Assembly: GCA_947588925.1 (NCBI GenBank)
Contig: CANQAT010000005.1
Span: 1 to 35,961, forward strand
DNA length: 35,961 bases
Direction: 5' to 3'
Source: an uncultured Bacilli bacterium
Lineage (GTDB): Bacteria; Bacillota_I; Bacilli_A; RF39; UBA660
A program made the position numbers and the translations under genes. The notes under the pieces were generated by a model that saw only the letters and a list, made by a program, of their open reading frames with translations, was not told the origin of the DNA and did no database searches. Position 1 is the first letter of the stretch; every line of letters begins with the position of its first letter. Below, in pieces: positions 1-35,961 of this stretch.

Positions 1-16
1 ATATTAATAATGACAC

Positions 17-63
17 ATGTAACATTTTCGCTAATTATTCATTTTTATTTATGTAACATTTTC
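17..63. repeat. Direct repeat ATGTAACATTTTC (two copies)
   Basis: The 13-base word ATGTAACATTTTC occurs at 17-29 and again at 51-63, so the copies start 34 bases apart. They lie upstream of the small XRE regulator gene and could be operator half-sites, but nothing else in the sequence supports that. In such AT-rich DNA chance is possible. Confidence 0.4.
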
Positions 64-153
64 AAAAATTTTTCACAACTATATTTTAAATTTTATTTTT
101 ATATTAGTAATCTATACTCGATGGTGTGTTTTAATACATCACATAAGCCATTT

Positions 154-171
154 TAGGTTATACGTAACCTA
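154..171. promoter_or_regulatory. Operator-like inverted repeat upstream of XRE gene
   Basis: TAGGTTA-TACG-TAACCTA is a perfect 7-bp inverted repeat with a 4-base centre, about 40 bases before the XRE regulator start. XRE regulators commonly bind such dyads and repress their own gene, so autoregulation is a reasonable inference. AT-rich boxes between it and the gene (around 188-200) could hold a -10, but no clear -35/-10 pair stands out. Confidence 0.4.
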
Positions 172-210
172 TTATGGAATAAATTTAGTAATATTATATT
201 GGTGGTATAA

Positions 211-438
211 GTGAACAGATTAAAGGATTTAAGAGAAGATAATGACCTACTTCAAAAAGATGTAGCAAAAGCATTAAATATGTCTCAAACTGGATATTCA
301 AAATATGAAACAGAAACTAACGATATACCGACAAGCATACTTATAAAATTAGCGTTCTATTATGAAACAACGACCGACTATATACTTGGTCTTACAAATG
401 ATAAAACTATTAATTATAAAAGAAATAAGAGCAATTAA
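211..438 (+). CDS. Small XRE-family helix-turn-helix regulator
   Basis: A 75-residue protein made almost entirely of one HTH_XRE (Cro/CI-type) domain. Residues 4-63 show the family pattern: LKDLREDNDLLQKDVAKAL, then MSQTGYSKYETE for the recognition helix, then P..ILIKLAFYYETTTDYILGL. The start is GTG with GGTGG about 6 bases upstream. It converges on the zeta-like gene across a 3-base gap that is part of a shared terminator. In PezAT systems the antitoxin fuses an XRE domain to an epsilon-like domain. Here the XRE protein is separate and on the opposite strand, so it may or may not control the neighbouring toxin-antitoxin pair. DNA binding is confident; the target is not known. Confidence 0.85.
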   Translation: MNRLKDLREDNDLLQKDVAKALNMSQTGYSKYETETNDIPTSILIKLAFYYETTTDYILGLTNDKTINYKRNKSN

Positions 439-453
439 CTCTTATTTTGTTTT
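423..453. terminator. Bidirectional terminator between XRE and zeta-like genes
   Basis: AAATAAGAG (423-431) pairs with CTCTTATTT (439-447) around a 7-base loop, followed by TGTTTTT on the plus strand and preceded by A-rich sequence. It overlaps the 3' ends of both convergent genes and can serve both. Confidence 0.7.
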
Positions 454-1365
454 TACAGTGTCTATAACTTCTGGAATAACAAATATAGCTTGTTGATTCA
501 ACCCTTCCATTTCTTTTAAATTGCTTTTATAAGATAACGTAAAATCATTTTTACTGTCTTTAGATAACTCTGGATTATTTAAACATTCTTCATATACCTC
601 TTTTGGATTTAATTTGCTTTTATCATCCCATACTACTTTACCATCACGAGATATTAAAGCCATATAATCTATAATATGATTACTATATCCCTCTTTATAT
701 ATTATACCAACACTACTTGGGAGTGTTAATACAGAGTAATCATGAAAACTTTTAGGAACTTTTCTTATTATATGATTGCTATTTTTCATTATATCTGCTC
801 TTAAGTTACACGCTTCATATGATATATCTTTATAAGTTGACAGAAATAGAACTGTATTATTATATCCAATACTCTTTAGATCACTCATACACTTGAGCGG
901 AACAGTAGGTTCCCTCATACCCCATTCAAGTAATAAATTATATCCTTTCTTTGATGCCATTTCTATTAATTTATCTGTCATTACTCCAGCAAAATAATGT
1001 GTGAAATCAGCTATATCATTACCTTTTGTATCATTAACAGTTTCAGTTTTATTTTTCCAAAACTCTTTTATATAATTTTCTATTTCTAAATAATGAGGAT
1101 GATACATTCTATAATTATCTATTCCTATTTCTATTGCATTCCCTATTTTGTTTTTTAATTCCATAGAAAGAACAGTTTTCCCACTTCCAGGTTGACCTCC
1201 TATAAATATCGCACTAGGATTATTTACTGGTGTACAATTTCTTGAAATATGTTTAAATGCCATACTACATGCGTATTCTAACTCGCTATCAGTAAAACTT
1301 GAAAGTCTTATTACATCTTCTTTAGGATAACCCCTTTTTATTAATGATTCTAATCTACTATTCAT
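442..1365 (-). CDS. Zeta-toxin-like P-loop kinase
   Basis: A 307-residue protein of the zeta/PezT toxin family. A Walker A motif GGQPGSGKT lies at about residues 56-64 after a short helical segment. It is followed by IGIDNYRMYHP, matching the zeta signature in which an Asp in this region helps bind the UDP-sugar, and later by LLLEWGMREP. Zeta toxins phosphorylate UDP-N-acetylglucosamine and poison cell-wall synthesis; some relatives have other substrates. The start ATG follows GAGGG and overlaps the upstream 76-codon gene by 8 bases, the usual antitoxin-toxin coupling. A non-toxic zeta-like kinase is possible. It lies at the downstream end of the T7SS gene cluster but behind a terminator, so it may be an independent module. 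Confidence 0.75.
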   Translation of the reverse strand: MNSRLESLIKRGYPKEDVIRLSSFTDSELEYACSMAFKHISRNCTPVNNPSAIFIGGQPGSGKTVLSMELKNKIGNAIEIGIDNYRMYHPHYLEIENYIKEFWKNKTETVNDTKGNDIADFTHYFAGVMTDKLIEMASKKGYNLLLEWGMREPTVPLKCMSDLKSIGYNNTVLFLSTYKDISYEACNLRADIMKNSNHIIRKVPKSFHDYSVLTLPSSVGIIYKEGYSNHIIDYMALISRDGKVVWDDKSKLNPKEVYEECLNNPELSKDSKNDFTLSYKSNLKEMEGLNQQAIFVIPEVIDTVKTK

Positions 1366-1588
1366 TTATGATACCCTCTATTTTATTTATTAAATCATCT
1401 AATATATTCTTATAATTATTTAATAAATTTTCATCTTCACACTCTCTTATTTTATCCTCCATAAGTTCTAACTCTTTAAGTAAATTTTTAAGTTCAATAT
1501 TATTATTGTTTTTTAAATAACTAATACTTAGTGCATATATATTTTCTATATATTCAAGAGTTACTTCTTTTATTAAATTTATATCCAT
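1358..1588 (-). CDS. Epsilon-like antitoxin candidate upstream of zeta-like gene
   Basis: A 76-residue, highly acidic, all-helical protein (IKEVTLEYIENIYALSIS, then repeated L..LL.ELE.M heptads). It is preceded by AGGAGGG and overlaps the zeta-like gene by 8 bases. Size, helical character, position and translational coupling match the epsilon antitoxin or the epsilon-like half of PezA, which blocks the zeta nucleotide site. No sequence motif proves this. It lacks the DNA-binding domain of PezA. Confidence 0.55.
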   Translation of the reverse strand: MDINLIKEVTLEYIENIYALSISYLKNNNNIELKNLLKELELMEDKIRECEDENLLNNYKNILDDLINKIEGIINE

Positions 1589-1600
1589 AAGCCCTCCTAG

Positions 1601-1623
1601 AAAAAAAGCAATTAATTGCTTTA
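1601..1623 (-). terminator. Terminator after DUF4176 gene
   Basis: Read on the minus strand, the palindrome AAAGCAATTAATTGCTTT (1605-1622) begins at the DUF4176 stop codon and runs into seven Ts just before the AGGAGGG of the epsilon-like gene. It separates the T7SS effector operon from the toxin-antitoxin pair, at least partially. Confidence 0.6.
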
Positions 1624-1914
1624 ATTTTCAGTATTATAACTCATTTCTTCAACAAGACCTTTTAATTTAATTTCTGTTTCTTTCCATTCATCATCACTGT
1701 AACCCATATAAAATATTTTATCAATTTGTTCATGATCAAATACTAAATTCCTATCAGCTGATATTAATCCTTCTGGATATAAACATCCTATATAATCAAA
1801 TATTTTATCTCCAGTTTCTATTGATTTTGCAGCAAAGCCAATAATCATTACTCTTTTTTGAGCATCTTTTAATAATACTACTGTACCTATTGGTAAATAT
1901 TTTTCTTTATTCAT
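1621..1914 (-). CDS. DUF4176-like protein of the T7SS effector operon
   Basis: A 97-residue protein starting MNKEKYLPIGTVVLLKDAQKRVMIIGF and continuing FDYIGCLYPEGLISADRNLVFDHEQIDKIFYMGY. The pattern 'LPIGSVVLLKxxxKxxMIxG...YxGxxYPxG...FnhxxIxxVxxxGY' is that of DUF4176, a small family regularly encoded beside LXG/T7SSb toxins in Bacillota. It starts at ATG after AAGGAGG and follows the putative immunity gene by 11 bases. Its role is unknown; accessory or chaperone-like functions are plausible from its constant association with T7SS cargo. Confidence 0.7.
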   Translation of the reverse strand: MNKEKYLPIGTVVLLKDAQKRVMIIGFAAKSIETGDKIFDYIGCLYPEGLISADRNLVFDHEQIDKIFYMGYSDDEWKETEIKLKGLVEEMSYNTEN

Positions 1915-1925
1915 CTTCTTCCTCC

Positions 1926-2408
1926 TTATAAAGTCTTACCTTTAATTACTTCTTTTTTTTTATCTAATATTTCAGTAAGTATAGATTTTCTGTCAGCTAA
2001 TAATCTTGAAACTTCTTCTTTTTTTATAGTTAAATACCCCCCATGATAAAAAGGACTAAATTTAAAATCTAAATCGGATACATCTACATAAGGTTCTTCA
2101 TTTATCAAATCAATTTCTGCAAATCCTTCTGCAACATAACCTACAGGAAATACTCTATTTTTATATTCAGCGTACAACCTATCTCGTATAATATCACTTA
2201 AATCATCTAAATTTACTCTTGTTTCATAATAACCCTTTTTATTTCTTTCTGAAAATTCATTAATTGGCGCATCAGAAAGTAAGCAACCATTGTAATTACT
2301 GTCAATAATCAAATCGTATACAGTATCATTATATAATGCACTTAGCATTATATCTTTGTAAATATAATGTTTTCTGTCCAATGGATAATAAACTAAATTT
2401 TTATTCAT
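1926..2408 (-). CDS. Candidate immunity protein (unrecognised)
   Basis: A 160-residue acidic, soluble protein with no signal peptide or membrane segment, and I do not recognise its family. It starts at ATG after GGAGGTG, 11 bases behind the 632-aa putative T7SS effector and 11 bases ahead of the DUF4176 gene. A small cytoplasmic gene immediately downstream of a polymorphic toxin is usually its immunity gene, so that is the best inference. It contains a Tyr/Asp-rich middle (YVDVSDLDFKFSPFYHGGYL) and a Lys-rich C-terminus. A dedicated chaperone is the alternative. Confidence 0.45.
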   Translation of the reverse strand: MNKNLVYYPLDRKHYIYKDIMLSALYNDTVYDLIIDSNYNGCLLSDAPINEFSERNKKGYYETRVNLDDLSDIIRDRLYAEYKNRVFPVGYVAEGFAEIDLINEEPYVDVSDLDFKFSPFYHGGYLTIKKEEVSRLLADRKSILTEILDKKKEVIKGKTL

Positions 2409-2419
2409 TATTACACCTC

Positions 2420-4318
2420 CTATTGTCTATGAACAATTCCCTTTGAATCTATTATTGCGACTAAAATTTTTTTATCTCCAGATATTTTATAAATTGCACC
2501 ATCCTTTATATCCGATCTACCGTCCATTCCATAAAATTCAACTCCTCCTAGTTTGCTTGAATTTCCTTGATTAAGTGTTATACCTGTTCCGGTGTACGGA
2601 TTATTTGGTACATTATAATATTTTGGATCCTCTATATACATATTTTCTTTAGGGATCCCTGATAATTGTGAAGTTCTCTCTAATTGAGACTTAATATTAT
2701 CATAATATGTTTGATTTGCCATATCCTCTGCAGAAAGAATTTGTTGTCCATATGCATCATATATAGAATCGTATATTTCTTTACTGTCTGGATTGACATA
2801 ATCCGTTGTTGGTGTCACTCTAGTAACAACCTTTGAACCATTTGAAGCATGGAAGTTTCCCTCTATAACATAAAAATCATTAAGTGTACCATCAGAATTC
2901 TCAAATGGATTATCTTTGTATCTTAAACCAAAACTATCAACAATTTGTTCTCCAGTTTTAAGTGCATCAGTATCATCTGCTAATCCTATACATGATCCAA
3001 CAGTAGCTGAAGAGCCATCCGAATAAAACCTTTGAAAATCTGCTTCGCTAATTGCTTTCGACACTCTCGTTCCATCCTTAAGAGTTCCATCGCTATTAGT
3101 TATACCAGCTGTTAATTTATTCCTAATTTCAAAAATTGTTCTTTTTTGATTATCACTTAATTCATTTTGAGGAGTCCTGCTAAGAGTTACATACTCCTCA
3201 ACGGTAATTCTTTGTTCCTTACATAATTTTCCTAAATCACTATATGAAGGCATACCCTGCGTATATTTATTATAATAATCATTAACTCCCTCTCTAAATA
3301 AATCTTCTACAACATTCTTACCTAAATTAATAGTATATTCACCAAATAAGTATGCTAAATCTTTGACACTAAATTCTTTGGCACCAGTTATATATGGAAT
3401 AATATCATCTGCTGTCATGAACCCTGCACTAATATAATTCCCTATTGCCCCTTTAGAAAGTAATGCTTTTTTTAAATTTTCTATTATAAATTCTTTATTA
3501 AAAATCGTATTAAAGAATTGTTTTCCTACAACCTTAATCCCGCTTTTAGTTGCTTCCTTACCTATTGTGTAGACTTCTCGTCCAAACTTTCCTTCTGCAT
3601 ACCAACTAAGTGAGCCCAAAGCTCCACTTCCAAACATAGCAGCATATTCCCATCCAGTTGTATCCGTTCCATTTTTCCAAATATTCTCTGCAGCTTCTCC
3701 GTAACCATCTAAAAAACCAACTCCAGCCACCAAAAAAGGTCCAGCTACCGGGACAGCACTGAGTGCTGTTGCGGCTACCATTTTAGTGACATCTTTTGTA
3801 ACATTTCTTACACCTTGAGCGACTTTACTATCATATTTCAAGTATGAAGCATCGTTTATTCCAGATAAAATTCCACCTTTTCCATATAAAGAATCGTTAA
3901 ATTCTGTTACTAGATCCCTTGCAACAAATTCCTTGATATGAGTCGTGTCACATCCACACCAATCACCAATCGTTGCAATTAATCCGCCTCCTCCGTCTAT
4001 AACGACACTTTCTACAACATCAGCTACGCCACTTAATAAACTCGTAATTCCTACTATTTCAGTAGCCCTCGTACTTACTATAACATCTTTAATAGTCTTC
4101 CAAAAACTTTTCTTCTCTTTCTTTACTTCGTTTTTAGCTTTTTCTATTCCTTTTTCTAAGTCAAATACATTATGACTAACATTATCGTATTTGCTATAAT
4201 CTATATCCTCTACATCACCATAAAATTGCCCTTTAAATATATTTGACGGATTATTATTTACATTATATGTTTTTACACTATTAAGTTTTACATTACTTGT
4301 TTTAAAGTTAATTCCCAT
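2420..4318 (-). CDS. Putative T7SS effector with unrecognised C-terminal toxin domain
   Basis: A 632-residue protein if it starts at the ATG at 4318 (MGINFKTS); a TTG three codons earlier sits too close to the AGGG box. There is no signal peptide. Residues about 82-117 and 180-207 are Gly/Ala/Val-rich hydrophobic stretches (for example ATALSAVPVAGPFLVAGVGF), typical of the middle region of LXG-type polymorphic toxins. The C-terminal ~230 residues form a distinct polar module containing SSATVGSCIGLADDTDALKT, DFYVIEGNFHASNGS and NPYTGTGITLNQG; I cannot assign its activity. It lacks an N-terminal WXG/LXG helical hairpin. The preceding gene supplies such a domain 12 bases upstream, suggesting that the targeting and toxin parts are separate chains. 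An immunity candidate and a DUF4176 gene follow. Confidence 0.6.
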   Translation of the reverse strand: MGINFKTSNVKLNSVKTYNVNNNPSNIFKGQFYGDVEDIDYSKYDNVSHNVFDLEKGIEKAKNEVKKEKKSFWKTIKDVIVSTRATEIVGITSLLSGVADVVESVVIDGGGGLIATIGDWCGCDTTHIKEFVARDLVTEFNDSLYGKGGILSGINDASYLKYDSKVAQGVRNVTKDVTKMVAATALSAVPVAGPFLVAGVGFLDGYGEAAENIWKNGTDTTGWEYAAMFGSGALGSLSWYAEGKFGREVYTIGKEATKSGIKVVGKQFFNTIFNKEFIIENLKKALLSKGAIGNYISAGFMTADDIIPYITGAKEFSVKDLAYLFGEYTINLGKNVVEDLFREGVNDYYNKYTQGMPSYSDLGKLCKEQRITVEEYVTLSRTPQNELSDNQKRTIFEIRNKLTAGITNSDGTLKDGTRVSKAISEADFQRFYSDGSSATVGSCIGLADDTDALKTGEQIVDSFGLRYKDNPFENSDGTLNDFYVIEGNFHASNGSKVVTRVTPTTDYVNPDSKEIYDSIYDAYGQQILSAEDMANQTYYDNIKSQLERTSQLSGIPKENMYIEDPKYYNVPNNPYTGTGITLNQGNSSKLGGVEFYGMDGRSDIKDGAIYKISGDKKILVAIIDSKGIVHRQ

Positions 4319-4330
4319 TACAATCAATCC

Positions 4331-5566
4331 CTACTCATGATTTATTATATCTTTCATATCATTCGATTTAATATTAGAAATTCCATTATACCCTGAATTT
4401 GCAACCGTTATTCCTGATCCCAAATCATAATTACCTTTTGGAATGTTATCTGAATTAATATTATTTGTATTTGTTTGATAAGTGTTAATAGTATTACCAA
4501 TAGCGGTACTAGGTTTAAAATTAATATCTGTTTTATTACCAGAAACAAAACCTATATTACTACTTAAATTCCCAATTCTTTTTATATCATTCAACTCTAT
4601 TTCATTATTTCTTCCAGTTTGAAATTCAATATTATCGTTTAAATTTGATACTTTATTTTGTTTATCAAAATCAATTTTATTATTATTTGCAAATGTAGAA
4701 TTTATATTTTTACCTAGATCATCAACCTTTTTTACATCTTTTAAATTGATATCATTTAAAGTAGAAAATGAACTATTGATATTACTACCCAAGCCATCAA
4801 CTTTACTATCATTATTTAGTTTTATACTATTAACTTGATTAGTATAAGTTACACTAGGACTATTTAAATTAGGATTTCCCTTATTAAAATCGTTAATAGG
4901 TTTAGAAATAACACTGCCATACGTTTCTAAATCATCTTTATTATTTATCTTTACATTTAGGTCAGATAACTTCCAAACATATTCAGTTAAATCTAAATTC
5001 ATATTAAATTGTCCAATACGCTTTACTCTAACTTTAGAATCATTAATTTCATTATTTATTGAATTTACAAACACCGTAATCTCTGATATCAAATCTTTTA
5101 TTGAAACACTTATATCCCTAATCTCTACCTGTAATTTGTATATTAAGCTTAAATATTCAAAATCAGGTCTAAATAGATTTATGTTTATTTTATTTAGACT
5201 TTGATCTAAAAGTGTTATTGAACGTTTCAAAGTAGTTATACAACTATTTATTTCACTATCATCAAATTTAAGCGTTATAGAATCTTTCCTACATCCTTGC
5301 TTTGAACACAAATAATCTATATTATTTGTAAATTGTTGAATTTCACTATATAAGTTATCTAAATAACAAAAATAATCTATTATATTACTTCTATCCCTTT
5401 TTATTTTTTCCTTAAATACAGGTGAGTTTACATCATTCCAAGCTGAATCTAAATACGATAAACTACCATAAACTAAATCCATATCTTCTACATAACCTTT
5501 TTTTATTTCTTTGTATCTTGATATATCGTCATTAATCTTTGGTATATCTAGTTTGAAATATGTCAT
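4331..5566 (-). CDS. T7SS targeting/substrate protein with C-terminal 25-aa repeats
   Basis: A 411-residue protein. Residues 1-200 are helical and carry SAWND (Trp43) after YFKLDIPKINDDI, resembling the N-terminal helical hairpin of LXG/WXG substrates. They align over their length with the 203-aa protein of the other module (12019-12630; shared YFK, YKEIK, SAWND, FKE.I..D). The second half is specific to this copy: from residue 246 it consists of at least four 25-residue repeats, then a Gly/Asn-rich tail. Start ATG follows GGTGAT. The stop lies 12 bases before the putative effector. The likely role is to carry or scaffold the effector to EssC; that is inference from order and homology. Confidence 0.6.
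   Translation of the reverse strand: MTYFKLDIPKINDDISRYKEIKKGYVEDMDLVYGSLSYLDSAWNDVNSPVFKEKIKRDRSNIIDYFCYLDNLYSEIQQFTNNIDYLCSKQGCRKDSITLKFDDSEINSCITTLKRSITLLDQSLNKININLFRPDFEYLSLIYKLQVEIRDISVSIKDLISEITVFVNSINNEINDSKVRVKRIGQFNMNLDLTEYVWKLSDLNVKINNKDDLETYGSVISKPINDFNKGNPNLNSPSVTYTNQVNSIKLNNDSKVDGLGSNINSSFSTLNDINLKDVKKVDDLGKNINSTFANNNKIDFDKQNKVSNLNDNIEFQTGRNNEIELNDIKRIGNLSSNIGFVSGNKTDINFKPSTAIGNTINTYQTNTNNINSDNIPKGNYDLGSGITVANSGYNGISNIKSNDMKDIINHE
4457..4831 (-). repeat. Tandem 25-residue protein repeats (4 full plus a partial)
   Basis: Residues 246-345 of the 411-aa T7SS protein divide exactly into four 25-residue units, with a decayed fifth after them. Consensus: N-x-I-x-[LF]-x4-K-[VI]-x-x-L-x-x-N-I, then about seven variable residues. 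The DNA period is 75 bases, but the DNA copies have diverged, so the repeats are maintained at protein level. Confidence 0.75.
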
Positions 5567-5574
5567 TTTATCAC

Positions 5575-5793
5575 CTACATATTACTTATTTTAGGAATTA
5601 TTTTATTATTTAAATTATTTATTTGATTAGAAACTTTTTTGATAATATTTGATATTTCATCACACTTAAAACCATCATTATTGAATTTAATTGATTCCCC
5701 TAAAGTGCTTTGAACATTTTTTAAATTATTCTTTACTGTGTTTAAGTTATTTTTTATTTTTTTCATGTTATTTAACAATTCTTGATCATTCAT
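5575..5793 (-). CDS. Small helical T7SS helper (Lap-like), module 1
   Basis: A 72-residue, Asn/Lys-rich helical protein without Trp, beginning MNDQELLNNMKKIKNNL. It pairs with the 71-aa product of the second module (12636-12851): both have LL.NMKKIK.NL.TV...L.NVQ..L..SI.F.N.GFK..EI.NI. Its size and its position before the YFK/SAWND protein match the small LXG-associated partner proteins (DUF5082/DUF5344-type) that bind effector targeting helices in T7SSb. Family assignment is by position and character, not by a confident domain match. Start ATG follows GAGGTTGAT, immediately downstream of the tandem hairpins. Confidence 0.55.
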   Translation of the reverse strand: MNDQELLNNMKKIKNNLNTVKNNLKNVQSTLGESIKFNNDGFKCDEISNIIKKVSNQINNLNNKIIPKISNM

Positions 5794-5805
5794 TTTATCA
5801 ACCTC

Positions 5806-5871
5806 ATTTTTAGATAAGTATTAGAAATTCTAATACTTATCTAAAAATAGTAATTAAATTACTATTTTTAA
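5806..5871 (-). promoter_or_regulatory. Intercistronic tandem hairpins, module 1
   Basis: In the 74-base gap between the WXG gene and the helper gene lie two perfect dyads. One is 5844-5868 (AAAATAGTAATT and its complement around one base); the other is 5811-5843 (16-bp arms around one base), extendable by 5 bp at 5806-5810/5844-5848. They share the AAAA/TTTT tract, so some pairings are alternatives. The same pair occurs at the same place in module 2 (12866-12929) with compensatory changes. Likely roles are partial termination or mRNA 3'-end protection, giving more WXG protein than downstream products. Confidence 0.7.
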
Positions 5872-6653
5872 CTCCACCTAGAACTTCCCAAATCATTAAG
5901 TGATTGATCTATCTGTGTGTTGGCCTCTTGTATTGAACTTTGAATGTTGGCATCAGAAGAACTATAGTTTTGAGTCATTAATTGGTCTAACGCATTATAC
6001 ATATCTTTTACTGCAATAGTTACCTCAGCAATAGCATCTCCAGTTTTAGTTATATAATTTTTTATAGAACTAGCTTGCTCTCCAAAGAATGCTTGATCAG
6101 TTTGAATTTCATCAAATAAATTATTTGTTTGGGCCTTTATTTGAGCAACAAAGTTATCAACTGCTGATTCTATTTCTCTTTTACTTGTAGCGTACCTTAA
6201 TCCTCTATTATCCTCATCTGTCAAATATATTAAATGAGGCTTTACTATAGGATCGTCTTCTTTTGGCCTAGATATTACTGGTTTTTCTACTTTAAATGAA
6301 GAAAACAAACTGTTTTTTGCTGTATCACCGGTTAAAGTGTTTTTTTGTTGAAAATCATGCCATGCATATGCCAAGCCCTCAATGGTATCTAATGAGCTTT
6401 GAGCCAAGTTGTATGCATTATTATATAATGTACAAATTCTATCAGCTAATCTAGCCTCATAGTCTTGCTCATCTTCTCCAATCCAGTGTGCTTGAAGAGT
6501 TTTATATACAGGTTCCCATTGTTGCTGTGTATAGATACCCATGTTTTTATAAGCTTCCGCAATTCTATTCATTAATTCATTGGCTTTACTAACATTATAA
6601 CCAATGTATGCTCTTTCGCTACCTCCGCCAGTATTAAGTGCTACGTGTGCCAT
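5868..6653 (-). CDS. WXG-type T7SS secreted protein, module 1 (261 aa)
   Basis: Residues 1-110 contain the WXG100-like core: long helices around AHWIGEDEQDYEARL, where W-x-G forms the turn. A second helical region follows a Pro-rich linker (VEKPVISRPKEDDPIVKP) and ends in the short tail SRW. It is more than twice the usual ~100-residue WXG100 length, so it may fold as two linked helical hairpins. The 244-aa protein of the second module is a full-length paralogue (DFQ, A[IV][DN][ND]FV, AFFGEQ/AFYGKQ, DLY or DMYNA.D.L, QNY, terminal RW). Start ATG follows GGGAGGT. Predicted to be an EssC substrate or structural secreted component. Confidence 0.65.
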   Translation of the reverse strand: MAHVALNTGGGSERAYIGYNVSKANELMNRIAEAYKNMGIYTQQQWEPVYKTLQAHWIGEDEQDYEARLADRICTLYNNAYNLAQSSLDTIEGLAYAWHDFQQKNTLTGDTAKNSLFSSFKVEKPVISRPKEDDPIVKPHLIYLTDEDNRGLRYATSKREIESAVDNFVAQIKAQTNNLFDEIQTDQAFFGEQASSIKNYITKTGDAIAEVTIAVKDMYNALDQLMTQNYSSSDANIQSSIQEANTQIDQSLNDLGSSRWS

Positions 6654-6669
6654 ATATCTTACCTCCCTA

Positions 6670-6969
6670 TTATAAATTAGAATTTAAATGATTTACTTGA
6701 GTTTTAAGATTAAAATCCTGTCTTTGATAACTTGTTTTAACACTATATAAAATATCAGAATAGTTATTAATAAGTTTCAATATTGAATTTAGATTTAAAG
6801 CTTGATTTATAGGTGGTCCAAATAAATAATCAAGACCACTACCGGTATAACACTCCTTAAGATCATTTATAATACTTAAAAACCTATTTGAATCACTACT
6901 AAGTGAACGGATATAGCTATTATTTTTATTTATCAGTGCGTCTATATTATCAAGATTAACTCCTATCAT
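6670..6969 (-). CDS. WXG100-like small protein, module 1 (99 aa)
   Basis: First gene of the downstream T7SS module. At 99 residues it has the size of an ESAT-6/WXG100 protein: two helices around CYTGSGLDYLFGPP, where Y-T-G sits at the W-x-G turn. It resembles the product of 13672-13974 throughout (NSYIR/HNYLS, LK..Y[TS]G..L..LF.[GW]P.N, Y.[RK]QD.N.K.Q..H.NSN). Start ATG follows GGAGGA. It is 16 bases upstream of the 261-aa WXG gene and probably partners with it, as WXG100 proteins form dimers. Confidence 0.6.
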   Translation of the reverse strand: MIGVNLDNIDALINKNNSYIRSLSSDSNRFLSIINDLKECYTGSGLDYLFGPPINQALNLNSILKLINNYSDILYSVKTSYQRQDFNLKTQVNHLNSNL

Positions 6970-6981
6970 TAAATCCTCCTT

Positions 6982-7003
6982 GATAACACTTGGCTATGTT
7001 ATC
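6982..7003 (-). promoter_or_regulatory. 5'-UTR hairpin, module 1 transcript
   Basis: GATAACA and TGTTATC (7 bp, 8-base loop) form a hairpin that ends about 3 bases before the GGAGGA of the 99-aa gene. A hairpin in the same place precedes module 2 (13988-14008) with a different sequence, which suggests selection for structure. It could protect the 5' end or tune initiation. Confidence 0.45.
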
Positions 7004-7004
7004 T

Positions 7005-7036
7005 AATATAAGATTACCATTTATTTATCGGGTCAA
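7005..7036 (-). promoter_or_regulatory. Possible promoter for module 1
   Basis: On the minus strand TTGACC (7031-7036) is a good -35. The best -10 candidates are TCTTAT (17-base spacing) or TATATT (20-base spacing). It lies between the EsaB terminator and the first gene of the module, where a new promoter is needed. The -10 is uncertain. Confidence 0.4.
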
Positions 7037-7070
7037 TCTTTCTATAACCTAAATTAGAATATATAAAATT

Positions 7071-7099
7071 TAAAAAAGATTGTACTAACTGTACAATCT
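7071..7099 (-). terminator. Terminator after esaB-like gene
   Basis: Minus-strand AGATTGTAC and GTACAATCT (9 bp, 5-base loop) run into a T6 tract. The stem starts inside the stop codon of the ubiquitin-like gene. It closes the essC-esaB unit and separates it from module 1. Confidence 0.85.
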
Positions 7100-7352
7100 A
7101 AACTAATATAATTTTTTTATTATTATTAATATTTGTATCTCTTATGATAAGATCTTCCATATATAAACTAGATGTCTCAGGATCAAATATATAATGGGAT
7201 TTATCTACATCAAAGCTAAAATCGGATAATTCGTAAACAGATTTAACTATTAGCTCTATAATTTTTTTAACACTTTCATTAGTTGGAATATATATTTCAT
7301 ATTCCTCATCTATATTTGGAACATAAACTTTAACCAATACTTTATTCTTCAT
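7098..7352 (-). CDS. esaB: EsaB/YukD-like ubiquitin-fold protein
   Basis: An 84-residue protein with the beta-grasp pattern of EsaB/YukD: KVLVKVYVPNIDEEYEIYIP, then a helix (SVKKIIELIVKSVYEL), then FDPETSSLYMEDLIIRDTNINNNKKIILV. EsaB is a conserved cytoplasmic component of T7SSb that regulates or assists secretion. The ATG at 7352 is preferred because GGAGAAAGGG precedes it; an upstream TTG in the same frame would leave no ribosome site. It overlaps the 3' end of essC by 11 bases, so translation is probably coupled. Usual T7SSb order places esaB before essC; here it follows. Family call is by fold pattern and context. Confidence 0.7.
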   Translation of the reverse strand: MKNKVLVKVYVPNIDEEYEIYIPTNESVKKIIELIVKSVYELSDFSFDVDKSHYIFDPETSSLYMEDLIIRDTNINNNKKIILV

Positions 7353-10300
7353 CTTCTTTTTCCCTTTCTCCAACTATTTTAATCAAATCTGCTTCTCCGT
7401 TTTTAGCAACCCATGCATATTGTTTATCTATTTGTTCTTTGAACTTATTTCCATAATCGTTACAATTTATAACGGTTTGTTCCATAAATCCATTTCCTAC
7501 CCAAATACCGTTTGAATTATTTGTAACACTAGAATACCAATTCTCAAACCCAACTTTTTTGAGTTTAAAGCTTGAATCTACAAATACTAAATTTACATTA
7601 TCAAGTGTTTTAATTCCTTTAAAGAAGCCATTGAATTTCTTTTCATTCATACTTCCTTGGAATTTTTCAAGTCCTGCAATTATACATAGTACTTTAATAT
7701 CTTTTCCATCTATTTGTGCGTCTAAGAACTCTTCAAATTTAAGTATAAATTCTTCAAAGTTTTTATCTGCATAAGTATTTACACTTCCACCTATACTAGA
7801 TAATTCTTGTTCTGTATCTATAAGCACAACCATATGTCCTAGTTTTCTTACACCATATATAATAGTTTTAAGTAGATCCATTGTATTTTTTACATCTTTA
7901 GAGCTTATAATAGTTGCTTTATCATTAAAGAAATTATAGAAAGATGTTTTTAAGTTTCTCTTGCTTATACCTACCGGCAAATTATTTATATTAGTTATAT
8001 CTTTATCAAGCATTTCTATAGTGACTTCTTCTGGTAGTACTGGAATCTTAGGAGCTTTAGTATTACAAGTTTTAGATACTTCCGCAATTTTAGCCTTAAC
8101 AAATTCAACTAAGTTATCTGGATTACATACTTGTGCGGTTTGAAATTCATATACTTCATCAGCCCTAAACAAACCTCTTCCATCATATTCTGCAGGATAT
8201 ACATTTCCTATCTTTCCTAATATGTCCACATAATCGCTTTTATCTGGCATATCAAGTACGAAAGTATGGTGGAAATTACGCTCTACTTTACTATAGATAC
8301 TACGTGAGCTAGTCGCACTTATTACAAAAATTATACCGTATCTCTCACCCTCACGAGTAAGCTTAATTAATGTATCTTCTAAGGCAGAATAGCTTTCTTT
8401 AAAGCTATCGTAATTATTAAATATAATGAGTTTTAAAGGTACTTTTTGTCCACTATTTTTAATATAGTTTTTATATTCACCATTAAAGTCTGCAAATAGT
8501 TTCTTTCTATAACTAATCTCATCTGAAATAAGTGAGATTAATTTAAGTAACTTATCTTTTTCAGATGAATAAACTATATCTCCAACTTGTGGGAATCTAT
8601 CATATACCCTTAATGACTCAGATCCAAAATCTATTATATAGATATTTATATCTTCTGGAGTGTATACTACCGATAGTGAATATATGAGAGTTGATATGAA
8701 CATCTCTCTATTAGTTCCTGATGAGCCGTATACTAAGGTATTACCCTCATCATTTAGTGTAAGTGTTAATATATCTTGATATTGTTTTGATGGTGCGTCA
8801 TACTCACCTATTAAAGCCGTAACTGTATCTTTTTTAGTAAAGTTATACTTTTTAAATATATCATCTACATATATATCTTTAGGAATACTATCTAGCCATA
8901 AATTCTTAGCTTTTAAATTTTCTTTTTTAGCTAGTGCGCATATATATTTCATTATATTAGATAATTCATCCCCGTTATCCTCTGTCGCGACTACCTCTTT
9001 AATATCTTCTAAATTCTTTATTACATTTCCTGTATTATCTATAAATGATATAGATCTATCATAATTTTTCTTAACAGAGTCCGTTGCTTGGTATTGCACT
9101 CCAGCATATCCTGATTGACCTAATACAAATATCTCATCATTACCAACTTGTAAGTAAAATCTACCTGCATTAGTAATATCTGCAGCGTCAGGGCGTTTTA
9201 ACATTTCATTAGAATCTGATCTATCTTGTACTTTTAAACAAACTCTAAACTTAGTATTTGACCATATTTGATCATTGACAACCCCGCTAGGTTTTTGTGT
9301 TGCAAGTATTAGGTGTACCCCAAGTGAACGACCAATTCTTGCAGCAGAGATTAAATCATCCATAAACTCAGGTTGTTGCGCTTTCAACTCTGCAAATTCA
9401 TCACTTATAATAAATAAGTGTGGCATAGGTTCATCTATTTTACCTTCTCTAAAGAATTTTTGATATTTATATATATCTATAGTACTCTCACCTAATTTAT
9501 CTCTTACTTCATTGAATACTTTTTGTCTTCTTTTAAGCTCACTATCTATACTTACTAGTGTTCTATTTAAAGAGGCTTTATCTAGGTTAGTTATAGTTCC
9601 TGCTAAATGAGGAAGTCTATATCCTAAAGTTTTATTTTCAAATGCCCCAGCAAGTCCTCCACCTTTATAATCGATAAGTATAAAGGCAACCTCGTTTGGA
9701 CTATAGTTTATTACCATAGAAAGTATATAAGTAATGATAAATTCTGATTTACCACTTCCTGTAGTTCCAGCGATTAATCCGTGTGGCCCATGGAATTTCT
9801 CATGTAAATCAAGATAGATTGGATTTGCTTCATCATTTATACCAACCTGAGCTCTTAGAGTTTTTATAGGATTATTGAGTCTCCACCTATTTAGTGAGTT
9901 TAGCTGCTCTACTTTACCTACGTTATACATCTCCAAAAATCCTAAAGAAGTTGGTAGATTTCTTAAATCTTCAGTAAATTCTATTGGAATATTTGCAAGT
10001 GTTTTAATACACTTTTCCATATTTAAGTTTGTATTTATTTCTTTTGTAAATGTTTGTTGGAAGTAATTGTTGATATCTGTTGATAGTATCGCAGAAGTAC
10101 CTTCTACAGATATAAAATTAACACACTCACTTGGAAGTTTACCAAGCCTATTTTCTATACATATTATACTAAAGCCAAAATTCTCTTTGTTTTTTAATAT
10201 TTTATCTACGATACCAACCTTTCTTATCATAGGATAATCATCAGTTATTATCAAATAATATGGCAAGTATGTAGCTTCTTGTTCTTTATCTTCGTTTTCA

Positions 10301-11916
10301 ACAACTTCGCTTTGTTTACTAGCTCTAACTATATATTCCTGCTCTAGATATGAGCTAATATATTTAATATCTTCTATATCTGTTGCAAAAAATCTCATCT
10401 GTTTATTATTAGTAAATGTGTGAGGAGCTTCTTTATATTTATCCCATGTACTTAAGTTGTTTTTACTTACAAAAAATATTATTTTTAAATCATCATAACT
10501 ATGAAATGTAAGTAATTGTAAAAGTAAATTATCTACAAATGGGAATATTTCACTATTATTACCCATTATAGCAGTTACTTTTTTATTGTAAAATGAGTAG
10601 CCAACTGGTACATTTTCAAGTACTTTAGATTCATTTACAACTTTTTTAGCTTCATATTTTAATTCATCTTCTTCCATTTTAAAGTCTTCATCAGTAAAGT
10701 TAACATTTATTTTTAAAGGTACTTTACCGGTTCCAACCCTAACTGTTAAGAAGTCTTGCTGATCTGTTCTTCTTTCCCATAAAGTTCTTTTTTTATTTAA
10801 TATGATATTTTGACATTCATCTACTGTTATTAAGTTTTCTTTTAATATAGAGGCTTGATCTATAGCAACATTATATATTTCTTTTTTCTTTTTCTCTAAA
10901 TACTCTCTATATAATTTTTTTCTTTCTTTCTCTTTTTTCTTTTCTAATTTTTTCTGATATCTTCTAGTTAGACTTGGCCAAAGCATTGAAGATAGTAGCA
11001 TAGCTCCAGTTGTTATAAGTGTAGGAATAGACTGACTTAATGACTGTTGACCTTGCATAATACGAGCAACTACATTAACAAGTGATATTACAGATATAAC
11101 AGCCATTGTAAGCATAGGTCCGAGTGTTAAAATTAAAGGCATTTCTTGTTTTTCTTGCTTTTGAGGTGGTTGGGTAAGAGCTAAATCATAACTTTCAATA
11201 AATCTCCTCATTCTTGGCTTTTTAAAGAAGTAATCTTGATCACTATAATAATCTATTTCTTTTATTTGATCACTCTCTAATACATTAGTTTTTGCTAATT
11301 CACTATATGAAAACTCAAACTCAGTTAATTTATTATTAGTGTATGTGACAAAATTAGAAGGATTATTTATAGAAATCATGCCTTTATAAAGAGTAATTTT
11401 AAGGCCAAGTACAAATAATTTATCCCCATAGTTTAATTTTTTATCATAATTTAATAATAATGAATCATTAATGTATACGTTTGATGTTTTAGTAATTTTA
11501 ATACTCCAACCATCAGAATTATAAGTCAATATAAGATAATTATTAGTGATATACGAATTTTCATATATTATATCTTGAGTTGTGTCTTTCCCTATAGATA
11601 TACTAGTATTTTCATTTACTTTATAATATTTTACTGTGTTATCTAAAATATTTTCAGAATAAAGTAACATTTTTTTGCCATTGTAATCTAAAAAATAGAA
11701 ATAATTGTGCATAATTTCTACACTAGATGTATAAGAATTACCGTAAATTATCTTAGTATCATCGTTTTCTTTCATTATCCATTTGCCATTAACTGCTTCT
11801 ATATTTACTATATTATTATTGTTATTTAACTCATCTGTAAGCCAAAAACTTCCCTCTATTTTATTAGGAAGTACTAATTTAGATAATCTATTTCCATTAA
11901 ATAATATAAGTCTCAT
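7342..11916 (-). CDS. essC: EssC, T7SSb translocase ATPase
   Basis: A 1524-residue FtsK/SpoIIIE-type membrane ATPase, the motor and substrate selector of type VIIb secretion. Visible domains: FHA-like beta region around residues 100-160 (SISIGKD.., NVYIND); two membrane helices about 258-280 and 295-316; a Lys/Glu-rich helix; then tandem ATPase domains. D1 carries a clear Walker A (GTTGSGKSEF, near 718) and Walker B (FILIDYKGGGLAG, near 745). D2 (YGSSGTNREM, near 1060; IYIIDFGSE) and D3 (IISSKDVKN, near 1330) lack a proper GKS/GKT, as expected for regulatory modules. Full-length S. aureus EssC is of similar size. It starts ATG, about 100 bases after module 2, and overlaps esaB. Confidence 0.93.
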   Translation of the reverse strand: MRLILFNGNRLSKLVLPNKIEGSFWLTDELNNNNNIVNIEAVNGKWIMKENDDTKIIYGNSYTSSVEIMHNYFYFLDYNGKKMLLYSENILDNTVKYYKVNENTSISIGKDTTQDIIYENSYITNNYLILTYNSDGWSIKITKTSNVYINDSLLLNYDKKLNYGDKLFVLGLKITLYKGMISINNPSNFVTYTNNKLTEFEFSYSELAKTNVLESDQIKEIDYYSDQDYFFKKPRMRRFIESYDLALTQPPQKQEKQEMPLILTLGPMLTMAVISVISLVNVVARIMQGQQSLSQSIPTLITTGAMLLSSMLWPSLTRRYQKKLEKKKEKERKKLYREYLEKKKKEIYNVAIDQASILKENLITVDECQNIILNKKRTLWERRTDQQDFLTVRVGTGKVPLKINVNFTDEDFKMEEDELKYEAKKVVNESKVLENVPVGYSFYNKKVTAIMGNNSEIFPFVDNLLLQLLTFHSYDDLKIIFFVSKNNLSTWDKYKEAPHTFTNNKQMRFFATDIEDIKYISSYLEQEYIVRASKQSEVVENEDKEQEATYLPYYLIITDDYPMIRKVGIVDKILKNKENFGFSIICIENRLGKLPSECVNFISVEGTSAILSTDINNYFQQTFTKEINTNLNMEKCIKTLANIPIEFTEDLRNLPTSLGFLEMYNVGKVEQLNSLNRWRLNNPIKTLRAQVGINDEANPIYLDLHEKFHGPHGLIAGTTGSGKSEFIITYILSMVINYSPNEVAFILIDYKGGGLAGAFENKTLGYRLPHLAGTITNLDKASLNRTLVSIDSELKRRQKVFNEVRDKLGESTIDIYKYQKFFREGKIDEPMPHLFIISDEFAELKAQQPEFMDDLISAARIGRSLGVHLILATQKPSGVVNDQIWSNTKFRVCLKVQDRSDSNEMLKRPDAADITNAGRFYLQVGNDEIFVLGQSGYAGVQYQATDSVKKNYDRSISFIDNTGNVIKNLEDIKEVVATEDNGDELSNIMKYICALAKKENLKAKNLWLDSIPKDIYVDDIFKKYNFTKKDTVTALIGEYDAPSKQYQDILTLTLNDEGNTLVYGSSGTNREMFISTLIYSLSVVYTPEDINIYIIDFGSESLRVYDRFPQVGDIVYSSEKDKLLKLISLISDEISYRKKLFADFNGEYKNYIKNSGQKVPLKLIIFNNYDSFKESYSALEDTLIKLTREGERYGIIFVISATSSRSIYSKVERNFHHTFVLDMPDKSDYVDILGKIGNVYPAEYDGRGLFRADEVYEFQTAQVCNPDNLVEFVKAKIAEVSKTCNTKAPKIPVLPEEVTIEMLDKDITNINNLPVGISKRNLKTSFYNFFNDKATIISSKDVKNTMDLLKTIIYGVRKLGHMVVLIDTEQELSSIGGSVNTYADKNFEEFILKFEEFLDAQIDGKDIKVLCIIAGLEKFQGSMNEKKFNGFFKGIKTLDNVNLVFVDSSFKLKKVGFENWYSSVTNNSNGIWVGNGFMEQTVINCNDYGNKFKEQIDKQYAWVAKNGEADLIKIVGEREKEDEE

Positions 11917-12018
11917 TTTACCAACTACCTTTATACTCTATAAATTATTATAATAAAAAAATCTATTTTTTTATATAGTTTTCCTTATTTATTCCATTTT
12001 AGATTATGAAATAAAAAG

Positions 12019-12630
12019 TTAATTTTTAAGATCAACATTCTGAATTTTAAAACTATAATTCAGAATAGGAATATTTATTATAGAATTGTCTATTTTGTTT
12101 ATTTTTACTTTAGATCTAACTACTTCATTAGAAACTAATCTTGTAATTTTTTCAATATCATACATTAAATTGTTTATAAAATTAATAATATTCCTAATTT
12201 GAACCTTTAATTCGTATATATAAGATATATATTCAAAATCAAATTGGCTACTATTTAATCTATATAAACAATCGTTTAAATAATCTAAACAGCTACTTAA
12301 ATGTCTTTTACAGCTTATTATTTCATTGTCATCGTATTTGACTATACCATTCTTTTTACAACCATATTTATAACAAATATTAGAAATATTTGATTTAAAA
12401 AGATTTATTTCATTATAAAAGTTATCTATTCTACTAAAACATTCTACAATAGAATATTTATCCTTTTTTATTCTTTCTTTAAATGCATAAGCAGATAAAT
12501 CATTCCAAGCTGAATCTGTGTTACCTAAAGAATTATATATAAGATTTATATCTTCTAAACAATTTATTTTTATTTCTTTATATCTTTCTATAATGTCATT
12601 AATCTCGGATATATTTATCTTAAAATACAT
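12019..12630 (-). CDS. T7SS helical substrate/helper, module 2 (203 aa)
   Basis: Short paralogue of the first half of the 411-aa protein at 4331-5566: YFKINISEINDII, YKEIK, SAWNDLSAYAFKERIKKDK, and matching helices to about residue 200. It ends there, without the 25-residue repeats. The ATG at 12630 aligns with the paralogue start and has GGGTGAT upstream; the GTG at 12639 would overlap the previous stop. No effector follows. The next gene is essC, about 100 bases on. It could be the basal version of the targeting domain. Confidence 0.55.
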   Translation of the reverse strand: MYFKINISEINDIIERYKEIKINCLEDINLIYNSLGNTDSAWNDLSAYAFKERIKKDKYSIVECFSRIDNFYNEINLFKSNISNICYKYGCKKNGIVKYDDNEIISCKRHLSSCLDYLNDCLYRLNSSQFDFEYISYIYELKVQIRNIINFINNLMYDIEKITRLVSNEVVRSKVKINKIDNSIINIPILNYSFKIQNVDLKN

Positions 12631-12635
12631 TAACA

Positions 12636-12851
12636 TCACCCATTCAATTTTGAAATCATTTTTTTATCAATTTCTTTTATTTGTATATCAATTTTATCAG
12701 TAATATTTTTTATTTCTTTTGATTTAAATCCAACATTATCAAAAGTTATAGATTGATTTAATATATTTTGGACATTATTCAGTTCAGTAATAACAGTCTT
12801 TAAGTTTGATTTGATTTTTTTCATATTTACTAACAAATCTTGATTATTCAT
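12636..12851 (-). CDS. Small helical T7SS helper (Lap-like), module 2
   Basis: A 71-residue helical protein (MNNQDLLVNMKKIKSNLKTV...), paralogue of the helper at 5575-5793, including the GFKSKEIKNI segment. I start it at 12851 because GGAG sits 6 bases upstream and the paralogue starts at the same residue. It ends 5 bases before the 203-aa gene, consistent with the two acting together as the small-partner/targeting-helix pair. Confidence 0.55.
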   Translation of the reverse strand: MNNQDLLVNMKKIKSNLKTVITELNNVQNILNQSITFDNVGFKSKEIKNITDKIDIQIKEIDKKMISKLNG

Positions 12852-12865
12852 ATAATTCTCCATTC

Positions 12866-12929
12866 TTAGACAAGTATTACATAATAAATAATACCTGTCT
12901 AAAAATAGTAATTAAATTACTATTTTTAA
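12866..12929 (-). promoter_or_regulatory. Intercistronic tandem hairpins, module 2
   Basis: Second copy of the structure at 5806-5871. AGACAAGTATTA (12868-12879) pairs with TAATACCTGTCT (12889-12900), and the adjacent dyad AAAATAGTAATT with its complement occupies 12902-12926. A 32-base stretch (12898-12929) is identical to module 1. In the first stem one base pair has changed on both sides (A-U to G-C in the minus-strand RNA) and one has become a G-U wobble, so pairing is kept. Confidence 0.7.
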
Positions 12930-13660
12930 GCATTCCAACGATTTTCTACAGTGTCTGAAAGATTTTGTTCAGTAGTATTAAGGTTTTCAATTACAGTATC
13001 TTGTTGAGTTTCATAATTTTGTACTACTAATTTATCAATTAAATTATATAAATCTTCTACAGAAACAGTTAGCCCACCAATAGCCTCTTGTAAACTCTTT
13101 ATAAGGTTATCTAATGCATTAACTTGTTTGCCATAAAAAGCAGAGGATGTTTCTATTTTGTAGGTCAAATCATTTACTCCTGTCTTTACATTGTTTACAA
13201 AATCATTTACTGCCGTTTTTATATTAGAACCGCTTGCGCCGCTAACAAGACCATAAAATGTACCATTATAATCATCAATTGAAGAAGTTATAGGTTCAAA
13301 ATCACCATAACGTTTAATTTTATCAATATCCAAATTTGGAACATTATGTTGATACAATGCTTCACCATTAATTTTCGCATTATTATTCTGAAAATCAACC
13401 CATGAGTCATAAGTAGAACTAATTGCTTCAAGTGTTTGGCGCACCAAATTAATTGAATTTGAACGCAAATTATTTAGTTTATTTAAAAAATTCATTTCGT
13501 AAGATTTTGCGTCTGGTCCTTTCCAGTTATCTCTAATGCATGATTCTAATTTTGGCCATTCCTCTCGAATATATGTCTCGCTAGAAATAAATTGATCCTG
13601 AATATCGTACACTAATCGTTGTGCACCATTTTCATCAAATCCTATTTTGCTATTATCCAT
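12926..13660 (-). CDS. WXG-type T7SS secreted protein, module 2 (244 aa)
   Basis: A 244-residue helical protein with the WXG turn in RDNWKGPDAKSYEMNFL (near residue 46), then SWVDFQ, a Pro/Asn-containing linker, a second helical region and a terminal ENRW. It is a full-length paralogue of the 261-aa product of 5868-6653. There is no signal peptide, as expected for T7SS substrates. The ATG follows GGGAGGT and lies 11 bases behind the 100-aa gene. Confidence 0.65.
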   Translation of the reverse strand: MDNSKIGFDENGAQRLVYDIQDQFISSETYIREEWPKLESCIRDNWKGPDAKSYEMNFLNKLNNLRSNSINLVRQTLEAISSTYDSWVDFQNNNAKINGEALYQHNVPNLDIDKIKRYGDFEPITSSIDDYNGTFYGLVSGASGSNIKTAVNDFVNNVKTGVNDLTYKIETSSAFYGKQVNALDNLIKSLQEAIGGLTVSVEDLYNLIDKLVVQNYETQQDTVIENLNTTEQNLSDTVENRWNA

Positions 13661-13671
13661 TTTTTACCTCC

Positions 13672-13974
13672 CTAATTAAAATTTGAATTAATATGGTCAA
13701 TTTGTGATTTAATGTTTAAATCTTGTTTTTGATAACCGTTTTTTGCACTTAATAAAACATTAGAATAACTCTCTATTACCTTTTGTATAGTAGCTAAGTT
13801 TCTAATTTCATTCACTGGCCACATAAATAAAAATTCTAAATCCTTACCACTATAACAACTGTTAAGAGAAATTAATTCATTTTTTAGTTTATTAATGTCT
13901 TTATTAAATGAATCAGATAAATAGTTATGTTTTTTTATTAAGTTATCTAACTTTTCAACATTAATACCTGTCAT
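13672..13974 (-). CDS. WXG100-like small protein, module 2 (100 aa)
   Basis: First gene of the T7SS operon. The ATG at 13974 (MTGINVEKLD) is preferred: it has GGAGG 6 bases upstream and matches its paralogue at 6670-6969. A longer reading frame to 14043 would run through the promoter. The 100-residue length is typical of WXG100 proteins. The turn motif is CYSGKDLEFLF rather than W-x-G. It begins the transcription unit running through the WXG, helper and YFK genes, probably into essC and esaB. Confidence 0.6.
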   Translation of the reverse strand: MTGINVEKLDNLIKKHNYLSDSFNKDINKLKNELISLNSCYSGKDLEFLFMWPVNEIRNLATIQKVIESYSNVLLSAKNGYQKQDLNIKSQIDHINSNFN

Positions 13975-13987
13975 ATTAATCCTCCAC

Positions 13988-14008
13988 AGATAGTTTCCTT
14001 TACTATCT
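13988..14008 (-). promoter_or_regulatory. 5'-UTR hairpin, module 2 transcript
   Basis: AGATAGT and ACTATCT (7 bp, 7-base loop) would form near the very 5' end of the mRNA from the promoter at 14015-14043. It ends 2 bases before GGAGG. Compare the equivalent hairpin before module 1. Confidence 0.45.
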
Positions 14009-14014
14009 AAGTAT

Positions 14015-14043
14015 ATTTTATCTAAAATATAAATAAAAATCAA
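14015..14043 (-). promoter_or_regulatory. Promoter of the T7SS operon
   Basis: Minus strand: TTGATT (14038-14043), a 17-base spacer, TAAAAT (14015-14020). It lies 41 bases upstream of the 100-aa gene, with a hairpin leader between. The match and position are good for a housekeeping sigma factor. Confidence 0.7.
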
Positions 14044-14123
14044 GTATTTTTCAAAAAAAATATTCTATTTTGGATTATTTAAGTCTGTAAAGTTTAAAAA
14101 TGTGCTATAATTATAAATTATCA

Positions 14124-14154
14124 AAAATAAAGAACCTATCTTTCGATAAGTTCT
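14124..14154 (-). terminator. Terminator after ffh
   Basis: Minus strand: AAGAACTTATC, GAAA loop, GATAGGTTCTT (11 bp with one G-U), then TTATTTTT. It begins at the ffh stop codon and separates ffh from the T7SS operon. Confidence 0.8.
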
Positions 14155-15458
14155 TAAAATGGCATTTTCATATTACCATTTTTCATCATTTTCATCATCT
14201 TTTTCATCTCTTCAAATTGATTAAGTAGTCTATTAACTTCTTCTACACTTCTTGCAGATCCTTTAGCAATTCTAAGCTTTCTTGATGATTTTAAAACTTC
14301 AGGATGTCTTCTTTCATATGGAGTCATAGAAAGTATTATAGCTTCTATATGTGCCATGTCTTTAGGATCTATCTTAACACCCTTTAACTCTTTAGGTACA
14401 CCCGGTATTAGTTTAAGTAATCCCTCTAAAGGTCCCATCTTTTTTATTTGTTTAAACGTACTTAAAAAATCTTCTAAGTCAAATTTACCTTGTTGCATTT
14501 TTTTAGCAGTTTTTCTTGCTTCATCCTCATCAATTACAGACTCTGCCTTTTCTATCATTGTCATGATATCTCCCATACCAAGTATACGAGTTGCCATTCT
14601 ATCTGGATAAAACTCATCAAGTCCATCCATCTTTTCACTTACACCCACAAACTTTATTGGTACGTTAGTTAAATGTCTAATAGATAGTGCGGCTCCTCCC
14701 CTAGTATCTCCATCTAGCTTAGTTAGTATCGCGCCAGTTAGCTTTAATTCGTTATTAAATCCTTCTATTACATTTACTGCATCTTGTCCAACCATACTAT
14801 CTAAAACAAGTAATATTTCATCTGGATTTGTCTTGTTACTGATTTCTTTTAATTCATTCATCAACGTTTCATCTATATGAAGTCTACCTGCAGTATCTAT
14901 TAACACATAGTTAAACTTATTTTCTTTAGCATATTTAATAGCATTCTTAGCAATTTCAACGGGATTTCCTTTACCTTCATCATATACTTCTATATTTAAT
15001 TCTTTACCGATAGTTTTTAACTGATCAATAGCAGCTGGTCTATATACATCACAAGCAACAAGAAGGGGATTTTTCTTATATTTCTTTCTAAGTAACAAAG
15101 CAAGTTTACCAATAGTAGTTGTTTTACCACTTCCTTGAAGTCCTACAAGCATAAGTATACTAGGATTTCCTACTGTATATATTTCTTTTTTCTCTCCACC
15201 TAGTAGTTCTACTAATTCATCTTTAAGTATTTTAACAAACTGTTCACCCGGTTTTAAACTTTTAGTAACTTCCTCTCCTAAGGCTTTTTCTTTTACATTA
15301 TTTATAAATTCTTTTACTACTTTATAGTTTACATCTGCCTCAAGTAGGGCAAGGCGAATTTCTCTTGTTACTTCACTGATATTATCCTCAGTTATTTTAC
15401 CGTAACCTCTAATCTTGTTTACAGCATTTTGTAATCTATCTCCTAAACTTTCAAACAT
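14154..15458 (-). CDS. ffh: Signal recognition particle GTPase Ffh
   Basis: A 434-residue SRP54 protein that binds 4.5S/scRNA and delivers nascent membrane and secretory proteins to FtsY. The N domain is residues 1-90. The G domain has GLQGSGKTTTIGKLA (about 104-118), DTAGRLHIDE (about 188) and TKLDGDTRGGAALS (about 246). The M domain, from about 300, carries GPLEGLLKLIPG and SSRKLRIAKGSARSVEEVNRLL and ends in a Met/Lys-rich tail. Length is near the usual 440-450. Start ATG follows GGTGAT. It appears monocistronic, between two terminators. The usual partner ylxM is not adjacent. Confidence 0.97.
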   Translation of the reverse strand: MFESLGDRLQNAVNKIRGYGKITEDNISEVTREIRLALLEADVNYKVVKEFINNVKEKALGEEVTKSLKPGEQFVKILKDELVELLGGEKKEIYTVGNPSILMLVGLQGSGKTTTIGKLALLLRKKYKKNPLLVACDVYRPAAIDQLKTIGKELNIEVYDEGKGNPVEIAKNAIKYAKENKFNYVLIDTAGRLHIDETLMNELKEISNKTNPDEILLVLDSMVGQDAVNVIEGFNNELKLTGAILTKLDGDTRGGAALSIRHLTNVPIKFVGVSEKMDGLDEFYPDRMATRILGMGDIMTMIEKAESVIDEDEARKTAKKMQQGKFDLEDFLSTFKQIKKMGPLEGLLKLIPGVPKELKGVKIDPKDMAHIEAIILSMTPYERRHPEVLKSSRKLRIAKGSARSVEEVNRLLNQFEEMKKMMKMMKNGNMKMPF

Positions 15459-15474
15459 TTTATCACCAGTATAT

Positions 15475-15504
15475 ATTATATATGAAAAAAGATAGTTTTG
15501 TCTA
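15475..15504 (-). promoter_or_regulatory. Candidate ffh promoter
   Basis: Minus strand: TAGACA (15499-15504), an 18-base spacer, TATAAT (15475-15480), about 17 bases before the ffh start. The -35 lies inside the loop and stem of the upstream terminator, a compact arrangement. Confidence 0.5.
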
Positions 15505-15512
15505 TCTTTTTT
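15485..15512 (-). terminator. Terminator after M29 aminopeptidase gene
   Basis: AAAAAAGATAG pairs with CTATCTTTTTT (11 bp, 6-base loop), symmetrical and followed by Ts on the minus strand, directly after the aminopeptidase stop codon. Confidence 0.8.
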
Positions 15513-15515
15513 AGC

Positions 15516-16622
15516 TTAATCATCATAATTTAACGGTTTTAACTCATTTAGAACAAACTTTCCATCTTTTCTGATTAATACATCATCGAAATATATCTCT
15601 CCTCCACCATACTCTTTAGTTTGTATTAATACTAAATCCCAGTGTATACTAGATACATTCCCATTATCGCAGTCTTTGTAGCACACCCCGGGTGTGAAGT
15701 GAAGACTTCCCATTATCTTTTCATCGTATAATATATCTCCCATAGGACGAGTTATTTTAGGATTAAATCCTAGTGAGAACTCTCCTATATAACGCGCTCC
15801 CTCATCAGTATCAAATATCTCTTTTAATAAATCGTTATCACTAGAAGCACTACAGTTTACAATCTGTCCTTTTTCAAACTCTAGTCTTATATTATTAAAT
15901 ACATTTCCTCTATAAGGACTTGGAGTATTATATGTAATCACACCATTTACTGTATCTTTTATAGGAGCAGTATAAAGCTCTCCATCAGGTATGTTTGCTG
16001 TCCCACAGCAAGGTATTGCAGGCATACCTTTTATACTAAAGGATATATCTGTATCTTTTCCAACTATTCTAACTTTATCAGTACTTTCCATAAGTTTTTT
16101 AAGGGGTTCTATATCTTTACTCATACTCTTATAATCTACAGTCATAACATCAAGTGAATAGTTATAGAACTCATCATCAGTCATGTGTGCTTTATATGCA
16201 TCTATAACTGATGGATAATTAAGTAGGGTCCATCTTCTTTTATTTATTCTAATATCGTCTACTTCTTTAGATTTCTCTCCTATTTCTTTTCTAATACTAG
16301 GCTTAATATTTTTATCTTCGTACTCGTTTTTTGTATAACAAATTCTTATAAAGCAGTCAAAATTATCTACTTCATATTTTTTCATTTTAACTATCTCATC
16401 TATTGTTTTTGTGTTCGCACTCTCCATAATAAGTGCGGATAGTTCATTATCTACTAGTTTTACAAAAGGTATTCCTTTATTTTTATATATATCCTTTATT
16501 AAACATTTAACAAGTGGGGTGCACTCATTACTTTCGTATTGTATTAATACTCTATCATCTTTTTTAACACTCACTGAATAATTTACAATGGTATTGCTTA
16601 AAGTTTCTATACGCTTATCCAT
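15516..16622 (-). CDS. M29-family metalloaminopeptidase
   Basis: A 368-residue cytoplasmic peptidase of the AmpS/PepS/aminopeptidase T (M29) family, which releases N-terminal residues from peptides using a divalent-metal pair. Family hallmarks include N-terminal VKKDDRVLIQYESNECTPLV, the RRWTLLNYPS segment, GKDTDISFSIKGM, TPSPYRGNVFNNIRLEFEKG, GEFSLGFNP and the C-terminal SIHWDLVLI with EIYFDDVLIRKDG (His, Asp and Glu metal-ligand region). The ATG at 16622 has GGAAGG upstream; a GTG two codons earlier is less likely. It is divergent from the small Gly/Tyr-rich gene. Length is a little short of the usual 405-413. Substrate preference cannot be read from sequence. Confidence 0.85.
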   Translation of the reverse strand: MDKRIETLSNTIVNYSVSVKKDDRVLIQYESNECTPLVKCLIKDIYKNKGIPFVKLVDNELSALIMESANTKTIDEIVKMKKYEVDNFDCFIRICYTKNEYEDKNIKPSIRKEIGEKSKEVDDIRINKRRWTLLNYPSVIDAYKAHMTDDEFYNYSLDVMTVDYKSMSKDIEPLKKLMESTDKVRIVGKDTDISFSIKGMPAIPCCGTANIPDGELYTAPIKDTVNGVITYNTPSPYRGNVFNNIRLEFEKGQIVNCSASSDNDLLKEIFDTDEGARYIGEFSLGFNPKITRPMGDILYDEKIMGSLHFTPGVCYKDCDNGNVSSIHWDLVLIQTKEYGGGEIYFDDVLIRKDGKFVLNELKPLNYDD

Positions 16623-16671
16623 AATCACATTCTTCCTTCCTTTACATATTATAACATGAAAGGAGTATTTT

Positions 16672-16902
16672 ATGTATAATTCTTATCAAAATCCAGTAAA
16701 TTATAATTACCCTATCAATCCTAATATGCCTAAAAATTTTAATAATAACAATTCTAGATTTGTAGGTGGAGGATTTCTTGGACCATTCATACTTGGAGGT
16801 ATAACTGGAGGACTTGTCTCACCACTGTTCTATGGAGGATATAATAGACCATACTATAATAATTATTACTACCCACCATATTATGGACCATATTACAGAT
16901 AA
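16672..16902 (+). CDS. Small Gly/Tyr-rich membrane or surface protein
   Basis: A 76-residue protein with an Asn/Pro/Tyr-rich start, a hydrophobic central segment GGGFLGPFILGGITGGLVSP (residues about 32-51) that could cross the membrane, and a Tyr/Pro tail (YYPPYYGPYYR). Small proteins of this shape are common in Bacilli and Clostridia, sometimes annotated as coat-like, but I know no function. The start ATG has AAAGGAG 8 bases upstream. The ATGAAAGGAGT leader resembles that of the collagen-like gene at 23755. It is convergent with rluD across a shared terminator. Confidence 0.7.
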   Translation: MYNSYQNPVNYNYPINPNMPKNFNNNNSRFVGGGFLGPFILGGITGGLVSPLFYGGYNRPYYNNYYYPPYYGPYYR

Positions 16903-16925
16903 AGAAAGCTAAATGCTTTCTTTTT
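16901..16925. terminator. Bidirectional terminator between small protein and rluD
   Basis: AAAGAAAGC (16901-16909) and GCTTTCTTT (16915-16923), 9 bp with a 5-base loop, T-rich on the plus side. It overlaps the 3' ends of both convergent genes. Confidence 0.75.
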
Positions 16926-17808
16926 CAAACTTATCTAATATATTTTTAAAACACTCTGGTATATCACAAGTAAATTCCATAAATTCATTAGTTCTAGGAT
17001 GTTTAAATCCTAAAAGGAATGCGTGAAGGCACTGACCCGTCGAATCAATTAGTTTTCTTCTTCCATATACTGGGTCGTTAACTACCGGGTGTCCTATATA
17101 GTTCATATGAACTCTTATTTGATGTGTCCTACCTGTTTCAAGTTTAAGTTCTACGAGTGTTGCGTCCTTAAATCTTTTTAATACTTTTAGATTAGTTACT
17201 GCATCTTTAGAATTAGTACTAGTTACAGCCATCTTTTTTCTATCGTTTAAATCTCTACCTATTGGTGCGTCTATAGTTGCAGTATCTTCTTTTATCACAC
17301 CCCATACAAGTGCGATATATTTTCTTGTAGTTTCTTTTCTTTCTAGTTCTTTTGAAAGTATCATATGGGCTTTATCATTTTTAGCTACCATCAAAAGTCC
17401 TGTAGTATAGGCATCTATTCTGTGTACTATACCGGGTCTAAACTCTCCATTTATACTGCTTAACTCTTTTGAATGATATAAAAGAGCATTTACTAAAGTA
17501 CCTTTGGTATTTCCAATAGCAGGGTGTACAACCATTCCATTTGGTTTATTTACAACTATAACATCACTATCTTCATATACGATATCAAGAGGTATATTTT
17601 CAGGTTCTACGCTAATTGTTTCCTCTTCAACCTCACCTACAGTTATTATATCTCCTTCTTTTAGTAAATAACTGCTTTTAACACTCTTACCATTTACTTT
17701 TATTGTATCTTGTTCTATTAATTTAGATATTTTACTTCTACTATAATCTAACTTACTGCTTAAATAAGTATCTATTCTTGTATTACTAACATCCGCTACT
17801 ACTTCCAT
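16909..17808 (-). CDS. rluD: RluD-family 23S rRNA pseudouridine synthase
   Basis: A 299-residue pseudouridine synthase. The S4 RNA-binding domain occupies residues about 1-60 (RIDTYLSSKLDYSRSKISKLI, VNGKSVKSSYLLKEGD). The catalytic domain carries VNKPNGMVVHPAIGN and the active-site loop GIVHRIDAYTTGLLMVAK with catalytic Asp132, then LETGRTHQIRVHM and HPVVNDPVYG. RluD modifies helix 69 of 23S rRNA; the YlyB-type Bacilli members sit next to lspA exactly as here. The start overlaps the lspA end by 10 bases. The active-site HRIDAYT differs slightly from the common HRLDKDT but keeps the Asp. Confidence 0.93.
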   Translation of the reverse strand: MEVVADVSNTRIDTYLSSKLDYSRSKISKLIEQDTIKVNGKSVKSSYLLKEGDIITVGEVEEETISVEPENIPLDIVYEDSDVIVVNKPNGMVVHPAIGNTKGTLVNALLYHSKELSSINGEFRPGIVHRIDAYTTGLLMVAKNDKAHMILSKELERKETTRKYIALVWGVIKEDTATIDAPIGRDLNDRKKMAVTSTNSKDAVTNLKVLKRFKDATLVELKLETGRTHQIRVHMNYIGHPVVNDPVYGRRKLIDSTGQCLHAFLLGFKHPRTNEFMEFTCDIPECFKNILDKFEKESI

Positions 17809-18266
17809 AAATCTCCTTTAATCATTCTTGCAATATATAAAACTACCGCAACTACTATACAAATATCTGCAAAATTAAATATAGGAAAGAAAAAATCACC
17901 AAAGTTAAAACTTAAATAATCAATTACATAACCATATATTATTCTATCTACTAAATTTCCTAGTATTCCTGCTATAAGCAAAGAATAAATAAATGTATCA
18001 AAATTATCGACATATTCTAATTTTTTTATGTAGAACAATATTCCTATTATAACTAGTATAGCTATAGCAATAAATAAAATTCTATTTCCTGTTAGTATAC
18101 TAAATGCAGCTCCTCTGTTATGAACTAAAGTTATAGAAAAAAAGTTTCTTGCAATTATTATAGTCTCACCAACTATCATTCGATTATTTAATATTATTTT
18201 AACTATTTGATCTATTACTAAAAATATAAAACTTAATCCTATTATATCTCTTAATCCCTTTTTCAC
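17799..18266 (-). CDS. lspA: Lipoprotein signal peptidase LspA (SPase II)
   Basis: A 155-residue integral membrane aspartyl protease that cleaves prolipoprotein signal peptides. Four hydrophobic segments are visible. The catalytic motifs are GNLVDRIIYGYVIDYL and FPIFNFADICI, each with the conserved Asp, plus the upstream NRGAAFS motif. I use the GTG at 18266 (VKKGLRD), which has AGGTGAT upstream; a longer frame to 18293 would begin inside the -10 box. It overlaps rluD, giving the common lspA-rluD operon. Confidence 0.93.
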   Translation of the reverse strand: MKKGLRDIIGLSFIFLVIDQIVKIILNNRMIVGETIIIARNFFSITLVHNRGAAFSILTGNRILFIAIAILVIIGILFYIKKLEYVDNFDTFIYSLLIAGILGNLVDRIIYGYVIDYLSFNFGDFFFPIFNFADICIVVAVVLYIARMIKGDLWK

Positions 18267-18281
18267 TTTATCACCTACACT

Positions 18282-18290
18282 ATTATAGCA
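18282..18290 (-). promoter_or_regulatory. Extended -10 promoter of lspA-rluD
   Basis: Minus strand TGCTATAAT is a perfect extended -10 (TGnTATAAT), 15 bases upstream of the GTG start codon. The -35 region is weak, which extended -10 promoters tolerate. Confidence 0.6.
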
Positions 18291-18325
18291 CACTCAACAA
18301 AAAAAAAGAAGATTACTTTAAAAGT

Positions 18326-18347
18326 AAAAGGCTATATATAAATAGCC
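18326..18347 (-). terminator. Terminator after nrdG
   Basis: GGCTAT and ATAGCC (18330-18347) form a hairpin followed on the minus strand by TTTTA and T-rich sequence. The nrdG stop codon lies inside the stem-loop. Confidence 0.6.
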
Positions 18348-18871
18348 TCTTTTTTCTTAGTTTCTTTTTTACCTAAATCGTATAGAATTACTTTATGATT
18401 CTCAAGTGACTTAGGTACATCTATAATTCTTTGATTACTAGAACCTCTAAACTCTAAATCCATGCTTTTTTTATCTATTTCAAATCTTCCATCTATTAAA
18501 ACATCTATATCATTTAAAAATTCTAATATATCTTTATTTCCTTTTTCTAGTAACTCTTCATAGGTAAATCCAGTATATGCCCATACATTCATTCCAAGTT
18601 CGTGAACTTTTTTAGCAAGTATAGCGCACTCCCTTGGTTGAAACATAGGGTCTCCTCCAGAGAATGTAACACCGTCTTGCCCAGTTAAGTTTTCAAGTGC
18701 CTCTATGACATCATCTAGTTCTACTAATTCTCCTGCATTGAAATCATGAGTCTGTGGGTTATGGCAATAAGGACAATTATGAGAACATCCTTGAGTCCAA
18801 ATAACTGTCCTAATACCTTTCCCATCGACTATGCTATCTTCTTGCAGGTCTGCAGCAAGTCTTATTTTCAT
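18332..18871 (-). CDS. nrdG: Anaerobic ribonucleotide reductase activase NrdG
   Basis: A 179-residue radical-SAM enzyme. C29-x3-C33-x2-C36 (QGCSHNCPYCHNPQT) binds the 4Fe-4S cluster that cleaves S-adenosylmethionine. TFSGGDPMFQP is the SAM-contacting motif. NrdG abstracts the glycine hydrogen from the radical loop of NrdD. It starts with TAATG overlap directly after the separate 56-codon glycyl-radical gene, so its substrate loop is encoded by the gene it is translationally coupled to. Length is in the normal range (about 155-180). Confidence 0.95.
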   Translation of the reverse strand: MKIRLAADLQEDSIVDGKGIRTVIWTQGCSHNCPYCHNPQTHDFNAGELVELDDVIEALENLTGQDGVTFSGGDPMFQPRECAILAKKVHELGMNVWAYTGFTYEELLEKGNKDILEFLNDIDVLIDGRFEIDKKSMDLEFRGSSNQRIIDVPKSLENHKVILYDLGKKETKKKEAIYI

Positions 18872-19041
18872 TATTTACCACATTTTTCGCAAGACATAAC
18901 TTCTTTAACACCAGAATGTTTTACACGGTCTTTTTCTTCTGCGCGTTTACCGTTATTAAATCTGCTTACATCTCCACTTAAGTATCCTGTAACTCTTCTG
19001 ATTCTTTCAAATTTTACGCCTTCACCAACTAATTTTTCCAT
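18871..19041 (-). CDS. Separate glycyl-radical domain of class III ribonucleotide reductase
   Basis: A 56-residue protein: FERIRRVTGYLSGDVSRFN, then NGKRAEEKDRVKHSG, ending CEKCGK. These are the last conserved blocks of ordinary NrdD: R-x-T-G-Y around the glycyl radical (here Gly19), the FN.GK..E...RVKH tail, and a CxxC. The ATG at 19041 has a strong AGGAGGT site and begins 10 bases after the nrdD stop. It is in a different frame, so simple stop readthrough cannot join them. It overlaps nrdG by one base (TAATG). It most likely docks with the large NrdD chain to complete the active site, as the small GrcA protein does for pyruvate formate-lyase. A remnant of a frameshift is less likely given the dedicated ribosome site. 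Confidence 0.85.
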   Translation of the reverse strand: MEKLVGEGVKFERIRRVTGYLSGDVSRFNNGKRAEEKDRVKHSGVKEVMSCEKCGK

Positions 19042-19051
19042 AAAATACCTC

Positions 19052-21352
19052 CTAACATCCACATTGGAAATTCTTTACTTCTTCGAGTGGCACAGCCTCA
19101 AACTCTCTACGACCACAACCCGGACACACATCACCAATTACCCCAACGTATCCACAAACTGGATCTCTGTCTACTGGATGGTTAATCGCACCATAACCTA
19201 TTCCAAGTTCTTTCATCATTCTAATAACACTTTCAAATGCGTCTATATTCATTGCAGTATTTCCATCAAACTCTATATATGAGATATGTCCTCCATTAGT
19301 TAATTTATGATATGGAGCCTCAGTTTCAAGTTTGTGTTTTATAGTTGTATTATAATATACTGGAACGTGGAATGAGTTAGTGTAGTAAGCTCTATCAGTA
19401 ACTCCTTTTATTTTTCCATATATTGCTCTATCTATGTTTACAAATCTACCAGACAAGCCTTCTGCTGGAGTTGCTATTAAAGTGAAGTTTAAATTGTATT
19501 CTTTTGCAAACTCATCAGCCTTTTTTCTCATGAATCCGATAATCTCTAAACCTAGTTTTTGAGCTTTTTCTGATTCACCGTGGTGTTCCCCTATCAAAGC
19601 CTTCAAAGTCTCAGCAAGACCTATAAAGCCTATTGTTAAACTACCATGTTTTAAAATCTTTCTCATCTTATCTGTAGGTTTTAACTTATCACCATCTGTC
19701 CAAACACCTTGTTCAATTAAGAATGGGAAATTGTAGCACCTCTTATTACACTGAATTTCAAATCTTTCAAGTAATTGGTCTCTAACAAGTTCCATCATTT
19801 CTCCTAAATCTTTATAGAAACCATCCATATCTGCCTTATCTCTTTCTTTAAGACAAATACCATGTTTTATACCAAGTCTAGGTAGGTTGATAGATGTAAA
19901 TGATAAGTTACCTCTACCACCTGTTGTTTGATTATCTGGGTCAGTAACATCACTCATAACACGTGTTCTACAACCCATATATCCAACTTCAGTTCGATAA
20001 TCACCCGGTTTATAAAACTCTAAATTGAATGGAGCGTCCAAGAATGAGAAATTAGGGAATAATCTTTTAGCAGATACTTCACAAGACCTTCTAAATATAT
20101 CATAATTTGGGTCTTCAGGATTAAAGTTAACTCCCTCTTTTACTTTAAATATTGAAACTGGGAATATTGGAGTTTCTCCTTTACCTAATCCTTCATCAGT
20201 AGCTCTTAAGAAATTTAGGGAAACCATTCTTCCTTCTGGAGATATATCTGTTCCAAAGTTTATTGAAGAAAATGGTACTTGAGCTCCTGCTCTTGAATGC
20301 ATTGTATTTAAGTTGTGTACAAATGCTTCCATTGCTTGATAAGTCTTTCTATCAGTTTTTAAAAGTGCTTTTTCATAAGCTTTTTCAAATAATCTTTTAA
20401 TTTCATCTGAATCTTTATAGATAGGTTCAAATATTTCTATACCAAATTTAATACTTTCTAGTTTATCTATTTCTCTTGCTACTCTATCCATACTTATAAA
20501 CTCTAGTAAACCTTCTAAGTCTAGATAGTCACTTACTTGTTGCTTAAATTCTCTTTTAAATGTCATAAGTACGCCCGGAGCCATAAAATAATCGAATGCT
20601 GGAATACTTTGTCCTCCGTGTTGGTCATTCTGGTTAGCTTGTATTGCTATTGCAGCAAGTGCGCTAAATGATGATATATCTTTTGGAGGTCTTAAGTAGC
20701 CATGACCTGTTGAAAATCCTTTTTTAAATAATCTATCGAGTTCTATTTGCATACAAGTTGTAGTTCCCATAGGTAGGAAATCCATATCGTGAATATGTAT
20801 ATCCCCGTCATCATGTGCGTCTGCAAATTTTTTCTTCATTAAATATGCTTTAGCAAATTCTTTTGATACTGTAGAACCGTATTGTAACATAGTTCCCATC
20901 GCAGTATCTCCATCTACATTTGCATTTTCTCTTTTAGTATCATCTTCGTTTGCTGATTTTAATCCTAATCCTTCGATAGTTTTTAAGAATTTATGCATGC
21001 GCTTATCATCTATAAACATCTCTCTTGATTGAGCACGTCTTTCCCTATATTCTGCAAAAGAATCATGTACTTCCTTGTATCCTTTTTGCTCTAGGGACTT
21101 TTCTATTAAATCTTGAATTTCTTCGATTTTGATTTTTTCCTTATAGTCTTTTTCTATATTTTTAATTACATCGTTATACACTTTTGTAATATCGCTAGAA
21201 TCATATTTATATTTTCCTGTTTCCTCATCTTGTTCATTTACGCTATCAAATCCTTTTTTAATAGCAAGTGCGATTTTAGTTCCATCAAAGTCAACTTTTT
21301 TACCATTTCTTTTGATTACAACTAAATCTAGTTTCTCTTCTACATCTGTCAT
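19052..21352 (-). CDS. nrdD: NrdD large chain lacking its glycyl-radical segment
   Basis: A 766-residue class III (anaerobic) ribonucleoside-triphosphate reductase. An ATP-cone (residues about 10-100, VVIKRNGKKVDFDGTKIALAI) gives allosteric control. The barrel follows, with HIHDMDFLPMGTTTCMQIEL, GAQVPFSSINFGTD and GNLSFTSINLPRLG. The C-terminus HPVDRDPVCGYVGVIGDV then CPGCGRREF is the zinc knuckle, and the chain ends FQCGC. Ordinary NrdD continues from here into the R-V-x-G-Y radical loop. In this genome that loop is the next gene. The protein converts NTPs to dNTPs with formate or thioredoxin-type reductant. Start ATG follows GGAGAG. Anaerobic growth is implied. Confidence 0.95.
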   Translation of the reverse strand: MTDVEEKLDLVVIKRNGKKVDFDGTKIALAIKKGFDSVNEQDEETGKYKYDSSDITKVYNDVIKNIEKDYKEKIKIEEIQDLIEKSLEQKGYKEVHDSFAEYRERRAQSREMFIDDKRMHKFLKTIEGLGLKSANEDDTKRENANVDGDTAMGTMLQYGSTVSKEFAKAYLMKKKFADAHDDGDIHIHDMDFLPMGTTTCMQIELDRLFKKGFSTGHGYLRPPKDISSFSALAAIAIQANQNDQHGGQSIPAFDYFMAPGVLMTFKREFKQQVSDYLDLEGLLEFISMDRVAREIDKLESIKFGIEIFEPIYKDSDEIKRLFEKAYEKALLKTDRKTYQAMEAFVHNLNTMHSRAGAQVPFSSINFGTDISPEGRMVSLNFLRATDEGLGKGETPIFPVSIFKVKEGVNFNPEDPNYDIFRRSCEVSAKRLFPNFSFLDAPFNLEFYKPGDYRTEVGYMGCRTRVMSDVTDPDNQTTGGRGNLSFTSINLPRLGIKHGICLKERDKADMDGFYKDLGEMMELVRDQLLERFEIQCNKRCYNFPFLIEQGVWTDGDKLKPTDKMRKILKHGSLTIGFIGLAETLKALIGEHHGESEKAQKLGLEIIGFMRKKADEFAKEYNLNFTLIATPAEGLSGRFVNIDRAIYGKIKGVTDRAYYTNSFHVPVYYNTTIKHKLETEAPYHKLTNGGHISYIEFDGNTAMNIDAFESVIRMMKELGIGYGAINHPVDRDPVCGYVGVIGDVCPGCGRREFEAVPLEEVKNFQCGC

Positions 21353-21380
21353 AACTACTCTCCTATCTTTCTACAGTTTA

Positions 21381-21409
21381 AGTATATCATTCTAAAAATG
21401 CATAGTCAA
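21381..21409 (-). promoter_or_regulatory. Promoter of the nrdD operon
   Basis: Minus strand: TTGACT (21404-21409), a 17-base spacer, TATACT (21381-21386), about 28 bases before the nrdD ATG. I see no clear NrdR box pair. The rest of 21410-21535 is long runs of A and T with nothing recognisable. Confidence 0.7.
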
Positions 21410-21535
21410 TAGGTTTTTGAAAAAAATTAAATTTTTTTATTTTTTAAAATTTCAATTTTTATATTTTTTTATTTTTTTGAAATTACAGTCTCTCAAAATT
21501 CCTTTATTTTCAACAAATTTATTTTTTAAATTTTC

Positions 21536-21569
21536 AAAAAAAGTATATTTTTCTAAAATACACTTTTTT
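21536..21569 (-). terminator. Terminator after the two-component system
   Basis: Minus strand: AAAAAAGTGTATTTT pairs with AAAATATACTTTTTT (one G-U) around a short loop, ending in a long T run. It lies about 20 bases after the histidine kinase stop. Confidence 0.65.
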
Positions 21570-21587
21570 ACATTTTTAAAAATTTCA

Positions 21588-22964
21588 TTATTTATCTATT
21601 TCAAAATAGAACGTCGTACCTATACCTTTCTCACTTTCAACACCGTACTTATATTCGTGCATTATAAGTATGTTTTTTACGATAGAAAGTCCAAGTCCAG
21701 TACCGTGTGTTACCCGCTTATATTTTTTATCAACTTTATAATATTTATCCCAAATATGGTTTATATCTTCTAAGTCTATTCCACTTCCGGTATCCTTAAC
21801 TTCTAGTCTAATCTTGTTTTCTAAATCTTTTAATGTTATATAGACTTTTTTATCTTCACCAGTATAGTTAATTGCATTATTAAGTAAATTATATATAACT
21901 TGTTCTATTTTCTTTTTATCTGCATTTATATTATAACTAAAGCCAGTATACTCTATTTTATAACCGTCTTCTTCTAGAATACTAAATTTTTCTATTATAG
22001 ATTTAATAAGTATATCTAAATCGAAAGTTTCTTTATCTAATTTTACTGCATTAGACTGTATTTTTGATAAATCAAGTATATCTTCTACAAGTAAGTTTAA
22101 TCTATCTACTTCTTCTATTATAGTATTCAAGTTTTTATCCCTCTTACCCTTATTTTTATAAGTTAAATCTTTAACCATTTCAGCATTTGCTTTAATAAGT
22201 GTGAGAGGAGTTTTAAGATCGTGTGATACATTAGCAAGCAAGTCTCTTCTAAGTTCTTCTGTCTTAGATAATTCTAAAGCCGCACTATTTAGTGTACTTT
22301 CCAACTGATTAATCTCTTTAATATCAGTCCCACTATCAAATACTACATTGTAGTTTCCTTCAGATAATTTTTTACTAGTATTAGTTATATTTAAAATAGG
22401 TTTACATATTTTTTTAGATATAGTATACGCTATTAAAAACGCTATTAAAAGTACGACTAATATAATTATTAATAACTGATTTTTTAAAAGTGTGACTGTA
22501 GAACCTATTGGCTCTAGTGATGTACTAATAAAGGCATATACACCGTTATCTATTTTTAAACCATATATAAGTGACTTGTTTTGAAACTTAGGATTGATTA
22601 CTCTATATATAATAGATGTTTTATTGCTTAACATAAATTCTAGTTTATAATCGTTAATCTCTCTACTATTAGTAAATAAACATCCTCTACTTATACTATC
22701 TGTTGAATATGATATTTCATTATTTTCTGTTATTTCTATACAAATGTCTTCTTGATATGCAAGATTGTCTAGTATATCACTGTAATCTCCCGTATTATAC
22801 GCAGCAGATACTTTTTTTGCTATATCTTTTATTTTGGATTGTTTCCTCCATTCATAGTATGTTCCAAGTGACATAACTTGAAGGATAAAAACTCCAACTA
22901 ATATTACTAGTGTAAATAAAGATAAATATAACCAAACTTTAGTCTTTAAACTACTTTTCTTCAT
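21588..22964 (-). CDS. Sensor histidine kinase
   Basis: A 458-residue membrane sensor kinase. TM1 is at about residues 10-31, an extracytoplasmic sensor region of ~125 residues follows, TM2 is at about 157-180, then a HAMP linker. The phosphorylation box is NVSHDLKTPLTLIKANAE (His near 247). ATP-binding motifs: N box VIYNLLNNAINYTG, G1 DTGSGID, G2 HGTGLGLSIVKNIL. The gene overlaps the response regulator by 14 bases. The signal cannot be read from sequence. The overall type (OmpR/PhoB partner, HisKA) is like VanS/YycG-type envelope sensors. Confidence 0.92.
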   Translation of the reverse strand: MKKSSLKTKVWLYLSLFTLVILVGVFILQVMSLGTYYEWRKQSKIKDIAKKVSAAYNTGDYSDILDNLAYQEDICIEITENNEISYSTDSISRGCLFTNSREINDYKLEFMLSNKTSIIYRVINPKFQNKSLIYGLKIDNGVYAFISTSLEPIGSTVTLLKNQLLIIILVVLLIAFLIAYTISKKICKPILNITNTSKKLSEGNYNVVFDSGTDIKEINQLESTLNSAALELSKTEELRRDLLANVSHDLKTPLTLIKANAEMVKDLTYKNKGKRDKNLNTIIEEVDRLNLLVEDILDLSKIQSNAVKLDKETFDLDILIKSIIEKFSILEEDGYKIEYTGFSYNINADKKKIEQVIYNLLNNAINYTGEDKKVYITLKDLENKIRLEVKDTGSGIDLEDINHIWDKYYKVDKKYKRVTHGTGLGLSIVKNILIMHEYKYGVESEKGIGTTFYFEIDK

Positions 22965-23613
22965 ATTTATAACCCATACCTCTTACAGTAGTTACTAGGT
23001 CTCTATATTCACCCAAACTATTTCTAAGCATTTTTATATGAGTATCAACTGTTCTATCTTCTCCATAAAAGTCATAACCCCATAATTTATTTAAAATTGT
23101 ATCACGAGACATGGCAATTCCTTTATTCTGTACAAAAAGTACAAGTAGTTCATATTCTTTTGGATTAATTTTAATATCTTCACCGTCTATATAAACAGTA
23201 TGACCTAAATAGTCTATTTTTAAAGTTTTATAGTTGTATTCATCAACAGATTCTTTATTTCTGTTTGCGACTACTTTTATACGTGCCATTAACTCTTTAG
23301 GACTAAATGGCTTAGTTACATAATCATCTACTCCCATATTGAAACTTTGTAATTTATCAAACTCGTCTGTACGCGCAGAAAGCATTATAACTGGTATATC
23401 ACAAAGTTCTTTTATCTTTTCAAGAGTTGTATACCCATCCATTTTAGGCATCATTATATCTAGGATAATTACATCTATGTCGCCGTGTTTTCTTAAAATG
23501 GAAAGTGCGTCAATTCCGTTTCCTGCTTCAAAAGTATCATATCCTTCGCTTTTTGAATACTCTTTTATGACATCTCTTATGCCAAGTTCATCATCAACTA
23601 TTAAAATTTTCAT
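22951..23613 (-). CDS. OmpR/PhoB-type response regulator
   Basis: A 220-residue response regulator. The receiver domain has acidic pocket DDE (residues 7-9), phospho-acceptor Asp52 in ILDIMMPKMDG, and the conserved Lys in YVTKPFSPKEL. The C-terminal winged helix (from about 125) contains INPKEYELLVLFVQNKG, WGYDFYGEDRTVDTHIKMLR and the end VTTVRGMGYKYEEK. It is translationally coupled to the histidine kinase. A 12-base palindrome ACATTATAATGT upstream (23640-23651) overlaps a possible -10 and might be an operator. Confidence 0.94.
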   Translation of the reverse strand: MKILIVDDELGIRDVIKEYSKSEGYDTFEAGNGIDALSILRKHGDIDVIILDIMMPKMDGYTTLEKIKELCDIPVIMLSARTDEFDKLQSFNMGVDDYVTKPFSPKELMARIKVVANRNKESVDEYNYKTLKIDYLGHTVYIDGEDIKINPKEYELLVLFVQNKGIAMSRDTILNKLWGYDFYGEDRTVDTHIKMLRNSLGEYRDLVTTVRGMGYKYEEK

Positions 23614-23706
23614 AAAACACCTCTATAACTTTATTATACATTATAATGTGTATTTTTAATGAAAATTTTGATTTATTTTATAAATTATTTTTTAATTACT
23701 TTGTAT

Positions 23707-23735
23707 TTAACAAAAAAACTAACCTTTCGTAAAAT
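23707..23735 (+). promoter_or_regulatory. Promoter of the collagen-like gene
   Basis: TTAACA (23707-23712), a 17-base spacer, TAAAAT (23730-23735), 19 bases before the ATG and followed by AAAGGAG. Confidence 0.6.
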
Positions 23736-23754
23736 ATTATGAAAGGAGTTTTTT

Positions 23755-24825
23755 ATGGATAATGAAAATACTTTAGATAAAGCAAAAAAATACATAGAAG
23801 AGTTTAATAGAAGATATCCAAATAATCACAACTGTTTTTATATAGGTCCAACTGGGCCAACGGGTCCAAGGGGTGAAAATGCATTAAGTATAGAGCTTGG
23901 CGATGTATCTTTTGTACCTGAAGAAAAAGACGCAAAAATCATTAACTCCGGAACTGAGAATGATTTAGTATTAGATTTCTTTATACCTTATGGTCCAACT
24001 GGGCCAAAAGGCGAACAAGGAATTCAAGGACCTACTGGACCAGTTGGTTTAAAGGGTGATAAAGGAGAAAAAGGCGCAGATGGTACTAGTGTGACTATAC
24101 TTGGAAATTATAAAACTTATGAAGAGCTTGTAAACAACCATCCAAGCGGAAATCCGGGTAATTCTTATTTAGTAGATACTGATTTATATGTGTGGTCTGA
24201 AGAAACTAAAAAATGGATAAATGTAGGAACTATTAAAGGTCCTAAAGGAGATAAAGGTGAGACTGGAAAAACTGGTCCAAAGGGTGATGTTGGACCTCAG
24301 GGTGAGAAAGGTCCAAAGGGAGATCCTGGAACACTCGATATTCCTGTTGCTTTCTTTTTAACAACTTCTAAGGATTTGCAAAATAATCCTTTGGTATTAC
24401 AACCTCAAGACAATCTTCCACTTAAACTTATGACTATCGATACTGATTCTAATTATTATTTAAACACAACCAATAACACAATAATATTTTATAATGCAGG
24501 ACTTTATAAAATAGAATTTTCTGCTTCTGTTCGTACTAATTCACAGGAAAGTGGGAAAAATGATTCTAATGTGATTTCACTTGGATTTAAAAAGGTCGGT
24601 GAAGATCCAGTATATATAGGGACATCCACTTGGGGAAATCCAACAACCCCTACTCTAGTTACTGGACATGGTATTTTAGATTTTAAATCTAGTAAGATGT
24701 GGTGCCAAATAACAAATCTAAGTAAAGTGCCTATTGTTTTAGAAAGTCCTTCTGTAAATTCACTTAGTACAAATTATTCTTTAGTAAGTCCTGTTGTAAC
24801 ACTTCTAATTGAAAGATTAAAATAG
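23755..24825 (+). CDS. Collagen-like surface/exosporium-type protein
   Basis: A 356-residue protein with three Gly-X-Y tracts: residues about 31-42 (GPTGPTGPRG), 80-111 and 162-193 (GPKGDKGETGKTGPKGDVGP). Between them lie compact modules (SIELGDVSFV..., ending in LDFFIP; and TSVTILGNYKTYEELVNNHP, ending in KKWINVG) that recur in bacterial collagen-like proteins. Residues about 196-356 form a beta-rich C-terminal domain resembling the trimerising C1q/TNF-like heads of BclA-type proteins. There is no classical signal peptide or LPXTG anchor, as in BclA-like proteins targeted by an N-terminal segment. It probably forms a trimer on the cell or spore surface. A phage-fibre origin is unlikely because no phage genes are near. 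Confidence 0.8.
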   Translation: MDNENTLDKAKKYIEEFNRRYPNNHNCFYIGPTGPTGPRGENALSIELGDVSFVPEEKDAKIINSGTENDLVLDFFIPYGPTGPKGEQGIQGPTGPVGLKGDKGEKGADGTSVTILGNYKTYEELVNNHPSGNPGNSYLVDTDLYVWSEETKKWINVGTIKGPKGDKGETGKTGPKGDVGPQGEKGPKGDPGTLDIPVAFFLTTSKDLQNNPLVLQPQDNLPLKLMTIDTDSNYYLNTTNNTIIFYNAGLYKIEFSASVRTNSQESGKNDSNVISLGFKKVGEDPVYIGTSTWGNPTTPTLVTGHGILDFKSSKMWCQITNLSKVPIVLESPSVNSLSTNYSLVSPVVTLLIERLK

Positions 24826-24840
24826 TTTAACTATAATATA

Positions 24841-24878
24841 AATAACATTTGACTAATTCATCAAATGTTATTATTGTT
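24841..24878 (+). terminator. Terminator after the collagen-like gene
   Basis: AATAACATTTGA (24841-24852) and TCAAATGTTATT (24861-24872), a perfect 12-bp stem with an 8-base loop, followed by ATTGTTTTT. Confidence 0.85.
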
Positions 24879-24918
24879 TTTAGTAATATTAAAATTTTAA
24901 AAACATTTATATTCACTA

Positions 24919-24947
24919 TTGATATATAAATATATGGTTGGTATAAT
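24919..24947 (+). promoter_or_regulatory. Promoter of the 25-aa hydrophobic peptide gene
   Basis: TTGATA (24919-24924), exactly 17 bases, TATAAT (24942-24947). This near-consensus promoter should give a transcript starting about 24954, roughly 85 bases before the small ORF. Confidence 0.75.
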
Positions 24948-24980
24948 GTTAATGGATACATTTGAAAAATATCGAATGCT

Positions 24981-25030
24981 TACCCTTTCTTAATAAAACA
25001 CACCTTGATAAGCTACTTTAAGAAAGGTGG
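24981..25030 (+). promoter_or_regulatory. Hairpin sequestering a Shine-Dalgarno sequence
   Basis: CTTTCTTAA (24985-24993) pairs with TTAAGAAAG (25018-25026), which covers the AAAGG of the ribosome site (AAAGGTGGTGA) of the 25-aa ORF. A second choice is CACCTT (25001-25006) with AAGGTG. Hidden ribosome sites are typical of type I toxin mRNAs. Confidence 0.55.
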
Positions 25031-25037
25031 TGATATT

Positions 25038-25115
25038 ATGACTAAAAGAGAAAATTCTCAATTTGTTATTATATTACTTCTACTTGCTATAATATTTATA
25101 TTACTAGTCAAATAG
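25038..25115 (+). CDS. 25-aa hydrophobic peptide, candidate type I toxin
   Basis: MTKRENSQ followed by FVIILLLLAIIFILLVK: a short charged start and one membrane-spanning helix of ~16 residues ending in Lys. It has a strong ribosome site (AAGGTGGTGA) inside a hairpin, its own near-consensus promoter, a long leader, and a structured 3' end with a terminator. This is the layout of small membrane toxins controlled by antisense RNA (Ldr, TxpA, Bsr types), though the sequence matches none I remember. No convincing antisense promoter is visible: a minus-strand TATAAT at about 25206-25211 lacks a good -35. A small regulatory membrane peptide is the alternative. Confidence 0.6.
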   Translation: MTKRENSQFVIILLLLAIIFILLVK

Positions 25116-25121
25116 ACAAAA

Positions 25122-25155
25122 GCATTTGATTTCAACAACAGTTGATTTCAAATGC
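25122..25155 (+). ncRNA. Structured 3' UTR hairpin of the small peptide mRNA
   Basis: GCATTTGA, TT, TCAAC, AACA, GTTGA, TT, TCAAATGC: an 8-bp stem, a symmetric 2x2 internal loop, a 5-bp stem and a tetraloop, beginning 6 bases after the stop codon. It shares the CATTTGA/TCAAATG arm with the terminators on either side (24841 and 25168), so alternative pairing among them is possible. Confidence 0.5.
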
Positions 25156-25167
25156 ACTCTCATAAAG

Positions 25168-25205
25168 GGAAGCATTTGACTCTGGAATCAAATGTATCCT
25201 TTTTT
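25168..25205 (+). terminator. Terminator of the small peptide transcript
   Basis: CATTTGA (25173-25179) and TCAAATG (25188-25194) with flanking GGA/TCC, followed by six Ts. The 120 bases after it (25206-25324) hold no ORF that I can support. Confidence 0.75.
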
Positions 25206-25324
25206 ATTATATGCAAGTTCCCTTGACATATTTAATATACCATAAAAATGATTTTATTGCAATTCTTTTTATGCAAACTAACACTATTTTTAAGAAAATT
25301 CTATAATAAATATTGATAAGTTGT

Positions 25325-25353
25325 TTGATTTTTTAATGAAAGTATGTTATATT
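25325..25353 (+). promoter_or_regulatory. Promoter of the tandem-motif RNA
   Basis: TTGATT (25325-25330), a 17-base spacer, TATATT (25348-25353). The predicted start is near 25360. No ORF with a ribosome site follows before the terminator at 25493-25519. Confidence 0.65.
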
Positions 25354-25359
25354 TTAGAC

Positions 25360-25519
25360 ACATTGAGTAATTATTAGATGGTTGCATTGTGAAGATTTTT
25401 TTGAGGAACATATTAGTCAACCAAAATTCACATCAAGGATAGCATTGTGAAGAATTTATTTCGATGGACATATTAGACTATCTATGATTAATGGAAATTC
25501 TATACAGAGTTTCCTTTTT
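25360..25519 (+). ncRNA. Candidate ~160-nt RNA with two tandem structured motifs
   Basis: Between a good promoter and a strong terminator (GGAAATTCT/AGAGTTTCC, then TTTTT) lie two related units, 25380-25422 and 25438-25482, offset by 58 bases. Both contain CATTGTGAAGA near the start and ACATATTAG near the end. Each is closed by a 5-bp stem whose sequence differs but still pairs: GGTTG/CAACC in the first, GATAG/CTATC in the second. Two of five pairs changed on both sides, which argues for a conserved RNA fold. A weak CATTG...TATTAG echo at 25361-25377 may be a decayed third unit. No class I know fits. A type III antitoxin array, a regulatory sRNA or a leader for the downstream gene are all possible. 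Confidence 0.6.
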
Positions 25520-25573
25520 ACTTTATAAAATACTACTTTAATAACACTCTTTAAACATTTTAAATAAAATGTG

Positions 25574-25582
25574 TGCTATAAT
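25574..25582 (+). promoter_or_regulatory. Extended -10 promoter of the deoxyribosyltransferase-like gene
   Basis: TGCTATAAT, followed by a leader (TTTGTAAGTATGAATTGGAG) nearly identical to that of the next gene (26072-26107). The -35 region is weak. Confidence 0.6.
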
Positions 25583-25610
25583 ATTTGTAAGTATGAATTG
25601 GAGGAAAAGT

Positions 25611-26051
25611 ATGCAATATGATTTTTTTATAGCCGGAAGAGCACGAAACAAAGATAACATTTTAAAGATATGTAATTTGTTAGACAAGTATAACATATCT
25701 TACTATTGTTTTTTAAAAAACGAAGAAAATTGGGGATATGGCAATAGTAATCAAACTCCAGAAGAAAGACAAAAAGAATTTGAAGCCTTAGATTTAAAAA
25801 GTGATATCGTTTTAAATTTGTTCAAACAAGATATTGAAGGAGAAAAAGCTTCTAAAAATTTATTGCTTGTTTTACCTGCAGGCAAGGCAGCTCATATAGA
25901 AGCAGGAATTGCTTATGGTATGGGCAAAAAATGCTATGCTATAGGTGAATTTGATACAACAGATACTTTATACAATATTTTTGATAAAATCTTTAAAAAC
26001 GAAACTGAACTAGAAAATTTTTTTAAAACATATATTAAAGGCAATATATAA
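25611..26051 (+). CDS. Nucleoside 2-deoxyribosyltransferase-like protein
   Basis: A 146-residue protein with the Rossmann-like fold of nucleoside 2-deoxyribosyltransferases and their relatives. The strand YDFFIAGRAR opens it; DIVLNLF and LLLVLPAGKAAHIEAGIAYG (residues about 84-103) correspond to the D.v.v...p.G...E.G.A segment with the likely catalytic Glu97. MGKKCYAIGEF follows. Family enzymes break or exchange the N-glycosidic bond of deoxynucleosides, or hydrolyse nucleoside monophosphates. The real start is the ATG at 25611 with TTGGAGGAAAAG upstream, not the in-frame ATG at 25593. It lies 57 bases before the HD-kinase gene with a matching promoter-leader, suggesting shared control. The exact substrate is unknown. 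Confidence 0.7.
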   Translation: MQYDFFIAGRARNKDNILKICNLLDKYNISYYCFLKNEENWGYGNSNQTPEERQKEFEALDLKSDIVLNLFKQDIEGEKASKNLLLVLPAGKAAHIEAGIAYGMGKKCYAIGEFDTTDTLYNIFDKIFKNETELENFFKTYIKGNI

Positions 26052-26071
26052 AATTATGTCTAATATATACT

Positions 26072-26080
26072 TGCTATAAT
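26072..26080 (+). promoter_or_regulatory. Extended -10 promoter of the HD-kinase gene
   Basis: TGCTATAAT with the leader GTTTATAAGTATGAATGGAG before the ATG, a near-copy of the leader at 25574-25610. The duplication suggests the two genes answer to the same signal. Confidence 0.6.
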
Positions 26081-26107
26081 GTTTATAAGTATGAATGGAG
26101 GAAGAAT

Positions 26108-27445
26108 ATGGATATTAAAGAAAAAGCAAAAGAATTTACTATAAAAGCTCATATGGGGCAAGTTAGAAAAAATGAAACTGATAAACCTATGATAATGCAC
26201 CCACTTAAAGTTGGACAACTTTTAGAGTCATATGGGTATGATGACAATGTCGTTGTTGCTGCTTATTTACACGATGTTGTAGAAGATACAAAATATACTA
26301 TCGAAGATATTGAAAAAGAATTTGGTAATGATATAGCCTCTCTTGTAATGGATGCATCAGAGCCTGATAAATCATTATCTTGGGAAGAAAGGAAAAAGCA
26401 CACCATAGAAAATACTAAAACATTACCTCTTAGAAATAAACTAATAATATGCGCTGATAAAATAGATAACTTAGAAGATTTATTTTTAAAATTTGAAAAA
26501 ACTGGTAAAAGAGATTTTAGTGCTTTTAAAAGAGGAGAAGAATCTCAAAAATGGTACTATACAAATATTTATGAAAGTTTAATAAATGGTATAGATGAAG
26601 ACCTTCCTATATTTAAAAGATTAAAAGAACTATTAGACAAAGTATTTTATAAGAGTGAAGATACTTTTTTAAAGGATGTTATATTTGATAATAACCAAGA
26701 CTACTATTTAAAACTTAGGAAGTTACACGCTCAAAAACTAGAATTACAAAAACTTAAATCTTTAATCACACCATCTAAACCATTTGTTATAGAATTTACA
26801 GGTACACCTAGAACTGGCAAAACAACTACGATAAATAATTTATACGATTTCTTTAAAAAAGGTGGATTCGATGTATCTATAATAGAAGAATTTACAACTT
26901 CTAAGAATTATAAAAAGATGATAAAAAATGAATTAAAAGACATGGATGTTTCTGATAGAAATTTAGAAATAATTAAATTAGTACATGAACAATTACAAAA
27001 GGCTTTAGAAGATAAAAAAGATATAATTATAATTGATAGGTCTTTAAATGATAGACAGATATGGAATTATAGATGTTTACTAAAAAAAGATATGCCTGAG
27101 GATTTATATTTAGAGGCTAAGAAAAAATATTCAAAGATTTCAAAAGAATTAATTAATTTTTTAGTTATTACTTATGCTGATTCTTTAACCTCTTTAAAAC
27201 GCGATTATAATTCTAGTTTAGCACTTGAAAAAAGAAATTTCTTAAATTTAGAGAATATAGATGAGTATAACAAAAGCCTAAATGACTTAAAAGACTTATT
27301 TAAAGAAAGTGTAGATTCAATGATTTTATTAGACACTTCAAATATTAGTATGAATGATATTTCTATAGAAGTTGCGTCTGAAATTTTACCTGCTATTAGA
27401 AAAACTTACATTAAAGAATTTAAACAAAAATATAATTTAAAATAA
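26108..27445 (+). CDS. HD hydrolase fused to a P-loop nucleotide kinase-like domain
   Basis: A 445-residue two-domain protein. Residues 1-165 form an HD domain of the RelA/SpoT (Mesh1-like) hydrolase type: MHPLKVGQLL (His31), YLHDVVEDT (His55-Asp56, Glu59-Asp60) and CADKIDNL (Asp117). These bind the metal used to cleave (p)ppGpp or related nucleotides. Residues about 222-445 form a P-loop kinase-like domain: FVIEFTGTPRTGKTTTINNL (Walker A, 232-239), DIIIIDRSLNDRQIWNYR (the DR motif of nucleoside and nucleotide kinases) and a lid-like helical region. The fusion is one I do not know with a named function. It may couple nucleotide removal and phosphorylation. Start ATG follows GGAGGAAGA. It is followed by its own terminator. 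Confidence 0.75.
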   Translation: MDIKEKAKEFTIKAHMGQVRKNETDKPMIMHPLKVGQLLESYGYDDNVVVAAYLHDVVEDTKYTIEDIEKEFGNDIASLVMDASEPDKSLSWEERKKHTIENTKTLPLRNKLIICADKIDNLEDLFLKFEKTGKRDFSAFKRGEESQKWYYTNIYESLINGIDEDLPIFKRLKELLDKVFYKSEDTFLKDVIFDNNQDYYLKLRKLHAQKLELQKLKSLITPSKPFVIEFTGTPRTGKTTTINNLYDFFKKGGFDVSIIEEFTTSKNYKKMIKNELKDMDVSDRNLEIIKLVHEQLQKALEDKKDIIIIDRSLNDRQIWNYRCLLKKDMPEDLYLEAKKKYSKISKELINFLVITYADSLTSLKRDYNSSLALEKRNFLNLENIDEYNKSLNDLKDLFKESVDSMILLDTSNISMNDISIEVASEILPAIRKTYIKEFKQKYNLK

Positions 27446-27486
27446 AAAGATGATACGCATATTAATGCAAAATATCATCTTTTTTT
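27444..27486 (+). terminator. Terminator after the HD-kinase gene
   Basis: AAAGATGATA and TATCATCTTT form a long stem overlapping the stop codon, ending in Ts. The loop contains ATTAATGC. A near-copy lies at 35041-35083. Between here and 27657 there is no gene or motif that I can support. Confidence 0.8.
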
Positions 27487-27659
27487 ACCTACCCTACTTT
27501 TATAATTATCTAATAAAAAATTTAATTTAAATACAATAGTTTTCATTCCAACTTTTATTAATATTATTACCTCCAATTCCTAGATTGCCATCTTTGTTCA
27601 ATTCTATTTACCATTTACATTTCTTTCAAATTTTTATGGTTAATGTTAAAATCATCAAT

Positions 27660-27688
27660 AAAAAAGCCATACTCTTAAAAAGTATGAA
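27660..27688 (-). terminator. Terminator after the helical surface protein gene
   Basis: Minus strand: CATACT...AGTATG stem with GGCTTTTTT after it, about 30 bases beyond the stop codon of the 632-aa protein. Confidence 0.6.
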
Positions 27689-27718
27689 CTTATTTATATT
27701 AATTAAAAATTATTTTAA

Positions 27719-29617
27719 TTATGCAGATCTATTTGGGTCACAAGTCCAATAATAGTAATCATTACCATTTTTATCTTTATCCCACGTTTTTTTACAACCA
27801 TAATGAGATTTGTATTCTTCTTCTAGTGCACTAACATCAGTTATTCCCAATTCACTAGCAGTTGGAACTTGAGTCATATTAGCATTTACTAAAACAATTT
27901 CAAAATTTCTAGTCTTATTATTTCCTAATACTGTACCTTTTAAATAGCTTACATAATCATTACTAATACCAATATCAATCATTACAGTATCGGTTGCAAC
28001 AGAATCGTAATAATATTCAGAAAGCCAACTATTAAATGAACTATTTGAAATAGCTACTCGGTAGAATTTAACAGACGAACCTATATCATTATAAGCAGTG
28101 CCTTTTAAACTATTAGTTGTAAGTGGTGTAGCATCTATAAGAAATCTTAAGTTTTTAACTAATTCTAATTCAATAACTCCAACTGTTCTTTTTCCACTAA
28201 ATTGCATATCCCAACCTGTAGATCCCTTAACATTTGGAATTGTCCAAGGAGAACTAGACGCTGCTTTAAATAAAGACACTTGTTTAGCATTAATATTTGA
28301 TTTATCAGTATATGAGTATAACACACCAGAAGGAATAGAACTACCATCATTGGCGCCATTATGATAAACAATTAATTCTGTTCCACTATTTTTATCATAC
28401 ATTTTTGTCCAATTTTCTTTAACGTTACGAACTGTTAAACTCGTAGCTCCAACAGTATTATCTACTGCATTTTTAATAGTCGCAACAATATCCTCAGTAC
28501 TTGTAGTTTTTGATTCACTTGGGCTAGAGTTTTCTGTAGTACTAGGAGTACTGTTAGCTTGAGTAGTTGGTGTTGTTTTTTCTAATGCCTCTTTTGCCAA
28601 TTTTTCTTTTTCAATTCTTCTAGCCTCTTCTGCAGCTTCTCTTTGTGCCTGTGCGTTTCTTGCTTCTTCTTCTGCCTTTTTTGCCTCTGCAGTCTTACGA
28701 TTTTCTTCTTCCTGAGCAAGTCTAGCTTCCTCTGCTTTTTTATTAGCTTCTTCTGCTAGTCTTTTTGCTTCTTCAATATTTTTTGCTTCTTCTGCAGCTT
28801 TTCGTTCTTCCTCAAGTCTTTGAGCCTCTGCTTCTGCTGCCTTTCTTGCTTCCTCAGCCTTTTTTGCTTCCTCTTCTGCTTTTTTTGCCTCTTCAAGTCT
28901 TTGAGCTTCTTCTAAAGCAGCCTGTCTTACTTCTTCAGCTTTACGTGCTTGTTCTTCAGCAAGTTTCTTCGCTTCTTCAGCATTTTTTGCTTCTTCTTCG
29001 GCTAATTTTTTAGCTGTTTCCGCCTTTTTAGCTTCTTCTAAAGCTTTTCGTTCTTCTTCTGCTGCTCTTTTTGCTTCTGCTTGTGCAGCTACTACTTTTT
29101 CTAAAGCTGCTTGTCTTTCTTCTTCTGCTTTTTTTGCTTCTTCTAAAGCTAATCTTTTTGCTTCTTCAGCAATTTTTCTTTCCTCATCTGTTTTTGCAGA
29201 TTGAATTTGTTCTTCGGCTAATCTTTTAGCCTCCTCTGCTTTTTTTACTGTAGCTTCAGCTTCATTTTTCGTTTCTACAGCTTTTTCAAATTCGTTTTCT
29301 GTAGTTTTTTTCTTTTCTTCTGCTTGCTTTACAGCCTCTTGGGCAGTTTCTAAGTTTTTTACTGCAGTTTCTTTAGCTTCTGTTTTCTTTTTTAATTCTT
29401 CATTTGCTATATCAACTTTTGCATTTGTTTCACGTACATCTTCCTCTGCTTCTATTAAAGCAGTTGTCCTATTAACTGAAAGTGCTTGTTTTTCATAAGA
29501 GTTATTAATTTTATTATGGTCTACATTTAAGATTTTGTTTACTCCAATGACACAAGTCCCAACTGTTGCAGTACCCAAAACAACTCCAATAATTATTTTT
29601 GATATCAACGTTTTCAT
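27719..29617 (-). CDS. Secreted or membrane-anchored protein with long charged helix
   Basis: A 632-residue protein. Residues 1-27 (KTLISKIIIGVVLGTATVGTCVIGV) form a signal peptide or membrane anchor. Residues about 50-345 are an almost unbroken Ala/Glu/Lys helix built from AKKAEEE/AKRLAEE heptads, a coiled coil or single alpha-helix that could span tens of nanometres. A Ser/Thr/Pro-rich linker follows (345-370). The C-terminal ~260 residues are a beta-rich globular domain ending with a Cys pair in HYGCKKTWDKDKNGNDYYYW and TCDP, possibly a disulfide. There is no LPXTG motif, so anchoring would be by the N-terminal helix. It looks like a stalk-and-head surface protein or adhesin; the ligand is unknown. 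Confidence 0.7.
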   Translation of the reverse strand: MKTLISKIIIGVVLGTATVGTCVIGVNKILNVDHNKINNSYEKQALSVNRTTALIEAEEDVRETNAKVDIANEELKKKTEAKETAVKNLETAQEAVKQAEEKKKTTENEFEKAVETKNEAEATVKKAEEAKRLAEEQIQSAKTDEERKIAEEAKRLALEEAKKAEEERQAALEKVVAAQAEAKRAAEEERKALEEAKKAETAKKLAEEEAKNAEEAKKLAEEQARKAEEVRQAALEEAQRLEEAKKAEEEAKKAEEARKAAEAEAQRLEEERKAAEEAKNIEEAKRLAEEANKKAEEARLAQEEENRKTAEAKKAEEEARNAQAQREAAEEARRIEKEKLAKEALEKTTPTTQANSTPSTTENSSPSESKTTSTEDIVATIKNAVDNTVGATSLTVRNVKENWTKMYDKNSGTELIVYHNGANDGSSIPSGVLYSYTDKSNINAKQVSLFKAASSSPWTIPNVKGSTGWDMQFSGKRTVGVIELELVKNLRFLIDATPLTTNSLKGTAYNDIGSSVKFYRVAISNSSFNSWLSEYYYDSVATDTVMIDIGISNDYVSYLKGTVLGNNKTRNFEIVLVNANMTQVPTASELGITDVSALEEEYKSHYGCKKTWDKDKNGNDYYYWTCDPNRSA

Positions 29618-29640
29618 AAAATACCTCTCTTTCTAACGCG

Positions 29641-29669
29641 ATTATACAACATTATATGCATAATGTCAA
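29641..29669 (-). promoter_or_regulatory. Consensus promoter of the helical surface protein
   Basis: Minus strand: TTGACA (29664-29669), exactly 17 bases, TATAAT (29641-29646). A perfect match to the housekeeping consensus, about 23 bases before the start codon, so strong expression is expected. The 150 bases beyond it (29670-29827) hold nothing I recognise. Confidence 0.85.
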
Positions 29670-29827
29670 ATACAAGTGTAAAGAATTTTTACGAAAATAT
29701 TGGCTAGAAATTTCATATTTTACTTTACATAATAGTCATCCTTAAATTTTATATAAAGTTATGAATGATATTTTATTTCTATCTTTAGGTGCTTAAATTT
29801 TTTTAAATATCCAACATTTTCGTTCAC

Positions 29828-29871
29828 TTTTCGGCAACTTTTCGGCAACTTTTCGGCAACCTTTCGGCAAC
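29828..29871. repeat. Four 11-bp tandem repeats (TTTTCGGCAAC)
   Basis: Units at 29828-29838, 29839-29849, 29850-29860 and 29861-29871, the last with C for the first T. The 11-base period is about one helical turn, so a protein binding each copy would line up on one face, as with iterons or cooperative operators. No ORF crosses it. Confidence 0.8.
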
Positions 29872-29893
29872 TTTTCATTTTTAAATTGAAAAA

Positions 29894-29956
29894 TCGAACT
29901 AAAAAGTTCGACTAAAATACAATCTGGAGCGATAAAGGTTGAAGTCGGACAACTTT
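29894..29956 (+). other. Dispersed element copy 1: hairpin, CAATCTGGAGCGAT, hairpin
   Basis: TCGAAC/GTTCGA hairpin (29894-29911), then CAATCTGGAGCGAT (29920-29933), then AAAGGTTG...CAACTTT, which can pair with one bulge. A second copy with the same order lies at 31388-31453. The shared 14-base core has ATC/GAT arms around TGGAGC. Function unknown. Confidence 0.5.
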
Positions 29957-29986
29957 TAACTTTATTGATAGATAGTAATAATCACT

Positions 29987-30020
29987 AACTAATATAATTA
30001 TACTGCAAATTATATTAGTT
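29987..30020. repeat. Perfect 13-bp inverted repeat
   Basis: AACTAATATAATT (29987-29999) and AATTATATTAGTT (30008-30020) around an 8-base loop. It is not followed by a T run on either strand, so it is not an obvious terminator. It could be a protein site or a single-strand hairpin. Confidence 0.6.
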
Positions 30021-30055
30021 GCAATATTTATTAGGAAATAAAAAAATTTAATAAA

Positions 30056-30182
30056 TTTCTTACGACATTTTCTTACGACATTTCTTACGACAAATAATCA
30101 TATCACTAAAAATTCTAACCTTGAAGATATTAGAAAATTACAAGGAATTTTAATAACTTTCTTATGACATTTTCTTACGACA
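30056..30182. repeat. Five TTTCTTACGACA repeats in a 3+2 arrangement
   Basis: Copies start at 30056, 30068 and 30081, then 30158 (one base changed, TTATGACA) and 30170. Spacing is 12-13 bases within each group. The last two overlap the -35 region of the promoter before the AlbA_2 fragment, so they look like operator sites of a repressor. Their general shape resembles the TTTTCGGCAAC array 200 bases upstream. Confidence 0.75.
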
Positions 30183-30191
30183 TGGTATAAT
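30183..30191 (+). promoter_or_regulatory. Extended -10 promoter overlapping the repeat array
   Basis: TGGTATAAT, with ATGACA or TATGAC at 16-17 bases spacing upstream inside the repeats. It lies 29 bases before the ATG at 30220. Confidence 0.6.
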
Positions 30192-30219
30192 TAGATTACA
30201 AGAATCAGGAGGTAAAACT

Positions 30220-30504
30220 ATGTTAGATGTAATTGAAGATGTAAGAAATGAATTTAAAGTTAAATTAACAGACAAATTTGAAGAAGAAGTCATATCATTT
30301 TTGAATACTAATGGTGGTAATATTTATATTGGTGTTAATGATAAAGGTGACATTGTAGGCATAAATGGTAATATTGATTTATTACAAAGAACTATTAAAG
30401 ATAGAATAAAAGATAATATAATGCCATCTACATTAGGACTATATGATGTCGTTGTATTAGAAGAAAACAATAAAAAATATATTAAAATAATTTCTATTTT
30501 ATGA
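30220..30504 (+). pseudogene. Truncated AlbA_2 (schlafen-like) protein
   Basis: A 94-residue product with only the first part of an AlbA_2/Schlafen domain: EFKVKLTDKFEEEVISFLNTNGGNIYIGVNDKGDIVGI, then DNIMPSTLGLYDVVVLEENNKKYIKIIS, where it stops. Complete members continue for another 30 residues in this domain and usually several hundred beyond. It has an intact start with AGGAGG and a promoter, so a short protein may still be made. I favour a remnant, but a deliberate short regulator cannot be excluded. The next gene is unrelated to AlbA_2 C-terminal parts. Confidence 0.65.
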
Positions 30505-30552
30505 TATAATTATTATGTAGTTATGAGCGTCTACAAGTGAGGATGTGATTTT

Positions 30553-31164
30553 ATGGACGATAATAAAGCTTTAGAAATGAGATTAGAGGATGAACCATTT
30601 TTAAATTCAAAACCGTATTTTGGGCAAAATTTAATTGGCTTACATAATAGAGGAATTTATACTTTAAATGATTTTATTACTATGGATTTAAAGTCAATAC
30701 CTGATAAAGTAACTAGAAATACATTTTTTAGAATGATTGATATTTTGAGGTGTAAATATTTTGGAGAGGATTTAGTATGTGATGTTTTACTTAAAAGCCA
30801 TCTAAATCCAATTGAAGAAGATTTTAAAAAAGATTGTTCAAAATTAGGAATACCTTTTATAAGAAGAGTATATAGAGGACTTTTTCGATCAAATATAGAT
30901 AGATCTAATTTAACTATGAAAGATTATTTGAACGATTATGATGTTAGAAATAGTCGTTCAAAAAATTTAGTAGATTTTTATTTAGAGTATATTAAAATTA
31001 AAGAAGATAAAAAAGATGATACAATAACATCACCAGAATTAGAAGCATTAAAAAAACAATTATCAAGTTTAACTAGTCAAAGAGATGATTTGGATAAGCA
31101 AATTCAAGATATTAAGGTTAAAATTCAATTAATGAGTGAGGGTAAAAATAATGCAAGAAAATAA
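30553..31164 (+). CDS. Protein with helix-hairpin-helix-like start and coiled-coil end (unrecognised)
   Basis: A 203-residue protein. Residues about 25-65 (LIGLHNRGIYTLNDFITMDL...) read like the helix-hairpin-helix of an RNA polymerase alpha C-terminal-type domain. The middle is helical and basic. Residues about 165-195 form a coiled coil (LEALKKQLSSLTSQRDDLDKQ). ATG follows GAGGATG; a TGATATAAT box upstream (around 30503-30511) may be its promoter. It overlaps the 43-aa coiled-coil gene by 14 bases, so the two are probably partners. I do not recognise the family. Confidence 0.6.
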   Translation: MDDNKALEMRLEDEPFLNSKPYFGQNLIGLHNRGIYTLNDFITMDLKSIPDKVTRNTFFRMIDILRCKYFGEDLVCDVLLKSHLNPIEEDFKKDCSKLGIPFIRRVYRGLFRSNIDRSNLTMKDYLNDYDVRNSRSKNLVDFYLEYIKIKEDKKDDTITSPELEALKKQLSSLTSQRDDLDKQIQDIKVKIQLMSEGKNNARK

Positions 31165-31282
31165 TAGTATAGAAGATATAAAAAAATATATAGAAAATTT
31201 AAAAAATGAAATACTGGAAAAACAAAATGAATTAAATGAATTAATTAGTATTTTAAATAACGAAAATGATTTTAATGAATAA
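31151..31282 (+). CDS. 43-aa coiled-coil protein
   Basis: A short acidic helix (SIEDIKKYIENLKNEILEKQ, then NELNELISIL) with leucine/isoleucine heptads. ATG at 31151 has GAGGG 8 bases upstream, inside the end of the preceding gene with a 14-base overlap. Both products end in or consist of coiled coil, so they may bind each other. It is followed at once by a strong terminator. Confidence 0.6.
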   Translation: MQENNSIEDIKKYIENLKNEILEKQNELNELISILNNENDFNE

Positions 31283-31291
31283 TCATTTTTT

Positions 31292-31328
31292 CACACGCAT
31301 ATTGGCTGTCAATATGCGTGTGTGTTTT
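31292..31328 (+). terminator. Strong terminator after the coiled-coil gene pair
   Basis: CACACGCATATTG (31292-31304) and CAATATGCGTGTG (31310-31322), a 13-bp perfect stem with a 5-base loop, followed by TGTTTT. Confidence 0.85.
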
Positions 31329-31344
31329 CTAAATTGACAAAAAT

Positions 31345-31381
31345 AAAACTACTCTCAATTTAAATTTAAGAGTAGTTTTTT
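31345..31381. terminator. Second terminator-like hairpin
   Basis: AAAACTACTCT (31345-31355) and AGAGTAGTTTT (31369-31379), 11 bp with a 13-base loop, T-rich on the plus side and A-rich on the other, so it can act in either direction. Confidence 0.65.
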
Positions 31382-31387
31382 ATATAT

Positions 31388-31453
31388 ACTCGAAGAATTT
31401 TCCGAGTTTCCTATCAATCTGGAGCGATTGTGGAAGATATCTACAACTTTCAC
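31388..31453 (+). other. Dispersed element copy 2: hairpin, CAATCTGGAGCGAT, hairpin
   Basis: ACTCG/CGAGT near-perfect palindrome (31388-31407), then CAATCTGGAGCGAT (31415-31428), then GTGGAAG...CTTTCAC, which can pair. Same order as the copy at 29894-29956 although the flanking stems differ in sequence. The two copies bracket 30220-31282. Confidence 0.5.
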
Positions 31454-31550
31454 TCATAACGTTTCGATATATAAAATATCAACCATTAATGATATTCTAT
31501 CATAAATTTAGAAAATAATAAATAAAAAATTAATAATGTAGCAATCTTGA

Positions 31551-31579
31551 TTGACAAGTGCTAATAATAATGTTATATT
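31551..31579 (+). promoter_or_regulatory. Promoter of a ~107-nt candidate sRNA
   Basis: TTGACA (31551-31556), exactly 17 bases, TATATT (31574-31579). Strong match; the start would be near 31586. Confidence 0.7.
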
Positions 31580-31585
31580 TGATGT

Positions 31586-31692
31586 GGTAAAAATTCAAAA
31601 GACTCTTGTCTTAAAAGGATGTGAATTGTAGTTTTAATATAAATTGCAGTAAAAAATAAAACCTTACAGAGATTGGAGTCTGTAAGGTTTTT
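31586..31692 (+). ncRNA. Candidate small RNA
   Basis: About 107 nt between a good promoter and the terminator AAAACCTTACAG/CTGTAAGGTTTT (31658-31691). No ORF with a ribosome site fits: the AAAGGATG at 31616 opens a frame that stops at once. Internal features are AAGAC/GTCTT around TCTT (31600-31613) and the pair AATTGTAG and AATTGCAG. The remaining bases to 31875 contain an additional GTTGTAA/TTACAAC hairpin (31696-31716) and a TATAAT near 31779. Confidence 0.5.
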
Positions 31693-31875
31693 ATCGTTGT
31701 AATTGGCAGTTACAACAATCATTTAACACAAGCACAGATAAGCAAATAAAGAACTATTTGATTGACTTGCTCTTTATTATAATAACATAATTATTAAATA
31801 AAAAATCAAGAATTTGTATATACTTTATTCCTATCTGTGTAAAACCGAACAATTATAAATGAAAGGAATGATAGT

Positions 31876-32007
31876 ATGGCAAAGAAAACTACGAGTTTAA
31901 AAGTAGCAAAAAAAGCATCAAAAGTACTTCGTGATGGAAGAACATCTAAGACAAATAAAAGTATTGCTGGAAGCGCTTTATCACAAAGAGAAAAGAAAAA
32001 AAGATAA
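31876..32007 (+). CDS. 43-aa very basic small protein
   Basis: MAKKTTSLKVAKKASKVLRD, then GRTSKTNKSIAGSALSQREK and KKR: about one third Lys/Arg. Small proteins with the pattern A..A...L.D.R.SK..KS.AGSALSQ are familiar to me as widespread unannotated ORFs in accessory regions, but I know no function. ATG follows AAAGGAATGAT. It lies 66 bases before the nuclease-like gene and may belong with it. Nucleic-acid binding is a guess from charge. Confidence 0.65.
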   Translation: MAKKTTSLKVAKKASKVLRDGRTSKTNKSIAGSALSQREKKKR

Positions 32008-32073
32008 TAAATTAAAAATATAAACAAAATGGTTGTTGTAACTCCTTAAAAGTTTTATAAGGAGGAAATAAAA

Positions 32074-32913
32074 ATGGTAAGAAAAATTAGTACATCGCAA
32101 TTAAAAAGTCAGTTGAGAAGATTGGAAAGTAAGCAAAGAACTGCAATAAACAACTATAATAGAGCAGTGAGAAATTATAATACGCAAGTAAGAAGATTTA
32201 ATACTGAGTTAAGAAGAAATAAGCAAAAAATAAAAAGTGAATTAAATAAGCTTAATTATAATTTAAGAAATACTACGACTTATTCTATTAGTGTTAGAAA
32301 CTTAAATACGAGTTATCAAAGAGTCACTGATAATTATGAAAGTTTGTCAAGTGTAAATGCAAAGCAGGAACAATTATACGATTTAATAGAACAAGAAAAT
32401 GCTAATAACTTAGTTGTTGCAAATACCCTTGAAAATCCACAAGATGATACTGAAATTGAAGTTTCATTAAATGATTCAATTATTGGCGATAAATTAAATG
32501 TATTGTCTCCTGATTTGAATGATCGTTGGACTGGTGCATTGTTTTCTTTGAATCCAAAAAATCCTGATGCTACAAGGCACTTTTGTACGAGTTCAAGAGA
32601 GATATTTACAGATATATTTGATAATTATGCTCAAGATGAAGAAGTTTTTAATATGTTTCCTAATTGTGATAAAACAGAACGAGGAAATGCTACTAGAAGA
32701 TGGAAAATTAAATATTTTCTTAAAAAGAAAGGCATTGAATTAGAAGGTGCTGAAGAATTTATAGATAATGATATTGAGAATATATTAGAACTTTACCACA
32801 TTTTAAGTGATGGAACACATGGGAATGCAGGACGATACACATTTATCCAATTAAAAGCCATTAAAAAACGAGTTGAAGATGGAATCTTATTTCTATGTAA
32901 TATAGTTGTTTAA
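32074..32913 (+). CDS. Coiled-coil protein with predicted pPIWI-associated nuclease-like domain
   Basis: A 279-residue protein. Residues 1-110 are a strongly basic helix/coiled coil (QLKSQLRRLESKQRTAINNY...). Residues about 145-279 carry the pattern RWTGALFSLNPKNPDATRHF, then CTSSREIF, TRRWKIKYFL and SDGTHGNAG, then IKKRVEDGI. This resembles a widespread domain annotated as a predicted pPIWI-associating nuclease, linked to prokaryotic Argonaute/PIWI-RE defence. No Argonaute is in the window. Conserved Arg/His/Glu residues are visible but a catalytic set cannot be proven. ATG follows AAGGAGG. It stands upstream of the restriction-modification genes, consistent with a defence role. Confidence 0.5.
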   Translation: MVRKISTSQLKSQLRRLESKQRTAINNYNRAVRNYNTQVRRFNTELRRNKQKIKSELNKLNYNLRNTTTYSISVRNLNTSYQRVTDNYESLSSVNAKQEQLYDLIEQENANNLVVANTLENPQDDTEIEVSLNDSIIGDKLNVLSPDLNDRWTGALFSLNPKNPDATRHFCTSSREIFTDIFDNYAQDEEVFNMFPNCDKTERGNATRRWKIKYFLKKKGIELEGAEEFIDNDIENILELYHILSDGTHGNAGRYTFIQLKAIKKRVEDGILFLCNIVV

Positions 32914-33013
32914 TACTAACGAGAATATAAATACATCGGAATTTTTAATATTTTATGATATAATATAATACGTGTAAAAAAATTTATATATCAACATACA
33001 AGGAGGTGTAATG

Positions 33014-33997
33014 ATGAATATAGTTTCTTTATTTAGTGGAGCTGGTGGACTTGATTTGGGTTTTGAAAAAGCTGGATTTAAGACAATTTGGGCTAATGAA
33101 TTTGATCCTAAAATTTGGGAAACTTTTGAAACTAATTTTCCAAATACGGTATTAGACAGAAGAAGCATTGTTAAGATAAAAGCAGAAGAAATTCCAGACG
33201 CTGATGGTATCATAGGTGGACCACCATGTCAAAGTTGGTCGGAAGCTGGTGCTGGTAGAGGAATAAATGATTCTAGAGGTAAATTATTTTATGATTATAT
33301 AAGAATTCTTAAAATTAAGAAACCTAAATTCTTTTTAGTAGAAAATGTCCCAGGTATATTAAACCCTAAACATAAAGAAGCGTTTGATGGATTTATTAAA
33401 GCGTTTACTGATGCTGGTTATAATGTGAATTATCAATTAGTTAATGCAAACGATTTTGATGTACCAGAAGATAGAAGCCGTGTAATAATTGTTGGATTTA
33501 GAAAAGATTTAAATAAAAAATTTGTTTTCCCAAAACCAAGAAATAAAAAACTTACATTGAAAGATGCAATTTCTGATTTAGGAGAGCCATTACCTGCTAA
33601 AGAAAAAAATAAAACAAATGGAGATAAATTAAGTTTTCCAAATCATGAATATTTTATAGGTAGTTATTCAACCATTTATATGTCTAGAAATAGAGTAAGA
33701 AGTTGGGATGAACCATCATTTACAATTCAAGCAGGAGCCAGACATGCTCCAATTCATCCAAAAGCACCGAAAATGCAATTTATATCTCAAAATAAGAGAA
33801 TATTTGTACCTGGAAAAGAAGATTTATATAGAAGACTAAGTGTACGTGAATGTGCTAGAATACAAACATTCCCTGATAGTTACATTTTTAAATATAATGA
33901 TTTAACTGATGCATATAAAATGATAGGAAATGCTGTACCTGTTAATCTAGCTTATTACATTGCACTAAAGATAAAGGAGGATTTATGCCAAGATTAA
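33014..33997 (+). CDS. DNA cytosine-5 methyltransferase, M.HaeIII-like
   Basis: A 327-residue m5C methyltransferase. Motif I is [12 protein letters not shown]; motif [18 protein letters not shown] carries the catalytic Cys; motif VI is FFLVENV; motif VIII is [13 protein letters not shown]; motif IX is [15 protein letters not shown]; motif X is [11 protein letters not shown]. The target-recognition region ([20 protein letters not shown], then [13 protein letters not shown]) matches what I remember of M.HaeIII, which methylates GGCC; that specificity is therefore predicted. The ATG at 33014 is used because it matches the M.HaeIII start and lies 7 bases after AGGAGG. It overlaps the endonuclease gene by 13 bases and protects host DNA from it. 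Confidence 0.92.
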
Positions 33998-34959
33998 TAA
34001 CAGACCATTCTACTGTAAATGGAAAAGCTTATGAATATGCCTGTGTTCTTTCTATTCAGGATATAGTATCAAAATATAGAAAGATAAAAATTGTAGAAAA
34101 TTCAAGTATGAAAATAGCAAGGGAAAGATTCAATAGCATTCCTGAAAGTGAAAGAAATACTATGATAAAATCTGCAAGTGCAGGTATAAATGCAATCTTA
34201 ACTATGGAACCAAGAATAGTAGAAGATGGTTCTGATGAATTAGAAATATCATTACAATCTGATGATGCTGGAATTGCTGGAGATGTGAGAGATGTATTAG
34301 TTATTAGAAAATCTATTGATTGGGAAATTGGAATTTCAGTAAAACATAATCATTATGCATTGAAACATTCTAGATTATCAATGGATTTAGATTTTGGAAA
34401 AAAATGGTTTAATATTCCATGCTCTCAAGAATATTTTAATGAAATAAAACCATATTTTGAAGAATTAAAAGAATTAAGACGCAAAAATGTAATGTGGCGT
34501 GATATTGAGAACAAAGATGAAAGATTTTATGTTCCTATATTAAATGCATTTATGAAAGAATTAAATAATAAATATAAAGAATATGATTCAGAAGTTACTA
34601 AAAAAATGATAAGTTACCTGTTAGGTATTAACGATTTTTACAAATTAATTGGTATTGATTCTCAAAGAATTACTAGAATTATACCATTCAATATATATGG
34701 TACATTAAATCAATCGTCTCTTTCTAATAAGCCACTACAAGAAGTACAAATATTAGAGTTACCAACCCGTATTGTTGAGTTAGATTTTAAAAAAGATTCT
34801 AAGACAACATTAGAGTTAATAATGGATAATGGTTGGCAAATATCATTTAGAATTCATAATGCAAGTAGTAAAGTTGAACCTAGTTTAAAATTTGATGTAC
34901 AACTAGTAGGACAACCAACTGCATTGTTTGTAATTGATATGCCTTGGGATAATTATTAA
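33985..34959 (+). CDS. HaeIII-family restriction endonuclease
   Basis: A 324-residue endonuclease following and overlapping the M.HaeIII-like gene, with AAAGGAGG before its ATG. The likely PD-(D/E)XK-type core is [11 protein letters not shown], then [20 protein letters not shown] (residues about 100-135), where Asp, Glu and Lys form the metal site; this block is typical of the RE_HaeIII family. It should cut unmethylated GGCC, giving a complete type II restriction-modification pair. Length is close to R.HaeIII. The gene looks intact. A separate control (C) protein gene is not visible. Confidence 0.85.
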
Positions 34960-35040
34960 AATAATTATTTAAAAGACTGATTATGTATTATAATTTAAAT
35001 GAAGAGGAAATAAGAATTAAATGTAAAGTTGCAATAAAAC

Positions 35041-35083
35041 TAAAAGATGATAAAAAGCATTAATGCTCAATATCATCTTTTTC
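35041..35083. terminator. Bidirectional terminator between endonuclease and relaxase genes
   Basis: AAAAGATGATA (35042-35052) and TATCATCTTTT (35071-35081), with T runs outward on both strands. The relaxase stop codon lies in the loop. The stem and the ATTAATGC in the loop match the terminator at 27444-27486. Confidence 0.75.
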
Positions 35084-35961
35084 TATTGCATAATCTTTTG
35101 ATTTATTCAATTTATTTGGATTTGAAATTATTTCAAAATTATCTTTATCTAAAGCACCATGTTCATATAATTCTTTAGCAAATTCTTCATATCTTTTGTC
35201 TTTTTTAACAAAAATTTTATCCATAAGAAATTGAACTAATCGATAAATCATTTCTTTAAAATGTTCAAGTGCTGATTTTAAAGAATGATTTTCTTTTTTT
35301 AATTCTCGAATTTCATTTTCTTTTTCTTTGATATTTTCGTTTAATTTATCAACTTCTTGATTAAGTGATTCGTTATTTTTTGTTAATAATTTTAATCTTT
35401 GTCGATTACTAATTAACTCATTACTAATTTCTTTTAAGGTAACAGATAACTCTTGAATATTTTGATATTCAGCGATAGTTTTATCTATTAAATCTATAAA
35501 AACAATTGCTTTATCACGATCTTTAACATCTATGACTAACTGATTTTTAATAAGTCCTTTTGATTTTAAATTTTCAAGAATTTCTTTAATTTCAGAAATA
35601 TTATTAGATAATTTTTCTGTTTTTTCTTTAGCACTTTTTAAATTATTTTGGTGTATTTCAATAGACTTTTTTATCTTTTGGTAGTTTTCCATTTCAGTTA
35701 TATGATAATCTCGATTTCTGCCTTTTAATTTAGCCTTTAATTGATAATTTACTTGATATTCTTTGTTAAAAGCTTCCATACAACGCACTCTCATTTTATC
35801 TTGAATTTTTGTTAAAGATTCTTTAGTAAAGACATCAGATTTTCCAACTTGTTTAGACATCCCATATTTATTTTTATATTTAACTGGAACACCAATTATA
35901 TGAAGATGTGGACTTGTTTCATCATAATGAATGATTGCACTTGCTATTTTAAAGTTAGGGA
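35060..35961 (-). CDS. MobV-family relaxase (5' end beyond the window)
   Basis: The frame is open from the right edge to 35060; an internal Met at 35860 is not the true start. The first visible residues include IIHYDETSPHLHIIGVPVKY, the H-x-D-E-x-x-P-H-x-H motif of MobV/Pre relaxases that binds the metal needed to nick oriT. The rest (about 265 residues) is a long coiled coil, as in MobV C-terminal regions, ending in KNFEI...EKDDIEH-type polar sequence. The N-terminal catalytic Tyr/His region and oriT would be to the right of the window. It marks the neighbourhood as part of a mobilizable plasmid or integrated element. Confidence 0.88.
   Translation of the reverse strand, partial: PNFKIASAIIHYDETSPHLHIIGVPVKYKNKYGMSKQVGKSDVFTKESLTKIQDKMRVRCMEAFNKEYQVNYQLKAKLKGRNRDYHITEMENYQKIKKSIEIHQNNLKSAKEKTEKLSNNISEIKEILENLKSKGLIKNQLVIDVKDRDKAIVFIDLIDKTIAEYQNIQELSVTLKEISNELISNRQRLKLLTKNNESLNQEVDKLNENIKEKENEIRELKKENHSLKSALEHFKEMIYRLVQFLMDKIFVKKDKRYEEFAKELYEHGALDKDNFEIISNPNKLNKSKDYAIEKDDIEH

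Follow-up and report, generated by a model that had tools for sequence, protein, structure and literature searches.

Gene content of the locus

The window analysed here, a stretch of 35,961 nucleotides, is an entire contig (G000:C5). The genome it belongs to is low in GC and 1.28 Mb in size, and has uncultured gut Bacilli as its relatives, among them several rabbit 'Lapin' MAGs. The analysis concerned two neighbouring genes, each with a promoter-leader of its own. P0001 (25611..26051, +) encodes a 146-aa protein with a remote likeness to nucleoside 2'-deoxyribosyltransferases; the automatic open reading frame call begins at 25569, which is too early, and the start was taken as the ATG at 25611, directly after GGAGGA. 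P0002 (26108..27445, +) encodes a 445-aa fusion resembling a small alarmone hydrolase (SAH) joined to a deoxynucleoside kinase (dNK), with an HD domain of the SAH/RelH-Mesh1 fold (aa 1-184; 26108..26659, +) and a kinase domain of the dNK/thymidylate kinase (TMPK) fold (aa 222-437; 26771..27418, +). As the host genome already encodes a long Rel separately and has tmk as a gene separate from P0002, P0002 is regarded as accessory. The gene nrdD is located on the same contig.

The structured RNA and the toxin-like peptide that the first-pass annotation placed next to the two genes both exist, but they are independent elements, separate from the gene pair. The peptide belongs to a type I toxin-like cassette (24920-25240, +), in which 25040-25117 encodes the 25-aa hydrophobic MTKRENSQFVIILLLLAIIFILLVK, the ribosome-binding site is paired to the upstream CCUUUCUU and two hairpins are located at the 3' end (fold z -7.3). 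Copies of this cassette occur genus-wide, in most genomes and several per genome, with the peptide conserved; a stretch of about 40 nt at its 3' end (25186-25228) has dozens of matching sites spread through the genus and is possibly a dispersed repeat. The RNA (25370-25514, +) consists of two tandem units of about 46 nt (GCAUUGUGAAG...GAKGRACAUAUUAG) followed by a terminator. Elements of this type were also seen at L283 1511-1602 and in L284, the closing stems of the units varying in a compensatory manner (GGUUG/CAACC, GAUUG/CAAUC, GAUAG/CUAUC), and the element is absent at this locus from two sister genomes, G014 and G012. In G019 the same RNA element is followed by a ribosome-binding site and a gene for a 127-aa protein of the PemK/MazF fold (PF02452, E 1e-8), the arrangement seen in type III toxin-antitoxin loci. 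No PemK/MazF-fold toxin follows the element in the window or in G015, where it therefore looks, by analogy, like an orphan RNA antitoxin.

Further features of the window include a collagen-like protein with Gly-Pro-Thr repeats (23755-24825, +), encoded next to the locus and also present at the sister loci of G014 and G012, and a 1524-aa FtsK/SpoIIIE-like protein (7342-11916, -) amid small minus-strand genes, which is possibly an EssC-like ATPase of type VII secretion. A defence-type cluster at 30220-34959 contains a truncated Schlafen/AlbA gene, a predicted pPIWI-associated nuclease (PF18165) and a C5 methylase with a HaeIII-type endonuclease.

Paired promoter-leaders

Both genes were found behind near-identical leaders, as had been described from the initial reading of the sequence. 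The first leader (25574..25610, +) comprises the extended -10 TGCTATAAT, then TTTGTAAGTATGAATT and the ribosome-binding site GGAGGA; the second (26072..26107, +) reads TGCTATAATGTTTATAAGTATGAATGGAGGAAGAAT, and the layout shared ahead of P0001 and P0002 is TGCTATAAT-RTTTRTAAGTATGAAT-(T)GGAGGA. The 25-nt cores, TGCTATAATATTTGTAAGTATGAAT at 25574-25598 (then TGGAGGA) and TGCTATAATGTTTATAAGTATGAAT at 26072-26096 (then GGAGGA), are identical at 23 of 25 positions, differing at two. No match at three or fewer mismatches arose in 100 shuffles of the window, and at the same tolerance no third copy was detected in the 1.28-Mb genome, leaving two copies in total. Rfam gave no match at gathering score, and in the leader region its matches were at chance level only.

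Comparison with the sister genomes was informative as to the origin of the repeat. G014 keeps the leader pair, its second copy being one mismatch away from the pattern. In G012, whose copy of P0002 is 96% identical and is frameshifted close to the 3' end, the upstream flank of the first leader leads into a single hybrid leader and directly on to P0002, so that P0001 is missing exactly between the leader repeats. The leader repeat is thus the boundary of the gain or loss of P0001, and its duplication looks like the footprint of such an event, in either direction: either P0001 came to lie between the paired leaders in this lineage, or recombination between them removed it from the sister.

It was also considered that the duplication might constitute a functional two-gene regulon, with the conserved TTTRTAAGTATGAAT stretch acting as an operator or 5'UTR element on both genes. 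Such a role would agree with the near-identity of the two cores, with the retention of the leaders in G014 and of the single leader in G012, and with the finding that AAGTAT does not directly precede GGAGG in any of the 183 other genes that have this site. However, the copies are confined to species of one genus and are too young to tell conservation from recent duplication, the leader is absent from P0001 paralogues and from all other fusion genes, and genes in these genomes often start with an extended -10, a short leader and GGAGG (20 cases). A regulon is accordingly considered unlikely, and the shared leader is read as a lineage-specific duplication footprint rather than an established regulatory unit.

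A near-identical promoter-leader (GGTATAATTAGATTACAAGAATCAGGAGGTAAAA) also marks the start of the AlbA_2/Schlafen gene 2.8 kb downstream in the window (30220-30504, +), where the gene is truncated to 94 aa. Gene starts of the same type were observed just upstream of the fusion in L088 (8004-9308) and L089 (7859-9307).

P0001 is a possible remote deoxyribosyltransferase relative

The first product had been assigned to a family that cuts or exchanges nucleoside bases. A remote link of this kind was recovered, P0001 matching phrog_12607 (E 6e-7), but PF05014 matched neither P0001 nor any other protein of this genome. Besides proteins that contain the motif LPAGRGAHIELGMA, a profile built from the P0001 family retrieved one PF05014-positive protein (E 3e-5), and Glu97, located in PAGKAAHIEAG, corresponds to the catalytic-Glu motif of the deoxyribosyltransferases. 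A structure model made without an alignment (pLDDT 61) gave no Foldseek match at E<0.001. P0001 may thus be a distant deoxyribosyltransferase relative, an assignment made tentatively from these profile and motif matches.

A paralogue of P0001, 89% identical, was found in the same genome (G000:C6:13268-13696), where it adjoins mnmA. Other homologues, which have different leaders, either adjoin mnmA or are flanked by ffh/ftsY on one side and a Fic-family gene on the other. No relative of P0001 was detected in viral contigs or in phage and plasmid records.

P0002 joins an alarmone hydrolase-like HD domain to a nucleotide kinase fold

Alarmone hydrolases are known as single-domain proteins or as domains within long Rel/SpoT proteins. 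The proposal that the second product fuses a SpoT/Mesh1-type HD hydrolase to a nucleoside- or nucleotide-kinase-like domain was confirmed by Pfam, by PDB sequence search and by an AlphaFold2 model built from a 62-sequence alignment (mean pLDDT 93.8). For the HD half, Pfam reported HD_4 (E 1.2e-18), and the nearest sequence was Lmo0812 (43% identity), found in the PDB sequence search with E 7.5e-38 from the single sequence and 1.9e-49 with a profile. In the model, residues 1-184 superpose on RelH of C. glutamicum with Z 24.9 (2.0 A over 180 residues), and on Leptospira SAH and Mesh1 with Z 23.6 and 22.7, respectively. All 62 sequences keep the residues of the HD diad, of HDxxED and of the downstream metal-binding Asp (H31, H55, D56, E59, D60 and D117) unchanged. 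The HD half has the whole-domain SpoT/Mesh1-type HD fold of SAHs; being fused to the kinase and not a single-domain protein, it is a domain-level relative of SAH rather than SAH sensu stricto. Its nearest solved relatives belong to the RelH/MixSpo group of alarmone hydrolases (PMC10434055), and (pp)pGpp is a substrate of the characterised relatives RelH and Tde-SAH, which hydrolyse it (PMC5954133, PMC10434055).

For the kinase half, Pfam reported AAA_28 (E 1.7e-6). Residues 222-437 superpose on TMPK with Z 17.9, and deoxyadenosine kinase 8puu was matched both by hmmsearch (E 4e-5) and by Foldseek (2e-5). The P-loop NMP-kinase-type fold, Walker A, the (D/E)RS-DR motif, the lid Arg and an acidic residue, which together characterise the dNK/TMPK superfamily, are all present: Walker A is GTPRTGKT at 232-239, followed by E261, by DRS..DR..W at 310-319 and by the lid R365-D366-Y367. 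The P-loop, E261, R311, D315, R316, W319 and R365 are kept in at least 61 of 62 sequences, and E261 would, from its position, be the acidic general base. PF02223 scored below threshold on the kinase half (15.1 bits against a cut-off of 27), and PF01712, the dNK family model, gave no match in this genome. Since the motif residues of hydrolase and kinase are invariant or nearly so, both active sites look intact.

Long and short forms of the fusion

In about 30 of 79 relatives the protein is extended in frame at its N terminus by some 205 residues, which form a second HD domain (PF01966). Four further relatives retain only pieces of the extension, as seen with tblastn, and others only its last codons or ribosome-binding site. 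The long form is scattered on the tree and requires several changes; the tree was a quick one and supports repeated change only. The N-terminal HD domain appears to have been lost repeatedly. The second leader of the window, TAAGTATGAATGGAGG, is similar to TAAGTATATGGAGG, the trace left by the lost HD domain in L086 and other relatives, and a weaker idea suggested by this resemblance is that the leader may descend from such a trace.

Homologues of the HD-HD-kinase type, 650 aa in length and with an in-frame GGAGG, include L067, L071, L073-L076, L084, L085, L088-L094 and others. In the linker (M/L)EVN, 24 of 27 long-form sequences encode Glu by GAG, as against 16% of Glu codons in these fusion genes, and this GAG yields GGAGG 16 nt ahead of the short-form start ATG. 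The nominal binomial p of this bias is 2e-16, the sequences being related and hence not independent. Frame-broken, truncated relatives (e.g., L083 and L087) retain GGAGG in the same position. The conserved GGAGG is therefore a candidate internal ribosome-binding site from which the two-domain product would be made.

The fusion is a patchily distributed, wandering single gene

The full-length fusion was found in 11 of 98 sampled relatives, every one of them in the window's own family, to which kinase-half matches were also confined in a class-wide sample. A GTDB contig set yielded 80 fusion loci, labelled uncultured Bacillota or bacteria. Viral contigs encoded no fusion, their profile scan giving HD-domain matches only, and no phage or plasmid record covered 80% of it. 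Among uncultured gut Bacilli the fusion, an unusual combination of domains, has a patchy occurrence.

The neighbourhoods of the fusion are not conserved. Besides the fusion itself, the commonest neighbouring family was that of ABC transporters, at 18 of 81 loci, the next families reaching 10. The sole recurrent upstream family was the uracil-DNA-glycosylase (UDG) superfamily (8 of 97 upstream neighbours, mostly in one clade). In L136 (9321-14474) an ung-like gene 2 nt upstream, the HD-kinase fusion, nrdD and nrdG form a same-strand run, which is a DNA-precursor context for the fusion. PADLOC applied to the 97 upstream neighbours gave scattered matches, 1-3 per model, with no defence enrichment by inspection. 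The fusion is a wandering single gene.

P0001 and P0002 do not form an established module

The first-pass annotation had read the two genes as a co-regulated nucleotide-sensing or nucleotide-depleting module with a likeness to anti-phage systems, and had named two outcomes of a neighbourhood analysis that would count against this: that the genes do not co-occur elsewhere, or that the fusion maps to routine nucleoside-salvage operons. The first was observed. The only places where P0001 adjoins P0002 are the window and G014, whose P0002 is 97% identical; this sister is the one locus in 80 at which a fusion elsewhere is accompanied by P0001, and in G012 the gene is absent from between the leaders. 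Across 98 genomes the two genes share three, a marginal association (hypergeometric p 0.018) that disappears within the genus (p 0.24). As for the second outcome, the fusion is not tied to a fixed nucleoside-salvage operon across the approximately 80 loci.

An anti-phage nucleotide-depletion module, in which P0001 would hydrolyse or exchange nucleoside bases and P0002 would turn over alarmones or trap nucleotides, both co-induced on infection from the duplicated promoters, could draw on the leader common to the two genes and on the HaeIII-type restriction-modification genes, the predicted pPIWI-associated nuclease and the Schlafen/AlbA gene located 2.8-7.5 kb downstream. However, the genes do not co-occur beyond one sister genome, P0001 adjoins housekeeping genes elsewhere, the PADLOC models match neither protein, the neighbours of the fusion yielded only the scattered matches described above, and the fusion was not phage-borne in the records scanned. 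Such a module is considered very improbable. The two genes do not constitute an established anti-phage module; P0001 is an unrelated gene and the pairing a local arrangement, which, though recent, could have been selected.

Predicted role of P0002

Our preferred reading, to which a probability of about 0.62 is given, is that P0002 is a bifunctional nucleotide enzyme encoded by a stand-alone accessory gene and acting in host nucleotide and alarmone metabolism, with P0001 unrelated and the leader duplication a lineage footprint. The N-terminal domain, a Mn-type HD SAH, is predicted to remove the 3'-pyrophosphate from (p)ppGpp, (p)ppApp or a similar 3'-phosphorylated nucleotide, and the C-terminal P-loop kinase of dNK/TMPK fold to phosphorylate a (deoxy)nucleoside or nucleoside monophosphate at the expense of ATP. 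From these domain assignments we infer activities, substrates and a physiological role that probably belongs to nucleotide/alarmone metabolism; P0002 might, for example, clear alarmones and restore (deoxy)nucleotide salvage in its host. A more specific version, offered tentatively as a possibility, is that an undescribed HD-(SAH HD)-dNK family of uncultured gut Bacilli couples clearance of alarmones or 3'-phosphonucleotides to (deoxy)nucleoside phosphorylation within a single chain, one gene supplying both a form that includes the first HD domain and a form that lacks it, via the conserved in-frame Shine-Dalgarno sequence.

A role for P0002 as an antitoxin, in which the SAH would neutralise a toxic alarmone synthetase, was rejected: the only RelA/SpoT synthetase found in the window genome is the long Rel, so there is no cognate toxin candidate.

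Against the preferred reading, SAH-type HD domains may favour other substrates, NADPH for Mesh1 and ppApp for SAHMex (PMC10434055). In an alternative reading, the HD half could act on a non-alarmone nucleotide (NADPH, PAP/PAPS or a modified dNTP) whose product the kinase recycles, in a pool-sanitising function linked to DNA precursors. Mesh1 structures with NADPH and PAPS bound (5vxa, 9chy) were among the structural matches, the fusion adjoins UDG-superfamily genes and in L136 is located between the ung-like gene and nrdD/nrdG, nrdD is present on the window's own contig, and the host already has a long Rel. The UDG linkage, however, is largely that of one clade, and the closest solved HD relatives are the RelH/MixSpo alarmone hydrolases (PMC10434055). 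On balance this function is judged possible but rather doubtful.

HD-Pnk proteins are end-healing enzymes that combine an HD phosphoesterase (2',3'-phosphoesterase) with a 5'-OH polynucleotide kinase, and P0002 might heal nucleic-acid ends in the same way. The domain types occur in the same order, HD and then P-loop kinase, and no family is met more often upstream of the fusion than that of UDG. Against this, the HD half is specifically RelH/Mesh1-like, the kinase half is specifically dNK/TMPK-like with its DRS..DR..W motif, and no adjoining ligase family was seen among the recurrent neighbours; end-healing is accordingly held to be improbable.

Read as a bifunctional nucleotide enzyme, the HD-dNK fusion would offer direct evidence, from genomes, that alarmone removal is tied to DNA-precursor salvage in some bacteria, a link that becomes testable with one purified protein. 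Furthermore, showing the two-gene module to be a local arrangement averts a false defence-system annotation.

Comparison with known systems

P0002 is a new domain architecture built from a known kind of enzyme. With the RelH/MixSpo SAHs (Lmo0812, 4yf1; C. glutamicum RelH, 7qoc; L. levettii RelH, 7qoe) it shares the whole HD fold, a helical C-terminal extension and all hydrolase-motif residues, at 27-43% identity. These SAHs are single-domain proteins, whereas the HD domain of P0002 is fused to a kinase and its relatives often have a further HD domain; the RSH superfamily survey likewise places alarmone hydrolases either in single-domain proteins or within long Rel/SpoT (PMC3153485). With the dNK/TMPK fold (8puu, dCK, TMPK), the kinase half has in common the fold, the P-loop, the DRS..DR motif and the lid Arg, but differs in a P-loop of GTPRTGKT rather than the usual form, in an identity of 12-20% and in being fused to an HD domain. 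P0001 shares AGxxxHIEaGxAxxxGKK, with its catalytic Glu, with the nucleoside 2'-deoxyribosyltransferase superfamily (PF05014, phrog_12607), and unlike PF05014 members falls below the detection of that model. HD-Pnk, as generally described, likewise carries an HD domain and a P-loop kinase on one chain, whereas the HD and kinase subfamilies appear to be different from those of P0002.
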